Shown here: piece by piece, positions 1 to 64,000 of the stretch | How the letters are laid out: each line of letters opens with the position of its first letter | How positions within the stretch are numbered: position 1 is the stretch's first letter | NCBI GenBank assembly: GCA_018401705.1 | Contig: JAGYKL010000018.1 | Location: 1-64,000, forward strand | From: Bacteroidia bacterium | GTDB lineage: Bacteria; Bacteroidota; Bacteroidia; M30B66 | DNA: 64,000 bases | Reading direction: 5' to 3' | Position numbers and translations under genes: made by a program | The notes under the pieces: model-generated | Told to the model about the DNA's origin: nothing | Seen by the model: the letters and a program-made list of their open reading frames with translations, nothing else | The model's database searches: none

Positions 1-1812
1 TCATGATACAGCTTGATTTACAAGGTTGGGTTTTTCAATATTGCCCCCTTGAAGGGAAAATTGAAAAGGTTTAAAAATTTCGCTACCCTCTTTAGGCCAA
101 TAAAACATAAATCGGGTAAACTTCCCAATCTCTGATTCAATCCAAATTGAACCACCAATTTCATCAATTACTTTCTTAACGATAGCTAAACCAACGCCCG
201 TACTTTCAAATGAATCCCTTGCCTGCAAGGTTTGAAAAATTACAAATATCTTCTCATGGAAACGTGGATCAATTCCAGGCCCATTATCTTCAACAGAGAA
301 TAAATAAGACTCTTTCTCTTCGGTTACATTAATTATAATTTGAGTTGCATCCTTATCGTTGTGTTTGATTGCATTACTAATTAAATTCGAAAAGACTTGT
401 TGCAACTTCATTTTTTCTGTTTTCAAAGTCGGTAATGTTTCCGGATAAGAAACTTTTATACTATCGTCCTGAACAAGCATTTCAACTACTTCTTGGAGAA
501 GCTCTTTGACTTCGACTTGAGTAGTAGGTGCTTTTACTCTATCTGCCCTTGAATAATCCAATATACCATTAATCAAAGCTTCCATACGCACTACCCTACC
601 TTTAATCATGTTAAAATGATTACGACTATCTTCAGTTAGAGTTTTTCCTATATCCTCCTCAATCCAAGTTGTTAAATTACTAATAGCTCTTAAAGGAGCT
701 TTAAGGTCGTGTGAAACTACATAGGCAAACTTATCAAGTTCTTTATTTGCCTTTTCTAGATAGTTGTAATAAGCCGCCATTTTCTCTTCAGCCAACTTCC
801 TTTCAGTGATATCACTTTCAACATGAATAAACTGAGTGATGAGCCCTTTTTCGTCGGCAATTGGAGTAATCGTTTCCTGCAACCAAACAGCTCTTCCATC
901 TTTATGATTCTTTAATACTTCACCAGAAAACGAAATCTGTTGCTCTATGTGTCTGCGAATTGAATCCGCAATTTCTGGATTCGTTTCAGGTCCGTTAAGA
1001 AACTCATACATTTTTTTACCTTCAACTTCAGCTAATGTGAATCCTGTAAGTCGATTAAAACCATCATTGACCCATTCAATTTTATTTTCGCTATCAGTAA
1101 TTACAACTGAGTTATCTGCCTTTGATGCTACTAAAGAAAGTTTTTTAAGTTCTTCGTTCTTTCTTTCTAAAGCTTCTTTTGATTCGGTAACTTTTGCAAT
1201 GACAATATTCTTAGAACTTTCTAGATTATTTGATAAGCTGTATAGAAGTAAAGTGGCTGTTGTGTAAGTAATTAAATAATCAAGAGAAAGCATTTTGCCT
1301 TCTGGGTCTGTATCTACAATATTCTTTGTTAAGCGACCAAATTCAGTTGAATAGAAATAAAAGAAAATAAGATTTACAACGCTTAAAGCGGAAATTATTT
1401 TTCCTTCCCGGTTACCCAAAAGCATGAATGTGGTCAGAATAAGTCCGCCCAAATACATCATTCCAGAATTCCTAATACCACCAGAATAATATGTAACAAA
1501 ATGCACTACTAGAAATGATCCAAGTATGGCCGCGGAATAAGCCAACTTGAAATTTTTGTGAAAATTTAATGCAAAATAATTAACAACTATTGTAAGAGTT
1601 AGAAGTCCTAAAACAATTCCAATAAAGTCAAAACTTGAAAAGCTTGCAATAACTTGATACGTTATAGCAAGGGTTATAAGAAACGCTGTCAAGGAATAAG
1701 TCCTAAACAGATTTAAACGTTGCCTTGAAGTTAAATCATCTAAATGCAAAACTGCTTCTGCATCTCGAATAAGAATAACTCCTAAAATTTTTTTAGTAAA
1801 GCTTTTTGCCAT
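1..1812 (-). CDS. PAS-domain sensor histidine kinase
   Basis: Membrane-bound two-component sensor kinase of 603 residues. Residues about 38-195 hold roughly six hydrophobic segments with short loops. A coiled linker follows (about 205-225), then a PAS domain (about 225-340, ending in the typical 'DITERK'). The HisKA dimerisation helix carries the phospho-acceptor His368 in 'VVSHDLKAPLR'. The ATPase domain shows an N box (NLISNAIKHND), a G1 box (DNGPGI), an F box and a G2 box (GVGLAIVKK), so all catalytic motifs are present. The kinase type is the phytochrome/PAS class common in Bacteroidota. No response regulator is adjacent, so the partner is unknown. The TGA stop occupies the first bases of the window, so the gene is just complete. 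The ATG start at 1812 is reasonable because the first membrane helix follows at once. The ligand cannot be inferred. Confidence 0.9.
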   Translation of the reverse strand: MAKSFTKKILGVILIRDAEAVLHLDDLTSRQRLNLFRTYSLTAFLITLAITYQVIASFSSFDFIGIVLGLLTLTIVVNYFALNFHKNFKLAYSAAILGSFLVVHFVTYYSGGIRNSGMMYLGGLILTTFMLLGNREGKIISALSVVNLIFFYFYSTEFGRLTKNIVDTDPEGKMLSLDYLITYTTATLLLYSLSNNLESSKNIVIAKVTESKEALERKNEELKKLSLVASKADNSVVITDSENKIEWVNDGFNRLTGFTLAEVEGKKMYEFLNGPETNPEIADSIRRHIEQQISFSGEVLKNHKDGRAVWLQETITPIADEKGLITQFIHVESDITERKLAEEKMAAYYNYLEKANKELDKFAYVVSHDLKAPLRAISNLTTWIEEDIGKTLTEDSRNHFNMIKGRVVRMEALINGILDYSRADRVKAPTTQVEVKELLQEVVEMLVQDDSIKVSYPETLPTLKTEKMKLQQVFSNLISNAIKHNDKDATQIIINVTEEKESYLFSVEDNGPGIDPRFHEKIFVIFQTLQARDSFESTGVGLAIVKKVIDEIGGSIWIESEIGKFTRFMFYWPKEGSEIFKPFQFSLQGGNIEKPNLVNQAVS

Positions 1813-1935
1813 AATAATGATTTAGGCATTTTCTATTTGAATTTATTCGTGTATACCCCTTAAAGGTTACCCCATAAACACTCAATTTCTCAACTGTTTA
1901 TGGCAATTTCTTACATAGCAAATTACAAAATAAAT

Positions 1936-2856
1936 TTAAAGTTTGGGACCTCTTTTAAGAAGAGGGAACCACAATCCTTTTTTCAGTCGTGGCCTGGCTA
2001 ACGAATAGTATAGACCAATTCCTGTTGCTATTCCAAATAGAAGCCCTTCTTTCATAAATGTGATTCCGGTTTGAAGACTTTCTGTTAGAATTATTGTAAA
2101 AAATGCAAAGAAAAATACTAAGGCCCACCCTATTAATAGTTTGGTTCCAGCTAAAACCACTTTATTCTGAACATTTTTTTCATTAAAGAATTCTGAATTA
2201 TTCAAAAGATTGTTCATCATCCGACCCCAAACAATTAGCATTGCTCCTACCAAAATAATTCCAAGAATGTAAGTGCTAGCTGATGAAATTAGTGCATTAT
2301 ATGTTCCATGAATTAATACAGCTACTAAATAAGTAGCAAATAGTACAAAGGTAAAATTGGCTTTTGACTTTCTACCCGAAAAATAAATCGCATAAGCTAT
2401 TACTGAAGAAGTGAACATATGCAGAATTGCTGTATAAAATGCTCTTCCTTCGATAATTTGCAAGTTTCTGGAAAAATACAGGATATTCTCAACGGTTGCA
2501 AAGCCCATTGCACCGACTGATGCGTATTTGATGTAATCAAATGATTCATCTACTACATTGGTAAATCTTATCATAATAAGAAATGGAATAATCTTTATCC
2601 ATTCCTCAAATGAGGCAACTGCTAGGATATGAAAAGTTAATCGGGTTAGAAAGGGCCCATCAGAAGGAAGCCAGTTCATTACTGGAAAAAATATTTGAAT
2701 CGGAACTAAGATAAATGTTGCAAAAACTCCTAATACGAAACAAATTAGCGTATATCGCTTCTTTTCCTTTTCAAAAATATCCATCTCTCTTAAAAAAACA
2801 AGGTAGACCGCTGCTATAAGAACGGCTGCGGCTATTGCAGAGAGTATGTTAATCAT
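1936..2856 (-). CDS. PrsW-family intramembrane metalloprotease-like protein
   Basis: Polytopic membrane protein of 306 residues with about eight hydrophobic helices. It carries the spaced motifs of the PrsW (M82) family: 'FEEWIKIIPF' with Glu84-Glu85, 'FATVENILYF' with Glu123-Asn124, 'ILHMFTS' with His146, and a late 'VLIHGTYNAL' histidine near residue 183. In PrsW the glutamates and histidines form the metal site that cleaves anti-sigma factors within the membrane. Those residues are visible here, so activity is plausible, but the substrate is unknown. The last 100 residues add further helices. The gene lies 15 bp downstream of tamB on the same strand and could be co-transcribed with it. An anti-sigma substrate would be an inference from the family only. 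Confidence 0.8.
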   Translation of the reverse strand: MINILSAIAAAVLIAAVYLVFLREMDIFEKEKKRYTLICFVLGVFATFILVPIQIFFPVMNWLPSDGPFLTRLTFHILAVASFEEWIKIIPFLIMIRFTNVVDESFDYIKYASVGAMGFATVENILYFSRNLQIIEGRAFYTAILHMFTSSVIAYAIYFSGRKSKANFTFVLFATYLVAVLIHGTYNALISSASTYILGIILVGAMLIVWGRMMNNLLNNSEFFNEKNVQNKVVLAGTKLLIGWALVFFFAFFTIILTESLQTGITFMKEGLLFGIATGIGLYYSLARPRLKKGLWFPLLKRGPKL

Positions 2857-2871
2857 GTAGAAAAAAATGAA

Positions 2872-5800
2872 TTAATTCTGTTTTTTGAACAAACCTCCAA
2901 TTGTCTCAGCTTCTTTTCTATAAAACAAACCAACGCCCTGAGTATAAGGCACATCGTTGGTGACAAGTAAATATTGATTTGATCGATTGAATACTTTAAT
3001 TCTTACAGCTCCATCTTCAGTTAGCTTTACTTCAATATTAAATTCTCCAACCATATTAGACGTATTTTCGGTAGATGTAGCTGTGCCAGCGGTCCCAACA
3101 TTACCATCTATACTAACTCTATCATTAAATATTTGCGTTGATAGATTCACAGAAACCTGGTCACGAGTATCCGCATTGCCTTGAGAATAATTCACACCTA
3201 TATTTACATCATCACTTAATTGTGAAAGCATATTACTAAGCTGACTCGACAGAAGCTCAGATGCATTTGAACCTACTCCATTTAAACCACTTGCATCTCC
3301 GGCTCCCCCTTGATTTGGCCAGAAATTCCTAAACATGACCAACGCAAATATTTGTTTATTTAATTCATCCTCACTTGTAATTTGCGATGCTAACAAATTC
3401 CTTGCATCTTCATCTGCATTTGGCAATACCAAATTAAAGGAGATTGTTGGCTTCATCAGCTTGTCTGATAAATTCATTATTGCATCTACATCGATGGCTC
3501 TTTTTACTGCTGCACTTGAGTCAATATTTTTAACCAGATTATATAGTGATGTTCTAACACGATAAATTGCAGAAAGTTGTATATCGGCATCGTACGGATC
3601 TCCTTTAAAACTTATTACTCCGCCTTTCTGAACCACAAACTTTTTATTAATTACATTTTGAAGAGTGAAAAGGTAGTCTCCTGAATCAATTATATAATCT
3701 CCGTAAATATTAAATTCACCCGCTTCTGTAACCTCCAGACGCAAATTACCACTACCATTACCTTTTATCATATCTCCTACTTTAGGATCAAATAGTAATA
3801 ATGCCTCAGCATCTCTTGTTACTTCAAGGTTAAAGTTGAGCTCATAACCTTTACTTTCAGGTTTTTTTGTTGGTATAGCTGTTGTAAAAGTCTCGTTTTC
3901 AGAAGATATGAATGTTATAAAATCTTGCTGACTAACATCACCTGTTCCAGTTAGAGGAAGATAAAACACAGTGCCCTTTTCAGTTTTAGCAGAAATATTC
4001 ATTACTATATTGTCGATAGGACCTTTTGCACTAAAATTTCCAGTTGCATAAGCTTTTCCATAAAACAAATCGCTTTGAGATTCATTCGTATTTAATGCCA
4101 TCAAATTGTTAGCCTGGAGATCAATATCAAACATAAAATCATCAAAGAAATTATGTTTTACGCTTAGATTGAGCTTACCTATGTGAGCATTCTCATCAGT
4201 AATTACAACGTCTTTAGCAGATATGAGATTCTTTGTTATTTTAAATTCATGCGCTAAAAAATATCTTGTATTTAAAATATCAACAGTTACAGCTGCTCGT
4301 TTGAGAGAAATGCTTCCTTCAGCTACAGGCTTAAATAAAGATCCAGTTAGATTTACATTTCCATCCATTAATCCAGATAAATCTGAAAATAAATCTGATA
4401 CATAGGGTTTAAATAAATCTAATCGAATGTTATTCATGCTTGCAGCAATGTTAATATTATTAACCTTCTTAGAAGGAATATAATATCCATTCATCGCCAA
4501 TTTAGGAATTCCATTGGCTAAAAGCTGAACATCCAGAATTATCCTTTCTGTTTCGCGGTCCCATTTACTTAAAATTTTTCCATCTCCAATCAGGTCGCTG
4601 TTTATATAAATCTGCTTTACCTGAAGGTCACTTTTAAAAAAAGGTTTTGAAAGAAGATCCGAAACAGAAATGATTCCTTTTGTTGAACCTTGAAGCACTA
4701 CTCCGTTTTCTTCAATGAAAGGATTAATATTTCTTAATTGAAAATTGTCCAATATTATGTCTAATTCATCGTCAATTGATGAAGATATCTTCCCGTCAAA
4801 ACGCACAAATTCATTTAGATGTACAAAAGAGAGATTGTCAAAAATCACAAGGCCGGTATCAATAACAATTGCGTTTTCTTCATTCACTTTCCACAGGGTG
4901 TCCTGAATTAATATTAATGATGGAAGGATGTTGACTTCTATCTTTGAATCAGAAAATGTTGCTTTTGCATTCAGTTTAGCATCCGCTGAGTCAATTGAAT
5001 TCTTTGAAGCCCAATCGATCGAGAAATCAATTCTATCAGTGATTGTCTTGCTATCAATACTTACATAATTTACATGAATCGAATCATCAAGATTCATTCG
5101 ACTTGCATTTGCAAAAAACTTTAATTCACTTCCGATTGTATAAGCTCCTGCCTTAAAATCCTCAAACCCAATTCCCGAAATCTCTACTAATGGTGAAAGA
5201 GCGTCCATTTTTATGAGGTTTTGAGATGAATTGAAACTTCCGTTCACATATGACAACCCATTAACCTTGACTTCTGGAAAGAAAACTGCTGATATTAAGT
5301 CAAGGTCTTTTATATCTACTTTATAATCGAATCGTTGATTCTTAGTAATTTCATTTTCGTAAGCTTTAATTCTCGTAAAATTCGGCAGAAAGGAGTTTAA
5401 TACGCCAGAAATGGCATCAGGCAAGTTAACTAATGAATAATTGCCTGTTACCGAAACATCTGCAATATCTGACAATAGAGAAAGTTCACGTCCTGCACCT
5501 ACACTATGAGATTCAAGTAAAATGTCATCAATTACATATTTACCCTTACCATATCTCACAGTGGTTTCTACCAATTCTATTTGACCATCTAATTCATCAA
5601 TATTATTGCCGGTAAAACGGGAAGTCATTTCTGTTGAAAAAACCAGAGAAGAATCTCTCTTTAAATATCCCAGGGCCTCCAAATCGAGGTGTTTTACACT
5701 TGCATAAAAATCGGCAATCGCCTTTTCATGTGACAAATCTAAAAGACCTGCAAAAGTTAATCTGATATTTTCATCATTAATAGTTAATCGACCATCATAT

Positions 5801-7362
5801 GTCTTGTTGCTAATATTTCCATCCACTTGAATGTTTTTGTATGTATAATCATCCAAAGTAAATTCACTAATACTTCCTTCAAGTAAAGCTGATAAGGTTT
5901 CTGTGTTGAATCCAGATCCCTTGATTTTGGCTTCCATAGAAATCATTTCTGGCTGAGGACTTGACTTCACCAATTTATCAAGCATTAGGTTTGGCGTACT
6001 GAAATGCCCTTCATATGAGTACTCTTTTGCTGAAATATCATACCAAAGCCTTAACTGACTATCAACATCTCCTACATCACTCAGGAGCACACCGTCTATA
6101 TGCAAATCATCAAGCATACCGGATAAGCGACCTGTATACTTAATTTCTCCTAATGCATCAACTTCTTTAGGAACCGATAAAGTATCACCTTCATAAAACG
6201 GGTATAAAGGAAAAGCATTCAAATCCTGACTGGTTGTAGAAATTTCTTTCGCTTCTATCTGGAAAGTCATTTTATCCGTATCGGGAAGTCCTTGAATTAC
6301 AAAGTTTCCGAGAAACTTAGATTCTGAGGGCAAAAGTATCTCGACATTCCTGCCTATCAGATTATCTACTCTGCCTTTGAAGTCACCAACAATAGAAACT
6401 TTTTTCTTAAGACCTTTTAACTCACTAGAGAAATAGGCTAATTCATTAAGATCGATTGAAGAAGACCTTATAGAACCGCGCATTTGAACTTCTTCAATAA
6501 AATCACTCAATTCCCCATAATTGTCATAATCAAAGTGAAACTTACCAGAAAGTGAACTTGAGGCACTCTCTATCTTTAGATTGGCGAAATCCATTGTGGT
6601 GTAAGCCACAATAAACTCTGAACTCATGTTCTTCACTTCAAACCCATTGGCCTCAGAAAAACTCATTTTTCTAATATCACCAGAAAGGGAATCGTCAATT
6701 ACTAAAAACCTCTCCATGTGAGCATGAATATTTCTGATACGCAGAAAATCTTCATTTAATCCATCAGATGTATCAGGAATTCCGTCTCTGTATTCATATG
6801 TAAAATCAACATTTTCTAGATCAACATCCCAAAAGAAAAGTTCAGGGGGAGCAGACCTTACAGTATCATTTGGATCTCTAGGAGGATTAATCTTATCCAG
6901 AATGAATTGAATATTTAAGTCTTCTTCTCCTTTAAATTGTCTAACATTAAACTGAGCATCTTGTATAATTACTTTATCAAAGTCAAAGTGAGAAAACCCT
7001 AAATAAACATCATCGAAATTTGCAAAAAGCTTATTCACATATAGAAGGGTGTCTCCATGTAAATCTTCTACATAAAAGCCTTCTACTTCTGCTCTATCAA
7101 AGAATTTGATTTTTAATCTATCAATTCTAACGGGAGCACCTAATTCGGTGGATAACCGACTTGCTACTTCATGAGCTGCCCAAGTTTGAAACGATGAGTT
7201 TTGAACAATAACGAGACAGGCCGTGAGCGATAAAAGCACAAAGAGCAGAAAAAAACCCGTTATTTTGCGGAGCAGTTTGATAGTGGAAAATTTGTAAAAT
7301 GTTAAATAAACCTGTTTATATTCTTGGTATTGAGTCTTCTTGCGACGACACAGCAGCAGCAA
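2872..7362 (-). CDS. tamB: TamB-like translocation/assembly module protein
   Basis: Very long envelope protein (up to 1,496 residues). It has a hydrophobic N-terminal anchor (about residues 36-54), a long repetitive beta-rich body of AsmA/TamB type, and a conserved C-terminal TamB (DUF490) domain over roughly the last 450 residues, with features such as 'GDYIIDSGDYLFTLQN' and 'ALVMFRNFWPNQ'. TamB proteins span the periplasm and are thought to help outer-membrane protein assembly or lipid transport. The start is uncertain. The open frame begins with a TTG inside tsaD on the other strand, giving a 64-bp 5' overlap. No ATG is in frame before the first methionine near residue 217, and the signal anchor needs a start at or before about residue 30. 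Start at 7362 is therefore provisional. Divergent tamB/tsaD arrangement is, as I recall, common in Flavobacteriia. Confidence 0.85.
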   Translation of the reverse strand: MLLLCRRKKTQYQEYKQVYLTFYKFSTIKLLRKITGFFLLFVLLSLTACLVIVQNSSFQTWAAHEVASRLSTELGAPVRIDRLKIKFFDRAEVEGFYVEDLHGDTLLYVNKLFANFDDVYLGFSHFDFDKVIIQDAQFNVRQFKGEEDLNIQFILDKINPPRDPNDTVRSAPPELFFWDVDLENVDFTYEYRDGIPDTSDGLNEDFLRIRNIHAHMERFLVIDDSLSGDIRKMSFSEANGFEVKNMSSEFIVAYTTMDFANLKIESASSSLSGKFHFDYDNYGELSDFIEEVQMRGSIRSSSIDLNELAYFSSELKGLKKKVSIVGDFKGRVDNLIGRNVEILLPSESKFLGNFVIQGLPDTDKMTFQIEAKEISTTSQDLNAFPLYPFYEGDTLSVPKEVDALGEIKYTGRLSGMLDDLHIDGVLLSDVGDVDSQLRLWYDISAKEYSYEGHFSTPNLMLDKLVKSSPQPEMISMEAKIKGSGFNTETLSALLEGSISEFTLDDYTYKNIQVDGNISNKTYDGRLTINDENIRLTFAGLLDLSHEKAIADFYASVKHLDLEALGYLKRDSSLVFSTEMTSRFTGNNIDELDGQIELVETTVRYGKGKYVIDDILLESHSVGAGRELSLLSDIADVSVTGNYSLVNLPDAISGVLNSFLPNFTRIKAYENEITKNQRFDYKVDIKDLDLISAVFFPEVKVNGLSYVNGSFNSSQNLIKMDALSPLVEISGIGFEDFKAGAYTIGSELKFFANASRMNLDDSIHVNYVSIDSKTITDRIDFSIDWASKNSIDSADAKLNAKATFSDSKIEVNILPSLILIQDTLWKVNEENAIVIDTGLVIFDNLSFVHLNEFVRFDGKISSSIDDELDIILDNFQLRNINPFIEENGVVLQGSTKGIISVSDLLSKPFFKSDLQVKQIYINSDLIGDGKILSKWDRETERIILDVQLLANGIPKLAMNGYYIPSKKVNNINIAASMNNIRLDLFKPYVSDLFSDLSGLMDGNVNLTGSLFKPVAEGSISLKRAAVTVDILNTRYFLAHEFKITKNLISAKDVVITDENAHIGKLNLSVKHNFFDDFMFDIDLQANNLMALNTNESQSDLFYGKAYATGNFSAKGPIDNIVMNISAKTEKGTVFYLPLTGTGDVSQQDFITFISSENETFTTAIPTKKPESKGYELNFNLEVTRDAEALLLFDPKVGDMIKGNGSGNLRLEVTEAGEFNIYGDYIIDSGDYLFTLQNVINKKFVVQKGGVISFKGDPYDADIQLSAIYRVRTSLYNLVKNIDSSAAVKRAIDVDAIMNLSDKLMKPTISFNLVLPNADEDARNLLASQITSEDELNKQIFALVMFRNFWPNQGGAGDASGLNGVGSNASELLSSQLSNMLSQLSDDVNIGVNYSQGNADTRDQVSVNLSTQIFNDRVSIDGNVGTAGTATSTENTSNMVGEFNIEVKLTEDGAVRIKVFNRSNQYLLVTNDVPYTQGVGLFYRKEAETIGGLFKKQN

Positions 7363-8321
7363 TACTCATGGATGACAAATTACTTGCCAGTGTTGTTGCG
7401 GGGCAGGAAGTCCATCGTAATTGGGGAGGAGTTGTTCCTGAACTGGCCTCGCGAGCACACCAACAAAACATTGTTCCAGTTGTAGAGGAAGCGTTTCGCC
7501 GCTCAAAAATACATAAACGAGACCTTCATGCCATTGCATATACACGAGGTCCTGGATTATTAGGTAGTTTATTAGTTGGAAGCTCCTTTGCTAAAGGCTT
7601 AGCCACGACATTAAATATTCCACTTATTGAAGTAAATCACATGCAGGGACATGTTTTGGCTCATTTTATTGACCAAGGTCAGAGTATGCCATCGCTACCT
7701 TTTTTATGCTTAACCGTTTCTGGAGGACATACTCAAATTGTAAAAGTAACTTCTCATCTTGAAATGGAAATTATTGGAGAAACACAAGATGATGCAGCCG
7801 GTGAAGCTTTCGATAAAGCAGCCAGACTGCTTGGAATAGAATATCCCGGCGGAGCCGAGATGGATAGACTTGCGCGATTGGGCGATAAAAATAGATTTAA
7901 GCTTCCTGAACCCAAAGCTCCCGGATTAAACATGAGTTTTAGCGGACTCAAGACTTCATTTCAATATTTACTGCGCGATGAACTGAAAAAAGATGCAGAG
8001 TTCATAGAAAAAAATAAAAACGACCTCTGTGCGTCTATGCAAGGCACTATCGTAGATATCCTTGTAAAAAAGATTATCCAGGCATCTGAATCAACTGGGA
8101 TTAAGGAAATAGCATTAGCTGGCGGTGTTTCTGCAAACAGCAGCTTAAGGGAAGCTTTCATTGATTTAGAAACAAAAGGATATAAAACTTATGTACCAGC
8201 TTTTGAATTTTGTACAGATAATGCTGCAATGATTGCAATCACAGGCTTTTACAAATACAATGAGGGACTATTTTCAAAGAATAATGAATCTTCGCTGGCT
8301 CGATATCCTTTAGGTTCCTAA
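7299..8321 (+). CDS. tsaD: tRNA N6-adenosine threonylcarbamoyltransferase
   Basis: Universal enzyme (340 residues, the usual length) that transfers the threonylcarbamoyl group to A37 of ANN-decoding tRNAs, acting with TsaB, TsaE and TsaC. It is an ASKHA-fold protein. The sequence shows 'GIESSCDDTAAAI' at the N-terminus, the metal-binding histidines in 'NHMQGHVLAH', 'SGGHTQI', the nucleotide-binding 'GEAFDKAARLLG' and 'GGVSANSSLR', and the late 'CTDNAAMIA' metal site. The ATG at 7299 gives the standard N-terminus. Its 5' end overlaps the opposite-strand tamB frame, and its last 4 bp overlap the convergent TPR lipoprotein gene. Confidence 0.97.
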   Translation: MLNKPVYILGIESSCDDTAAAILMDDKLLASVVAGQEVHRNWGGVVPELASRAHQQNIVPVVEEAFRRSKIHKRDLHAIAYTRGPGLLGSLLVGSSFAKGLATTLNIPLIEVNHMQGHVLAHFIDQGQSMPSLPFLCLTVSGGHTQIVKVTSHLEMEIIGETQDDAAGEAFDKAARLLGIEYPGGAEMDRLARLGDKNRFKLPEPKAPGLNMSFSGLKTSFQYLLRDELKKDAEFIEKNKNDLCASMQGTIVDILVKKIIQASESTGIKEIALAGGVSANSSLREAFIDLETKGYKTYVPAFEFCTDNAAMIAITGFYKYNEGLFSKNNESSLARYPLGS

Positions 8322-8875
8322 TTTTGAGCCATAGAATCTGCAGTTGATGAATCAGCAGCTGCATTCATCATTTCAAACTCTTTAATCAAATCTTCATCTG
8401 ATTTACCTAAGTTCTTGATAGAGGCATCTGCAGCAGCAGCAAATTCATGGTTTGGATACTTTTCAAGAAAAAGGCGATATACTTCACCCGCTTTCACGTC
8501 ATCATTTAATTGATTATCGTAAACAAAACCTTTGTAAAAATAAGCCTGCGCTGCTTTACTGTGATCAGGGTAAAGGTTGATGAATTTATTCAGGATATTA
8601 ATTGCTGATTCGCCCCAAGCTAAATTAATGCTCAAATTGGCTGCCTTAAATAAATACTCTGGAGCTTCTGGATCTTTTGGAAAATCTTCAGCAAAATCTG
8701 TGTAGGCAACCTGAAGATTATATGCAGCTACTTCATCTTTGGCCGAAGTGGAATCCTTAAGCAAACGGCTTTCTAGATCTTTGATGTTTGCAATTTTCTC
8801 ATCTCTTCCGCCGCCACAGGCTGCAAATAAAAGAATACTTGAAATAAAAAATCCTGAAACTAGGGTACGAATCAT
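8318..8875 (-). CDS. TPR-containing lipoprotein
   Basis: Predicted exported lipoprotein of 185 residues. The hydrophobic signal ends in a lipobox-like 'LLFAAC' with Cys20, followed by a Gly-rich stretch. The body is alpha-helical with tetratricopeptide-like repeats, for example 'APEYLFKAANLSI', 'AAQAYFYKGFVYDNQL' and 'AGEVYRLFLEKYPNHEFA'. The short tail is Ala/Ser/Asp-rich. It resembles BamD or YbgF-type TPR lipoproteins, but it is shorter than BamD and lacks anything diagnostic, so the partner is unknown. It is the last gene of the minus-strand run that includes def and ruvX, 43 bp after def. Its stop overlaps tsaD by 4 bp in convergent orientation. Confidence 0.75.
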   Translation of the reverse strand: MIRTLVSGFFISSILLFAACGGGRDEKIANIKDLESRLLKDSTSAKDEVAAYNLQVAYTDFAEDFPKDPEAPEYLFKAANLSINLAWGESAINILNKFINLYPDHSKAAQAYFYKGFVYDNQLNDDVKAGEVYRLFLEKYPNHEFAAAADASIKNLGKSDEDLIKEFEMMNAAADSSTADSMAQN

Positions 8876-8918
8876 AGAAATAGATGTGTTAGATAAGGTG
8901 TAAAAATAGAAAAATGAA

Positions 8919-9485
8919 TTAAAATCTTCTCTGCATTGGAAATTTCATCCGATAATCGACACTCACTTTCCCTTTTGATATGTCCTGAAGCTTTCCTTTT
9001 AGCAAAGTTTTTCTCAACGGACTCAAATGGTCTGTAAATAAGATTCCCTCAATATGATCATATTCGTGCTGAATAACACGTGCTAAAATTCCTGTAATCT
9101 TTTCCTGATGCTCCACGAAATTTTCATCCTGATAACGAATAGTTATCTCAGGCTTTCTTTCAACATCTTCGCGAATAGTAGGAATGCTTAAGCAACCTTC
9201 GTTAAATTTCCACTCTTTTCCTTCCTCCTCGATAATTTGAGCATTCAGCAAAACTTTTTTCACCCCTTTCAATTCCGGCTCTTCATCGGCAAAAGGAGTT
9301 GCATCAATAATAAATAATCGAATAGACATCCCTACCTGAGGTGCCGCAAGTCCAACACCATGTGCATGATACATGGTTTCGAACATATTCTTAATTATCA
9401 AGTCAAGGTCGGGATACTCACGATCTACGATACCGGCTTTTTTCTTCAGCACTGGCGACCCATACGCTACAATAGGATAAATCAT
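8919..9485 (-). CDS. def: Peptide deformylase
   Basis: Cytoplasmic metalloenzyme that removes the formyl group from the N-terminal methionine of new proteins. The three family motifs are all present: 'GVGLAAPQVG' (motif 1), 'EGCLSIP' with the metal-binding Cys (motif 2) and 'QHEYDHIEG', which carries the two metal-binding histidines and the catalytic Glu (motif 3). Length (188 residues) is normal. It sits 9 bp downstream of ruvX on the same strand, which suggests co-transcription in a housekeeping operon. Confidence 0.97.
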   Translation of the reverse strand: MIYPIVAYGSPVLKKKAGIVDREYPDLDLIIKNMFETMYHAHGVGLAAPQVGMSIRLFIIDATPFADEEPELKGVKKVLLNAQIIEEEGKEWKFNEGCLSIPTIREDVERKPEITIRYQDENFVEHQEKITGILARVIQHEYDHIEGILFTDHLSPLRKTLLKGKLQDISKGKVSVDYRMKFPMQRRF

Positions 9486-9494
9486 TTTGCAAAA

Positions 9495-9926
9495 TTAATG
9501 CTTTAAAAATGTTTTTTGCTCCATGTGACTCTGTAAAATTAACACAGCACTAATTAAATCGATTTCTTCCTTGTTTTGCTTTTTCTTTTTTGAAGCTCCA
9601 GTTGCATGTAAAGAAGCCATTGCCATCTTACTGGTAAACCTCTCATCAAGTTTAATTATTGGAACTTCAGGGAATGTCCTGCTTAGTGATTTGATAAAAT
9701 TATTAAGCGATTCCTGCGGTCCGCTTAAAGAACCATCTAAATGCATAGGATTTCCAATCACAATTTCAACTACATTTTCTTTAGGAATGTAATCCTTCAA
9801 AAAAGTTAATACGTCTTGTGAGTGAACCGTTTTCAGTGGTCCGGAAATTATTTGAAGCGAATCAGTTACAGCCAGCCCTATTCTTTTAGTTCCGTAATCA
9901 ATACCAAGAATTCTTCCTTTGTTCAT
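9495..9926 (-). CDS. ruvX: Putative pre-16S rRNA nuclease / RuvX (YqgF)
   Basis: RNase H-fold protein of 143 residues. 'ILGIDYGTKRIGLAVTD' at the N-terminus holds the first catalytic Asp, 'IVIGNPMHLDGS' the central strand, 'KLDERFTSKMA' the second acidic site, and 'EIDLISAVLILQSHM' the last catalytic Asp. The family processes the 5' end of 16S rRNA and has also been named a Holliday junction resolvase. It lies 8 bp after the DUF4159 gene and 9 bp before def, so all three are probably in one transcript. Confidence 0.95.
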   Translation of the reverse strand: MNKGRILGIDYGTKRIGLAVTDSLQIISGPLKTVHSQDVLTFLKDYIPKENVVEIVIGNPMHLDGSLSGPQESLNNFIKSLSRTFPEVPIIKLDERFTSKMAMASLHATGASKKKKQNKEEIDLISAVLILQSHMEQKTFLKH

Positions 9927-9934
9927 TGAACAAA

Positions 9935-10618
9935 TTAATTTAAACTACTTTTCTTAGGATCCTCTCCCATAAAAACATATTGCAGCATATTTGCTCCCAT
10001 CTTTAAAGCTCTTTGCCTTGCCGCATCGGAGTCTTTATGAACCGAAGGATCTTCCCAACCGTCGCCTAAATCACATTCGAATGTATACATAACAACCAAT
10101 CGACCTTCGTGAATAATTCCGAAGGCTTGAGGCGGATTATTATCATGCTCGTGAATTTTAGGCAAGCCGTTCGGAAAATCGTATTTAGTATGAAAAATCG
10201 GGTGAGAAGGAGGCAATTCAACCAATTCATGTTCAGGAAAAATCCTCTTTAGCTGAGGACGAATGAATGGGTCCATCCCGTAATTATCATCAATATGAAG
10301 AAAGCCGCCAGCTAAAAGATAATTTCGCAGATTTTCAGATTCAGATGGTGAGAAAATAACATTTCCATGACCAGTCATGTGCACAAACGGAAGATTAAAA
10401 ATCTCAGGATCGCTGGCATCAACTGTAACTGGCTCAGCTGCAATATGAGTTCCCAGGTACTTATTAGAATAGCTAATTAAATTAGGTAATGAAGTTGGAT
10501 TAGCATACCAATCGCCGCCACCACTGTATTTAAGCAGACCTATGCTAAACGTTTGTGCCTGAAGGTTACTCAAAGCTCCCAACAGAAGTAAAGTCGCAAT
10601 ATTTAGGATTATTCTCAT
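9935..10618 (-). CDS. DUF4159 domain exported protein
   Basis: Protein of 227 residues with an N-terminal signal peptide (hydrophobic residues about 3-18, probable cleavage after 'LQAQ'). The rest is a DUF4159 domain with a class I glutamine amidotransferase-like fold. It is recognised by 'GLLKYSGGGDWYANP', 'LPFVHMTGHG', 'LLAGGFLHIDDNYG' and the Asp/Trp-rich C-terminal part 'CDLGDGWEDP'. It should act in the periplasm. No reaction is established that I know of. It is embedded in the rsmE-ruvX-def run with short gaps (21 and 8 bp), an association I believe is frequent in Bacteroidota, but the functional link is unclear. Confidence 0.85.
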   Translation of the reverse strand: MRIILNIATLLLLGALSNLQAQTFSIGLLKYSGGGDWYANPTSLPNLISYSNKYLGTHIAAEPVTVDASDPEIFNLPFVHMTGHGNVIFSPSESENLRNYLLAGGFLHIDDNYGMDPFIRPQLKRIFPEHELVELPPSHPIFHTKYDFPNGLPKIHEHDNNPPQAFGIIHEGRLVVMYTFECDLGDGWEDPSVHKDSDAARQRALKMGANMLQYVFMGEDPKKSSLN

Positions 10619-10639
10619 TAGCTACAAAGTAAATGAAGA

Positions 10640-11350
10640 TTATTGATTAATTATCATAGCTGAATTCATCTGAGAGCAGGCTACTACTGCTGCAGTTTCT
10701 GCCCTCAATCTGCTTTCACCGAGTGAGACCGCTATATAGCCTAATTCAAGAGCCTTTTCAATTTCATTTGGGGTAAAATCGCCCTCCGGGCCGATGAGAA
10801 TAAGATTATCAGATTGGGTGTTCACACTCTTAATCAAATGCTTTTTGGGAGTATCGAGGCAATGGGCAATAAATTTATTTGAACTTGTTTGGCTTTTGAT
10901 AAATTCTTTGAAGGAAACTGCTTCATTAATTTTTGGAAAAAATGCTTGTTTAGATTGCTTCACTGCTGCAAGAACCACTTTCTGCATTCTTGCCATCTTA
11001 ACAACACTTCTTTCTGTTCTTTCTGTAATAATTGGAGTAATCTCGCTAACTCCAATCTCTGTGGCTTTTTCCAAAAACCACTCAAAACGGTCCATCATTT
11101 TTGTTGGAGCAACAGCCATATGAAGTTGATAAGGCAATTTTGGCAAGTTCTCAATGCTTAAAACATCAAGCTCAGAGTTTCTTGAAGATAATGTTTTGAA
11201 TTTGGCATAATATAACTTTCCAACTCCATCAAGTAAAATAACCTCATCACCAACTTTGCATCTTAGTACTTTGGTTGCATGGTGATTCTCTTCTTCTTCA
11301 AGCCTTACCGTTTTTTCATCCCCCGGAGGGGAAATGAGAAATATATGCAT
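10640..11350 (-). CDS. rsmE: 16S rRNA (uracil1498-N3)-methyltransferase
   Basis: SPOUT-class methyltransferase of 236 residues that methylates U1498 of 16S rRNA using S-adenosylmethionine. An N-terminal PUA-like region ('NHHATKVLRCKVGDEVILLDG') precedes the knot domain. The SAM-binding knot is visible as 'LIGPEGDFTPNEIEKA' and 'SLGESRLRAETAAV'. Also typical are 'KATEIGVSEITPIITERTE' and 'AVKQSKQ'. It is the first gene of the run leading to def and has an ATG start. Upstream is a 45-bp gap to mfd. Confidence 0.95.
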   Translation of the reverse strand: MHIFLISPPGDEKTVRLEEEENHHATKVLRCKVGDEVILLDGVGKLYYAKFKTLSSRNSELDVLSIENLPKLPYQLHMAVAPTKMMDRFEWFLEKATEIGVSEITPIITERTERSVVKMARMQKVVLAAVKQSKQAFFPKINEAVSFKEFIKSQTSSNKFIAHCLDTPKKHLIKSVNTQSDNLILIGPEGDFTPNEIEKALELGYIAVSLGESRLRAETAAVVACSQMNSAMIINQ

Positions 11351-11395
11351 TACCCTAATCGATTGTTTTTTTTAAAATTATCACAAATGACTTAA

Positions 11396-14300
11396 TCATT
11401 TTACAGCTTCTTGTGAGGGTTGCAGCTTGGAAATGAATTCATTAAGAATCTGAACAGCCGCATCTATGCTGCCTATATTATCCATGACTAAAGTTAATTT
11501 ACCATTTCTTTCCTTCATCCTGGCTTTGCCAGATAACTTCATTAAATTTTGCATTAGTCTTGCAAAAAAGGGAGATTGGTAAAATGTAGACTGTTGATTT
11601 TGAACAAAATAACCTACAAATGTCTTCTGCTTCAGCACCAGCTTCTCAAAGCCCATATCCTTTGCCAACTTTCTCAATCGAAGAGTATTTATTAGCTCTA
11701 AGGTCTGCTTTGGAACAGAACCAAATCTGTCTTCAAGGCGTTTTTTAAAACCCTCAAGATCGGCCTCATTCTCAAGACTGTCGAGTTCTTTATACAAAAG
11801 CAATCTCTCTGTTATGTTAGTAACGTACTTGTCGGGAATAACCAGTTCCATGTCAGTATCAATTTGACAATCACTCACCCAAATCTTACGTTTTTCTTCA
11901 ATCTCTTCTTTAAAGATATCTTCAAAATCGCTTTCTTTCAATTCCTGAATAGCTTCATCAAGGATTTTCTGATACATTTCGAAGCCAATTTCAGCTATGA
12001 AACCTGACTGTTCAGCTCCTAATAAATCTCCGGCTCCTCTGATATCCAAATCGCGCATGGCAATATTAAAACCACTTCCGAGCGCAGCGAAATCTTCAAT
12101 GGCTTTTAGACGCTTGCGCGCATCAGCAGTTAACAAAGAAATTGGTGTAGTGAGCAAATAACAAAAAGCTTTTTTATTGCTTCGCCCTACTCTACCTCTC
12201 ATTTGATGTAAGTCGCTTAAGCCAAACAAATGAGCATTATTGATGATTATCGTATTTGCATTTGAGATATCCAGTCCCGACTCAATGATTGTCGTAGCCA
12301 CTAAAACATCGGCATCTCCATCAATAAAACGCATCATCACATCTTCAAGAACATGTGCATCCATTTGACCATGGCCAACAGCTACACGAACTCCCGGAAC
12401 CAAGCGGCGAATCATATCTGCAACTTCCTGAATATTCTGTATGCGATTATTCACAAAGAAAACCTGACCACCCCGCTGGACTTCAAAGCTTACAGCTTCT
12501 TTAATGATATCTTCGTTAAAAGTGTGTAACTCGGTTTGCACCGGATAACGATTCGGCGGCGGTGTGTTGATAATGCTCAAATCTCTAGCCCCCATCATAC
12601 TAAAATGCAGGGTTCGGGGAATAGGTGTTGCTGTTAGTGTTAAGGTATCAACGTTGACCTTGATTTTACGAAGTTTCTCTTTGGCTGAAACGCCAAATTT
12701 CTGCTCCTCATCAATGATCATCAAGCCTAAATCTTTGAATTTTACATCCTTGCTTATAAGTCTGTGAGTTCCAATTAGTATATCTATTTCACCACGATTT
12801 AATCGTTCAACGGTCTCTTTCTGCTCTTTGGCTGTTTTGAATCTGTTGATATAATCAACTGTGCATGGAAATGAGCCAAGTCTTTCTTTGAATGTTTTGT
12901 AGTGTTGAAGAGCCAAAATGGTTGTTGGAACTAATACAGCTACTTGCTTATTGTCATTAACTGCTTTAAATGCTGCGCGAACGGCAATCTCAGTTTTCCC
13001 AAAGCCTACATCACCGCATACAAGCCTGTCCATGGGAGCTTCTTTTTCCATGTCGGTTTTTACATCGCGTGTGGTTTTAATCTGATCTGGGGTGTCTTCA
13101 TAAATGAAGGATGCCTCTAATTCATTTTGAAGGTAATTATCGGGTGCAAAGGCAAAGCCTTTTTTACTTCGGCGCTCAGCATAAAGTTTAATTAAGTCGC
13201 GAGCGATGTCTTTAACTTTCGATTTTGTCTTCTGTTTTAGATTACTCCATGCATTGCTACCAAGCTTATTCAATTTGGGAGCTGTACCGTCTTTGCCTGA
13301 AAATTTTGAGATTCGATGCAGTGAATGAATGCTTACGTAAAGCATATCATTATCTCTGTAAACCAATCGAATAGCCTCCTGCTGTTTTCCGTTTACATCA
13401 ATCTTTTCAAGTCCGGCATACTTCCCTACACCATGGTCAACGTGGGTTACAAAATCTCCCGGCTGAAGGCCTGATAACTCTTTTAATGTGATGGCTTCTT
13501 TTCTGGCATAACCATCTTTAAGCTTGAATCGATGATATCGGTCGAAGAGCTGATGGTCGGTGAAACAAGCTATGCCTGAATCAAAATCGGTGAAGCCTTC
13601 ATGCAAAGCATAAGTTACAGGCGTAAATTGAACATCCTTACCGATATCTTCAAAAATTGAATAAATCCGTTCTATCTGCTTTGGATTTTCTGAGAAAATA
13701 TAGTTCGTAATTTTCTTGGAAGTATTCTCGGCTAATTTTGAAGTAATGAGCTCAAAATTCTTTTGAAAAGAAGTTTGAGGATGGGCATTTACCCGAGCAG
13801 TATCTTTCATCTGAAAGCGCTTGCCCTGACCGGTTTCAATACTTGTATAATTTAATATTTGTGAGGTAATGAGATTTGCTGAGCAATACAATTCGTCTGG
13901 TGGCAGTTGAACAGTAAGTTCTCCTAGTGAATTGTAGATTGCCTCAGCCTTTCTGAATTCATTTTCAATTTTTTCAAGTATCAGCTGAGTTTCTCGCAGC
14001 CAGATGATTGAATTTTGGGGAATAAACTCTAAGAAGCTTTCGCGACTTTCTCTCAGAATTTTGCCTTGCACATCAGGTACTATCTGCACAAACTCCAGGT
14101 TCTTGATTGAAAGCTGATCTTCAGGGTTAAATGACCTAACAGAATCAACCTCATCACCAAAAAACTCTAAACGAAAAGGAAATTCATCCGAAAAAGAAAA
14201 AACATCCAGAATTCCTCCACGAATAGCAAACTGTCCCGGTTCTATGACAAAATCGACCCTTTCAAATTCATAGTCATGAAGTAATTCATTTAAGAACTCA

Positions 14301-14761
14301 ATAGAAAGCTTATTTCCTTTCTGAATCTTAAATGTGTTTCTCTTGAGGTTTCCGTGAGTTACAACCCTTTCAAACAGAGCTTCTGCATGCGTGACAATGC
14401 ACGTAGGCTTTTTTGAATTATTTAAGCGAGCTAGCACCTCAGCTCTAAGCAGTTTGTTATTGGCATCAGCTGATTCAACATCATAAGGCTTCTTATAGGA
14501 TGCGGGTAGAAATAGCACCTGGTCTTCGCCCAATATACGCTCCAAATCGTTTAATAAATAAGCAGCATCCTCTTTATCAGGAATTACGCAAATGAAAGGC
14601 CTGCCAATTTCTGAGAAAGCTGCAGCAATAAAAATTGATTCTAATGAACCAGTGAGTCCTGAAAGGGCAATTCTGCTTTTTGAATCATCGAGGATTCCCT
14701 TAAACAGAACTTCAGCAACGGGATGCTGGCGGTATTTTTCAATGAGTTGAGAAGTAGTCAA
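11396..14761 (-). CDS. mfd: Transcription-repair coupling factor
   Basis: Mfd (1,121 residues, normal) removes RNA polymerase stalled at DNA damage and recruits UvrA. The N-terminal UvrB-like region carries 'GGILDVFSFSDEFPFRLEFFGDEVDSVRSF'-type sequence near residues 175-210. The RNA polymerase-interacting CarD-like domain follows (about 425-510, 'GDFVTHVDHGVGKYAGLE'). The RecG-like translocase has Walker A 'CGDVGFGKTEIAVRAA', the DEEQ box, 'TLTATPIPRT' and motif VI 'QMRGRVGRS'. The C-terminal TRCF domain begins near residue 960. Initiation appears to be at a TTG, because an in-frame stop lies shortly upstream and no ATG gives the conserved N-terminus. The gene stands alone between rsmE and fbp. 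Confidence 0.97.
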   Translation of the reverse strand: MTTSQLIEKYRQHPVAEVLFKGILDDSKSRIALSGLTGSLESIFIAAAFSEIGRPFICVIPDKEDAAYLLNDLERILGEDQVLFLPASYKKPYDVESADANNKLLRAEVLARLNNSKKPTCIVTHAEALFERVVTHGNLKRNTFKIQKGNKLSIEFLNELLHDYEFERVDFVIEPGQFAIRGGILDVFSFSDEFPFRLEFFGDEVDSVRSFNPEDQLSIKNLEFVQIVPDVQGKILRESRESFLEFIPQNSIIWLRETQLILEKIENEFRKAEAIYNSLGELTVQLPPDELYCSANLITSQILNYTSIETGQGKRFQMKDTARVNAHPQTSFQKNFELITSKLAENTSKKITNYIFSENPKQIERIYSIFEDIGKDVQFTPVTYALHEGFTDFDSGIACFTDHQLFDRYHRFKLKDGYARKEAITLKELSGLQPGDFVTHVDHGVGKYAGLEKIDVNGKQQEAIRLVYRDNDMLYVSIHSLHRISKFSGKDGTAPKLNKLGSNAWSNLKQKTKSKVKDIARDLIKLYAERRSKKGFAFAPDNYLQNELEASFIYEDTPDQIKTTRDVKTDMEKEAPMDRLVCGDVGFGKTEIAVRAAFKAVNDNKQVAVLVPTTILALQHYKTFKERLGSFPCTVDYINRFKTAKEQKETVERLNRGEIDILIGTHRLISKDVKFKDLGLMIIDEEQKFGVSAKEKLRKIKVNVDTLTLTATPIPRTLHFSMMGARDLSIINTPPPNRYPVQTELHTFNEDIIKEAVSFEVQRGGQVFFVNNRIQNIQEVADMIRRLVPGVRVAVGHGQMDAHVLEDVMMRFIDGDADVLVATTIIESGLDISNANTIIINNAHLFGLSDLHQMRGRVGRSNKKAFCYLLTTPISLLTADARKRLKAIEDFAALGSGFNIAMRDLDIRGAGDLLGAEQSGFIAEIGFEMYQKILDEAIQELKESDFEDIFKEEIEEKRKIWVSDCQIDTDMELVIPDKYVTNITERLLLYKELDSLENEADLEGFKKRLEDRFGSVPKQTLELINTLRLRKLAKDMGFEKLVLKQKTFVGYFVQNQQSTFYQSPFFARLMQNLMKLSGKARMKERNGKLTLVMDNIGSIDAAVQILNEFISKLQPSQEAVK

Positions 14762-14843
14762 GGCTGGGTATTAACGTCAAAACTATCTACTTGTTGAAAA
14801 TCGGATAGCTTGAGGCAAAAATATATTAATTGAAATACCTTTT

Positions 14844-15896
14844 CTAAAGTTCTTTGCCAATATATTGTGGCTGATGATTGGCATCGCTATATTCTTTAAG
14901 GTAGTCCATTGCTTCATTAATCATAGCAGTTGAACCAACAAATAAAGGGCATCGTTGATGAATATCGGTAGGTTTTATTTCGAGAATATCTTCAAAGCCA
15001 TCGGTAGCTTTACCTCCAGCCTGCTCAACAATCATAGCCATAGGATTGCACTCATACATAAGACGAAGTTTTCCTTTGGGAGATGCTAATGTTGTTGGGT
15101 AAATGTAAATACCTCCTTTGATGAGATTCCTGTGAAAATCACTTACTAAAGAACCTATGTATCTAAGTGTATATGGCTTTTTGTTGGCTTTATCATCAAT
15201 CTGAAGACTCTTGATATATTTCTTTACTCCTTCGGGAAAATGCACAAAGTTGCCTTGGTTGACAGAATAAATATTGCCCCCTTTGGGAATTCTCATATTG
15301 GGATGAGAGAGACAAAACTCGCCAATTGAAGGATCTAGAGTAAATCCATTTACTCCATTTCCTGTGGTATACACCAGCATGGTTGAAGAACCATAAACGA
15401 TGTAACCAGCAGCAACCTGATCAGAGCCATATTGAAGAAAATCTTCAACAGTGGCAGGACCATTTTTGGTTTTACGACGGTAAATAGAGAAAATAGTACC
15501 TACTGAAACATTTACATCAATATTGGATGAACCATCTAAAGGGTCCATTGCTACAATGTATTTTCCTTGACTTGAAGGACCATCGAAGAGCATTATTTCA
15601 TCATTTTCTTCAGAAGCAACACCTGCACATTCTCCTCCTGAAGCTAAAGCTGCAAGGAACTGTTCATTGGCAAAAACATCTAATTTCTTTTGACTTTCGC
15701 CTTGAATATTTTCTGCACCGGCTTCGCCCAAAATATTCACCAGGCCGGCCTTATTTACCTCATTATTAACAATTTTCGCTGCGATACTTATATCGCTCAA
15801 CAAAGAAGATAATTCGCCTTTTGCAAAGGGAAAATCAGCCTGGCGATCTATAATAAATTCACCTAGCGTTACGACACTGCGACGGGGACGGTACAT
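14844..15896 (-). CDS. fbp: Class I fructose-1,6-bisphosphatase
   Basis: Gluconeogenic enzyme that hydrolyses fructose 1,6-bisphosphate to fructose 6-phosphate in the cytoplasm, with Mg2+. '[14 protein letters not shown]' marks the N-terminus. The metal and substrate site '[14 protein letters not shown]' is intact, as are 'SEENDEI', '[12 protein letters not shown]' and '[13 protein letters not shown]'. I placed the start at the ATG at 15896, giving 350 residues, rather than at a TTG three codons upstream. The gene lies 82 bp upstream of mfd on the same strand, probably with its own promoter. Confidence 0.95.
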
Positions 15897-16076
15897 ACAG
15901 CTCAATTTGATTTGGGTGCGTAAAGATACGATTTTTGCTAATTTTCTGAACGAAGCAGAATCTATATCAAATTACCTAGTTCTATTTATAACAATTATCA
16001 ATAAATTGCTGATTCATAAATCGCGATTTTAATTTAATAAATCTAATTGCTGAGATTCAAACGCAGCTAAGAAATA

Positions 16077-17225
16077 ATGAAATTACCAAAGAATTCAAGC
16101 CTCATAATAGTATTCTTTTTCATCACATCAATTCATTTTTCCTTTGGGCAAACTAATGTTTATGACAGTTTAGAAGTTGATGGAATTACCCGCGTTTATC
16201 GTTTATACATTCCTGCTTCTTACACAGGAACCGAAGCAGTGCCTTTGGTCTTAAACCTACATGGCTACGGCTCAAATTCACTTGAGCAATTTCTTTATGG
16301 AAACTTTATAAATATTGCAGATACAGCTAATTTCATCATTGCGATGCCAGAAGGAACAGTTGATTTGGTTGGAAACTTAAGCTGGAATACTTTTGGCTTA
16401 TCAAGTGTTGATGATATCGGGTTTCTATCACAATTCATTGATTTTGTTAGTTCTCAATACAATATAGACCAGGAGAGAATTTATTCAGCGGGCATGAGCA
16501 ATGGAGGCTTTATGAGCTATGATTTAGCTTGCTTGCTTGGCAATAAAATTACAGCAATTGCTTCAGTAACAGGAAGCATGAATGTACTTAGAATTGCAGA
16601 TTGTAACCCAGGAAGAGCCGTTCCGGTTATGCAAATTCATGGTACTATGGATGGCACTGTTCCTTATTTGGGGAATATTGCATTTGCTCCAATTGATTCT
16701 GTGGTTTCATTCTGGAGGGCAAATAATACCTGCATTTCTAATGCAACTTTTGAGAATGTTCCCGATATTAATACTACCGATAATTGCACTGCCGAGCATT
16801 ATGTTTGGGATTGTCCAATCACTAGTTCAAGTGTAGAGTTCTACAAAATAATTGGTGGAAATCACTCTTGGCCAGGAGCTTTGGTAAACATCAATACCAC
16901 AAACATGGACTTTAGTGCCAGTGCAGAAATCTGGAGGTTTTTTAGTCAGTATAAGCTAAGTGATTTTATTACTCTAGGCTTTGCTGAAGCAAAGGATGAA
17001 GAAGCAATTAAAGTTTACCCAAATCCTTCAGATGGGCAATTCAAATTAGCATTTGAGGATGCTCAAGAAAGACAAATTGAAATTATGGATGTGAGCGGTA
17101 GAATTATCTATTCCACAACTATCTTTAACTCAACTGAAACGATTGACATTCAAGAATCAGGGCTTTATATGTGTCGAATAGCTGAACAAGGAAAAATCTT
17201 TAGTGGCAAAATTATTATTCAATAA
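16077..17225 (+). CDS. Secreted PHB-depolymerase-type esterase with T9SS sorting domain
   Basis: Exported alpha/beta-hydrolase of 382 residues. A signal peptide spans residues about 1-24 (ending 'FSFGQ'). The catalytic domain follows the LpqC/PHB depolymerase plan: oxyanion 'NLHGYGSN', nucleophile Ser141 in 'AGMSNGGFM', 'VMQIHGTMDGTVPY' with the acid, and the histidine in 'GGNHSWPG'. Such enzymes cleave polyesters or acetyl/feruloyl side chains, and the actual substrate cannot be read here. From about residue 310 there is a type A T9SS C-terminal domain ('VYPNPSDGQFKL ... GLYMCRI'). It should therefore be secreted across the outer membrane and anchored or released. The gene is monocistronic and ends in a strong terminator. 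Confidence 0.88.
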   Translation: MKLPKNSSLIIVFFFITSIHFSFGQTNVYDSLEVDGITRVYRLYIPASYTGTEAVPLVLNLHGYGSNSLEQFLYGNFINIADTANFIIAMPEGTVDLVGNLSWNTFGLSSVDDIGFLSQFIDFVSSQYNIDQERIYSAGMSNGGFMSYDLACLLGNKITAIASVTGSMNVLRIADCNPGRAVPVMQIHGTMDGTVPYLGNIAFAPIDSVVSFWRANNTCISNATFENVPDINTTDNCTAEHYVWDCPITSSSVEFYKIIGGNHSWPGALVNINTTNMDFSASAEIWRFFSQYKLSDFITLGFAEAKDEEAIKVYPNPSDGQFKLAFEDAQERQIEIMDVSGRIIYSTTIFNSTETIDIQESGLYMCRIAEQGKIFSGKIIIQ

Positions 17226-17251
17226 AAGAGCAGGGTTACCCCTGCTCTTTA
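17224..17251. terminator. Bidirectional intrinsic terminator
   Basis: A near-perfect hairpin lies between the convergent esterase and clpB genes. The arms AAAGAGCAGGG and CCCTGCTCTTT pair over about 11 bp around a TTAC loop. The A-rich left arm and T-rich right arm let it act in both directions. It begins inside the esterase stop codon. Confidence 0.85.
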
Positions 17252-17271
17252 ACAAATAAACTAAACTTTAC

Positions 17272-19878
17272 TTAAACCAACTCTTCTTCCTTGTTTCTGA
17301 AGAAGAGATTATTTTCAATCATATCAAGAACAATAATCTTGTCATGAGATATTTTTCCTGATAGAATTTGTTTACTCAACTCATTGAGCACTTTCCTTTG
17401 AAACAATCGCTTCACAGGCCTAGCTCCAAATTGAGGATCATAACCTAGCTGTGCTAGCCAATCAATGGCCTCTTCAGTTGCTTCAATTTTATATCCTTGC
17501 TCTGCAAGTAAATCCCGAACCCCTTTAAACTGAATTTTAACAATTTCTTCAACGTTTTCTCTAGAAAGCGGCTGAAACATAATAATATCATCAATTCTGT
17601 TTAAGAACTCGGGGCGAATAGTTTTCTTTAATAATTCAAAGACTTTATGCTTGGCTTCCCCAACAACCTCATCATGATTTGCTTCATTTAATTCCTCAAA
17701 AGATTCCTGAATGATATGTGAACCAATGTTTGAAGTCATTATTATGATTGAGTTCTTAAAATTGACGAGCCTGCCTTTATTATCTGTTAACCTTCCGTCA
17801 TCCAGCACCTGGAGAAGAATATTAAACACATCAGGGTGAGCTTTTTCAATTTCATCAAGCAATACAACGCTATATGGCTTCCTCCTCACAGCTTCTGTGA
17901 GCTGACCACCTTCATCATAACCAACATATCCGGGAGGCGCTCCAACTAATCTGCTCACACTGTGTCGCTCCTGATACTCACTCATATCAATTCGCGTCAT
18001 TGCCTGATCATTATTAAACAAGAATTCAGCAAGCGCTTTAGCCAATTCGGTCTTGCCAACGCCTGTGGTTCCTAAGAATATGAATGAACCAATAGGTCTG
18101 CGTTTGTCTTGCAAGCCGGCCCTTGCCCGGCGGATTGCATCAGACACTGCTTCAATAGCTTCGTCTTGACCAACAACCCTTTTATGTAATTCATCTTCTA
18201 AATTAAGAAGCTTTTCTCTTTCACTTTGAAGCATTCTGTTAACAGGTATTCCTGTCCATCGAGAAACCACACCAGCAATATCTTCAGCATCAACCTCTTC
18301 CTTAATCATGGCTTTTCCACTTTGAGTTTCCTCGAGCTTTTCTCGCAGAGCCTCAATAGCTGTTTCAGCCTCTTTCATTTTACCGTATCTAAGCTCAGCT
18401 ACTTTACCAAAATCTCCCGCACGCTCAGCCTGCTCAGCTTCAAGCTTGTATTGATCAATTAACTCCTTGTTAGTTTGAATCTTATCAAGCACATCTTTTT
18501 CACTTTGCCATTTTGCTCTGAAACCATTGCGCTCATCTTCAAGATTGGCAATCTCTTCATTTAGTTGCCCAAGTTTCTTTTGATCATTCTCACGCTTAAT
18601 GGCTTCACGCTCAATTTCAAGTTGACGAATTCTTCTTTCTAGTTCATCTAGTTCTTCAGGGAGTGAATTAATCTCCATCCTAAGCTTAGAAGCTGCTTCA
18701 TCAATTAAGTCGATTGCTTTATCGGGTAAAAATCTGTCATTGATATAACGTTGACTCATTTCAACGGCCGCAATTATTGCTTCATCTTTGATTAAAACCT
18801 TATGATGGTTTTCATATTTTTCCTTTAAGCCCCTTAAAATTGAAATGGCATCCTGTGTATCGGGTTCATCAATAAGAACCTTCTGGAATCGGCGCTCCAG
18901 CGCTTTATCTTTTTCAAAATACTTTTGATATTCATTCAACGTGGTCGCACCAATAGCCCTTAATTCTCCTCTCGAAAGAGCTGGTTTAAGAATATTAGCA
19001 GCATCCATAGCTCCTTCTCCTCCTCCGGCGCCAACCAAGGTGTGAATTTCATCGATAAATAATACGATGTCGCCATCTGATCCTGCAACTTCCTTCACAA
19101 CTGACTTAAGTCGTTCTTCAAACTCTCCTTTGTATTTTGCTCCAGCTACCAAAGCTCCCATATCTAGCGAATAGATAAGTTTCGACTTCAAGTTTTCGGG
19201 TACATCTCCATTCACAATCCTATGAGCTAAGCCTTCTGCTATCGCGGTTTTACCAACACCGGGTTCACCAATAAGAATTGGATTATTCTTTGTTCTCCGA
19301 CTTAATATCTGAAGCACACGGCGAATTTCCTCGTCCCTGCCAATAACAGGGTCAAGCTTACCGTTTCGTGCCATATCATTTAAATTCTTGGCGTATTTGT
19401 TTAGTGCATTGTATGTTTCCTCACTAGTTTGAGAAGTCACCTTTGCTCCTTTTCGTAATTCTGTAATTGCTGCTTTTAAATCTTTTTCGGTGATTCCTGA
19501 ATCTTTTAGCAGTCGCGAAACCTGATCATTTGCCGAAAGCATTGCTAAAGCAATATGCTCTATGGAAACGAATTCATCCTTCATTTCAGACATCAACGAA
19601 ACTGCTTTATTTAAAACCTGTTGAGTCGAATTTGAAAGATAAACATCTCCTCCACTAACCTTTCCATAAGCATCAACCATACGGTCTAGGGCAGCTTTAA
19701 GTCCTGAAATATTGATGCTTAATTTTTTGAACAGAAAAGGAAGCACATTCTCATCAACTTCGAGAAGTCCTTTTAATAAATGTCCGGTCTCAATTGCCTG
19801 TTGACCATTTTGTGTAGCTATCTGCTGTGCTTTTTGCACAGCTTCTTGCGATTTAATAGTAAATTGATTGAAATTCAT
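17272..19878 (-). CDS. clpB: ATP-dependent disaggregase ClpB
   Basis: Hsp100 chaperone (868 residues) that threads aggregated proteins through its hexameric pore together with DnaK. Order: Clp N domain (about 1-145), AAA+ module 1 with Walker A 'GEPGVGKTAIAEG' and 'LFIDEIHTLVGAG', the long coiled-coil middle domain (about 405-525) that separates ClpB from ClpA/C, and AAA+ module 2 with 'GTTGVGKTELAKAL' and 'EYQERHSVSRLVGAPPGYVG'. I placed the start at the ATG at 19878 ('MNFNQFTIKSQEA'), the family-standard N-terminus, and not at an earlier in-frame codon. The upstream 200 bp is non-coding, and I could not recognise a heat-shock operator in it. Confidence 0.97.
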   Translation of the reverse strand: MNFNQFTIKSQEAVQKAQQIATQNGQQAIETGHLLKGLLEVDENVLPFLFKKLSINISGLKAALDRMVDAYGKVSGGDVYLSNSTQQVLNKAVSLMSEMKDEFVSIEHIALAMLSANDQVSRLLKDSGITEKDLKAAITELRKGAKVTSQTSEETYNALNKYAKNLNDMARNGKLDPVIGRDEEIRRVLQILSRRTKNNPILIGEPGVGKTAIAEGLAHRIVNGDVPENLKSKLIYSLDMGALVAGAKYKGEFEERLKSVVKEVAGSDGDIVLFIDEIHTLVGAGGGEGAMDAANILKPALSRGELRAIGATTLNEYQKYFEKDKALERRFQKVLIDEPDTQDAISILRGLKEKYENHHKVLIKDEAIIAAVEMSQRYINDRFLPDKAIDLIDEAASKLRMEINSLPEELDELERRIRQLEIEREAIKRENDQKKLGQLNEEIANLEDERNGFRAKWQSEKDVLDKIQTNKELIDQYKLEAEQAERAGDFGKVAELRYGKMKEAETAIEALREKLEETQSGKAMIKEEVDAEDIAGVVSRWTGIPVNRMLQSEREKLLNLEDELHKRVVGQDEAIEAVSDAIRRARAGLQDKRRPIGSFIFLGTTGVGKTELAKALAEFLFNNDQAMTRIDMSEYQERHSVSRLVGAPPGYVGYDEGGQLTEAVRRKPYSVVLLDEIEKAHPDVFNILLQVLDDGRLTDNKGRLVNFKNSIIIMTSNIGSHIIQESFEELNEANHDEVVGEAKHKVFELLKKTIRPEFLNRIDDIIMFQPLSRENVEEIVKIQFKGVRDLLAEQGYKIEATEEAIDWLAQLGYDPQFGARPVKRLFQRKVLNELSKQILSGKISHDKIIVLDMIENNLFFRNKEEELV

Positions 19879-20081
19879 AATAAATAAATCTATGCTGGCA
19901 TGCATTCAAATCAATTACCAATTGAAATTAACTGAAGCAATGGCATAAATCTCCTTACGCTATTGACAATATGTCACTTAAACCATTCTTTGCCTTGACA
20001 AATTGACTGAAACAAATGCATCTAGCTATTAAAGAATAACAAGATTGATGATAGATTATCTTGACGACTTTAAATTTTGTA

Positions 20082-21008
20082 CTAAGCCAGGTAAAGATTC
20101 GTGATGCGGTAGTTCGCTGGAGTATATCCTGTTATCCTTCTAAAGATATCTACAAAATGATTCAGATTATTGAAACCACTTCTAAATGCGACATCCGAAA
20201 CGGTATATCGGGTTTGATGCAGAAGGCGACAAGCCATTTTTATACGCTCTTGTAGAATGAACTCTAATGGAGACATTCCAAATTCCCTTTTAAAACTTCT
20301 AAAGAAATGGGGTCTGCTCATGCAAGCCAAAGAACTTAACTGATTCATGCTAAGTTTTTCGGTTAAATGCTCGCGAATGTATTGAATAACGTAGGCAAGC
20401 CTGTTATTATTCATATAATGTACAGCCTGATCAATCAACAGATGTCTTGCTTGAGTTTGCATAAGCCTCAACAATAATTCATTGAGTGCAAAGCCTGCAA
20501 AAGTGTCTTTGGATGAATTTGTTTCCCGAGACAGACTGATTAAACGATTGAGTGTTTTGGTTATATCCTCGCTATTGTTGAGATGATAGTTCTGCATATT
20601 TAATGACCATTCATCGCCATCTTCACATTTAGGCATGTGCTCATTAAACTGAGAAACCGTGCTTCGAATAAAATCTTCTGAAATAGTTAATGCCAGGCAT
20701 TGAGTTGGACTTTCTTTGCTCGCGTCAGGAAAATCAATCACCATGGTTTCATGAGAAGGCAGAATCAGAGATTCTCCCGGATAAAACTCAAATGGATTTG
20801 CATTATGCAGATGCATCACCTTTTTTCCTCGCAGCATCGCTGCAACTACAGGAGCATTAAAAGTTAAATCAACACGATCTGCTGGCTTATGTGTTTCAAA
20901 AACGTTCAATTCACAATTCTGAAATTGAAAAGTACTCCTATGCTCAACTGGAGTTTCTAGGAGGTGCTCCTCTGTTAGTGCAATTAAATTGGGAGTGTAA
21001 CTTTTCAT
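20082..21008 (-). CDS. AraC-family transcriptional regulator
   Basis: Regulator of about 308 residues with start at the ATG at 21008 ('MKSYTPNLIALTEEH'). The first 170 residues form an AraC N-terminal cupin-like sensor region ('RGKKVMHLHNANPFEFYPGE', 'TQCLALTISEDFI'). The C-terminal 100 residues are a two-helix-turn-helix AraC DNA-binding domain ('LSMNQLSSLACMSRPHFFRSFK', 'VSDVAFRSGFNNLNHFVDIFRR'). It is divergent from the aldehyde dehydrogenase gene, with 157 bp between starts. By analogy with similar pairs it probably activates that gene in response to an alcohol or aldehyde. The effector itself is not evident. Confidence 0.9.
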   Translation of the reverse strand: MKSYTPNLIALTEEHLLETPVEHRSTFQFQNCELNVFETHKPADRVDLTFNAPVVAAMLRGKKVMHLHNANPFEFYPGESLILPSHETMVIDFPDASKESPTQCLALTISEDFIRSTVSQFNEHMPKCEDGDEWSLNMQNYHLNNSEDITKTLNRLISLSRETNSSKDTFAGFALNELLLRLMQTQARHLLIDQAVHYMNNNRLAYVIQYIREHLTEKLSMNQLSSLACMSRPHFFRSFKREFGMSPLEFILQERIKMACRLLHQTRYTVSDVAFRSGFNNLNHFVDIFRRITGYTPANYRITNLYLA

Positions 21009-21066
21009 TAGGTAGTTTGATAATGGCAATTTAAGAAAAACTACAAATACCATCAAGTTAAGAATA

Positions 21067-21103
21067 GTATCAAAATGATACAATACTTAACCTTTAAAGT
21101 ATT
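21067..21103. promoter_or_regulatory. Inverted repeats in the AraC/aldehyde dehydrogenase divergent promoter
   Basis: Two adjacent inverted repeats sit in the region shared by the divergent genes: GTATCA-AAA-TGATAC (21067-21081) and AATACTT-N8-AAGTATT (21082-21103). Their position between the two start sites suggests operator function for the AraC-type regulator. This is inference; AraC proteins more often bind direct repeats. Confidence 0.4.
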
Positions 21104-21134
21104 ATCCATCACCAAGCATTTCTGCTTATGAAAC

Positions 21135-21142
21135 TAGATTTG
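21135..21142 (+). promoter_or_regulatory. Bacteroidota-type -7 promoter box of the aldehyde dehydrogenase gene
   Basis: TAGATTTG matches the TAnnTTTG -7 element used by the Bacteroidota primary sigma factor. It lies 23 bp before the ATG. The upstream -33 element is not clear, which would fit a promoter that needs the AraC activator. Confidence 0.5.
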
Positions 21143-21165
21143 GATAAACCAAAATCACAATTGTT

Positions 21166-22692
21166 ATGGAAACAACAATGGAAATGACAAGCAAGCTTAT
21201 ATCTCGTCCAACATTTAAAGACAGGTATGATAATTTTATTGGGGGTGAATTTGTTGCTCCCATCAATGGAAAGTATTTCGACAACATTTCACCAATAGAT
21301 GGAAAAGTTTTTACACAGGCAGCACGCTCAGATGCTGCAGATATTGAAAAAGCTTTAGATGCTGCTAGTGCAGCATTTGCTTCTTGGTCAAAAACTTCGG
21401 TAACAGAACGCTCGAATATTCTTTTAAAGATTGCTGATGTAATGGAATCCAACCTTGCCTATTTAGCAGCAGTTGAAACTGTTGATAATGGTAAAGCAAT
21501 CCGCGAAACCATGGCTGCAGATTTACCTTTAGCTATTGATCATTTCAGATACTTTGCCGGCGTTATCAGAGCTGAAGAAAGTGGGGTTTCGGAATTAGAT
21601 GCAACGACATTATCGTTGAATATTCACGAGCCAATTGGAGTTGTTGGACAAATTATTCCCTGGAATTTCCCTTTACTTATGGCAGCCTGGAAAATAGCTC
21701 CGGCTCTTGCAGCAGGATGCACTGTGGTTGTTAAACCTGCCGAGCAAACTCCTACAAGCATTATGGTATGGCTTGAACTTATCGGTCATTTGTTGCCGGC
21801 CGGAGTACTTAATGTTGTAACAGGATTCGGACTTGAAGCCGGAAAACCTTTGGCAACCTCAGAAAGAATCGCAAAAGTCGCATTTACAGGAGAAACCTCA
21901 ACGGGAAAACTAATCATGCAATATGCAGCAGAAAACATCATTCCTGTTTCTATGGAATTGGGAGGTAAATCTCCAAATATTTTCTTCAAATCTGTGATGG
22001 CCGAAGACGATGAGTTTTTAGACAAGGCTATTGAAGGAGCTGTTTTATTTGCCCTTAACCAGGGCGAAGTTTGTACTTGTCCAAGCAGAATGCTTGTGCA
22101 TGTAGACATTTATGATGAATTTATCAAGCGAGTAATAGAACGAACCAAACAAATTAGAGTCGGAAATCCACTAGATCCTGAAACAATGATGGGAGCTCAA
22201 GCGTCGAATGAACAGTTCGACAAGGTTCTTTCATACATTGAGATTGGCCAACAAGAAGGTGCAGAACTACTTACTGGAGGTTCAGCTAAATATGTGAACA
22301 GCGGCTGCGAGAAAGGATATTATATCGAACCTACCATCATGAAAGGACACAATAAAATGAGGTTGTTTCAGGAAGAAATCTTTGGACCAGTGCTTTCTGT
22401 TGCCACCTTTAAAACCACTGAAGAAGCTATCAATATTGCCAATGATACAGCATTTGGCTTAGGTGCAGGTGTTTGGACAAGAGATGCTCATGAACTTTAT
22501 CAGGTGCCAAGAGCAATTCAGGCTGGTCGTGTTTGGGTTAATTGCTACCATGCTTATCCGGCGCATGCGCCTTTCGGCGGATATAAAAAGTCTGGTTTTG
22601 GCAGAGAGACACATAAAATGATGCTGAATCATTACCGCCAAACAAAGAATATGCTCATCTCTTACAGCAAAAGTAAGTTAGGTTTCTTTTGA
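21166..22692 (+). CDS. NAD(P)-dependent aldehyde dehydrogenase
   Basis: Cytoplasmic aldehyde dehydrogenase of 508 residues that oxidises an aldehyde to the acid. The cofactor and catalytic motifs are present: '[20 protein letters not shown]', 'FTGETSTGK', the catalytic Glu in '[13 protein letters not shown]', and the nucleophile Cys in '[11 protein letters not shown]', which has a second Cys two residues on. The sequence pattern is closest to the AldB/ExaC group of acetaldehyde-type dehydrogenases. Divergent control by an AraC regulator and a strong downstream terminator make it a single-gene inducible unit. Substrate choice is an inference from family resemblance. Confidence 0.93.
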
Positions 22693-22713
22693 TTTTATTG
22701 AGATTTGCTTTCA

Positions 22714-22745
22714 GCCGGGCAAGAGAATTCTTGCCCGGTTTTTTT
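22714..22745. terminator. Intrinsic terminator after the aldehyde dehydrogenase gene
   Basis: CCGGGCAAGA and TCTTGCCCGG form a perfect 10-bp stem with a GAAT loop, followed by a T run. It ends the plus-strand gene. Its last two bases overlap the stop codon of the broken minus-strand gene, so it may also serve that gene from the other side. Confidence 0.92.
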
Positions 22746-22956
22746 ATTTAAAATCTACACTTTGCAATTGAATATCAATCACGTTAGAATCGGGTAATTG
22801 ATATTCCATTTTCACGAAACCATACTCAGCATCGAAAAAATACTTGCAAGTGATAATGCCCAACTCAGATTGAGCTTTGCTAGAAAAAGCAAAAACCCTT
22901 CTTTGGCCTAGTTCTCCAACAGTAATTGTTGTTTTCCCTTTTGATTGAGATTGGGT
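22744..22956 (-). pseudogene. C-terminal remnant of the secreted protein gene, beyond an in-frame stop
   Basis: After the TAA at 22957-22959 the same reading frame stays open for 70 more codons and ends with TAA at 22744-22746. The translated stretch looks like real protein ('VGELGQRRVFAFSSKAQ', then 'CKYFFDAEYGFVKMEYQLP' and 'VIDIQLQSVDF') with normal codon use. The simplest reading is that the gene was once about 230 residues long and a nonsense change (for example CAA to TAA) cut off the last third. A sequencing error would give the same picture. There is no start codon giving this part an independent life. Confidence 0.65.
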
Positions 22957-23436
22957 TTATACCTTAGTGATGAATAACCCATCAAAAGTTTTTGCCATGC
23001 TAACTTCACCTGCATTCTTTGAAACTCCAACAGTGTCTTTAAAAACATAAGTTGAAAATTGAGGAAAATCGCCAAAACTCAATATCTTCATATCTCCTAC
23101 TCGAGGCTGATGAATAAAGAATCTCTCTTTACTATCAACAACACCCGATTTATCCTCAATTAACACAGTGTCATTCCCATTTAAAGTATACAACTCCCAG
23201 ATTATTTGAGTTTGCTTTCTTTCAGGGTAAAAACCATTACTTACTGTTAAATCAAGCCTTTCAGTTTTGATTAATTCAGCGTTTTTATTTCTGTATTCAA
23301 CCTTAAAATAGAATTTTCTTCCCGGAATATATATCGAATTATCATCGTTATTATTCCAGCCTAATACATTCCAAACAACAAGCATAATAAAAAATACTAT
23401 TGTATAAAGTATTAGCTTTTTTGCCGTCAGTTTCAT
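22957..23436 (-). pseudogene. Truncated exported or membrane-anchored protein of unknown function
   Basis: N-terminal part (159 residues) of a gene interrupted by a single in-frame TAA. It has a hydrophobic N-terminal segment (residues about 8-25) that is a signal anchor or signal peptide, then a beta-rich domain ('GRKFYFKVEYRNKNAE', 'LDLTVSNGFYPERKQTQIIWELY', 'DKSGVVDSKERFFIHQPR'). I do not recognise a family. It starts directly after the subtilisin gene (adjacent bases, no gap), so the two are probably co-transcribed and the protein may act with the protease. The truncated product might still be made; whether it folds is unknown. Confidence 0.6.
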
Positions 23437-26046
23437 TTACTGCACAACTAGTTTCTCAGTCGAGTTTTTCCCCTCGCTAAGGATATTTACGAAATAAACA
23501 CCCTTTCTAAATTGAGAAACATTAAGTGAAAACACCTTAGAATTATCCGCGGGATTACCGCTAAATACCAATCTGCCCATAATATCATACATATCTATTC
23601 TGGCATTATTGAAGCTCCTTTGATTGATTATTTGAATTGCCTCTTTTGCCGGATTAGGCTGCAATGAAATTCGCAAGGGATTAATTAGCAAATCACCAGT
23701 TGGATCATCATCAGAATAAATAGCAATGTTATCGAGGTAGAGTATACTGCCTCCTTCGTTTACAGAAGAAAATTTCACCAATAGCTTATCTCCATTAAAA
23801 TCGTTTAAAATATTGATACTAAACGTTTCCCAATGAGATGAAGCAAATGGTTTAAACAGTGTCCAAGATGTATCTATAGTGGCTAAGTCTTCTCCGCCTT
23901 TGTAGAAGGCGTAATTCCAAGTAGATCCACAATCGTCAGACCACTCAACTTTCAGAGAATCAGAAAGTGATGAATTACGAAATCTGTATGCGTAATCAAA
24001 TTTTATTATCAAAGAATCAGCAATCTGAGGCACTTGCAATGCAGGTAAAACGATAGCATCCTGTTGACCTTTTCTGCTATATGTAATAAACCTCATCCGA
24101 GCCGAATATTCACTACTTGTTAGCCCTGAAGTATTTACAGTATCCCAGGAATTGCTGTAATCAGGATTTACAAGTATTAAATCATTTCCACTTAAGTCAT
24201 TGTATTCAAAACTTTCGCCAAAAGGCAATTGTTTATCACTTAAAGCTCTTACATAAGTTGTTCTACTATTATTAATTAGCACTCTTTCCTCCTGAGGCGA
24301 GTTTAAGTCAACTCTTGAATACAATTCATGGTTGCCCGTTAACAAATCAAAATTCCCAAGAGTAATAGCTAACTCGGCTCCTACACCAATATTTTCTTCA
24401 AGTAATACAGGATTTTGAGCTAAACCATCTAACCAAAAACGAATGGTTCCGCCGCCGGTAATAATTTGAGAACCTATATTTCTTAGTACAACCTCAATTG
24501 ATTGAGAGCCTGAACAAGTCAACTCTCCAGTTGAAAAAGAAGCTAATTCAATATCTAATTCTGAACTATTTGGTGGCACAGGTACGTTTGTTTCACTAAG
24601 AAAATTGTAAGCATTTTCAAGGTTAATAAGTCCACGACCGTAGGTATTATCTTCACCTTCTTCTCCTAAATCAATAGCACTTTGGTACAAAGCATTTAAA
24701 ATATCTCTTCCACTCAAATAAGGGAATGCTTCCTTTAATAATAAAACAGCACCGGCAACGTGCGGTCCTGCCATTGAGGTACCTGAATACAGAGCATATT
24801 GATCCCATTGGACGCTTGAACGAACATTAACACCTGGAGCAGAAACTTCAGGCTTGATTTTCCAGGCATCAGGTACATCACAAGAGGTGGGACCTCTTGA
24901 TGAAAATGATGCAATTGCAAAATTAGGATCTGCAGCATCTATTGCCCCAACTGTGAAAATATTGAGGCTGTCTAAAGTTACATATTGTGGCAAGCTTACA
25001 CTTCCTGCGGCAGGACCTTCATTTCCGGCAGAATATTCAACAGCAATACCGGCTAAATCAAGCGCTGTATATAAATCAACAATAAAAGGAGCTGTACAAA
25101 GTCCCTCAGCAATTGAATCGCCAACACCCCATGAATTACAAATAACATCAGGAATATCATCCATTGTTTGGTCATCCCCATCAGGGTTAAGTGCAAATTC
25201 AAAAGCTGTAAGAATTTCAGTAACTGGCTTAATATCTGCTAGATCTTCAACAATTGGGTCTGAAGCCATATAAGTGGCATTAAATGCAACACCGATTGTA
25301 TCAGAAGTTGAAGGATCAAGTCCCAAAACAGTGCCTGTTACGTGAGTACCATGTGCATCTGGTTTATCTGCGGCAACATCTGAATCAAAACCAAACCAAA
25401 CCTGATTCTGTGGTAAATGATTACCAAGCCATTGCCTGCGAATAGCCGGGTGATTAGGCCAAACGCCTGTATCTACGGTATAGAGTTTTCGATTTAATCC
25501 GGTATACCCTAAATTCCACATGAACGGAGCTGCAATAACTTCAAGTCCTTGCTCATGTCCTCCAACACTTCTGGATGAAGCTTCAATCATTTGAACAGGC
25601 TTTATACCATGAATACCAAAGCGACTGCTTGATGTAATAAATTCTATTTCTGGCATCGAGGATAAAACCTGAATGAAATCAGATTCAGCTTTAAGCTGTA
25701 AAGCATTAATAATGTAAAACTGTTTCTGAATTTCTGCCTTATCGGCAGGATGAGATAAATTCCATGCTCTTACAAAATCAACTAAGTTTGATTGAACACT
25801 GTTTGAAGCTTCCTTTAATGAATGAAGAACGTCATAAGCTCTCTCATGAATTGGAGTATTTTCAGAATAAAAACGGGAAGCTAATTCTTGAAGATTAGCA
25901 CGTTCTCTAAAAAACACTAAACATTCAAAAGAGCTGCTTTGGTTTGAGGCCGTTATTTTACTCGTTAAATATGGGTCAATTGTTCCCTGAGAAAGACAAG
26001 TAATCGAAAATAAAATATTGCAAACAATTAAAATCCTACTGAGCAT
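23437..26046 (-). CDS. Secreted subtilisin-like serine protease (S8) with T9SS sorting domain
   Basis: Exported protease of 869 residues. A signal peptide (about 1-20) is followed by an inhibitor-like propeptide (about 30-150). The S8 catalytic domain runs over about 165-485 with a complete triad: Asp192 in 'YTVDTGVWPNHP', His232 in 'DAHGTHVTG' and Ser424 in 'YSGTSMAGPHVAG', plus the oxyanion Asn342 in 'YSAGNEGP'. Later come a CARDB-like beta domain (about 500-590), a jelly-roll-like domain of MAM/cleaved-adhesin type (about 600-765, 'IIKFDYAYRFRNSS ... YLDNIAIY') and a T9SS type A C-terminal domain ('LQPNPAKEAIQI ... GVYFVNI'). It probably degrades extracellular protein for nutrition. It heads a two-gene unit with the broken gene immediately downstream. 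Confidence 0.93.
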   Translation of the reverse strand: MLSRILIVCNILFSITCLSQGTIDPYLTSKITASNQSSSFECLVFFRERANLQELASRFYSENTPIHERAYDVLHSLKEASNSVQSNLVDFVRAWNLSHPADKAEIQKQFYIINALQLKAESDFIQVLSSMPEIEFITSSSRFGIHGIKPVQMIEASSRSVGGHEQGLEVIAAPFMWNLGYTGLNRKLYTVDTGVWPNHPAIRRQWLGNHLPQNQVWFGFDSDVAADKPDAHGTHVTGTVLGLDPSTSDTIGVAFNATYMASDPIVEDLADIKPVTEILTAFEFALNPDGDDQTMDDIPDVICNSWGVGDSIAEGLCTAPFIVDLYTALDLAGIAVEYSAGNEGPAAGSVSLPQYVTLDSLNIFTVGAIDAADPNFAIASFSSRGPTSCDVPDAWKIKPEVSAPGVNVRSSVQWDQYALYSGTSMAGPHVAGAVLLLKEAFPYLSGRDILNALYQSAIDLGEEGEDNTYGRGLINLENAYNFLSETNVPVPPNSSELDIELASFSTGELTCSGSQSIEVVLRNIGSQIITGGGTIRFWLDGLAQNPVLLEENIGVGAELAITLGNFDLLTGNHELYSRVDLNSPQEERVLINNSRTTYVRALSDKQLPFGESFEYNDLSGNDLILVNPDYSNSWDTVNTSGLTSSEYSARMRFITYSRKGQQDAIVLPALQVPQIADSLIIKFDYAYRFRNSSLSDSLKVEWSDDCGSTWNYAFYKGGEDLATIDTSWTLFKPFASSHWETFSINILNDFNGDKLLVKFSSVNEGGSILYLDNIAIYSDDDPTGDLLINPLRISLQPNPAKEAIQIINQRSFNNARIDMYDIMGRLVFSGNPADNSKVFSLNVSQFRKGVYFVNILSEGKNSTEKLVVQ

Positions 26047-26092
26047 ACCTTACATAAATTTAAGGTAGCAAGTTACAATTTAATGCAAATGC

Positions 26093-26578
26093 TCAGGAAT
26101 TAGACTTAAGAAGGATACGCAAATCATCTTGAAAAGACATGCCATTGAGACCTAATGGAAGCAAAAAATCGCCATCGGTTCTATCTACCATTTTCAAAGC
26201 TTTAAGAAGGATATCCTTTCCTTCATCACTAAGCATCATATTTTTTGATCGTGTATCTATCTTATTCTTTTTACGACTCAGTAATCCTTTCTTCTGCATG
26301 TTTCGAAGAATCTTAGAAGTCATCATCTTATCTATTCTGCAATGTGCAGCCAGATCTTGCTGAGTAACAATGTTCTTTTGAGTGCTTAGGTAATCTAGTG
26401 CTGCCAGCAACAAAAACTGAGCATGAGTAATATCTAATGTATCTAGTTGAGCTTTCAACTTTCTTTGCCACAGCATAGAAACTTGCCACATAACAAATCC
26501 ACCATTGTTTTCAGGGTCTGAAAACGGATGTCGAGCGTTGGAAACTTTCACTGAAGCTTCAGCTGATTTTTTAGACAT
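26093..26578 (-). CDS. MarR-family transcriptional regulator
   Basis: Winged-helix regulator of 161 residues with the MarR plan: 'QVSMLWQRKLKAQLDTLDITHAQFLLLAALDYL', recognition helix region 'VTQQDLAAHCRIDKMMTSKILRNMQKKGLLSRKK', and the wing with 'DTRSKNMMLSDEGKDIL'. The target is unknown. A perfect short palindrome ACAAATTTGT lies about 33 bp upstream of its start and might be an autoregulatory operator, though it is short. No transporter or enzyme is adjacent in an obvious operon. Confidence 0.88.
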   Translation of the reverse strand: MSKKSAEASVKVSNARHPFSDPENNGGFVMWQVSMLWQRKLKAQLDTLDITHAQFLLLAALDYLSTQKNIVTQQDLAAHCRIDKMMTSKILRNMQKKGLLSRKKNKIDTRSKNMMLSDEGKDILLKALKMVDRTDGDFLLPLGLNGMSFQDDLRILLKSNS

Positions 26579-26645
26579 TCTATGTTTAATTTAGTTGCTG
26601 TTATGAATAATACAAATTTGTTTAGTGTGTGGTGGAATAGAAACG

Positions 26646-26680
26646 AAAGTAATAAATACTACTCAATACCAAATACTTTT
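26646..26680. repeat. Short heptamer-periodic repeat between marR and prmC
   Basis: Five consecutive 7-base units can be read: AAAGTAA, TAAATAC, TACTCAA, TACCAAA, TACTTTT. The unit TACTCAA is the same as in the larger arrays at 55.4 and 57.2 kb. On its own this stretch would be unremarkable in AT-rich DNA; the shared unit and register make it likely to be a small member of the same family. Confidence 0.45.
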
Positions 26681-26683
26681 TTT

Positions 26684-27553
26684 TCATTTTCCTGTTTTTC
26701 CAACTACAAACCTAGGATGGCCGCTTAAATCCTCATGAATAACACAGTCCCTAATTCCCATTGACTGCCAAAGACTTGAAACATCTTGTGCAAAGTTTTT
26801 ATGGCATTCTGCCATAATGATTCCATCTGCTTTAAGTATTGAACTGCCCCATTTTGCTAAACGTTTGTAGAAAATCAATGCGTCATCATCATCAACAAAT
26901 AATGCTATGGATGGCTCACTTTTACTCACATGCAATGCCAATTCAACCTTCTCTCTATATGGTATATATGGTGGATTAGAAACAAGGAAGTCGTATTTAT
27001 TACTATATTCAGCTGGCGGATTTTGCATAATATCATACTGATGATAACTCACATCAAGATTCAATCGCTTTGCATTGCTTCTAGCCACATCTATTGCATC
27101 CTGTGAAACGTCAAAGCCATCCACTTGCGCAATAGGTAAATAGTGTTTAAGGGCCAAAGAAATACATCCACTTCCTGAACAAGCATCCATTATCTTAATA
27201 TCCTTTTGCGGATTCAAGGAAAGCACGTGATTCACCAATTCTTCTGTTTCAGGACGAGGGATAAGCACTGCAGGATTAACTTCAATTTCCAAATCCATAA
27301 ACCACGTTTTTCCTCTGATATACTGAACAGGTTCATGATTTTTGAGTCGTTTTACCCACTTAGAATACCTTATCAAATCACTTTCATTTACCCTTTCATC
27401 AGGATGCAGGTGAATATGTATCATTGAATAACCATTAATATCTTCCGCTGCAAGGCGAAATAATGCCAATCGCTCAGATGCATCATACTCATCCTTAAGC
27501 TCTTGTTCAAAATATCGCTTTATTTCATCGATTCTATTTCCTGGTATTCTCAT
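26684..27553 (-). CDS. prmC: Release factor glutamine methyltransferase
   Basis: SAM-dependent enzyme (289 residues from the ATG at 27553, 'MRIPGNRIDEIKRYF') that methylates the GGQ glutamine of peptide-chain release factors RF1 and RF2. The N-terminal helical domain recognises the factor ('VQYIRGKTWFMDLEIEVNPAVLIPRPETEELV' region). The SAM fold has 'IMDACSGSGCISLALK', and the catalytic 'VSNPPYIP' motif is intact. The start is divergent from ribD with a gap of only 79 bp. Confidence 0.95.
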   Translation of the reverse strand: MRIPGNRIDEIKRYFEQELKDEYDASERLALFRLAAEDINGYSMIHIHLHPDERVNESDLIRYSKWVKRLKNHEPVQYIRGKTWFMDLEIEVNPAVLIPRPETEELVNHVLSLNPQKDIKIMDACSGSGCISLALKHYLPIAQVDGFDVSQDAIDVARSNAKRLNLDVSYHQYDIMQNPPAEYSNKYDFLVSNPPYIPYREKVELALHVSKSEPSIALFVDDDDALIFYKRLAKWGSSILKADGIIMAECHKNFAQDVSSLWQSMGIRDCVIHEDLSGHPRFVVGKTGK

Positions 27554-27632
27554 AGCCAATTTTGGGAGTGCAAAGAAATTCTAATTCCTCAAACATCTGC
27601 AAGGGCTTTTGCATTTCATTTACTTTTGAGGA

Positions 27633-28670
27633 ATGGAAAATTACATGCACCGTGCGCTTGAACTTGCGAAAAGAGGTTTTGGCAATGTGGCGCCTAATCC
27701 AATGGTAGGCTGCGTTATCGTGCATAATGATAGTATTATTGGTGAAGGCTGGCATCAACAATTCGGACAAGCTCATGCCGAAGTGAATGCTATTAACTCG
27801 GTTATTAATCAGGAATTATTAGCTCAATCTACTTTATATGTAACTCTAGAACCTTGCAGTCACTTTGGCAAGACTCCTCCATGTGCTGACTTAATTATTA
27901 CTAAAAACATCCCCAAAGTTGTCATAGCATCTATCGACCCCAACCCAAAGGTTAGTGGTAAAGGCATTGAAAAGTTGAAGACTGCAGGAATTGAAGTTAT
28001 TTCGGGGATTCTAGATGCTGAGGCTAAATTCATCAACCGAAGGTTTAATACTTTTCATCAAAAAAAGCGACCATATATTATTCTTAAATGGGCACAAAGT
28101 GCCGATGGCTTTATGGATAAGCAAAGAAGTACAAATGAAGCCGGTTCTTTTGCAATTTCATCCCCGGAAGCGCATCAACTTACACATAGATGGCGAACTG
28201 AAGAGCAGGCAATCCTAATTGGTAAAACAACTGCTATCAATGATCAACCCTTGTTAACAGCGAGATTGTGGCCAGGAAAAAACCCTTTGAGAATTCTTAT
28301 TGACCCAAACCTTGAGGTAGATTTAAGCAATCCCATTTTTAATGAAGATGCAAGAACCTTAGTCTTTAATCGCCTTGAATCAAGGCTAATTTTTAATACC
28401 GAACGAATTCAGTTAGATTTTAGTCAGAATGTTTTGGAAAATATCCTCAGTTACCTTCATTACGAAGGAATTCAATCGGTTTTAGTTGAAGGAGGCAGAC
28501 AAACCTTAGATTCATTTATTGAATCTAATTTGTTTGACGAAATAAGAAGGTTTACCTCATTAGAACTCAAGCTTGACGAAGGGTTAAAAGCACCGCAAAT
28601 TGAAATGCTTGCATTAGAATGCTATACAATTGAAAACAAAGATTTTTTGGAGGTCTTTAGGAATGCTTAG
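27633..28670 (+). CDS. ribD: Bifunctional riboflavin biosynthesis deaminase/reductase RibD
   Basis: Two-domain enzyme (345 residues) for the second and third steps of riboflavin synthesis. The N-terminal deaminase (about 1-145) has the zinc site 'HAEVNAI' and 'PCSHFGKTPPC'. The C-terminal reductase (about 146-345, 'RPYIILKWAQSADG', 'ILIGKTTAINDQPLLTAR', 'VLVEGGRQTLDSFI') uses NADPH. Both sites look intact. No FMN riboswitch or other rib genes are visible nearby. A TACTTTTG box (27621-27628) ends only 4 bp before the ATG at 27633; if it is the -7 element the transcript would be nearly leaderless, or translation starts at Met5. Confidence 0.95.
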   Translation: MENYMHRALELAKRGFGNVAPNPMVGCVIVHNDSIIGEGWHQQFGQAHAEVNAINSVINQELLAQSTLYVTLEPCSHFGKTPPCADLIITKNIPKVVIASIDPNPKVSGKGIEKLKTAGIEVISGILDAEAKFINRRFNTFHQKKRPYIILKWAQSADGFMDKQRSTNEAGSFAISSPEAHQLTHRWRTEEQAILIGKTTAINDQPLLTARLWPGKNPLRILIDPNLEVDLSNPIFNEDARTLVFNRLESRLIFNTERIQLDFSQNVLENILSYLHYEGIQSVLVEGGRQTLDSFIESNLFDEIRRFTSLELKLDEGLKAPQIEMLALECYTIENKDFLEVFRNA

Positions 28671-30361
28671 TGTTTAAGCAATTTTGTTCTATGAATTTGT
28701 CCTTCGCTTGTAGTTAACTCAATAACATACAATCCTTGCGACAAACTAGAAATATCAAATGATGAGTTTTGATTATTTAAGATATGCACCCTACCCTGCA
28801 TATCGATAGCCAGCAATCTTTGAGGAAGAATGTTAACGCTGATATTAATTACAGAGCTTGCTGGGTTTGGATAAACGGTAAATTCTTTTTGCTGGTTATC
28901 AGAAATAGTTAAAACTTCTGGATTCATGTTCCAAACAAGAATAGCCGCGTCAAAACCAGAAGACTTAAGTTCCACAGAGGCAGTGTCTTCGGCATTCGGG
29001 CGACAGCCTTCATTAAACTGAGCAGCTCCATAAACGTAGATGCCAGAAGAAGCCGCATCATTTAAGATTTCATCTCCAGGTCCCGTTATATGAAGAAATC
29101 GTTCAAGTTCCCAAGCATTACTGTATTGCACAATGAAAGCATCATTAGATCCTCCTTCTGAATTGAGTATCTCATCAGAGCTCAAGTCTGGATTAATATC
29201 TAAAGAACCTTCAAAACTTCCTAAAACAAGAATTGAGTTGCCGAAACCGGGCATAACCTTATTTATACTTGCCGACGTAGTTGATGATCCTCCCAAAATA
29301 ATAGCATCTAGCAGTTCGGCATTTGATGAATATTTTGCCATGAATGGCGAAGCAGAGGAACCTGATTTAGATAAAAGAAAGGAAGCTGGACCTGGATCAA
29401 CATCCATTGAAGATGAGTTTAAACTACCAACAAGTACAACATCCATTTCTTCAGTAATCATTAATGAAGTACCTACATCAACAGAGTTTCCTCCAAGAAT
29501 AAATCCCCAGCTAAGTGAACCATCTAATTGTGAATATCGAATTAGAACGGCATCAATTGCTGCGTTTAACAATGTTTGTCCAGCTCCGGGATCTATATCA
29601 GCCATTCCTCCTAGTAGTCCAGTTACATATAAACTGCCATCGGGAGAAAGTTTCACATCGCTGAAATAATCAATTGCAGGCGTCATTGAGCCAATTGCAT
29701 TCACCCATTGAAGTTGCATACTAGAGTTATATCTGGCAACAAATCCATCACCAGAATTCAAATTTGAACTTATCTCGCTAGTACCTGGTCCAAAATCAAA
29801 GTCAACAGTTTGAGCAAATTGTCCAGCAATAAAAATATCGCCGTCCTCATTTATCTGAATACTTCTGATATCAATTACGCCTCCGGCGGATATATTAAAA
29901 AACTGCATTAAGGAACCATCTGTTCCACTGTATTTTGCTATAAATCCATCTAAGCCTCCAGAAGGATTAGCACTTAAAATTGATGATGCAGGACCTGGAT
30001 CTAAGTCGATACTTGATTGAAATCTTCCAGCTATCCAAATGTTATTTGCAGCATCTATTGCAATGCTAGACATCTGATCTGTGTTACTTCCTCCAATGCC
30101 CATCTGCCAGATTGGAGTTCCGTCGGAAGCTGTTTTTGTAATAAAAACATCCTGAAATCCATAACCATTAAGTGTGCCTTGTGGAAAGTCAGAATTCCCT
30201 GAATACGTTCCGGCACAAATAAAATCTCCATTAGAATCCATTAGAATTCTTGAAGCATTATCGGCTTGAGTCCCGCCCCATACAATACTTCTGTCGAATT
30301 GCTGAGAAAAAATGAGCAAGGGTGAGAATGCTACTAAAATAACTAAGTACAGTTGCTTCAA
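28667..30361 (-). CDS. Secreted SBBP-type beta-propeller protein with T9SS sorting domain
   Basis: Exported protein of 564 residues. The signal peptide ends near 'LIFSQ'. The body consists of about eight SBBP-like repeats of 50-60 residues with the recurrent form 'D-x-x-G-N-I/F-x-I/V-A-G-x-F' and 'F-I-A-K-Y', for example 'ANNIWIAGRFQSSIDLDPGP' and 'NEDGDIFIAGQFAQTVDFDF'. These predict a seven- or eight-bladed propeller. A T9SS type A domain closes it ('VYPNPASSVINISVN ... GLYVIEL'). Function unknown; surface binding is the usual guess. Initiation must be at a non-ATG codon (TTG at 30361) because the in-frame stop upstream leaves no ATG. Its stop overlaps the ribD stop by 4 bp. Confidence 0.82.
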   Translation of the reverse strand: MKQLYLVILVAFSPLLIFSQQFDRSIVWGGTQADNASRILMDSNGDFICAGTYSGNSDFPQGTLNGYGFQDVFITKTASDGTPIWQMGIGGSNTDQMSSIAIDAANNIWIAGRFQSSIDLDPGPASSILSANPSGGLDGFIAKYSGTDGSLMQFFNISAGGVIDIRSIQINEDGDIFIAGQFAQTVDFDFGPGTSEISSNLNSGDGFVARYNSSMQLQWVNAIGSMTPAIDYFSDVKLSPDGSLYVTGLLGGMADIDPGAGQTLLNAAIDAVLIRYSQLDGSLSWGFILGGNSVDVGTSLMITEEMDVVLVGSLNSSSMDVDPGPASFLLSKSGSSASPFMAKYSSNAELLDAIILGGSSTTSASINKVMPGFGNSILVLGSFEGSLDINPDLSSDEILNSEGGSNDAFIVQYSNAWELERFLHITGPGDEILNDAASSGIYVYGAAQFNEGCRPNAEDTASVELKSSGFDAAILVWNMNPEVLTISDNQQKEFTVYPNPASSVINISVNILPQRLLAIDMQGRVHILNNQNSSFDISSLSQGLYVIELTTSEGQIHRTKLLKH

Positions 30362-30493
30362 ATCGTGGATAAAATTAATTTCAACATGCCTTTAACTCCC
30401 GTTTCAAGTTCATTCTTATCAACATTTTGACGGTGAATTACTTGAACCTGAACATTTAAACGGTAAGAAGTCAAAAAAAGTTGCCTAATTGTA

Positions 30494-31618
30494 TCAATAA
30501 TTGATTACTTGCTGTTCAATTGTACTTGGCAAATCTCTGAATTCGTATTGCTGTGTTCTTAGCTGAGGCTCAAAACCGGCCTCTTCAATTGCCCTTTGAA
30601 TACCATCAGCTGTAAATCGGTGAGGCGCGCCAGCAGCCGAAACTACATTTTCTTCAATCATAATCGAGCCGAAGTCATTAGCTCCTGCATGCAAACATAG
30701 TTGAGCTGTTTTTTCTCCAACAGTTAACCAGCTAGCTTGAATGTTAATGACATTAGGTAACATGATGCGGCTTAGGGCAATCATTCTAATGTATTCTTCA
30801 CTAGTTACATTATTTCTAATGTTCTTGACTCTTCTTAATAATGTTCCATCGTCCATAAATGGCCAAGGGATGAAAGCTAAAAATCCTTTTGAGGAATCAG
30901 GTTTCTCTGACTGAACCTGACGTATCCATGCTAGATGCTCAAAACGTTCTTCAAGTGTTTCAATATGTCCAAACATCATTGTAGCTGACGAAGTTATATT
31001 TAATTGATGAGCTGCTCTCATGACATCTAGCCACTCTTTTCCGCTACATTTCCCTTTCGAAATCATGCGTCTCACTCTATCGTTAAGAATTTCAGCACCA
31101 GCGCCAGGCAGTGAATCTAAGCCTGCATTTTTTAATCTTTGAAGTACTTCGGTGTGACTTAATGAACTCAGTTTCGCGATATGCGCTATTTCAGGCGGCC
31201 CCAGTGCATGAAGTTTTATATCTGGAAATTCTTGCTTTAATTCTCTGAAAAGATTTTCATAAAATTCGATTCCAAGATCCGGGTGATGACCTCCCTGAAG
31301 CAACATTTGATCTCCTCCAAATCTCCTTAACTCTTCAATTTTAACACGATATTCATCCATCGTTGTTGTATAAGCTTCTGCATGACCAGGAATTCTGTAA
31401 AAATTGCAAAACTTACAATTTGCAATACAAACGTTCGTGGTATTTACATTTCTATCAATTATCCAGGTTACTTTGCCATCAGGCTTTTGAATTATTCTTA
31501 ATTCATTTGCTGTGAACATCAGCTCTGCCAGAGGAGCATTTTCAAATAAATAAATTCCTTCTTCAATACTTAACCAATCAAAGCGGAGCGCTTTTTCTAA
31601 AAGTTCTTTTGTGTTCAT
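30494..31618 (-). CDS. mqnC: Cyclic dehypoxanthinyl futalosine synthase
   Basis: Radical SAM enzyme (374 residues) of the futalosine route to menaquinone; it cyclises dehypoxanthinyl futalosine. The [4Fe-4S] motif CxxxCxxC is at Cys64, Cys68 and Cys71 ('CIANCKFCNFYR'). Family features include 'LLQGGHHPDLGIEFYE', 'SLPGAGAEILNDRVR', 'ATMMFGHIET' and 'FIPWPFMDDGT'. The related MqnE has a somewhat different core, so MqnC is favoured. No other mqn genes are in the window. This implies menaquinone respiration without the classical Men pathway, or a scattered pathway. Confidence 0.9.
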   Translation of the reverse strand: MNTKELLEKALRFDWLSIEEGIYLFENAPLAELMFTANELRIIQKPDGKVTWIIDRNVNTTNVCIANCKFCNFYRIPGHAEAYTTTMDEYRVKIEELRRFGGDQMLLQGGHHPDLGIEFYENLFRELKQEFPDIKLHALGPPEIAHIAKLSSLSHTEVLQRLKNAGLDSLPGAGAEILNDRVRRMISKGKCSGKEWLDVMRAAHQLNITSSATMMFGHIETLEERFEHLAWIRQVQSEKPDSSKGFLAFIPWPFMDDGTLLRRVKNIRNNVTSEEYIRMIALSRIMLPNVINIQASWLTVGEKTAQLCLHAGANDFGSIMIEENVVSAAGAPHRFTADGIQRAIEEAGFEPQLRTQQYEFRDLPSTIEQQVINY

Positions 31619-31717
31619 TTTCTAAAAACAAGCAAATTGAAATAAAGTTTCATCCTTAGAGCAACATGATTTTGAAACGCTAACAGATCATCGGTTTAGG
31701 TTATCATCTTCAATCAC

Positions 31718-31725
31718 TACATTTG
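31718..31725 (+). promoter_or_regulatory. Bacteroidota-type -7 promoter box upstream of the M17 aminopeptidase
   Basis: TACATTTG fits TAnnTTTG exactly, 22 bp before the ATG at 31748. A GTTTA sequence about 20 bp further upstream is an acceptable -33 element. It probably drives the aminopeptidase and the overlapping pdxA. Confidence 0.6.
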
Positions 31726-31747
31726 CCGCTAAACATAAAACCAAAAT

Positions 31748-33184
31748 ATGTCTATCATACAACTCAGCAAAAGTAAGAAAGCGATTCAAGCAGATCGTAT
31801 TCTATTATGCAATAACTCCAAAGACCTTGAAAAAAGTGGCCTATCTGACCTCGAACTTAAACATATTAAATCGCAGGAAAAAGCAGGCAGAAAGTCTTTC
31901 TTCTTGAATAATTACGAATACTACACGTTTATTCAATTTATTCAGGAAGGAAAAACAGAAGATTTAACAAGAGAATCTGTTAGAGGTGCAGCAAATCTTT
32001 TGGGAGGCGCTATCAACAGCAGAAGTATAGAGACAATACAGCTACTTGATTTTTGTAAGTCGGGTGATTTGATTTTAGCTTTTTGCGAAGGCCTAAGCCT
32101 TGGTAATTATCAATTTCTTAAATATAAAGCCTCTGCTGACAAAGACAGAAACTCACTTAAAAAACTTAAAGTTTTTTCTGATAATGTAAACCAAAAAGAG
32201 ATTGATGAACTACAAGCCCTCATCGATGCTGTTTATGCGGCTAGAGATCTAGTTAATGAACCTCTCTCCTTCCTTACAGCTTCTCAATTAGGAAAGGAAG
32301 CAACAGTATTAGGCAAACGTTGCGGTTTTAAAGTAGATGTGCTTAATAAAACTAAAATCGAAGCTCTAAAAATGGGCGGTCTGCTAGCAGTGAATAAAGG
32401 TTCAATTGACCCTCCGACCTTTATCATTATGGAATACAAACCACAAAATGCCACAAATAAGAAACCAGTTGTGCTAGTTGGAAAAGGAGTAGTTTACGAT
32501 ACAGGGGGCTTGAGCTTAAAACCAAGCGATGGTATGATGACGATGAAATGCGATATGGGCGGAGGAGCTGCTGTTATTGGCGCTATCTCAGCTGTAAGCA
32601 AAGCTGAATTGCCTGTTTGGACTATTGCACTTGTGCCTGCTACAGATAACCGGCCTGATGGAAATGCTATTGTGCCTGGTGATGTGATTACAATTTCCGA
32701 TGGAACTACAGTGGAAGTGCTTAACACAGATGCCGAAGGCAGATTAATTCTTAGTGATGCACTTGTTTATGCTAAAAAATACAAGCCAAGTTTGGTTATT
32801 GACCTTGCCACATTAACAGGTGCTGCATCAAGAGCTATCGGCAAATACGGAATCGTTGCTATGGGCACCGCCGATAAGGAATTTGATGAGTTGAAAGTTT
32901 CTGGAAATGTTGTTCACGAGCGACTTGTAGAGTTCCCATTATGGGATGATTATGCCGATATGCTTAAAAGCGATATCGCGGATATTAAAAATATTGGTGG
33001 CGCTATTGCAGGTGCAAATACAGCAGGAAAATTCCTGGAGAGATTTACTGATTATCCGTGGATTCACTTAGATATTGCCGGTCCGGCTTTCTTAGATTCA
33101 CCTGATAGTTACCGCGGAAAAGGTGGCACTGCAAGTGGTGTTAGGCTACTTTTTAATTACCTAAAAAAAGTAAGTAAGTCATGA
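31748..33184 (+). CDS. Leucyl aminopeptidase (M17 family)
   Basis: Cytoplasmic dizinc/manganese aminopeptidase of 478 residues. The C-terminal catalytic domain is complete: 'VGKGVVYDTGGLSLKPSDGM' with metal ligands Lys and Asp, 'MKCDMGGGAAVIGAISA', and the signature 'NTDAEGRLILSDAL' with the Asp and Glu ligands and catalytic Arg. The N-terminal domain is variable as usual. It removes N-terminal residues from peptides. It overlaps pdxA by 4 bp (ATGA), so translational coupling is likely. Confidence 0.93.
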   Translation: MSIIQLSKSKKAIQADRILLCNNSKDLEKSGLSDLELKHIKSQEKAGRKSFFLNNYEYYTFIQFIQEGKTEDLTRESVRGAANLLGGAINSRSIETIQLLDFCKSGDLILAFCEGLSLGNYQFLKYKASADKDRNSLKKLKVFSDNVNQKEIDELQALIDAVYAARDLVNEPLSFLTASQLGKEATVLGKRCGFKVDVLNKTKIEALKMGGLLAVNKGSIDPPTFIIMEYKPQNATNKKPVVLVGKGVVYDTGGLSLKPSDGMMTMKCDMGGGAAVIGAISAVSKAELPVWTIALVPATDNRPDGNAIVPGDVITISDGTTVEVLNTDAEGRLILSDALVYAKKYKPSLVIDLATLTGAASRAIGKYGIVAMGTADKEFDELKVSGNVVHERLVEFPLWDDYADMLKSDIADIKNIGGAIAGANTAGKFLERFTDYPWIHLDIAGPAFLDSPDSYRGKGGTASGVRLLFNYLKKVSKS

Positions 33185-34257
33185 GTGATTCAAAAAACTT
33201 AGGTGTTAGGGTCGGCATTTCTCAAGGTGATTTCAATGGAATAGGTTACGAGGTTATCATCAAGACCTTCATGGATCATGGCATGCTTGAACTTTGCACT
33301 CCCATTGTTTATGGGATTCATAAAGCTGCCGCATCTTTCAGAAAATCACTAAACGTTCAGGATTTTAGTTTTTATGGAATTCCTGATGCTTCAAAAGCAG
33401 TAAAACATCACTGTAACTTTGTTAACCTCACAGATGTTGATGTTGGTTTAGATCCGGGAAAAGCCACTCCTGCTTCTGGAGCCTGGGCTGTTAAATCTCT
33501 TTTGCACGTTATGGAAGACCTTGATAAAGGCCTCCTGGATGTAGTTATTACAGCCCCAATAGATAAACACAATGTTCAAAGTCCCGATTTTAACTTCCCG
33601 GGACACACTGAGTTTTTAGCCCAAAGATCAAACACGCACAATTACTTGATGCTTCTTATTAGTGAGAATCTTCGTGTTGGTACAGTTACCGGACATATTC
33701 CGGTTAAGGATGTTGCTTCTAAGCTAAATAGCGAATTGATTGTTTCTAAACTTAAAGTTTTCGCAGATTCTCTGCTGAAAGACTTTGGAATAAGGAGTCC
33801 TAAAATTGCTGTGCTTGGTCTTAATCCTCACGCCGGCGACGGCGGATTACTTGGAAAAGAAGAAGGAGAAATCATTGCACCAGCAATTAAAAAAGCTAAT
33901 GATGAAGGTATTATGGCATTTGGGCCTTACCCGGCCGATGGCTTTTTCGGAAACGGAAGTTGGAAACAGTTCGATGGTGTTTTAGCTATGTACCATGACC
34001 AAGGTTTAATTCCATTCAAGTCAATAGCTTTTCACCAAGGAGTTAACTTTACTGCTGGATTACCTATAATTCGTACCTCGCCTGATCACGGAACTGCATT
34101 TGATATTGTTGGAAAGAATACAGCAAGTGAAGAATCTTTCAGGGCGGCTGTATTTCTTGCAATAGATATTTACAGAAACCGGAAGATGTATGACGAAATT
34201 TCCGCCAATCCTTTGGAAATAAGTCCACGAAGAGAAAGAGACAGGGAGAGATATTAG
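33181..34257 (+). CDS. pdxA: 4-hydroxythreonine-4-phosphate dehydrogenase
   Basis: NAD-dependent enzyme (358 residues) of the DXP-dependent pyridoxal 5'-phosphate pathway. 'GISQGDFNGIGYEVI' replaces the more usual G-D-P-x-G-I-G, as is common in Bacteroidota. 'TAPIDKHNVQ', the metal-site 'FPGHTEFLAQ', 'LGLNPHAGDGGLLG', and 'MYHDQGLIPFKS' with the third metal His are all present. Translation is coupled to the aminopeptidase through an ATGA overlap. Confidence 0.95.
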   Translation: MSDSKNLGVRVGISQGDFNGIGYEVIIKTFMDHGMLELCTPIVYGIHKAAASFRKSLNVQDFSFYGIPDASKAVKHHCNFVNLTDVDVGLDPGKATPASGAWAVKSLLHVMEDLDKGLLDVVITAPIDKHNVQSPDFNFPGHTEFLAQRSNTHNYLMLLISENLRVGTVTGHIPVKDVASKLNSELIVSKLKVFADSLLKDFGIRSPKIAVLGLNPHAGDGGLLGKEEGEIIAPAIKKANDEGIMAFGPYPADGFFGNGSWKQFDGVLAMYHDQGLIPFKSIAFHQGVNFTAGLPIIRTSPDHGTAFDIVGKNTASEESFRAAVFLAIDIYRNRKMYDEISANPLEISPRRERDRERY

Positions 34258-34294
34258 TATTAAACACAAATAGGCTCTATCTGTTACTTGTAGT

Positions 34295-35164
34295 ATGACA
34301 CGGTATCTGGTTCTCTTTAGTTTGCTTTTGTTTTCAGCTTGTCTCCAGGGTCAAATCACTACCGTTGATACACTTTTTTTGAACGACGGTTCCATTCTTA
34401 CAGGAAGGATACTTAACCCAGAAAGCAGTTCTACAATTAGAATTAGAAACAACGGCGGGGCTATTCTTTATGTTAATGCCTCCAGAATAGAAAAGATGGT
34501 CCTTTCTGATTTTAGAGAGGAGGAAACAATTGTTGAGGAAGGGCCTGCTAAATTTAAGGATGAGAAAATAGCTCTGTTAGTTCAAGGTGGACTTGCCTTT
34601 CCATTTGGAGATTTTTCTAGCGTTAGTAACGCTGCCGCGGGATTTGCTGCCGGCGGTTGGGCCGCGAAAGGTGACTTATGGGTTCGGATAGCTGAGCAGC
34701 TTTATTGGAGCAATAGACTTACATACACAAGAAACGCCTTCAAAGAAAATGAATTTGAAATACTTCAAGGACAGGCAATTGGAGTTAACTTCACCAACGG
34801 AATATATAGCCCTTGGATAGGCTGGCATTTTCAATCTGGATTAAGTTTAAGGCGTCAATTAGACGACGACATAGGATTTATTTTTGATGCGGAGGTTGGA
34901 TTTTCGCGATTTTCTAGCCCAAGAATTATCATGTTCACAGATAATTTCTTGGAATTCCGTCTTGATAAAACGACAGGTGCTGGTTTTAATGCCTCAATTG
35001 GTGCTGGTTTTGTATACAAAAACAGATATACCTTAACTCTTAATCTTATCAGCTCTAATCCCCTATTTGTTTTTACAGGTATGCAATCTAGCACAATCGT
35101 CCAACCCTTTAGGGTTGTGACACTTACTGCTGGAATTATGCTCTTCCCAGGAAGTACAAATTAG
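34295..35164 (+). CDS. Exported protein with predicted outer-membrane beta-barrel
   Basis: Protein of 289 residues that I do not recognise. It has a signal peptide (about 1-18); the sequence 'LFSAC' could also be a lipobox. Residues about 22-75 look like a small beta domain ('VDTLFLNDGSILTGRIL', 'TIRIRNNGGAILYVNASRIEKM') resembling regions that sense or bind in other Bacteroidota exported proteins. From about residue 90 alternating hydrophobic strands with glycine-rich turns suggest an eight-stranded barrel ('GFNASIGAGFVYKNRYTLTLNL', 'VVTLTAGIMLFPG'). It follows pdxA by 37 bp and may share its transcript. Confidence 0.65.
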   Translation: MTRYLVLFSLLLFSACLQGQITTVDTLFLNDGSILTGRILNPESSSTIRIRNNGGAILYVNASRIEKMVLSDFREEETIVEEGPAKFKDEKIALLVQGGLAFPFGDFSSVSNAAAGFAAGGWAAKGDLWVRIAEQLYWSNRLTYTRNAFKENEFEILQGQAIGVNFTNGIYSPWIGWHFQSGLSLRRQLDDDIGFIFDAEVGFSRFSSPRIIMFTDNFLEFRLDKTTGAGFNASIGAGFVYKNRYTLTLNLISSNPLFVFTGMQSSTIVQPFRVVTLTAGIMLFPGSTN

Positions 35165-35529
35165 TCTACAAGATCTAAAGCATATTCCATAAGTAACTCC
35201 AAAGGAATTTTATCAAGAGCTCGGGCATGAGTAGAGGATAATACAATTGGGCAACCATATCCAGCATTCACAGCATCCAACCAGCGAGAAGCGCAAACAC
35301 ACCATTTATCACCATTCTTGAGTCCGGGAAAAAGATAAACTTCCCTTGGTGTTATTAAATCATTACCTGCTTTAAGTGAGAATGCAAGAAATTCGTCTGT
35401 CACCTTCGCACACACAGTGTGAGAACCTTGATCAAAATCGCCTGTCCTGCAAAATCCATCTCTATAAAATCCAGTTAAAGGGTCATTGCAGCAGCTTTCA
35501 AGCTCCCCACCTAATACGTTAAGTTCCAT
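35161..35529 (-). CDS. DUF2237 family protein
   Basis: Small cytoplasmic protein of 122 residues matching the DUF2237 pattern: 'NVLGGELESCCNDPLTGFYRDGFCRTG', 'HTVCAKVTDEFLAFS', 'GDKWCVCASRWLDA' and 'VVLSSTHA'-like 'IVLSSTHARAL'. Six cysteines are spread through it, several conserved in the family, but no function is established that I know of. I placed the start at the ATG at 35529, one codon inside the longest frame. It overlaps the convergent barrel gene by 4 bp and lies 8 bp after the thioredoxin-like gene, so the two are likely co-transcribed. Confidence 0.85.
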   Translation of the reverse strand: MELNVLGGELESCCNDPLTGFYRDGFCRTGDFDQGSHTVCAKVTDEFLAFSLKAGNDLITPREVYLFPGLKNGDKWCVCASRWLDAVNAGYGCPIVLSSTHARALDKIPLELLMEYALDLVD

Positions 35530-35537
35530 CAAAGCAC

Positions 35538-36947
35538 TTACTTTTTTTCAATCATTTTCTCGTAATTCCTAATAAAGTCTTCTAGTTTATCTACTTCTAG
35601 ACGCTTTGCAATAATTTTCTTCTCCTTGTCCATTAGGTAAATAACAGGTGTAGAATAAATATCATAGTACTTTCTAAAATTAGACTTACCTAATAAGTCA
35701 GCTGCATTTATCCAACCTAATTCATTTTCCTTTATATAATTGAACCATTCAGTTGTATCGGCTTCAATGTACACTGCCAAAACTTCGACTCCTAAATCTT
35801 TCGCAGCCGTATTATAGAATTCCTTCAATTTTGGAGTCACCTTTTTACAATGACCACAGCTCGGATCCCAAAAATAAAGTATTGTATATGTTGAGTTCAA
35901 ATTATAAAGAGAAATCGGATGAAAATCAGGCTTTAAAAGAGTGATATTGGTTGCCTTTTTTCCAATTAAACAAGGCTCTAAAGCATTAACTCTTTCCTGA
36001 ATCTTTTCCTTTTGAGGTTCCTCAACCCAATATGCTTTACCATTTAAATAATAATTCTTGGCCATATATACGAAAACGGCATCCATCCCCATAATATCAG
36101 ACTTTTCGTAGGTATTAGTAATATAGTAAACTAAATACTTGAAAATCTCACTGCTTTCATCTGTCATTCCAATGACATAAGAAGCTGCTGCATTTATTGA
36201 ATCAGGTATTTGAGGAGTTAGTTTCTCTATGTATTGCTTTATTTTACCTGCAAAAACAGGAGTACGAATAAGTCTGTCATCTTTCAAATCTAAATTATCA
36301 AAATAATGTGATTTATAGTATCTATAAGCGAAAGTTGAATCCTTTCTCCCATTTTCTAGAGTAGGGATTTCAGGAATTTCGGGCTCCCAGCTTGCATTAA
36401 ATATTTTTGATAGCAAAAGATCTGGATGTTGTTTGATGAAATCTGTTTTATATTCTTTTACTTCTTTATCAACAGCAATCTGTGTTTCTTTAATTTCAGC
36501 TAGCCTCTTTTCATCACCTTTTGCTTCTTCAAATTCCTTTCTAAGTTCCTCCATTCTCTTGCCTTTGGCAGAAATCCATTTCAGGTAAGAATAAAACAGC
36601 TTGTTATCTTCAGAACCACTTACCTTCATATTATTGATAAAGTCGGCAGTGTCGGTTTCCATGCTGAACTTCTGTTCTTTGTCAACAAGAATTTCAAAAT
36701 ACTTTCTAGACGGAGTTACAGCTAAGTAAATACCACCGGGTAAATCGTCTTCCCCTTTAAAGGTAAGCTTACCATTGGCATCTGTCATGGCTGAATCTTT
36801 TACGTACTGCTTATCTCCAAAATAATAAGCCAATTGGCATGATTGATTCTTTACTCCTTTGATTGTTAATTTAATATCATAACCATTTCCTCCTAATACA
36901 ACTGTTGTTGAAAGAAGAATGCTTAGTCCCGCAAGAAATTGTTTCAT
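35538..36947 (-). CDS. TlpA-like thiol-disulfide protein with DUF4369-type N-terminus
   Basis: Exported redox protein of 469 residues. The signal peptide (about 1-19) is followed by a DUF4369-like beta domain (about 22-120, 'SCQLAYYFGDKQYVKDSAMTDANGKLTFKG'), a helical middle region (about 130-320) and a C-terminal thioredoxin fold (about 325-469). The active site is 'FWDPSCGHCKK' (CGHC), typical of TlpA/ResA proteins that reduce disulfides in the periplasm, for example during cytochrome c maturation. The following 'YSTPVIYLMDKEKKII' contains the cis-Pro loop. Several Bacteroidota carry many paralogues, so the substrate cannot be named. Confidence 0.85.
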   Translation of the reverse strand: MKQFLAGLSILLSTTVVLGGNGYDIKLTIKGVKNQSCQLAYYFGDKQYVKDSAMTDANGKLTFKGEDDLPGGIYLAVTPSRKYFEILVDKEQKFSMETDTADFINNMKVSGSEDNKLFYSYLKWISAKGKRMEELRKEFEEAKGDEKRLAEIKETQIAVDKEVKEYKTDFIKQHPDLLLSKIFNASWEPEIPEIPTLENGRKDSTFAYRYYKSHYFDNLDLKDDRLIRTPVFAGKIKQYIEKLTPQIPDSINAAASYVIGMTDESSEIFKYLVYYITNTYEKSDIMGMDAVFVYMAKNYYLNGKAYWVEEPQKEKIQERVNALEPCLIGKKATNITLLKPDFHPISLYNLNSTYTILYFWDPSCGHCKKVTPKLKEFYNTAAKDLGVEVLAVYIEADTTEWFNYIKENELGWINAADLLGKSNFRKYYDIYSTPVIYLMDKEKKIIAKRLEVDKLEDFIRNYEKMIEKK

Positions 36948-37091
36948 GAATTTTAAATTTTAGCCACTGCGAATATCAAAAATTATGCAATTAAAATTCG
37001 TTTAATTGTTTTTATCCATGAACAAGCTAAGTTTGATAAACTATTACCGAATTTCTTCAATTGCTTTAGCTTTACAAATCAATCATAAAAT

Positions 37092-37766
37092 ATGTGTGGC
37101 AGATATACTTTGGCTGGAAAGTCTGTTGATTTAGAAAAACACTTTAGAGCAAAGCTCTTGGGAAAATCTACTGAAGCTTCATTTAACATTGCTCCTGGTC
37201 AAACAGCACCTATCATTTTAAACACCAATCCTCAAAGCATCAGACAAGAACCGTGGGGGCTTGTGCCGTATTGGACCAAACCTGGCGATAAGCCCCTTAA
37301 ATTAATCAACAGCCGCAGTGATAGTCTCTTATCAAAACCCGGTTTTAAAAGATACCTTGAAAGGAAGAGATGCCTAGTGCCTACAACAGGCTTTTACGAA
37401 TGGAAAACCAGCGGAAGTGTTAAGCAACCTTATTATATCACATTAAAAAATGCGGAATTATTTTCTTTTGCTGGCATTTGGGAAGAGTTTGCCAACTCTG
37501 ATGGTGAACTAGTCTACACCTACTCCATCATAACAACTGAACCCAATTCTCTTATGGCCAATATTCATAGCAGAATGCCTGTGATTCTTAGAAAGGAGGA
37601 TGAAAACAATTGGCTAGAGGACAATGTCGTTTCAAGATTATCAACGCTTCTAGTCCCATTTGATTCAAATTTAATGAAAGCATTTCCAGTGAGCAACAAA
37701 GTAAATTCTGCCGTTAATAATGATGCTTCCCTCATCAGAGAAGTGCCGCCTGCAGGATTATTTTAA
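37092..37766 (+). CDS. SOS response-associated peptidase-family (SRAP/HMCES-like) protein
   Basis: Cytoplasmic protein of 224 residues of the SRAP family, which crosslinks to abasic sites in single-stranded DNA through Cys2 and protects them. The N-terminus 'MCGRYT' gives Cys2 after methionine removal. Also present are 'NIAPGQTAPI', 'WGLVPYWTK', 'LINSRSDSL', 'GFYEWK' with the catalytic Glu, and 'IHSRMPVIL' with the conserved His. All active residues look intact. A short gap with an 18-bp palindrome separates it from the AddB-like nuclease gene, so the two form a possible DNA-damage unit. Confidence 0.92.
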   Translation: MCGRYTLAGKSVDLEKHFRAKLLGKSTEASFNIAPGQTAPIILNTNPQSIRQEPWGLVPYWTKPGDKPLKLINSRSDSLLSKPGFKRYLERKRCLVPTTGFYEWKTSGSVKQPYYITLKNAELFSFAGIWEEFANSDGELVYTYSIITTEPNSLMANIHSRMPVILRKEDENNWLEDNVVSRLSTLLVPFDSNLMKAFPVSNKVNSAVNNDASLIREVPPAGLF

Positions 37767-37781
37767 TTTGGCATTACACAT

Positions 37782-37799
37782 ATACATATGAATATGTAT
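37782..37799. promoter_or_regulatory. 18-bp palindrome upstream of the AddB-like gene
   Basis: ATACATAT-GA-ATATGTAT is a perfect inverted repeat with 8-bp arms, placed 9-26 bp before the start of the nuclease gene. It has no T run, so it is unlikely to be a terminator. It could be an operator overlapping the promoter. AT-rich palindromes do arise by chance. Confidence 0.35.
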
Positions 37800-37807
37800 T
37801 TTGCAGC

Positions 37808-40630
37808 ATGCGCCAGACATTTCTGCACGAAATTGCTTCTTACTATATTTCTGAATTCCCCGACGGAGACCCTTCGGTTTGTATTGTATTTCCTAATCGA
37901 AGAGCCTCAACTTTCTTTAGAAAGGCACTTCTGGAATTACGTCCAGAAAACCAGTGGTTACCTGATATTCTTTCCAGTCAGGACTTTGTTAAACGGTTAA
38001 GTTCACTTCAAATAATTGATTCTGTTAGAGCCCTTTTTGAGCTTTACCAAGTGTATAAAACTACCGAAGGCGATTCAGCAGATTCATTTGATGTATTTAG
38101 CACCTGGGCAACGCAGTTGATTCATGATTTTCAAGAAATTGATTTGTATTGTGTTGATGCCAAACAGCTTTATAGCTCAGTTGATGCAGCTTATGCAATG
38201 AAAAATTGGTCGCCCGACCGAACTGAAATCAGCAAATACCAAGAGCAATATTTGAGGTTTTGGTCAAAAATGGGAATTTGGTATGAAAAATTTAGAACTC
38301 ATTTATTTGCAAATAACCTGGCTACCTCGGCAATGGCTTACCGTAGCTTAGCTGAAAATATCAAAACTCAGGAAGTCCCGTGGAAGAACCTGATTTTTGC
38401 CGGGTTTAATGCATTAAACACTAGTGAAAAAATCATCATTAAGCATCTTGAGAAAGGAAATAAAGCCAAACTAATTTGGGACTTAGACAATTATTACCTA
38501 GAAAACGAGATGCATGAAGCGGGCCTTTTTGCTAGAAGATTTATGCAAAATGAGGGCAAAAGCAAACTCAACAATACCAGCGACTTCTTAAGAAACATAA
38601 ACAGAAACATCCAGGTTATTGGTGTTGCAAAAAATATTGGACAAACATTTGTCGCCGGTAGTGTATTAAATAAGTTCTCTGAAAAAGATCCCAATCTTAG
38701 TAATACAGCACTTGTTTTATGTGATGAGCAACTTCTCATGCCAATGCTAGAAGTCTTGCCCCTGCGGCTAAATACTGCAAATATCACTATGGGATATCCA
38801 ATGCATCTGCTTCCTGTTTCAACACTGTTTTCAGCTTGTTTAGAAATGCATATAAAAGCCCGCACGCTTAAGAATGCAGGCATTAAAGAAAAGGCCTTTT
38901 ATTACAAAGATTTACTAAGGTTGTTTAGAAACCCTGTATTCGCTTCACTCCTACCAGCAAAAGAAATTTCATTACTCATTAAAAAGGTTGAAAGCATTTA
39001 TGAAGTATTTATTCCAATATCTAAAATCACTCATGAAGGAAACAGCCTAAATAAGTTCTCGTTCTTATTCGAAGATTGGCATGAAAAGCCTGATACAGCC
39101 TTAGATGCTCTTCTAATTCTTTCTGATAAAATAAGGAATCATCCATCATTCCAGAATAAAGAGGAAGTTGGTTATGAACTTGAATCCTTATTCGAGGTAA
39201 GCAGTTTGGTGAACAGAATTAAAATCATGCTGCTTGATTTTTATGGCATTCTACATATCAGAACTTTATTTAGGATTTTTCAGCAATTTTTGCGGCAATT
39301 AAGCTTGCCTTTTTTAGGTGAACCTCTATCTGGTTTGCAAATCATGGGGCTTCTTGAAACAAGAAATTTGGATTTTAAGAACCTTATAGTTTTATCGGTT
39401 AATGAAAACATTATTCCAGCAGCTAAATCACAAAATTCATTTATTCCTTTTGACATAGCTCAGGCTTATGGACTTCCGACCTACCGGGAAAGAGATGCAG
39501 TTTTCGCCTATCACTTTTACCGCATGATTCAACGAGCTGAAAATGTATGCCTTATATACAATACCGAGAGTGATGAATTTGGAAAAGGCGAAAAGTCAAG
39601 GTATATCACCCAATTGATTGAAGAATTAAACTCGCCCAACACAATAATAAATTCCGAGATTTTCATCTCTGGATTGCCTGAAGACGGCTCTAAAGCAATT
39701 AAAATTGACAAAACTCCGGCTTTAATTGAGAAAATAGTAAACAGATATAATGGAGCAGAAGAGAAAAACAAGCTTTCTCCAACGGCATTATCTAGCTATT
39801 TCAGATGCGGACTGCAATATTATTTCAAGTATTTCTCAGGAATAAAAATAGATGAAACTAAGGATGAAGAAATTGGAGCTAACGAATTAGGAGATATCGC
39901 TCATAATGTTCTTGAAATAATCTTTGGAGACTATTTAAATGAAGAACTAAGTGCTAAAGTTTATGCTAAGATGCAGCTTAAACTTGACCAGGTGCTCGAG
40001 GACGCTCTTTTAATTGAAAATAGTGGACGGAATTACGATGAAGGAAAGGCAATTCTAATAAAGCATGGCATTAGTAAAATGCTTCATCAGTATTTATCGT
40101 CAGAGCTTGAATTAATTAATAGAGCTGATGTAAAACCCGCCCATCTTTTGGCGGTTGAAAAACAATTAAGCCGTAGCATTAAAATCAATACTACACTAGG
40201 CAAAAAAGTAATTCATCTGGGAGGAAAAGCCGATAGAATTGAAATGTTTGATAATGCTCTGCGGGTAATTGACTATAAAACGGGTATAGTTGAGAGTAGT
40301 AAGTTAAAGCTGAAGGATGTATATGATGTTTTCGAAAAAGAAGGTATGGATAAAGCATTACAATTGTTTCAATACATCTTTCTTGCAATGAAAGATTATC
40401 CAAACCAAGAAGTAGAAGCTGGAATTATAAGCTTAAGAAAACCTTCGGCAGGATTAACTGCTGTTAGTGTTAATAATGAAACATTGTTTGATGTTCAGAA
40501 TGAATCTGTTTTGGAAAAATTATTCATTGAAATCGTTGAGAATATTGCAAGTCCCAACAATTCCTTTGAGCAAACAAACGACCTTCGTATTTGCAAGCAT
40601 TGCGATTTTGCTACTTTATGCAACAGATAA
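37808..40630 (+). CDS. AddB-like PD-(D/E)XK nuclease with iron-sulfur motif
   Basis: Large protein (940 residues) of the AddB/RexB type. The first 600 residues resemble an inactivated UvrD-like helicase fold ('SVCIVFPNRRASTFFRKALLE' in place of a true Walker A). The C-terminal 300 residues form a RecB-family nuclease: 'LSPTALSSYFRCGLQYYF', 'LGDIAHNVLEIIF', the active-site 'GGKADRIE' and 'RVIDYKTG'. The Cys in 'YFRCG' together with 'CKHCDFATLC' gives C...C-x2-C-x5-C, the iron-sulfur staple of AddB. It should act in double-strand break resection with an AddA-type helicase, but no addA is next to it here. It follows the SRAP gene in the same direction. Confidence 0.85.
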   Translation: MRQTFLHEIASYYISEFPDGDPSVCIVFPNRRASTFFRKALLELRPENQWLPDILSSQDFVKRLSSLQIIDSVRALFELYQVYKTTEGDSADSFDVFSTWATQLIHDFQEIDLYCVDAKQLYSSVDAAYAMKNWSPDRTEISKYQEQYLRFWSKMGIWYEKFRTHLFANNLATSAMAYRSLAENIKTQEVPWKNLIFAGFNALNTSEKIIIKHLEKGNKAKLIWDLDNYYLENEMHEAGLFARRFMQNEGKSKLNNTSDFLRNINRNIQVIGVAKNIGQTFVAGSVLNKFSEKDPNLSNTALVLCDEQLLMPMLEVLPLRLNTANITMGYPMHLLPVSTLFSACLEMHIKARTLKNAGIKEKAFYYKDLLRLFRNPVFASLLPAKEISLLIKKVESIYEVFIPISKITHEGNSLNKFSFLFEDWHEKPDTALDALLILSDKIRNHPSFQNKEEVGYELESLFEVSSLVNRIKIMLLDFYGILHIRTLFRIFQQFLRQLSLPFLGEPLSGLQIMGLLETRNLDFKNLIVLSVNENIIPAAKSQNSFIPFDIAQAYGLPTYRERDAVFAYHFYRMIQRAENVCLIYNTESDEFGKGEKSRYITQLIEELNSPNTIINSEIFISGLPEDGSKAIKIDKTPALIEKIVNRYNGAEEKNKLSPTALSSYFRCGLQYYFKYFSGIKIDETKDEEIGANELGDIAHNVLEIIFGDYLNEELSAKVYAKMQLKLDQVLEDALLIENSGRNYDEGKAILIKHGISKMLHQYLSSELELINRADVKPAHLLAVEKQLSRSIKINTTLGKKVIHLGGKADRIEMFDNALRVIDYKTGIVESSKLKLKDVYDVFEKEGMDKALQLFQYIFLAMKDYPNQEVEAGIISLRKPSAGLTAVSVNNETLFDVQNESVLEKLFIEIVENIASPNNSFEQTNDLRICKHCDFATLCNR

Positions 40631-40671
40631 TGATGTATAGCTTTTAATTATCTTAATCCCAAAATAATCGG

Positions 40672-43600
40672 ATGATCCGTTTAATAATTTTATTCTGCTT
40701 ATTACTTAACTCTCTGCCAGCTTTTAGCCAGCAATTTTATTTTGCTAGATATACGCTTAATGATGGTTTACCTCATTCTAGAGTTAATGATATCATTCAG
40801 GGAAAACAAGGCTATTTATGGATGGCCACCAATTTGGGCCTTTCCCGATTTGATGGACATAAATTCATAAACTATTCATTAAAAGATGGATTATCTGATA
40901 ACAAGGTAACCTGTATTCTTGAGCTTGACACCACGACTTTCCTATTGGGTCATGAGAATGGAGAACTTTCTTATTTTCAACAAGGCCAAGACATTAAGCG
41001 AATAAAGCTTCTTGAAGAAACAAATAGGATTTTTAATCTTATGCTTGATTCAAAGAATAATGTGTGGATTTCTACTCAGGGAACTGGTGCTTTTAAAATT
41101 TCCAAAGACCGTCTCATAGAGAATTTCGAAGCTAAAAACTATAAGCATTTCGATAAGCAAAGTGGCTTAGCAAGAGATGTTACCAGTATCCTAGAAGACT
41201 CTCAACATACTATTTGGTTTCTCACAGATTTAGGAATTAAGCGGTTAAAAAAGAATGAAACAGAGTTCAATTTCTTTTTACCAAAAGGAATTGATTTTGG
41301 TCAGTTTTCATCAATTGAAAAAGATGATAAAAATAGGATATGGCTTGGAACTGTAACTTCAGGCGTATTCAGAATTGAGGAAGATGGAAGGAATGTCAGG
41401 AATTTCTCATTAGAAAGTTCTGAATTGCAATCAAATTTTGTTTCTTGTTTGCAACCTGGAAATAATGGAGAAATGATGGTTGGAACATGGGGAGGCGGTT
41501 TCAGCATCATTTCGAAAGATGACAAATCTGAAAGCATTAGTGAGATTAATGGGCTTAGTGAAAACAAAGTAAGATGTCTTATTCTCGATAGAGAAAATAA
41601 TATTTGGATTGGAAGCAATCAGAATGGAGTTTCATGCTACAGAGGGAAGGAATTTCAATTATTTCTGAAGAGTAATGATGGCACAAATACCCAAATTGGA
41701 GCCATTATTCAGGATAAAAAAGGAAATATCTGGACGGGGAGCAATAATGGCATCTATTATATTTCTCAAGAAACAGGCAAAAGCACTAAAATTGACTTTC
41801 TCACAGGAGGAGATGATATTGAAGTTACTTCCTTAATGCAAGACAAGGCTAACAACATTTGGGTCAGTACTTGGGGGGCTGGAATATTAATTATAAATCC
41901 GACCAATCTATCTGTTCAAAGATTTAATGGAAAACTAAGGACAAATCAACAAGGAACTTTTACTGAACAATACGTCCATACGATTAAGCAAGCCAGAAAT
42001 GGGAAAATTTGGATTAGCATGCTTAGAGGCGTTTCTGTATATGCACCTAGCGATGACAATTTAATAACCTACACAACCAGAGAGGGGCTCACGGAGAATA
42101 ACTCAACCGATATACAAGAAGATAACAAAGGTAATATTTGGATAGGTTCTGCAGGTTCAGGAGTTAGCATATATAAAAATGGAAAATTCAAACCCCTAAA
42201 ATCAGAAAAAACTTCAGAGCCCATTTATCCTGCAATTTCATCTCTCGCCATAGATGAAAAAGGTGTAATGTGGATTGCCACCGAAGGCGGTGGGATTTAC
42301 TCTGTTGTAGATAATAAAATTGAAAGATTCACAACTGTTGACGGCCTCTCATCCAATTATGTAAGTTTAATCGAAAGCGACTTAAAAGGAAGATTGTGGC
42401 TCGGAACAAATAAAGGAATTTGTGTATGGAATCCAGAAACTAAATTCAGTTCACTATATGATAGAACAGATAGAATTGAAAGAATAGAACCCAAACCAAA
42501 CTCAGTTTTCCGCGACAAAGAAGGCAATATTTGGATTGGCACTATCAATGGAGTTTTGATGTTTAACCCTGGAAATGCAAACTTTAATACAACTGAGTCT
42601 GTTACGCACATCACTGCAATAAAAGTATTTCAAGATACTATTACAGAAAAAAGTACTTCCCTGAATTACAAAGAGAATTATCTCACTTTTTATTTCAACG
42701 GAATTTGCTACAGCGACCCAAGTAAAGTGAAATTTAGGTATCGATTGACCGGATTTGAAGATGAATGGGTAGAAAGTAGTTTAAATTTTGTAAGCTATAA
42801 TAACTTACCTGCTGCAGATTATGTTTTTGAAATAAAATCCTGCAATAATGATGGCGTTTGGAATAAAGAACCTGCCACGTTTGCCTTTAAAATTACTCCT
42901 CCTTTTTGGATGACCTGGTGGTTTTATACACTAAGTGTTGTTGGACTTGTTTTGGTAATTATTACTCTGGTTAAATTCAGAGAGAGAAATTTACTTAAAG
43001 AAAAAAGACATCTGGAGCAGATTGTTGGCGAAAGAACTGGCGAGATTCTACAACAAAAAGAGGAGATTGAACAGCAGCGCGACGAACTAAAAGAATATAG
43101 TAACATCATTGAGCAAAAAAACCTGTCAATTACAGATAGTATAAAATATGCTAAAAGAATTCAATTGGCCACATTGCCCGATAATGAACTTATTGAAAAT
43201 TATTTGCCGCAGTCTTTTGTTTTATATAAACCAAAGGATATTGTAAGTGGTGATTTTTATGCATTTCTAAAACGCGATAGTAAATTACTCATTGCTGTTG
43301 CAGATTGCACTGGGCATGGCGTTCCTGGAGCTTTCATGAGTATGATTGGGACGAATATTTTCAATCAGGTAATTAATGAAAAAGGTATAACTAAGCCGTC
43401 TGAAATTCTAGATGAATTAAATATTGGAATTGAGAGAGCTCTAAAACAAGATGAAACGGAGAATCACGACGGAATGGATATCGTTGTAGTAATGCTGGAC
43501 TTTGAAAACAATGTTTTTGAAATTGCCGGAGCCAATCGCCCCCTTTGGATTGTTAGAAAGGATCGTATAGAAAATCCAGACTCAAGATACGACTATGATG

Positions 43601-43923
43601 GAGATAGAATGCAGATAATTAAGCCTGACAAACAGCCTATAGGAGGTATAGCACAAGGTGTATCAAATAAATTTGTGAACAATTCATTTGAATTCAATCG
43701 AGGAGATACAATTTATTTAGGAACTGATGGTTTCGCTGATCAATTTGGGGGACCCTTAGGTAAGAAATTGCTTTCGAAAAGGCTGAGAAATAAATTAATT
43801 GAAATTTCACATTTGTCGCCAAATGTTCAAAAGGATATGTTAGATGAATTTTTCGAAAGCTGGAGAGGCAATCAGGAACAAGTAGACGATGTATTGCTTG
43901 TTGGAATTAAATATCATTTATAA
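40672..43923 (+). CDS. Two-component-regulator propeller / Y_Y_Y / SpoIIE phosphatase sensor
   Basis: Membrane sensor of 1,083 residues. A signal peptide (about 1-20) is followed by about 650 residues of Reg_prop repeats ('N-I-W-I-G-S/T-x-x-G'-type, many copies) that should form two periplasmic seven-bladed propellers. A Y_Y_Y domain follows (about 670-745, 'FRYRLTGFEDEWVESS'). One transmembrane helix is at about 755-775 ('WWFYTLSVVGLVLVIITLV'), then a coiled coil (about 780-830). A cytoplasmic SpoIIE/PP2C phosphatase domain closes the protein ('KDIVSGDFYAF', 'VADCTGHGVPGAFMSMIG', 'YLGTDGFADQFGG'). The architecture replaces the usual histidine kinase by a serine phosphatase, which normally acts on an anti-anti-sigma factor. 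No such partner is adjacent. It overlaps the convergent ceramidase-family gene by 10 bp. Confidence 0.88.
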   Translation: MIRLIILFCLLLNSLPAFSQQFYFARYTLNDGLPHSRVNDIIQGKQGYLWMATNLGLSRFDGHKFINYSLKDGLSDNKVTCILELDTTTFLLGHENGELSYFQQGQDIKRIKLLEETNRIFNLMLDSKNNVWISTQGTGAFKISKDRLIENFEAKNYKHFDKQSGLARDVTSILEDSQHTIWFLTDLGIKRLKKNETEFNFFLPKGIDFGQFSSIEKDDKNRIWLGTVTSGVFRIEEDGRNVRNFSLESSELQSNFVSCLQPGNNGEMMVGTWGGGFSIISKDDKSESISEINGLSENKVRCLILDRENNIWIGSNQNGVSCYRGKEFQLFLKSNDGTNTQIGAIIQDKKGNIWTGSNNGIYYISQETGKSTKIDFLTGGDDIEVTSLMQDKANNIWVSTWGAGILIINPTNLSVQRFNGKLRTNQQGTFTEQYVHTIKQARNGKIWISMLRGVSVYAPSDDNLITYTTREGLTENNSTDIQEDNKGNIWIGSAGSGVSIYKNGKFKPLKSEKTSEPIYPAISSLAIDEKGVMWIATEGGGIYSVVDNKIERFTTVDGLSSNYVSLIESDLKGRLWLGTNKGICVWNPETKFSSLYDRTDRIERIEPKPNSVFRDKEGNIWIGTINGVLMFNPGNANFNTTESVTHITAIKVFQDTITEKSTSLNYKENYLTFYFNGICYSDPSKVKFRYRLTGFEDEWVESSLNFVSYNNLPAADYVFEIKSCNNDGVWNKEPATFAFKITPPFWMTWWFYTLSVVGLVLVIITLVKFRERNLLKEKRHLEQIVGERTGEILQQKEEIEQQRDELKEYSNIIEQKNLSITDSIKYAKRIQLATLPDNELIENYLPQSFVLYKPKDIVSGDFYAFLKRDSKLLIAVADCTGHGVPGAFMSMIGTNIFNQVINEKGITKPSEILDELNIGIERALKQDETENHDGMDIVVVMLDFENNVFEIAGANRPLWIVRKDRIENPDSRYDYDGDRMQIIKPDKQPIGGIAQGVSNKFVNNSFEFNRGDTIYLGTDGFADQFGGPLGKKLLSKRLRNKLIEISHLSPNVQKDMLDEFFESWRGNQEQVDDVLLVGIKYHL

Positions 43924-45623
43924 GCGACTGTCCTTAATTCAAGTTCTGTTTGACTAAACTTTGGAGGCTGTGGCGAATTAGGTATTCTCCTTTCGGAGGA
44001 TGGTTTTAAAAGCTCTTTTGCAAGTTTAGCAAATTCGGTTTGAAATGCAGCAAGCGTATTACTCCCAAATAATGTTGAAGCCCCTTCAAATAGTTGAAAT
44101 TGATATTCTTCAAATGTACTGGCATAACCACCATACTCATTTGCACATGAAGTAATAACGACATCAATTATTCCAAGTGGTTCTAGAATTTCCATCACAG
44201 TTTTACGAAGTCTTATTCCGGCTGTGGTGGTTATCTCTCCGGGGAAGCCAACAATAGCTAAATCACCCAACCTAGCAATTTGCAAAGGTAATATAACAGG
44301 TGCCCAGCTGTTTTCACGTAATGCACCTTCCTTGTATTGACGTTTAAATTCAGCTGTAATTTCTGAAGGCATATATGGCAGAGGAATTTTACTTACATCT
44401 GAAAAACCTAGAATTAATTTATCCTGAAGCTCAATCATAGGAAGTTTAGGCTCATGAGCCTCTTCTAACCTTCTTATCCTTGCCCTTTTACGTTTTGAGT
44501 TAAACAAACGAAAGCCATTTAACACTCTTTTTAATTGAAGGAAATTCTTTAGAATCATTGAAGAAAATGCATCTAAACCTGGGTTATCAATATCATCACC
44601 CTCTGCAAATCCAATTCCAGCAATCGCTTCAGCTGTTAAATGCTCTTCCTTATCATGTGTGTATTTGCTATCGCATATTACCGTAGAGAAATCAACAAAT
44701 GAATGAACAACATCAACATGCTGAGACATTGGAATCTTTAAAGATTCATCTTCCATCATTTCTCTTGCTTTTTCGAATTGAATAAATCCATTAAAATAAG
44801 CTGATTTAAAATGATCTTCATACCGTCCGCGTGGCCAACGCTTTAAGCTTCCATGGTAATTGGGTGAGACATCGCCAGCAGCTTCAACGCAAAAGCCAGC
44901 AATAAAGTCCTTGTCTTCAGATTTATCATTTTCAAGTAATGAAGCTGCAAAACCTTTATTATCAGGATGAATTTTCCGTCCTCCCGAAGGGATTGAAATA
45001 CCTTGAACACCAAACCAATTTAGCAATCCCTTTGCACTATCATTCTGTCTGCAAATAAGCACTTGTCGTACTAATCTATTAATTGCCAGATTGGCTTCAT
45101 TTTCTCCAACCGAATCCATATCTGCATTTGAATTAAATGCTTCAACAGAGCGATTAAATGCCACATCCTTATCAACATCAAAGTAACTCGCGTATAAATT
45201 AAGCTTAACCTCCTCCAAATCCTGCCAAGCTTTTTGCAATGCCTCGAGTGAAGCTTGCAAATATGCTTCAAACACTTCCGGAATGAATCCCTTAGAAGTG
45301 ATGTTGAATAAAGGATAATGTGAATATCCTCCAGGAGCACTGCGAGTAGAATTCGCACAAAACATTAAATTTTGTACAGTTAATCCAACAGATGGAAAAG
45401 CTACATTAAAAGTCTGAATTATTTTTTCCTTAAGGTGATGTGTAATGAATGCGCATTCAAGATGTAAAACAGCAAAAGTTGTCTTATTTTCCTGGAAGAA
45501 AAAGGCTCGAGCATGTAAATCATTTTCAATACCTTCTGAAACATGATCCATTGTTCCATACCCCTGTAAAGGATAATCCTTACGTTTGAATCTTACTTTG
45601 GCTTTCGCGTTTCCAGCTTTCAT
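43914..45623 (-). CDS. Neutral ceramidase-family protein lacking the expected zinc histidines
   Basis: Protein of 569 residues of the neutral/alkaline ceramidase family. The hallmark 'GDVSPN' (residues 250-255, nucleophile Ser), 'PGEITTTAGIRLR' and 'FEGASTLFG' are conserved. As I recall, the family's zinc site uses histidines in 'THTHSGPGG' and 'VHGTSM'. The matching segments here read 'NSTRSAPGG' (91-99) and 'VQGIS' (206-210), so those histidines are absent. No signal peptide is visible (the N-terminus is charged), unlike secreted ceramidases. It may be a non-zinc hydrolase, a pseudoenzyme, or act on another amide. It is isolated between the SpoIIE sensor and the HAF/BACON gene, each facing it, so no operon informs its role. 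Confidence 0.8.
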   Translation of the reverse strand: MKAGNAKAKVRFKRKDYPLQGYGTMDHVSEGIENDLHARAFFFQENKTTFAVLHLECAFITHHLKEKIIQTFNVAFPSVGLTVQNLMFCANSTRSAPGGYSHYPLFNITSKGFIPEVFEAYLQASLEALQKAWQDLEEVKLNLYASYFDVDKDVAFNRSVEAFNSNADMDSVGENEANLAINRLVRQVLICRQNDSAKGLLNWFGVQGISIPSGGRKIHPDNKGFAASLLENDKSEDKDFIAGFCVEAAGDVSPNYHGSLKRWPRGRYEDHFKSAYFNGFIQFEKAREMMEDESLKIPMSQHVDVVHSFVDFSTVICDSKYTHDKEEHLTAEAIAGIGFAEGDDIDNPGLDAFSSMILKNFLQLKRVLNGFRLFNSKRKRARIRRLEEAHEPKLPMIELQDKLILGFSDVSKIPLPYMPSEITAEFKRQYKEGALRENSWAPVILPLQIARLGDLAIVGFPGEITTTAGIRLRKTVMEILEPLGIIDVVITSCANEYGGYASTFEEYQFQLFEGASTLFGSNTLAAFQTEFAKLAKELLKPSSERRIPNSPQPPKFSQTELELRTVAYK

Positions 45624-45694
45624 TTCGCTGCAAATCTACATGCTATCAATCTCATTACGAAACTAAACTGATTTTTAATAACACAACAAAAAAC

Positions 45695-45737
45695 AAAAAA
45701 TCAGTAACCCCAATAATAAGGCAGCTACTGATTTTTT
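45695..45737. terminator. Bidirectional terminator between the ceramidase-like and HAF/BACON genes
   Basis: AAAAAATCAGTA (45695-45706) and TACTGATTTTTT (45726-45737) pair perfectly over 12 bp around a 19-base loop. The T run lies on both strands. It is 16 bp past the stop of the minus-strand BACON/T9SS gene and would end that transcript. Confidence 0.75.
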
Positions 45738-45752
45738 ATAAATAGGTTTAAA

Positions 45753-48308
45753 TTAATTCTTAATAAACTTGACTGAATATTCTTTGTCTTTCGTTGTGAT
45801 TTTCACAAAATACACCCCAGAACTTAAATGATCTACAATAACCTGAGCCATGCCGGTTGGGCTTTTAAAGATTTTAACATCCATTTTCCGACCAGTAAAA
45901 TCAAATATCTCGATGTTCTTGTAATTGATCTCTCCTTTATTTGAAATGGTAATCATTTCAGTGGCTGGATTGGGATAGATTCTTAGCGAAATTTCATCAT
46001 CTACCTTAATTGTACCTACTAAATCAAACTCTCCTTGAACGACTGTTAAAGTATCACTTTGGCCATTTCCTTCAACATAAATGTAACCTGTTCTATTCTC
46101 CAGAGTATTGGGGTTTGCATTGGTTGTAAATGTTATTAGACCTGTGTTAATTCCATTTCCTTGAGTTAAAGTAATCCAAGAATCGGAAGTGCTTGCAGAC
46201 CAACTAATTTGGCCGCTACCTGAATTCTGAACTAAAGCTTGCCTCTCTCCACCTTCGTTGGTAACCCTAATTTCATTTACCTCGACAAAAAGATTTGGCA
46301 TTAACTGATTATCGAAGAAAAGAGTGTCTTCATTACTTCCGTTTTGCCCTTCATCTACAAAAATAGCTGGGTCGAAACTATCCCCTGCAGGGGTAAAAGG
46401 CGATATAATGTGCGTAGCATTAGCAGAAAAAGAAATGCCAGAATACTCAAATTCATGCACTTCCGAATTAGACCAGTAGGAAATATTTAAATCGTATTGA
46501 CTATTTTCATTTCCGTTGTTCACTTGAATCATATAATCATTAACTAAGCTAATTTCAATTGACTCATTAGCTGCGACATTAATACTATTTAATTCATACG
46601 TAATTGTTTCTCCAGCATCAGTTTGAACCATCAAACCTCCTGTTAATGGCTTAGTTGTGTTTTCTTCGTTGATAAAGGTTAAGCCACTTTCAACAAGGTA
46701 TTTCTCCTGCATTTGATTGGTTACTGACGTTCTATCAAAAAAGTAAATTGTATTAGTATTAACATCCGACAATGAAATAGTGTAGTTATCATCTGTAATT
46801 CCTTTTAAATCAACATCATATTCTCCAACTTCAAAGAAAAGATTGTTAATTCTCTCATCATAATATGAATAATTTCTTCCAACAATTCCATATAAAGCAT
46901 CATCTAAAATACGTCCATTCCATAATCCAAGAGAATCTGTTGAACCAGGTGTTTTAATAATGAAATCCATTTCACTACTTACAAAAAGCTGAAGATTTTC
47001 TTCACTTCGAGACTGAGTTATAGGCTCGTTATCATCTTCGGGCATAAAAGTAAACGGTTGAAAAAAGGATGTTTCCAATGGCCCTGAAACGGCAATACCT
47101 CCGGGATTTACAGCATTCCATTGGTTCTCTGGACTAAACGGTTCGTCATAGTAGTCCCAAGTAGCTAATCCATCAAAATCACCTCCCCTATTAATTGGAA
47201 TTGAATAATCTGTATTTCCCGGTCTATTGGGATCATATACAAATATTCTATAATTGAATTCATCTACCATTTTAATTTTATAAGGAAAGACAGCATGACA
47301 TCCTCTTCCGCCACGCTGGCGATCTATAACTAAACACAATGGATTATCATCTACTTCAAAAAAGTTTTTTAATAATCTATTTACTGTACCTTCTGCTAAG
47401 TCATATTTGTATTGAATTCTATTGTAATAAAACGGTCTTCCCCAACAATATGTTTGCATCATAGTTATTGCTTTGCCAATTTGAGGGTTGTATTCGAGTT
47501 GATTCCACAAAATCTCTGTAAAGGAAGAGTAAATTGGAAATCGACTTTCTAATAAAGGTCTATTAAATTTAAATGCGGCTGCTGTTAATGACATACCATA
47601 GCAAACACCTTCAAAATCATTGTCCTTATTAGCTAGCCATGTCCTAATTTTTCTTCTAATAAGTTTAGGTTGCCCTAAAACCTCATGATAAAAACTACTT
47701 TCTCCATAAGCTTCTACTAAGTAATCCCATCTTGGAAAAGTACTAGCAGGATATGCTATTCCTCCTGACTGCAATGGAAATGGAGCAGAAATGCCTTGAC
47801 TTAGCAAATAAGGGTCTGTTTCATATGATAATCCATTATATTCGTTTGGCTCCCAAAATGGTGGTGATGAATTTGCAAAAGCATAACCATCATAGTCGGG
47901 AGAGAAATCAATGCCCAACTCTGAAAGCATTAAAAAGCCATGGGCTTTACCATCTGAATCTAAATAATAACCTACAACTTCATTATTATCATTTATATCC
48001 TGCGGCCAAATAGCAGTAGCGCCTTCAATTTCAATTTCTTCAAAATCACCAAATTCATCATTGGTATAATCTAAAACAAATCCAATTTGATTACCGAATC
48101 CTGCATTTCCAACTATATAACCAGTGTTATTTAAACCAGTAAAACGGGTTCTATTTTGACCGGGATATCTAATTGTGTCGTAGTCGTTAAATCCTTTCCA
48201 AACGAATCCTCTGTAGTTTACACCATCTATATAATAACCTGCAACCCATCTTTCATCATTAATTCCACCTGCATAGTGGAAACCGATTAATACCATAATT
48301 CTGCTCAT
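45753..48308 (-). pseudogene. Large C-terminal part of a frameshifted secreted protein (HAF repeats, cysteine-peptidase-like domain, BACON, T9SS)
   Basis: Open frame of 851 codons that continues the exported protein begun at 48807 but in another frame. The first 130 residues are HAF-type extracellular repeats ('GGINDERWVAGYY', 'GLNNTGYIVG', 'DINDNNEVVGYYLDSDGKAHGF'). Residues about 225-400 look like a papain/C39-like fold with Cys236 in 'FEGVCYGMS', His338 in 'GRGCHAVFPY' and Asp359/Asn361 in 'RIFVYDPNRPG'. A BACON domain spans about 690-765 ('ISWSASTSDSWITLT'), and a T9SS type A domain ends it ('LRIYPNPATEMITI ... GVYFVKI'). The start codon of this frame is not credible as an N-terminus because it lacks a signal peptide. 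The cysteine-peptidase call is structural guesswork from residue order. Confidence 0.7.
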
Positions 48309-48807
48309 TCATCATACTATTTGCCTCATCAACAAAAAACAGTTTACTTAATGAGCCAGTCCTATAATCTCCACAGAAGGTTCTGTGATTGTTTGCACCA
48401 TTTACAGTAAGAAAGGTAATATTACCAAACAAATCGCCTATATCTGTATAAGTTGGCTCGTCTGGTGTAAGCTCCATTCTAAAAGGCCTTGCATCCTGAG
48501 CAACTCCAGTATTATAGCTGCCATAGATAACATTATTGGTATCAATTCCTCCGGGATAGGTATTCACAGCACTGGGAAAATCGAATTCAAATAACAAACC
48601 TTGAGTTTTAAAGAAACCATGGTCATTTCCTTCTGTGTCCTCATAATAACCAACAACAATTTGATTCTCAGCAATTGCAGTTATGTAAGTATTAACAGCT
48701 CCAGGCACGTCATAGGTAAATGCTATCGACGGTCTGTCTGTAGTTGTTTGTGAAAATAGACAGGAAGCGAGAAATAATAGTATTGAAACTAAGTAAAGCT
48801 TTTTCAT
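48259..48807 (-). pseudogene. N-terminal part of the frameshifted HAF-repeat secreted protein
   Basis: Frame of 182 codons with a good signal peptide (about 1-20, 'LFLASCLFSQ') followed by HAF-type repeats ('ITAIAENQIVVGYYEDTEGNDHGFF', 'GGIDTNNVIYGSYN', 'GANNHRTFCGDYR'). After 'NEQNYGINRF' the frame runs into junk and stops, while the next repeat ('HYAGGINDERWVAGYY') continues in the neighbouring frame. A one-base change around 48275-48300 would rejoin the two into a protein of about 1,015 residues. I infer a single original gene. Either the allele is broken or the base count there is wrong. Confidence 0.7.
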
Positions 48808-48909
48808 TTCATTCAGGAATTAGGTTAGGGTTGCAATTAGGCATATTTCCTAATCCCTGAAAAGTATTTACAGGTGTATTTAAGACATTACTAAGAAAAA
48901 GCTTGAAAT

Positions 48910-48927
48910 ATCCCCACATCTGGGGAT
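48910..48927. terminator. GC-rich hairpin downstream of the two-helix membrane protein gene
   Basis: ATCCCCA-CATC-TGGGGAT forms a 7-bp stem, 20 bp past the stop of the minus-strand gene at 48948. The T tract on the minus strand is poor (ATATTTC), so termination is plausible but not certain. Confidence 0.4.
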
Positions 48928-48947
48928 GCGAAATTCAATTGGCAAAT

Positions 48948-49289
48948 CTATCCTTCTAACAATGCGTAGAGTCCACCAACGATAATGCAAGCAGCAATGC
49001 CTGTACTTCCGTATAAAATCCAGAAATAATAGTCAGGAAAAGGATTAATCAAGCTAAGAATGCAACCTATGAAACCAATGAAAGCACCAATACCTAGTAG
49101 AAGAAAAGCATTGAACTGTCTTCTTTGATTTAAAGCCTTTTTGTATGCTTCAATATGTAAGTTAACTGATGCTTCATCTTTACCCTTTTTTCTAAGGTCT
49201 GAAGCTAAAGACTCTTGATCGATGTTTTGTCGTAGCCAAGTTTCAATTAAACGGGAACTCACGTTTTCAATAGAGGTAGCAGTTTCCAT
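48948..49289 (-). CDS. Small membrane protein with two helices
   Basis: Protein of 113 residues, unrecognised. The first 55 residues are charged and helical ('VSSRLIETWLRQNIDQESLASDLRKKGKDEASVNLHIEAYKKALNQRRQ' region). They resemble an amphipathic segment that precedes two transmembrane helices at about 58-80 and 87-110. The topology suggests both ends on the cytoplasmic side. No family-specific motif is visible. A direct repeat lies in the 30-70 bp upstream of its start and may be part of its promoter. Confidence 0.65.
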   Translation of the reverse strand: METATSIENVSSRLIETWLRQNIDQESLASDLRKKGKDEASVNLHIEAYKKALNQRRQFNAFLLLGIGAFIGFIGCILSLINPFPDYYFWILYGSTGIAACIIVGGLYALLEG

Positions 49290-49318
49290 GTGTATGATTT
49301 TAGGTAGAACTAATATAG

Positions 49319-49358
49319 TAAAAACTTAATCATCAAATAATAAAAACTTAATCATCAA
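49319..49358. repeat. Direct repeat upstream of the small membrane protein gene
   Basis: The 18-base sequence TAAAAACTTAATCATCAA occurs exactly at 49319-49336 and again at 49341-49358, a 22-bp period (two helical turns). It lies 30-69 bp upstream of the start at 49289, the usual place for a regulator site. The two-turn spacing fits two proteins bound on one face of the DNA. No regulator can be named. Confidence 0.6.
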
Positions 49359-49399
49359 TACGATACTTTAGAAACAACCATTATTCACATCTTTGAATT

Positions 49400-49756
49400 T
49401 TAAATAGACTGTCCAAAAGTGATGAGATTATAATCGGGGTCAAGTATTGAGAACTCCATTTGTCTCCATGGTTTTATTTCTAATGTTCCATTGGGATGGA
49501 TTTGCACCTTGTTCTTTATGAATTTTTGATAAAGTTCATAAATTGCATTTGTTCTTATGTAGACTTGACCATAATTCTTCTCTGCAATCAAATCTTTAAA
49601 TTCAAAGAAATGAATCTGTATATCGTCTTTTGCAAGCATGAGATATCCTTCAAAATCGGCTATACCTATATCGTGAAAACCTAATTTCTCAATGTAAAAG
49701 CATTTTGTTAACGACTTATTGCGCATCGGCAATTTAGGGTTGACATCTATAAGCAT
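49400..49756 (-). CDS. VOC-family (glyoxalase/bleomycin resistance-like) protein
   Basis: Small cytoplasmic protein of 118 residues with the VOC fold: 'NPKLPMRNKSLTKCFYIEKLGFHDIG', 'GYLMLAKDDIQIHFFEF', then 'GQVYIRTNAIYELYQKF' and 'PWRQMEFSILDPDYNLITFGQ'. The pattern matches the bleomycin-binding subgroup, in which 'W-R-x-M-E-F-x-x-x-D-P-D-x-N' is typical. Such proteins bind drugs or metal-dependent substrates; resistance to bleomycin is not proven by sequence. Monocistronic. Confidence 0.82.
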   Translation of the reverse strand: MLIDVNPKLPMRNKSLTKCFYIEKLGFHDIGIADFEGYLMLAKDDIQIHFFEFKDLIAEKNYGQVYIRTNAIYELYQKFIKNKVQIHPNGTLEIKPWRQMEFSILDPDYNLITFGQSI

Positions 49757-49935
49757 ATGATAATTTTAATCTAGATTGCTTTATAACATTAATTTGTCAA
49801 ATAAACTAAATAATGACGCTATTATAAAGCACTTAGAGTGATTATCAAGTTTATTTTCAATGTACTTAAACTATTTTGATTGACAAAAGTCTTATGCCTT
49901 GCCTTGACAAACTGCATAACCTAATAAACTTCCTA

Positions 49936-50826
49936 ATGATCAAACACATATTACTAAGCTTAAGTTTCATCCTTCATTTTTCATTTGCTAATTCACAAAT
50001 AGATGGAGATATCCTATTCGCCCAAGATCAAATTATTAGTCTTAATCTTAATTTTACAAACGAAAACTTCTGGGATGAACTTACTGGATATTACCAAAAT
50101 GATATTGAAGATTATGTTGCTGCGGACTTAACAATTACAGACCTAAGTGGCACCTATACATTTAACAATGTAGGTGTTAGATTAAAGGGAAATTCAAGCT
50201 ACAACCATCCTGGAAACAAGAAGTCATTTAAAATTGATTTTAATGAATTCGTGCCTGGCCAAAACTATAATGGTTTAAAGAAATTAAATTTTAGCAACGG
50301 TTTTAAAGACCCCAGCTGCTTGAGAGAAAAGGTGTTTTTTGGAGTTGCGAAGGAAGCAGGAATTCTAGCCCCAAGAAGCAATTTTGCTAATGTAACTATG
50401 AATGGAACTCCTTGGGGATTTTATACAGTTGTTGAACAAATTGATGATCAGTTTCTTGATTGGGCTATTCTCGATGATGCTGGTAATCTGTTTAAGGCTG
50501 GCGACAATTTTGGCGTTGCTCCTGGAAGCACGGGAGAAGCTGCGGACCTGGTATATTATGGTGCACAACAAAGTGCTTATGAAGCAAAATATGAATTGAA
50601 AACAAATGAAGATGTAAATGATTGGTCCGATTTAATTGATTTCATTGATTTCATTAATAATTCTGATGATGAAACTTTTGAGAATGAATTAGCGAATCGC
50701 CTTGAACTAAATCAATTTCTCCGCTCAGCGGCTATGGACAACCTATTTAGCAATCTAGACAGCTACACAGGTTCTGCAAGAAATTATTATATATACCATA
50801 TTTACAAACCAATAACATTGGATTAA
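49936..50826 (+). pseudogene. CotH-family secreted protein, N-terminal part (frame-disrupted)
   Basis: N-terminal 296 residues of a CotH-type protein, starting at the ATG at 49936 with a signal peptide ('IKHILLSLSFILHFSFANSQ'). The CotH kinase-like fold is evident from 'KGNSSYNHPGNKKSFKIDFNEF', 'LNFSNGFKDPSCLREKVFF' and 'NGTPWGFYTVVEQIDDQFL'. The frame stops at 50824-50826, just after 'ARNYYIYH'. That is where family members continue with a 'W-x-W-D-x-N-E-A-F-G' segment. Here its fragments appear in the other two frames (WIKW, then DSNEALGSYNKW). Bacterial CotH proteins are atypical kinases or spore/surface proteins, and the role in Bacteroidota is unclear. Confidence 0.75.
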
Positions 50827-51498
50827 ATGGGGATTCAAATGAAGCATTGGGATCATATAACAAATGGAGTAAATAATATTACCTCACTTGCTTTTGATTA
50901 TAGAAACTTAAATCGTCCCCTACTCCAACGAATTTTTAATAACGAAACACTCTACAATTTATATCTTCAGGAAATATGCTCTTTGATTGAGCATTTTTTC
51001 AACTCTGCCTATTTGGATGCTCGTATTGATGAATTGTACAACCTTATAAAGAATTCGGTATATGCCGATAATAACAAAATGTATACAAATGTCCAATTCG
51101 ATGCAAATATTGAATCAAATATAACTTCTGGAGGAGGCCCCGGAGGAGGAACAATTTATGGACTTAAATCATTTGTAATTTCACGCTTACAATATGTGAA
51201 CGCGAATCTAGATTGTGGAGTTTTCAGTTCTATTGACAAGAGTGAGTTGAATACAATGAATATTTTCCCAAATCCGGCAAACGAAACTATCAATATTGAA
51301 CTGAGCAAAAGCAATGTAAACAAATCTTGCAAAATTGAAGTGTTGAGCACTGACGGAAGGGTGCTTTCAGATGAAAATATCAAAGTAAAATCGGATACTC
51401 CCATTACCATAAATGTCAATCAACTTTCTAATGGATTCTACTTTATAAGGTGCAGCTCTTCGAGCGGAATATCGACGATGAAGTTCATAAAGAATTAG
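50827..51498 (+). pseudogene. CotH-family secreted protein, C-terminal part with T9SS domain
   Basis: Continuation of the CotH gene in the original frame after the disrupted segment (about 50785-50880). From 'NITSLAFDYRNLNRPLLQRIF' onward it is good CotH C-terminal sequence ('LYNLYLQEICSLIEHFFN', 'IYGLKSFVISRLQYVNANL'), followed by a T9SS type A domain ('NIFPNPANETINIELS ... GFYFIRC ... MKFIKN'). At least three indels within about 90 bases separate it from the N-terminal part, with the net frame restored. The ATG at 50827 is only the codon after the stop and is not a credible start. Confidence 0.7.
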
Positions 51499-51500
51499 GA

Positions 51501-51584
51501 AAAGGGGGATAGTTGAAAGTACAAACTGTCAAGTAAATTTAGGCAAAGTCATATCAACTATTCTCTATTGACTATTAACTTTTT
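51501..51584. repeat. Heptamer-like intergenic element between convergent CotH and Kelch genes
   Basis: The DNA reads in 7-base units GATAGTT, GAAAGTA, CAAACTG, TCAAGTA (51508-51535) and, as if inverted, ACTATTC, TCTATTG, ACTATTA, ACTTTTT (51557-51584). ATAGTTGA (51509-51516) and TCAACTAT (51554-51561) form an inverted repeat, so a long hairpin is possible and may act as a bidirectional terminator. TAGTTGAAAGTA is shared exactly with the array at 57.2 kb. The last codons of the Kelch gene lie inside it. Confidence 0.5.
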
Positions 51585-52127
51585 AGTCATTACTCCTACT
51601 TTTGATTTTACCTTAATTAAATAAATTCCATTAGCGTATTCTTGAATGTTAATACTGCTGCTATTGGATAAATTTTTCCTATTAAAATATAAATTTCCAT
51701 AAACATCAGATATTTCTATTTCTTCAATCATACTCCCTTCTATTATAAAATAATTAGATGCAGGATTTGGAAATACACTAAAATTATCACCTGCTGGTAT
51801 AGAAGTTTTGGTAACTATTTCAGGATTATATTCCCAGAAATCATTAAAGTAGGGAGAATTGCTTGTACCTAATCCCGCATAACCGTTGTAGCCTATAGTC
51901 ATTGCTACAGCTTGTCTTCTTCTGCCAGGTCCAAAGTTTGCCATTTGAATCCATAAATCTGTAGATGGATTATACATCCAGAAATCTTCAAGATTTAATG
52001 GAACATCAGTTCCTGCTCCAATGAAACCAAAATTATTAATTGAAAAACCAAAGGCATCGGTCCGCTTTGATGGTAAATCAGCTTTTTGAGTCCAAATATT
52101 TGATGTGGTATCATATTCCCAAAATCT
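51558..52127 (-). pseudogene. Kelch-repeat secreted protein, C-terminal part with T9SS domain
   Basis: Same frame as the N-terminal part, beyond an in-frame TAA at 52128-52130. It holds two and a half more Kelch motifs ('FWEYDTTSNIWTQKADLPS', 'FGFIGAGTDVPLNLEDFWMYNPSTDLW', 'GYNGYAGLGTSNSPYFNDFWEYNP') and a T9SS type A domain ('SVFPNPASNYFIIEG ... GIYLIKV ... KKLIV'). Around the stop the expected 'YKDFWEYD' is recovered only if one base is removed before TATAAAGAT and one T is added in the following T run. The last three codons before the stop fall in heptamer-like DNA. Confidence 0.7.
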
Positions 52128-52736
52128 TTATAACGAACTCCCCACTTCACCAGTGCCAATGTATCCCTTATCATTTATCGAAAACCCTACTGCTTGTCTT
52201 CTGCTACCTCCGGGAAAATTTGTCTTTTGAGTCCAAGTGTCTGTTGCTTGATTCCACTCCCAAAAGTCACTGTAAGAGCTGCCAGAACCATTTCCTGTTC
52301 CAACAAAAGCTTTAATGCCAATAGAGAAGCCTATTGCATCTCTTCTTGCCAAAGCTGGCAAGTCTGATTTCTGTGTCCAAGCATTAGAAATCGGGTCATA
52401 TTCCCAAAGGTCATTATAATGCGTTGAAGTGGAATTATTCCAACCAGCAAAAATATATCCCTTTTCTCCGATTGAAAATCCAGTTGCATAAGCTCTAGCT
52501 CCTCCTGGGAAAGAAGCAATTTCGGTCCAAGTGTTTGTTGCCTTATCCCATTCCCAAAAATCATCTAGATTGCCTCCATCATAACCTGTTCCGATGTATG
52601 CTTTTTCTCCAATTGAAAAGCCAGCTGCATTATGTCTAGCTTCGCCCGGAAAATCAGCTTTTTGTGTCCAAATATTTTGGCCATAACCATTGAAAAAGAA
52701 CGTTAAAATGATTAAAAGCAAAATTGAATTTTTCAT
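52128..52736 (-). pseudogene. Kelch-repeat secreted protein, N-terminal part
   Basis: First 202 residues of a Kelch propeller protein. The signal peptide ends at 'FFNGYGQ'. Four regular Kelch motifs of about 47 residues follow, each of the form 'W-T-Q-K-A-D-F-P-G-x-x-R-x-x-A-x-G-F-S-I-G-x-K-x-Y-I-G-T-G' then 'D-F-W-E-W-D'. The frame ends in the middle of the fifth motif at 52128. With the C-terminal part the gene would code about 392 residues, enough for a six- or seven-bladed propeller plus sorting domain. Such proteins are surface-exposed and of unknown ligand. Confidence 0.75.
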
Positions 52737-52915
52737 AGTTAGTTAATTTGAGTCAATATAGAGATTAAACGAGTGCCAATCACTATGTGGATATCTTACA
52801 AAAGTTCAAGAATTTGCAATGTTTATTTTCTGAAAATTTCCAATTCAAAGAATCACTCAATTTCACTATCTGCAAAGTGCTTATTCGGGTTTGCCTATGC
52901 TAAACGCATGATGAA

Positions 52916-53407
52916 TTAATAATACCGGCCTGGTTTGCTTATTTCATCAATTGACTTTTTACCATTAGAGTCCCATGTGATTACTTTGGTAAACTTATTA
53001 TTCCGATCTATCTTTTTCTTTTGCTTTTTGCCATTTTCATAGAAGAATAAATGAGTTGTTTTGCCATCCTTTCTTTTTGGAAAAAACTTGTGGACTTCCT
53101 TTACCTTCAAACCGCATTCATCATAAAACCTTATAGTACCTGACCTGCGACCTCTTTTGATATATTCTATTCCATTCCAATTCCCAAAATAACCAGTCAC
53201 TTTTCTAAATGGATGCTTTTTATAGCACATCATCCCTTTTTCATTGTAATACGTGCGTCTAAAATCTATTGATTTAAAATTTCTATATTTTCTGAATGTC
53301 GATTCCTTGTAGCCCTTTTCAAGCTTGCAATCTTCGGTCTTGAAATGAATTTGTCCAAAACCAATCTGAAAATAAATTAAAAATATAATTAAGTAAAAAC
53401 CTTTCAT
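52916..53407 (-). CDS. Exported MORN-like repeat protein of unknown function
   Basis: Protein of 163 residues with a signal peptide (about 1-18, 'IYFQIGFGQ'). The rest is rich in Lys, Arg, Tyr and Gly and contains loosely repeated units of the form 'F/Y-Y-x-E-x-G-x-K/M', such as 'RTYYNEKGMMCYKK', 'TIRFYDECGLKVKE' and 'HLFFYENGKKQKKK'. These resemble the MORN-like repeats of YwqK-type Bacteroidota proteins. It is strongly basic. No partner is adjacent. I cannot name a function. Confidence 0.6.
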   Translation of the reverse strand: MKGFYLIIFLIYFQIGFGQIHFKTEDCKLEKGYKESTFRKYRNFKSIDFRRTYYNEKGMMCYKKHPFRKVTGYFGNWNGIEYIKRGRRSGTIRFYDECGLKVKEVHKFFPKRKDGKTTHLFFYENGKKQKKKIDRNNKFTKVITWDSNGKKSIDEISKPGRYY

Positions 53408-53748
53408 ACCTTAAGTCATGGCGCAAAATAGGGTTAAAATACAATAAATTAAGTATGGCATCACTCAATGAAATACACCAATGTTTCTTATGCAAGAGAA
53501 AAGGTAAAATCAAAACACTGCCTTAGCTTTGTTAATGAATATAATATTTTCCATAATCCAAGAATATTAGACTTCTTAATTTAACTTTTAAAATAAACTA
53601 CCTTTGGGGAATTAGTTGAATTTATTTGACAATTCTTTTAAGTAATAAAGGCTCCATTCCAAGAAGATTCTCTTTTTAGAGCCATACAACTAGATTTCTC
53701 TTTTATTTATCCATCCCTAAGCTATATTTGTCAAAATTTTTAACCGCA
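53408..53748. other. Non-coding stretch upstream of a T9SS cargo gene
   Basis: About 340 bases with no credible gene. It contains a second TAnnTTTG-like box (TACCTTTG, 53599-53606) and an inverted repeat GGCTC (53650-53654) ... GAGCC (53679-53683). Together these could mark a longer leader or a small RNA, but nothing decisive is visible. Confidence 0.4.
53723..53730 (+). promoter_or_regulatory. Bacteroidota -7 promoter box of the T9SS cargo gene
   Basis: TATATTTG fits TAnnTTTG and ends 18 bp before the ATG at 53749, giving a leader of the usual short length. A T-rich TTTATTTA stretch about 20 bp upstream may supply the -33 contact. Confidence 0.65.
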
Positions 53749-54783
53749 ATGAAAAAACCTTTACTACTTCTTACTCTTTGGAGTACAGGGCTAATGGCTC
53801 AACCAACGTTTAATAGCACTGATATGTTTGGTGTGAATGAAACCTTTCAGTCATGGGACGTAACCAATGCTGGCACCATAGATATCGGGGCGACAGGAGC
53901 TAATTCTGTTTGGAACTTCCCAGATTTGATATCTGGAACAGAATCGACTAATACTTATTTGAATCCAGCCGGAAATCCAGGAGTGTCAAACTTTCCTGGA
54001 GCAAATTTATGTCAGGCTGTAACTTCTTTGGGAGGTAATCCAGGCTACACGTATTTAAAGACAACATCACAAGCGTTTTCTATTGATGGAGTATGGTCAA
54101 GTCAACAAGGAACGGAGACAATCTCTCAATTAAATCCAGATATGGATATTTATAGATTTCCTTTTACATTCAATTCTTCCTTCACACAACCTGTTGGAGG
54201 AACTACAACAACTCAAATAGCTGGAGTAAATTATACGTACATCCGTCAAGGCACTCAAACAGTAACTTGCGATGGGTATGGAACTTTAACGACTCCATTA
54301 GGTACATTCAACAATGTACTTCGCCTCAAAACAGTGCAGGTTTATTCTGACAGTATCGATTTTCAAGGTATTCCGCAGGTATTTAACTATGAATCAATTA
54401 TTCATAATTGGGTTTCTGTAGAGAGTAAAGGAGTAACATTATTGTCTCACACATCCTTCTCAGTTAATGGAAGCGCGACTATATCCGGAACATTGAGCAC
54501 AATTCCAACTGTTGGAATTGCAGAAGCAAGCAATAAGTTGAATTTTAATCTTTTTCCAAACCCAGCCAAGGATCTATTAATGGTGCAAACCCCATCATTG
54601 ACAAATGGCAATTTAGTTGCCGAAATTTTCTCAATTACGGGACAGTTCATTAAGAAAATTGAATTAACTAATCAGCAGGGTAGCCAATTCAATTTTCAAT
54701 TGGATGGCATTGAATCAGGAGCTTATTTACTGCGTCTTTCGGACAAGAAGTCTTCTGGAATGCAACGATTTATCGTAATTTAA
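53749..54783 (+). CDS. Secreted T9SS cargo protein of unknown function
   Basis: Protein of 344 residues from the ATG at 53749 ('MKKPLLLLTLWSTGLMAQ' signal peptide). The middle is beta-rich with no recognised domain. It contains 'GANSVWNFPDLIS', 'YGTLTTPLGTFNNVLRLKTVQVYSDS' and 'YESIIHNWVSVESKGVTLLSHTSFSVNG', a layout I have seen in hypothetical exported proteins of Bacteroidota. The 'D-G-x-G-T-L-x-T-P-x-G-T-F-x-N-V-L-R' phrase is a recurrent motif there. A T9SS type A domain ends it ('FNLFPNPAKDLLMV ... GAYLLRL'). It has its own promoter. Confidence 0.75.
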   Translation: MKKPLLLLTLWSTGLMAQPTFNSTDMFGVNETFQSWDVTNAGTIDIGATGANSVWNFPDLISGTESTNTYLNPAGNPGVSNFPGANLCQAVTSLGGNPGYTYLKTTSQAFSIDGVWSSQQGTETISQLNPDMDIYRFPFTFNSSFTQPVGGTTTTQIAGVNYTYIRQGTQTVTCDGYGTLTTPLGTFNNVLRLKTVQVYSDSIDFQGIPQVFNYESIIHNWVSVESKGVTLLSHTSFSVNGSATISGTLSTIPTVGIAEASNKLNFNLFPNPAKDLLMVQTPSLTNGNLVAEIFSITGQFIKKIELTNQQGSQFNFQLDGIESGAYLLRLSDKKSSGMQRFIVI

Positions 54784-54818
54784 TAGACAGAATATTGAAT
54801 TATAAAATTTGATTGTAT

Positions 54819-54852
54819 AAAAGGTCGAAACAATTTCCGGCTTTTTTTTTAT
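54819..54852 (+). terminator. Probable intrinsic terminator after the T9SS cargo gene
   Basis: A short imperfect stem (GTCGAAA against TTTCCGGC, one bulge and one G-T pair) around CAA is followed by nine T residues at about 54841-54849. The T run is strong while the stem is weak, so the call is moderate. Confidence 0.5.
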
Positions 54853-54864
54853 TGATTTAGTCAA

Positions 54865-55338
54865 TTAATAATAAGATTCCTTTTTCATTGAGATATCTGA
54901 AGGTAATATCGTACCCCAAGTTTTTAAAAGATATCTCTCTTTTTCTCCATCTACACTTCCATTAATTTGAATGGGGCAATTGCAAGGTCCAATTTTGCGC
55001 AACCATGCTGACCAAAAAATCATTGATTCGCCCGGGGCAACTTTATCATATCTCTCCTTTCTCATCCATAAAACGCTACAGTCTCTTTCTCTGTAAGGAT
55101 GTATCAAGGTATCTCCTGTATTGTTAATTATTTCTATTTCAATTCTAGGTAAACTATCTACGTTCAACGTCCCAAGAAATAATCCCTGAGAAGGACCTTT
55201 CAAATTGAAAATGTATCGCTTTATCTCAGGTGAATATTCTTGAACAGATTGCAACTTGTAGAAGTCCTTTCCTTTAATCTGCGCCTGAGAATGCGCTGCG
55301 AATAAAAATGAGAAGAGTAAGGCATAATGTAATTTCAT
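54865..55338 (-). CDS. Small exported protein of unknown function
   Basis: Protein of 157 residues with a signal peptide (about 1-19, 'FLFAAHSQAQ'). The mature part contains a probable immunoglobulin-like beta fold ('LPRIEIEIINNTGDTLIHPYRERDCSVLW', then 'DKVAPGESMIFWSAWLRKIGPCNCPIQINGS'). This layout is reminiscent of small periplasmic domains that stabilise or modify other proteins. Three cysteines are present, two as CNC. No family is recognised. It faces the T9SS cargo gene (convergent) and is followed upstream by heptamer-repeat DNA. Confidence 0.6.
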   Translation of the reverse strand: MKLHYALLFSFLFAAHSQAQIKGKDFYKLQSVQEYSPEIKRYIFNLKGPSQGLFLGTLNVDSLPRIEIEIINNTGDTLIHPYRERDCSVLWMRKERYDKVAPGESMIFWSAWLRKIGPCNCPIQINGSVDGEKERYLLKTWGTILPSDISMKKESYY

Positions 55339-55379
55339 ACTTCGCTCTTTACAAGCTTAGTGCCGAGATGTTTCAGGCC

Positions 55380-55622
55380 TTAGGAAAAAGGTTATAGGAG
55401 AAAGTACAATGTGCAAAGTTAAAAGCTAAAAGTTGAGCGTACAAAATATATCTTACAGCATATATCGTACATCGAAATGTTGGAAGTGGATTGTAAAGAG
55501 TGAGACGTTCATCGTAAATCGTAAATCTTACATCGTATTACGATAAATGTACTAAGTAAAAAATAAAACTACATACTCAATACTGCGCGCTTAATAAGCA
55601 ATACCTTCATTTTGCAAGGCAA
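55380..55622. repeat. Degenerate heptamer-periodic intergenic array 1
   Basis: The whole gap between two minus-strand genes reads as consecutive 7-base units in two registers. Register 1 (55380-55477, 14 units) includes AAAGTAC, AATGTGC, AAAGTTA, AAAGCTA, AAAGTTG, AGCGTAC, ATCTTAC, ATCGTAC, ATCGAAA; 11 of 14 units have G at position 4. Register 2 (55476-55622, 21 units) includes ATTGTAA, AGAGTGA, two exact ATCGTAA, ATCTTAC, ATCGTAT, then TACTCAA, TACTGCG, and TACCTTC; 11 of the first 12 have G at position 4. Adjacent units are related but rarely identical. No ORF, and not an insertion sequence. Function unknown. Confidence 0.65.
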
Positions 55623-55639
55623 ACTTTAATACGCATTAT

Positions 55640-57037
55640 TTAATCTACAAGCAAAATCTTACCTGATGAAACAATATTATTTTCTCTTGTGATTTTATAC
55701 AAATAAAAACCCCTAGCATTGTTTGATAAATCAACAATTGCGTTTGAAGAAATTAATTTTTCATTATGAATAAGAGTTCCAACACAATTATATATTTCCA
55801 GATTATCAAATTGATTAAGTGATGCATTAATTTGAATATTAAATTCGCCATTTGAAGGGTTGGGATAAATAAATGCTTCAAAATCATTAGTATTTTTAGC
55901 TAGGCCTACAGTTGAAGTACAGCCATCTAGCACCTGAACTGGGATGTTTTCATCAATAAAATCACCGTTGCCGAGAGCACCTGATATGTTGTTACCGCAA
56001 GCCCAAAGTGTATCATCGCTTTTTAGAAATAAAGAATGACTTAAGCCTGATGCAGAGATTTTTATTATATCTGTGAGTCCACTCACTTGAACAGGGATGT
56101 TTTGGCTCAAATTTGACCCGTCACCCAATTGTCCAACCAAGTTATCTCCACAAGACCAAACTGTTCCATCATTCTTCAAAAATAGTGAATGATATTGACC
56201 AGCAGAAACTGCAACAATATCTGAAAGACTATTGATTTGGACAGGGGTCGTTTTAGAATCGTTAGTGCCATCACCTAGTTGTCCTTGATTGTTAATTCCA
56301 CTTGCCCAAACAGTATTATCACCTTTGATAAATAGAGAATGCCTAAATCCTCCAGCTATAGATATAACGCTGCCAATTGAATTAACTTGAGTAGGATTAA
56401 TTACTTGTAATGGCGAAGAACCTAAACCTAAACATCCGTCTTGATTATCACCACAAGAAAACACTGTACTATCGCTTTTCAAGAACATAGAATGGTAATC
56501 GCCAGCTGCAATGTCAATTATACCCGACAGGCTAGTAACTTGAACAGGAGAAAGTCTTTGTGTTTGTGTTCCATCGCCAAGTTCGCCTGAAAAATTCCTA
56601 CCGCAAGACCAAACAGTGCTATCACTTTTAAGAAAAAGTGAATGATAGAAACCAGCTGCTATTTTAGTAATTCCTGTGAGACTTGGTATTTGGATAGGAG
56701 TTGATGAGCTGGTATTTGTGCCATTTCCAAATTGACCATACTCATTATAGCCAGTAGCCCAAACCGTGCTATCGCTTAATAAAAACAAAGTGAATTGATC
56801 TCTTGAAGAAGTAGCAACAATTCCAGTTAAGTCATTTACAGATATGGGTGTTGAAGTATTAGATGTTGTTCCATTCCCTAACTGTCCGAAAGTATTAGTA
56901 CCCGTTGCTTTTGCTTCTCCATCTGAACAAACAAATACTGAATGACTGCTTCCTGCCGCCACAGCTTGAGCCAATAATGAAGTAGCTGTGCAATTAAATA
57001 TTGCCATTGTAAATAATAGTCTTTTTATTTTTCGCAT
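55640..57037 (-). CDS. Secreted RCC1-repeat propeller protein with T9SS sorting domain
   Basis: Exported protein of 465 residues. The signal peptide (about 1-25) leads into seven RCC1-type repeats of about 51 residues. Each has 'A-A-G-x-x-H-S-L-F-L-K-S-D-S-T-V-W-S-C-G-x-N-x-x-G-Q-L-G-D-G-T', for example 'YHSLFLKNDGTVWSCGDN'. They predict a complete seven-bladed propeller (about 27-375). A T9SS type A domain follows ('FIYPNPSNGEFNIQIN ... GFYLYKI ... GKILLVD'). RCC1-like bacterial proteins of this kind are extracellular binders with unknown ligands. It lies between the two heptamer arrays. Confidence 0.88.
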   Translation of the reverse strand: MRKIKRLLFTMAIFNCTATSLLAQAVAAGSSHSVFVCSDGEAKATGTNTFGQLGNGTTSNTSTPISVNDLTGIVATSSRDQFTLFLLSDSTVWATGYNEYGQFGNGTNTSSSTPIQIPSLTGITKIAAGFYHSLFLKSDSTVWSCGRNFSGELGDGTQTQRLSPVQVTSLSGIIDIAAGDYHSMFLKSDSTVFSCGDNQDGCLGLGSSPLQVINPTQVNSIGSVISIAGGFRHSLFIKGDNTVWASGINNQGQLGDGTNDSKTTPVQINSLSDIVAVSAGQYHSLFLKNDGTVWSCGDNLVGQLGDGSNLSQNIPVQVSGLTDIIKISASGLSHSLFLKSDDTLWACGNNISGALGNGDFIDENIPVQVLDGCTSTVGLAKNTNDFEAFIYPNPSNGEFNIQINASLNQFDNLEIYNCVGTLIHNEKLISSNAIVDLSNNARGFYLYKITRENNIVSSGKILLVD

Positions 57038-57169
57038 AGCTGTTTTCTTAAAGTTTGGTTCTTTTGTATTGCTATATAAACAGATAAATGGCCTAAATAG
57101 GCAGAGTTTGTTTTATAAATTTCTTCAGTTTTTAATTAGCCAAGATTAAGGTAGATTGATTAGAGGTGA

Positions 57170-57391
57170 AATAACTAATACTAGTGAGTAGTGAGTAGTT
57201 GAAAGTAGATAGTGGATAGGAAAAAGTGAAAAGTTTTTTTGGCATTATCAAAAACGGGAAGTAGAAAATAAAATGTGAAAAGCAGAAACTAGAACGGCAT
57301 ACTCAATACATTTTACCCAATACATAATACCTTCAGCGTAAATCATATATTCGCATGTCGTAAATCGCGCATCATAAATCGAAAATCGTGA
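57170..57391. repeat. Degenerate heptamer-periodic intergenic array 2
   Basis: Block A (57170-57239, 10 units) includes two GTGAGTA, then GTTGAAA, GTAGATA, GTGGATA, GGAAAAA, GTGAAAA, GTTTTTT; eight successive units begin with G and seven of them with GT. After a 10-base break plus one unit, block B (57258-57348) runs in one register: GAAGTAG, AAAATAA, AATGTGA, AAAGCAG, AAACTAG, AACGGCA, TACTCAA, TACATTT, TACCCAA, TACATAA, TACCTTC, AGCGTAA, ATCATAT. One 8-base unit follows, then GTCGTAA, ATCGCGC, ATCATAA, ATCGAAA, ATCGTGA (57357-57391). The array runs into the GTG proposed as start of the next gene. Confidence 0.65.
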
Positions 57392-58089
57392 ACCACCTCC
57401 TACTCCTTCCAACTCTCATCATACTAATGGCTTTCAACGGAAATTCAGATGAATCCCTCCGACGAACGCCGAAATTAAAAATTGGCACCTATTGGATGAT
57501 GAAAACAACACAAGTATCAAATTCTCAAAGTAAGGCCTCTGATTATATTTCCAATGAATATTGTGAAATAGACTCAATATTTAAAATTGATGGCAGAAAG
57601 GTCTATCGTGCTCTGTACACCATTGAAGAACAAAACAAAAAGTTCCATGTCGTGTTTGACGAAATGAACTTTGAAATATTATCCTTACATGCAATTACTG
57701 ATGAAGGCGAAGACACCTTAGAATTTAAATCCCGTTTATTAAGATTCCCTCTTCATGAGGATAGATCTTGGAGATCAAGAGAAACAACTCAAGGAGCAAT
57801 CGACATAGCTGCATTATCAATGGATGCCGAATTTCATGTTGACGGAGTTGGAGATACGACATTCTCAGTAAACGGCCAAACCATTCAAACCAAGGCGTGG
57901 AAGATAAGCTGCACATTAGAATTTCAAGAAGAGAAATTCAATTCAAAATATGTCTATTTAGCACCAACTAAAAAATTTCCCGGATCCTGCCCTATGTTTA
58001 TGTGGGTAGAAATGATGCACGGCCTCGTTGAAGAAGTCAAAACAAACCAAATGTGGATGAAGAAAGAACTGCTGGAGTTTAAGTGGTGA
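57388..58089 (+). CDS. Exported protein of unknown function
   Basis: Protein of up to 233 residues. A GTG at 57388 gives a signal peptide ('NHLLLLPTLIILMAF'). The mature part resembles the DUF3108 type by eye: 'GTYWMMKTTQVSNSQ', 'YCEIDSIFKIDGRKVYRALYTIEEQ', 'LLRFPLHEDRSWRSRE' and 'YVYLAPTKKFPGSCPMFMWVE'. I would not assign a function. The start is doubtful, because the GTG is part of the heptamer unit ATCGTGA. The ATG at 57427 is the next choice but would leave no signal sequence. The array therefore supplies at least part of this gene's leader. Confidence 0.6.
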   Translation: MNHLLLLPTLIILMAFNGNSDESLRRTPKLKIGTYWMMKTTQVSNSQSKASDYISNEYCEIDSIFKIDGRKVYRALYTIEEQNKKFHVVFDEMNFEILSLHAITDEGEDTLEFKSRLLRFPLHEDRSWRSRETTQGAIDIAALSMDAEFHVDGVGDTTFSVNGQTIQTKAWKISCTLEFQEEKFNSKYVYLAPTKKFPGSCPMFMWVEMMHGLVEEVKTNQMWMKKELLEFKW

Positions 58090-58159
58090 AGGGGAGTTGC
58101 TTTTATTAATTGGTGCAAGAACTTCTATTCGCTCAACTAAAAAATCCAATTAATAAATT

Positions 58160-58182
58160 AAATCATTTAATGAAAATGATTT
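58160..58182. terminator. AT-rich hairpin between convergent genes
   Basis: AAATCATTT-AATGA-AAATGATTT is a perfect 9-bp inverted repeat between the convergent gene ends at 58089 and 58215. A second pair, ATTAATTGG (58105-58113) and CCAATTAAT (58146-58154), lies just upstream. Either could end transcripts from both sides, though the low GC makes them weak. Confidence 0.4.
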
Positions 58183-58214
58183 CTGATTCTTAATTTACCC
58201 CTACTCAATTAATT

Positions 58215-59582
58215 CTACCTAGAAACAATTACCTGCTTAGTAATTTTTTCTTTTCCTCCACTTATACTTATCAAATAATTACCTGCATACAGTGTTCTTG
58301 TATCAAAATATGCAATGGTAGCTCCTGGTATAAGTTTGGTTTGAGTAATGATTCTACCATTGATATCACTCAGGCTAACTTCTAGAATATCTGTAACTAA
58401 ACCTCCTACCTGAATGGCAATTAAATCGCTTGCTGGATTAGGAAATACATTAAAATTTATTTCCTTAAAACTTGAAGAATTTACGCTAGTTAGTACTGGC
58501 TCAAATGCCGTTGTTGCTTCAGTAACTGAAGTAACTTTTCTATTGGCATAATTGCCGTAAAATGTCGGTCCTACAACGTAAGGATATGCTGAATTCCAGT
58601 TCTCATCCACTGTTGCGAAGTAACAGTAAATACCTTCAGGATACTCGGGCGTTACGCAAAATCGTCCATTATGCTCATCCAAATAATCATCTTCTCCAGG
58701 ATGAGCTATAAACTCATAATCTTCCCTGAAATAACCTAATGGATAATCAAAGCTCACTTCAGGTCCTGAGGAAACAGTTGCACCAGTTGGAGAAGTGTTT
58801 CTTAAATTAATATCTCGCAATTGATAGCCCGACTTTTGTCTGGTAACTCCTCCACTGCCATCTGCATTTCTAAACCCATAAGCTCCATAAATAGGAAAGC
58901 CATCGTATGCAAATCCAATTAAAGGCGAATGCTCAGTACTATCAATGGCATAAAGTCCATCGGCTGCATATAAATTACAAATAGAAGAAACTACAGATAA
59001 ATCAAGATTAAATGCTGAAGGATTTTGATGATGATGATAATTACCCATTGCCGGATGCCCTTTTGAACAATCGAAACCTGGCTTTTCGGCAGGAACGGCA
59101 TCTCGGTTCCATGCTTGCGATGCCATTGGTCCACCCGGACAGGGTGGATTTCCCGGACCTCCGCATAATGCATTAGTATTGGAGTTCCAGGCAACGCCAT
59201 CACGATAATCAAAAAGTGAAACACCATTAATAAATACGCCTATGTTGCCACCAACTGTAGTAAATGGAGTACCATTATTAACTGTTGGATTTAGAGGTAT
59301 TCTATAAATGGCATTTTGGTCAGAGGCATTTGACGGATTACCATCTTGAAAAGGTCCTGTAGGATAGGCCGGAATTCCATGTGTATGCACATATACAAAA
59401 TCATTAGAATACTCAACTAATTGGCAGTTCACAAGAATATTATTTCCTAAAGCAATTGAGTTACCCGTCATATAATAGTTGCCTGTCTCTGTTGTGTTTT
59501 GTAACCAGGAAGTAATTGCGGGATTGTCCTGAGCAAATCCTGCCAATGGCAGTAAAAAGGAAAGAAGGATTTTGCGTAGCAT
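58215..59582 (-). CDS. YHYH-domain secreted protein with T9SS sorting domain
   Basis: Exported protein of 455 residues from the ATG at 59582 ('MLRKILLSFLLPLAGFAQ' signal peptide). The central YHYH domain (about 110-315) shows 'IGVFINGVSLFDYRDGVAWN', the metal-suggestive 'GNYHHHQNP' at about 180-188, 'IGFAYDGFPIYGAYGF' and 'NGRFCVTPEYPEGIYCYF'. Two further histidines lie upstream in 'VHTHG'. A T9SS type A domain ends it ('NVFPNPASDLIAIQ ... GNYLIS'). The YHYH family has no proven function, but its histidines and this neighbourhood point to metal binding. It is the last gene of the MbnP-MbnH cluster, 37 bp after the di-heme protein on the same strand. Confidence 0.87.
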   Translation of the reverse strand: MLRKILLSFLLPLAGFAQDNPAITSWLQNTTETGNYYMTGNSIALGNNILVNCQLVEYSNDFVYVHTHGIPAYPTGPFQDGNPSNASDQNAIYRIPLNPTVNNGTPFTTVGGNIGVFINGVSLFDYRDGVAWNSNTNALCGGPGNPPCPGGPMASQAWNRDAVPAEKPGFDCSKGHPAMGNYHHHQNPSAFNLDLSVVSSICNLYAADGLYAIDSTEHSPLIGFAYDGFPIYGAYGFRNADGSGGVTRQKSGYQLRDINLRNTSPTGATVSSGPEVSFDYPLGYFREDYEFIAHPGEDDYLDEHNGRFCVTPEYPEGIYCYFATVDENWNSAYPYVVGPTFYGNYANRKVTSVTEATTAFEPVLTSVNSSSFKEINFNVFPNPASDLIAIQVGGLVTDILEVSLSDINGRIITQTKLIPGATIAYFDTRTLYAGNYLISISGGKEKITKQVIVSR

Positions 59583-59619
59583 AGATTTCAATGATTTAAG
59601 TTTATTATTTGGAATTTTA

Positions 59620-60645
59620 TTAATTACTGAGCAAGATCTCACGTGGAAAAGAAAAATCAGAATTGAACAAAAATTCTTTATCGGTTAATGTCAGTAAAAA
59701 GGCAAGTAAATCAACCTTTTGCTTGGATGATAAAATAATTTGCTCAGATAATTCTAAGGATGTATTTGAAGTACCTAAATCTCTACCTGTATAATGATTA
59801 ATAACCTCAGAGAGTGTCTTGTAACGTCCGTCATGCATGTAGGGAAAAGAAAATTCAATATTTCTTAAAGTTGGCACTTTGAAAAGAAAAGAATCCTTTG
59901 GTAGACCACTTACCACTACCCTTCCATAATCATTTAATGTTGTATCGATTGCTAAAGAATTACTTCGAAATTCATTATTTGTAAATAATGGTTCTGTATG
60001 ACAAGATGCGCAATTTTCCTGAAACAGCTTATAACCATTGGCTTCCTGAGAAGAAAATTCCAGCTCGCGATTCATTACTTTGTCGTACTTCGAATTAGCA
60101 GAGACAAGCGTGAGCATGAATTGAGAAATAGCTTTCAAAGTTTTTTCGCCTGTAACGGCGGAATCTCCAAAGGCACTATAAAACAAACCCCGGTAAAGCT
60201 CAGATGCATTAAGTTTTTTAACCACATTTGAAATATCTTCATCCATCTCAAGTTTGTTATGAATAGGAGCTAAAGCCTGAACATCGAGATGATTCACGGC
60301 TCCATCCCACATAAAAGACTTTTGCCAGGCCAAATTGAGAAGTACCGGCGAATTGCGTTTCCCAATTCTATCATCAATTCCGTGACTTAAATCATGGTCT
60401 ACATGCGTAAATGAATTGTATTGAGAATGACAACTTGCGCAGGAAATGGTATTATCTCGAGAAAGAATAGGATCATAAAATAAAGCTCTTCCAAGGAGAA
60501 TTTTTTCGCTGTTAAGCGGATTATTCGTGAAATTATATGTCGGAGCTGGCCAGCCTGCGGGCTTTTCAAATAATCGCGTATCGTGAAAACTGAATGCGCA
60601 GAATGCAAGCATTAGAAATAGATAAACGGCAATTTTAAGTTTCAA
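59620..60645 (-). CDS. mbnH: Di-heme cytochrome c peroxidase/MauG-like protein MbnH
   Basis: Periplasmic di-heme protein of 341 residues. I chose a TTG at 60645 as start because it gives a clean signal peptide ('KLKIAVYLFLMLAFCAFS') and sits 7 bp after the mbnP stop. Two CxxCH sites are present: CASCH at about residues 69-73, within 'ISCASCHSQYNSFTHVD', and CASCH at about 212-216. 'MWDGAVNHLDVQALAPIHN' and 'VPTLRNIEFSFPYMHDGR' are typical of the CcpA/MauG family. In the characterised MbnH, a bis-Fe(IV) state oxidises a tryptophan of its partner MbnP to kynurenine. The adjacent mbnP makes that the best reading. A general peroxidase is the alternative. Confidence 0.85.
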   Translation of the reverse strand: MKLKIAVYLFLMLAFCAFSFHDTRLFEKPAGWPAPTYNFTNNPLNSEKILLGRALFYDPILSRDNTISCASCHSQYNSFTHVDHDLSHGIDDRIGKRNSPVLLNLAWQKSFMWDGAVNHLDVQALAPIHNKLEMDEDISNVVKKLNASELYRGLFYSAFGDSAVTGEKTLKAISQFMLTLVSANSKYDKVMNRELEFSSQEANGYKLFQENCASCHTEPLFTNNEFRSNSLAIDTTLNDYGRVVVSGLPKDSFLFKVPTLRNIEFSFPYMHDGRYKTLSEVINHYTGRDLGTSNTSLELSEQIILSSKQKVDLLAFLLTLTDKEFLFNSDFSFPREILLSN

Positions 60646-60652
60646 TGTTCCC

Positions 60653-61378
60653 CTATTTAAAAGAAACTGCGACAATGTTTGATATCATCATTGCAGATGT
60701 TCCGGGGCTCATGACTTCGGGTGTTTGAGAAGGTTTAATCAGAGATAAAATTTTATTCAAATCCAAGGAAATGCTTATGGGTTCAGATGCTTGCACAGTA
60801 AGCTCTATCGTTCTTAAAGCATTGTAAGGATGCATATAGCCACCCAAATGATATTGAAACAGTTTATTTCTTGTAGTGCAAGTGAGAGCTTTGCCCTCCA
60901 GCTTAAAATTGATATAGCCACTTTGCCAAGACCAATACATGCCTTGTGTAGGATCTAAATCGCCAGATAAGGCACCTGACACATTGGTAAGACTATCGAT
61001 TCCCAAATTGAATTTCAATACATTAAAATCAAGCTTTTGAGTAATGTCCAAATCAAGTGTTTGCGCCTGTCCGGCGGATAAATCCACAAGATGATAACTA
61101 TTCACTACATGAATTACCTGGGAGTCATTTTGAAAAAGGGAGATGTCTGAGATGTAAAACCTTAACGTTTCAATTGAAATTTGATTAGAATCGGCGGGTA
61201 ATTCTTTTGTAAACTGAATTCTGGAGGAATCATATAAAGGTTCAAAACTAAGCGAGATTTGAGCAAAAAGAGTCGAATTAAAAACAACAAAGAAGAATGA
61301 AAATATGGCAAAAATCAAATACCTAGAACGAGATTTTAAGTGTGAGCAAAATTTGCAAGATGAAAAAATCCAATCCAT
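60653..61378 (-). CDS. mbnP: MbnP-family copper-binding protein
   Basis: Exported protein of 241 residues with a hydrophobic segment at about 20-38 and probable cleavage at 'LFAQ'. The family pattern is clear: 'LRFYISDISLFQND', 'HLVDLSAGQ', 'LKFNLGIDS', 'GMYWSWQSGYINFKLEG' and 'FQYHLGGY'. Trp149 and Trp151 are candidates for the tryptophan that MbnH oxidises to kynurenine in the studied pair, which then helps bind copper; His177 is a candidate ligand. It is directly followed by mbnH. The start at 61378 leaves a long, Cys-containing pre-signal stretch, so a later start is possible. Confidence 0.85.
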   Translation of the reverse strand: MDWIFSSCKFCSHLKSRSRYLIFAIFSFFFVVFNSTLFAQISLSFEPLYDSSRIQFTKELPADSNQISIETLRFYISDISLFQNDSQVIHVVNSYHLVDLSAGQAQTLDLDITQKLDFNVLKFNLGIDSLTNVSGALSGDLDPTQGMYWSWQSGYINFKLEGKALTCTTRNKLFQYHLGGYMHPYNALRTIELTVQASEPISISLDLNKILSLIKPSQTPEVMSPGTSAMMISNIVAVSFK

Positions 61379-61424
61379 GACCTAATAAGCAAGTTCAAAC
61401 TTAGGAATATTTTTCTTCTTACGA

Positions 61425-61919
61425 TTATTTATTCATTGCCATCGTATTACATTTTAATAAAAGCTCTTGTAAATTGGTTCCTTTGCTTTTAAGAGGGTCA
61501 ATTGCCTTGACTAGTTCAGCTCTGATTTTAAAAAGTCTCTTACGATCAACAAAATCTGATTGCTTATTTAATTCAATGTTCATAAGAGCTTGCTGTTGAT
61601 TTTGTTTGGGATTAAACCATGCATTTAATTCAGAACACTGGTGACAAACACCATTCTTATTAACTAAGGCACAACGATGATTAAAAATTTCAGTCATAAT
61701 ACTTCGTCCTTCTTGTAGCAGGTATTTAACGCTTCCTTGCGATTTATTTAGAATCACTTGAATTTCACTTACTGAAAAATCATAGATATCTTTTAACATA
61801 ACTGCAACTTGCTTTTCAATAGGTAAATTCTTCTGCAATGCACGTAAAGCAAGTGTCGATATGTTCTTTATATCATACACAGCTTCAGCTGAATTCTGAT
61901 GCACAAGCACCCAAGGCAT
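61425..61919 (-). pseudogene. RNA polymerase sigma factor (ECF-like), C-terminal part
   Basis: Second part of a sigma-70 family gene, in the same frame as the first but beyond an in-frame TAG. Region 4 is seen in 'NLPIEKQVAVMLKDIYDFSVSEIQVILNKSQGSVKYLLQEGR'. The C-terminal extension 'HRCALVNKNGVCHQCSELNAWFNP' holds three Cys (C-x8-C-x2-C) and is a hallmark of one Bacteroidota ECF group. The 25 residues before region 4 are in a wrong frame here: 'EHIDTCFTCIA' reads in the next frame, and 'PKLANALGACASEF' reads in another frame around the stop. At least four small indels in about 130 bases are implied. It precedes mbnP by 46 bp. Confidence 0.7.
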
Positions 61920-61922
61920 TAG

Positions 61923-62252
61923 CTAGTTTGGGTGATCATTTAGAACCAATTGCTTAGCCCTTTCACTTACATCAGGCGTCCATCGTTTTCTTTTGTTTAA
62001 CTCATTATAGGCAAGGTTTGTAGCAATTTGAAAAATCCATGTTTTTGAAGATGAATCTCCTTGAAATGTATTTAACTTGTCAAAAGCTTTAATGAAGGTA
62101 TCATGCGCTAAGTCTTCAGCATCATTTCTGCTTGCTGTTAACCTGTACAAATAAGATTTTAGCTGGGCTTGAAAACTAATAAATAACGATTGAAACGCAT
62201 TTATATCGCCCGAAAGGGCTGAATTAAACAAATATTCAGAATGATTTTCCAT
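61923..62252 (-). pseudogene. RNA polymerase sigma factor (ECF-like), N-terminal part
   Basis: First 109 residues with a clear sigma region 2: 'FQAQLKSYLYRLTASRNDAEDLAHDTFIKAFDKLNTFQGDSSSKTWIFQIATNLAYNELNKRKRW', the usual core-binding and -10 recognition segment. The frame ends at a TAG just after region 2, before region 4. If the sequence is right the cell could make only a region-2 fragment. If the base counts are wrong, the gene is a normal factor of about 275 residues. It heads the minus-strand cluster with mbnP, mbnH and the YHYH gene and would be the natural regulator of the cluster. No anti-sigma factor is adjacent. Confidence 0.72.
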
Positions 62253-62308
62253 GGACTAATAAATAAACAAATAAAAATAAAAAGGGGGAGATTTCTCTCC
62301 CCAATCTT

Positions 62309-63292
62309 TTAAGGAATTAATACAATTTTGCCTTCAGTTCTTCTTTCCTCAAGCATTCTATGAGCAAGAGCTACTTCAGAAAAAGAGTATTTAAAATTAT
62401 GTTGGATTAACACTTTTTGCTGAGCAATCAAACCTATAATGTCGCCTTGAGCATTATACCAGTTTTGAAAATCTTTGTTCAACGTATGTGCTAAATTAAA
62501 TCCCTTTTGAGTAAGTGAGTGATCAACAAAATACTCAGGATGAATACTACCTTGAATACCGGAAGCACAGCCGTAAATTATTATTAAACCTCCATCATTA
62601 AGGCTTTTTACACTTTCGTTATATACCTCGTTTCCAACCATTTCAAAAACGACATCCGGCTTTCCAATTTCATGCTCCATAATTTCTCTCCAATTGTCTT
62701 TAGTATAGTTAATAGAATAATCGGCTCCGAGCTTCTGATTATGCGAGAATTTGGTATCCGAGCCACAACCAGCAATAACCTTTGCTCCATTTAGCTTAGC
62801 TAATTGAAGCAAAATACTTCCCAATCCGCCGGCGGCGCCATTAATCAATACAAGTTTACCTTCTATATTTCCTGCGACTTGATCAATCATATATTGAGCA
62901 CTTGAGCCTTGCACGAACAGCGCTGTTGCTGATTCATTTGAAATTGACTCAGGCAAAGGAATACAATACTGTGAGTGAGCTTTAACATATTGAGCATAAC
63001 CACCACCCGACGGTAAAATAGCTAGAACTCTCATTCCTACTTGTAAATGAGGAGGCATTCCATCTCCGCAAGAAACGATTGTACCTGCTATTTCTGCACC
63101 AGGAACATAAGGCAAAGGAGTTGGCATAAAATAGGTGTTTCTCCTACGAAGAATATCTGAAAAATTAATTCCAATCGCTGCCGTTTTGATAATTACTTCA
63201 GCATTACCAGCCATTGGTATTTCTACCTCCTCTAGCTTAAGCACTTCGGAACCACCAAATTCAGAGAATTTAATTTGTTTCATTGTTGTCAT
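62309..63292 (-). CDS. NADPH:quinone oxidoreductase-type (MDR) zinc-free dehydrogenase
   Basis: Medium-chain dehydrogenase/reductase of 327 residues without the catalytic zinc cysteines. The N-terminal GroES-like domain (about 1-125) includes 'GINFSDILRRRNTYF' and 'VPGAEIAGTIVSCGDG'. The Rossmann domain has 'VLINGAAGGLGSILLQLAKLNGAKVIAG'. This is the QOR/crotonyl-reductase type that reduces quinones or enones with NADPH. It lies 56 bp upstream of the sigma factor on the same strand. Met4 is a possible alternative start. Confidence 0.9.
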   Translation of the reverse strand: MTTMKQIKFSEFGGSEVLKLEEVEIPMAGNAEVIIKTAAIGINFSDILRRRNTYFMPTPLPYVPGAEIAGTIVSCGDGMPPHLQVGMRVLAILPSGGGYAQYVKAHSQYCIPLPESISNESATALFVQGSSAQYMIDQVAGNIEGKLVLINGAAGGLGSILLQLAKLNGAKVIAGCGSDTKFSHNQKLGADYSINYTKDNWREIMEHEIGKPDVVFEMVGNEVYNESVKSLNDGGLIIIYGCASGIQGSIHPEYFVDHSLTQKGFNLAHTLNKDFQNWYNAQGDIIGLIAQQKVLIQHNFKYSFSEVALAHRMLEERRTEGKIVLIP

Positions 63293-63400
63293 AGTAAATC
63301 GTTTTAGAATTTAAATCTTTGACAAACAAGCAGGCTGAAACGGATGGCAGAAAGATAAATAAAGCTACATGTTATTGATTATCAATTTATTAAACTTTAT

Positions 63401-63763
63401 TCAAATTAGTGATAATTTAGCATTTTCGAATCGAAAAAGTATCATTTCTCTAATTAATTCCAAAGGCAGCTCATCCTTATTAGGAAATTGAACAGAGCCT
63501 TTTCCTTGCTTATATTTGGCAAGTTTCTCTGCAAAATGCTGATGTGTATTCGGTAAAGCATAAACACCAATATGGTTCTTATAACCTGCAAAATAAATGA
63601 TCACTTTGTTTTTGTATTTATATGCAGGCATTCCGTAAGAAATTGATTCAGAAACATCAGGTGAAATATCAAAAATCAAATTTCGTATTGAATTAAGTTT
63701 TGACAGCATCTCGCCAGAAAATTGTGCTAAATATGCTTCTACCTCATTAGATTTAAGCGACAT
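63401..63763 (-). CDS. DUF1801 / iron-chaperone-like (YdhG) protein
   Basis: Small cytoplasmic protein of 120 residues of the DUF1801 group: 'VEAYLAQFSGEMLSKLNSIRNLIFDISPDVSESISYGMPAYKY' region, 'VIIYFAGYKNHIGVYALPNTH' and 'GKGSVQFPNKDELPLELIREMILFR'. The fold is frataxin-like (YdhG/YjbR). The iron-chaperone suggestion comes from Bacillus relatives and is not proven here. It is followed at once by the oxidoreductase gene of the adjacent MDR family, with no obvious functional tie. Confidence 0.85.
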   Translation of the reverse strand: MSLKSNEVEAYLAQFSGEMLSKLNSIRNLIFDISPDVSESISYGMPAYKYKNKVIIYFAGYKNHIGVYALPNTHQHFAEKLAKYKQGKGSVQFPNKDELPLELIREMILFRFENAKLSLI

Positions 63764-63777
63764 AATTATTCAACTTT

Positions 63778-64000
63778 TTATTCAATAATTTTAATCAATA
63801 CATTGCCTGTTTTCATGCCAGTTTCAACATAAGTGTATGCTTCTACAATTTCATCAAGAGAATAAACTCGATCAATTACAGGTTTAAATCCTCCCGATTG
63901 AGCCAGATCTGCTAGTAATTGCATGTCCTCTATTTTAGTGACAGGAAGTGGAAAAAGCAGTTTCTTTCCACCGCTAAGCGGTGAGAAAATAGCCAGAAAT
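63778..64000 (-). CDS. Zinc-type alcohol dehydrogenase family protein, C-terminal fragment
   Basis: The last 73 codons of a gene that runs off the right edge. The translation contains 'FLAIFSPLSGGKKLLFPLP', 'LLADLAQSGGFKPVIDRVYS', 'LDEIVEAYTYVETGMKTGN' and ends 'VLIKIIE' before the TAA at 63778. This is the typical C-terminal part of an NAD(P)-dependent medium-chain alcohol dehydrogenase, where 'G-K-x-P-I-D-x-V-Y-x-L-x-E' and 'G-x-K-x-G-N-I/V-V-I' recur. The 5' end lies beyond the window, so the substrate and cofactor cannot be judged. Confidence 0.75.
   Translation of the reverse strand, partial: FLAIFSPLSGGKKLLFPLPVTKIEDMQLLADLAQSGGFKPVIDRVYSLDEIVEAYTYVETGMKTGNVLIKIIE

Follow-up and report, generated by a model that had tools for sequence, protein, structure and literature searches.

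A degenerate heptad array in an intergenic gap of a Bacteroidia genome, read as a worn member of a genome-wide set

Among the short repeats found between prokaryotic genes, heptads are the commonest according to previous accounts, which give their cause as unknown (PMC4679880, PMC4692102, PMC6344855), and tandem heptamer repeats were catalogued with SPADE in 7006 genomes (PMC6344855). The heptanucleotide long simple sequence repeats of Mrazek et al. 2007 (as cited in PMC4679880 and PMC4692102) resemble the arrays described here in their 7-bp unit, their intergenic position and their over-representation relative to other periods, and slippage was proposed as their origin. Those repeats are perfect or near-perfect, whereas here the units are degenerate and one register accommodates several dialects; the array from which this study started (array 1) almost escapes TRF.

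TAACTGA repeats and ‘larger assemblages of heptamer repeats’ were reported from Beggiatoaceae, Cyanobacteria and five Bacteroidetes (PMC4679880). Like the present arrays they are intergenic and occur in Bacteroidetes, and the closest relatives have shorter, repeat-free gaps at the same junctions (PMC4679880). TAACTGA is, however, one fixed word, found in Beggiatoaceae mostly as 2–6 copies directly upstream of start codons (PMC4679880), whereas the present arrays use many words, are long and favour convergent gaps. No TAACTGA pair was found in the sequence of array 1, and the TAACTGA class is not among the common array words of the genome. The GGGAATC / GGGGA(T/C)T heptads of Xanthomonas and Nostoc are likewise heterogeneous, with conserved and variable positions, and vary in length and sequence between close relatives, as here (PMC4692102). 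They form a G-quadruplex motif, and two species mostly carry them at the same gene junctions (PMC4692102), unlike the present AT-rich CGTA, CGAT, AAAG and TACT types, which are mostly without G-tracts. The heptad kind itself is therefore known, and Bacteroidetes assemblages missing from the shorter gaps of relatives had already been noted (PMC4679880); what is new is that the arrays are degenerate and of several dialects, and that their vocabulary is conserved where their loci are not, in that no prior description of either was found in the literature accessible outside most subscription journals.

The window analysed here is the whole stretch of 64,000 nucleotides at the start of contig JAGYKL010000018.1 (assembly GCA_018401705.1). 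Array 1 (55380–55622) occupies the gap between two minus-strand genes. It is given below with its neighbours and the other arrays of the window, in order of position.

26579 to 26683, no strand assigned: weak array reaching from a MarR-family gene to the next minus-strand gene (lag-7 identity 0.425 over 26571–26697; under the detector threshold).
51488 to 51614, no strand assigned: weak array in and past the convergent gap 51499–51557 (lag-7 identity 0.458; under the detector threshold).
54865 to 55338, minus strand: left neighbour, an open reading frame for a 157-aa protein with no Pfam family, start codon toward array 1.
55382 to 55622, no strand assigned: array 1, degenerate heptads (autocorrelation z 7.6; detector segment 55382–55584, weaker tail to 55622).
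55640 to 57037, minus strand: right neighbour, a protein with RCC1 repeats and a type IX secretion C-terminal domain (Pfam PF00415 and PF18962), which assigns the genome to the Bacteroidota; stop codon toward array 1.
57168 to 57396, no strand assigned: array 2, heptads of array 1's types on the far side of the RCC1-like gene (lag-7 identity and detector segment 57182–57396).

Identity at lag 7 was 0.500 in 55380–55622, compared with 0.289 ± 0.028 in 5000 dinucleotide-preserving shuffles, none of which was as high (z 7.6). The signal was echoed at lags 14, 21 and 28 (0.485, 0.473 and 0.419; z 6.9, 6.5 and 4.4), and the remaining lags up to 29 gave 0.195–0.327. The period of 7 proposed in the initial annotation thus withstood comparison with dinucleotide-shuffled controls. 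The core at 55382–55584, the detector segment, is the firmest part of the array; the tail at 55585–55622 is weaker, and the 127-bp stretch 55522–55648 gave a lag-7 identity of 0.41 (window baseline: mean 0.265, sd 0.047). Array 2 reached 0.525 and 0.492 in two 127-bp stretches, and its periodic region spans 57168–57420. Similar arrays elsewhere, which the initial annotation had made a test of its reading, were found within the window itself, as well as in the wider genome sample described below.

The units of array 1 are nearly all unlike (19 types among the 20 units of 55401–55545), and the sole TRF call was (ATCGTAA)3.9 at 55511–55537, at 85%. Runs of identical units beyond chance were accordingly not found in the array, and no repeated multi-unit blocks are left in it. 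Because of the 19 types in 20 units and the mere 3.9 copies seen by TRF, array 1 was filed as a degenerate variant of heptanucleotide repeats and not as a simple sequence repeat, which agrees with the earlier view that rightly set it apart from classic tandem repeats and from insertion sequences. Long identical runs were rare in the genome's other arrays as well, even though these contain duplicated blocks. Unit order runs from purine/GTA-type (AAAGTAC, AAAGTTG) through CGTA-type (ATCGTAC, ATCGTAA) to TAC-type units (TACTCAA, TACCTTC). The G noted at position 4 of the unit survives as a tendency, but conservation among the columns was not significantly uneven in any segment of the array (p 0.32–0.996). 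Elsewhere in the window, a 22-bp tandem duplication at 49315–49358 (ATAATAAAAACTTAATCATCAA, two copies, 95% alike) lies directly upstream of a minus-strand gene.

The 1.26 Mb of sampled genome sequence contained 19 period-7 arrays (3.1 kb), all between genes; two of them are crossed by an ORF of about 100 codons, which was taken as spurious. Control periods of 4, 5, 8, 10, 11, 13, 16, 17, 19 and 20 gave 0–2 arrays each in the same 1.26 Mb, and the excess is specific to period 7, as in the known heptanucleotide repeats of intergenic DNA. Extrapolation gives about 55 arrays per 3.74 Mb genome, an estimate that may be high because the sample took in the window and a few contigs picked for hits. 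A pattern of four CGTANNN units matched the genome 54 times, and the reversed pattern did not match it at all. Array 1 is best explained as an old, worn member of this genome-wide set of intergenic heptad arrays. In L142, copies of a unit of about 10 bp (CCCCATGAGC) come after each of two heptad arrays 2.8 kb apart (about 7370–7420 and 10150–10200; G000 C3:47.4 and 50.2 kb), which gives the impression that a duplication took in the entire intergenic region.

Less decayed arrays retain traces of how they grew. Runs of three or four units recurred more often than in arrays with shuffled unit order: recurring three-unit runs numbered 10 in L155 (0.2 after shuffling of unit order), 6 in L152 (0.9), 4 in L039 (0.1) and 17 in L204 of genome G003 (9), and in-register duplicated blocks of 2–4 units were present in many arrays, that is, in most of those tested. 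Distances between exact repeats were almost all multiples of 7, with the exception of L039, where other distances occurred too. Identical adjacent units were not enriched in most arrays, which argues against single-unit slippage as the main step; since identity in the pooled arrays was also slightly higher at lag 14 (0.65) than at lag 7 (0.62), the arrays appear to have grown mostly by duplicating at least two units at a time.

Array 1 is probably an old heptad satellite that grew by duplication in 7-bp steps and then diverged. Intergenic DNA would be enlarged in steps of 7 bp by replication slippage or unequal recombination, in blocks of two or more units as in the less decayed arrays, and would later diverge by substitution with the register mostly kept. 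Such arrays may arise again and again where extra DNA is tolerated, at gene junctions and in convergent gaps, with no function required. Array 1 itself offers neither repeated blocks nor a datable junction, so we infer its growth by this route from its kin, the loss of duplicated blocks being what an old array should show; replication or recombination as the agent is inferred likewise. The initial annotation's suggestion of slippage-grown, diverged DNA is in this way supported through insertions and block duplications at other arrays, and for array 1 by extension from them.

Arrays were dated by the order of genes in relatives, with one genome per species; between species, two arrays proved to be present here and absent in relatives. 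The nuclease–hutI junction measures about 310 bp in this genome, mostly heptads that start at the nuclease stop codon, and is closed (about 0–15 bp) in three relatives, namely one genome of the same genus and two of other genera. A TPR gene and glyS are separated by about 175 bp of heptads here, compared with about 40–75 bp of repeat-free DNA in G001, G003, G005, G006 and G008. The gene names at these junctions were read from the proteins and not from database annotation. Two arrays other than array 1 thus stand inserted where relatives have a short or closed junction, and on this comparison they were added in the lineage of this genome, loss in every relative being the less simple alternative. 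For array 1, a DNA search with its 11-kb surroundings found no orthologous junction; relatives matched almost only the operon at 58.2–60.7 kb, and array 1 is undated because its flanking genes have no DNA-level counterpart in them. The array between dsbD and a DUF456 gene (C12:85.2 kb) likewise has no date, as the two genes were not found adjacent to each other in relatives. Downstream of the nuclease gene, another genus of the family (L098, L099, L100, L102 and L103) has some 100 bp of conserved sequence (GGGTAAGTC...GACCAGCTCCTGTTGAACTCCCCCAGG...) that looks like a small SRP RNA.

The vocabulary was defined as the 61 heptamer classes common in the arrays of this genome, and the arrays of relatives were found by period. 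Heptamers of the arrays of G003, G004 and G006 fell within it in 64%, 49% and 76% of cases, where the G006 figure comes from three short arrays and some stretches of the relatives come from contigs already known to hold arrays. The genome background share was 6–9%, and arrays with permuted columns, which keep composition and period, gave means of 19%, 13% and 11% and maxima of 48%, 32% and 73% in 400 trials. A few dozen words, of the classes AATACGT, AACGTAC, ACATCGT, AAAGTAG and AAAGGGG, recurred at independent places in several genera. In two arrays of G004 C23 (L388 17506–17642 and L389 16328–16489) the dialect shifts from CGTATAA through TAAATAC to TCAAGAC with the register little or not lost, and the sole constant, throughout parts of the arrays, is an AC step.

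Words common to different loci would also be expected if the arrays had spread as copies of a small mobile element, or if pieces of arrays had been copied to new places. The longest stretches common to two arrays of this genome averaged 11.8, however, against 11.4 with unit order shuffled, only 6 of 171 pairs beat all shuffles in shared length where about 4 were expected, and no shared ends were seen. Dispersal of array copies was rejected for want of an excess of shared blocks, and we regard it as extremely improbable. Words are thus common to arrays that bear no sign of copying between them, across several genera, whereas neither of the dated loci is held in common.

Such sharing is not predicted by plain slippage. 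Duplication followed by decay, which we prefer, explains neither the step of 7 nor the renewed arrival at the same words, although an inherited mutational bias could lie behind some of the sharing. It is conceivable, if rather doubtful, that this bacterial family has a sequence-biased process which creates such arrays de novo out of a fixed vocabulary. That independent loci, across several genera, draw on one vocabulary with no copying of blocks would also suit templated growth, in which an enzyme working from an RNA or an internal template adds DNA 7 nt at a time, in the manner of telomerase, and so lays down the same words at independent places. The vocabulary consists of several dialects and not of one template, however, and the block duplications show existing array DNA being copied. 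Moreover, a search for the family RVT_1 (PF00078) at E ≤ 0.001 was negative in this 98.5% complete genome and positive in 3 of 14 control genomes. Growth templated by a reverse transcriptase was rejected on this RVT_1 result, the ‘templated’ part of the initial reading is not sustained, and templated growth as a whole is very unlikely.

In CG-type arrays the C and G columns took 11 of 106 changes where 30 were expected (hand count with each unit type counted once; binomial p 5e-6). The array L117 11909–12044 (G000 C67:31.9–32.0 kb) consists of 19 units, 17 of them distinct, with CGA in 18–19 of 19 and the last three positions near random and almost without C (p < 0.0002). A general rule of four constant plus three variable bases was rejected, not being significant per array when each unit type was counted once; what survives of it is confined to individual arrays, L117 for example, and to the CG step of the CG-type ones. 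Both observations speak against the slippage view, and may reflect either selective retention of an anchor or a duplication process that favours well-pairing units. We favour the latter, as a guess, because anchors differ between and within arrays.

Among gaps of at least 120 bp, convergent gaps were preferred (13 of 31 arrays compared with 88 of 476 gaps, p 0.0015) and divergent, promoter-bearing ones were not favoured (3 of 31 arrays); array halves adjoining start codons were G-poor on the sense strand in 13 of 15 cases (p 0.0004 against ordinary gaps), and 12 of 15 untied arrays had a lower GC skew in their last third than in their first (p 0.018). These position biases were noticed before testing, and their p-values serve as guides only.

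A selected binding platform, as raised in the initial annotation, would require a DNA- or RNA-binding protein that reads an anchor of 2–4 bases every 7 bases while the other positions drift. It would account for the anchored CG and CGA columns and for the conserved vocabulary, which make up what little positive evidence there is. It fits poorly with the absence of the two dated arrays from the same place in relatives, the several anchor types mixed inside one array, the preference for convergent over promoter-bearing gaps, and an array 1 that has no significantly conserved column and no RNA structure. We consider such a platform unlikely, though it keeps some probability.

The skew and the preference for convergent gaps would be compatible with a hairpin or bidirectional terminator in which 5' purine-type and 3' pyrimidine-type units pair as an RNA stem. 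Shuffled sequences folded as well as array 1 did on both strands (z 0.07 and -1.06), however, Rfam had no match in 50–60 kb of the window, and arrays with CG units only lack the two arms. With neither a folding signal in array 1 nor an Rfam match, this explanation was rejected as highly improbable.

Beyond this genome, four successive ACTTTNN units occurred in 42 of 247 well-completed genomes of the phylum. Five successive CGTANNN units were found in Chloroflexota, Cyanobacteria, Bacteroidota, Pseudomonadota and others, many as perfect repeats and a minority degenerate. If a fixed vocabulary were indeed produced de novo, it would imply an enzyme working in 7-nt steps with a sequence preference, or selection on the words. 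The family offers dated insertions into closed junctions, arrays at every stage of decay and words that persist beyond their loci, and it thereby makes testable whether the replication machinery or selection sets the step of 7 and determines which words are used.
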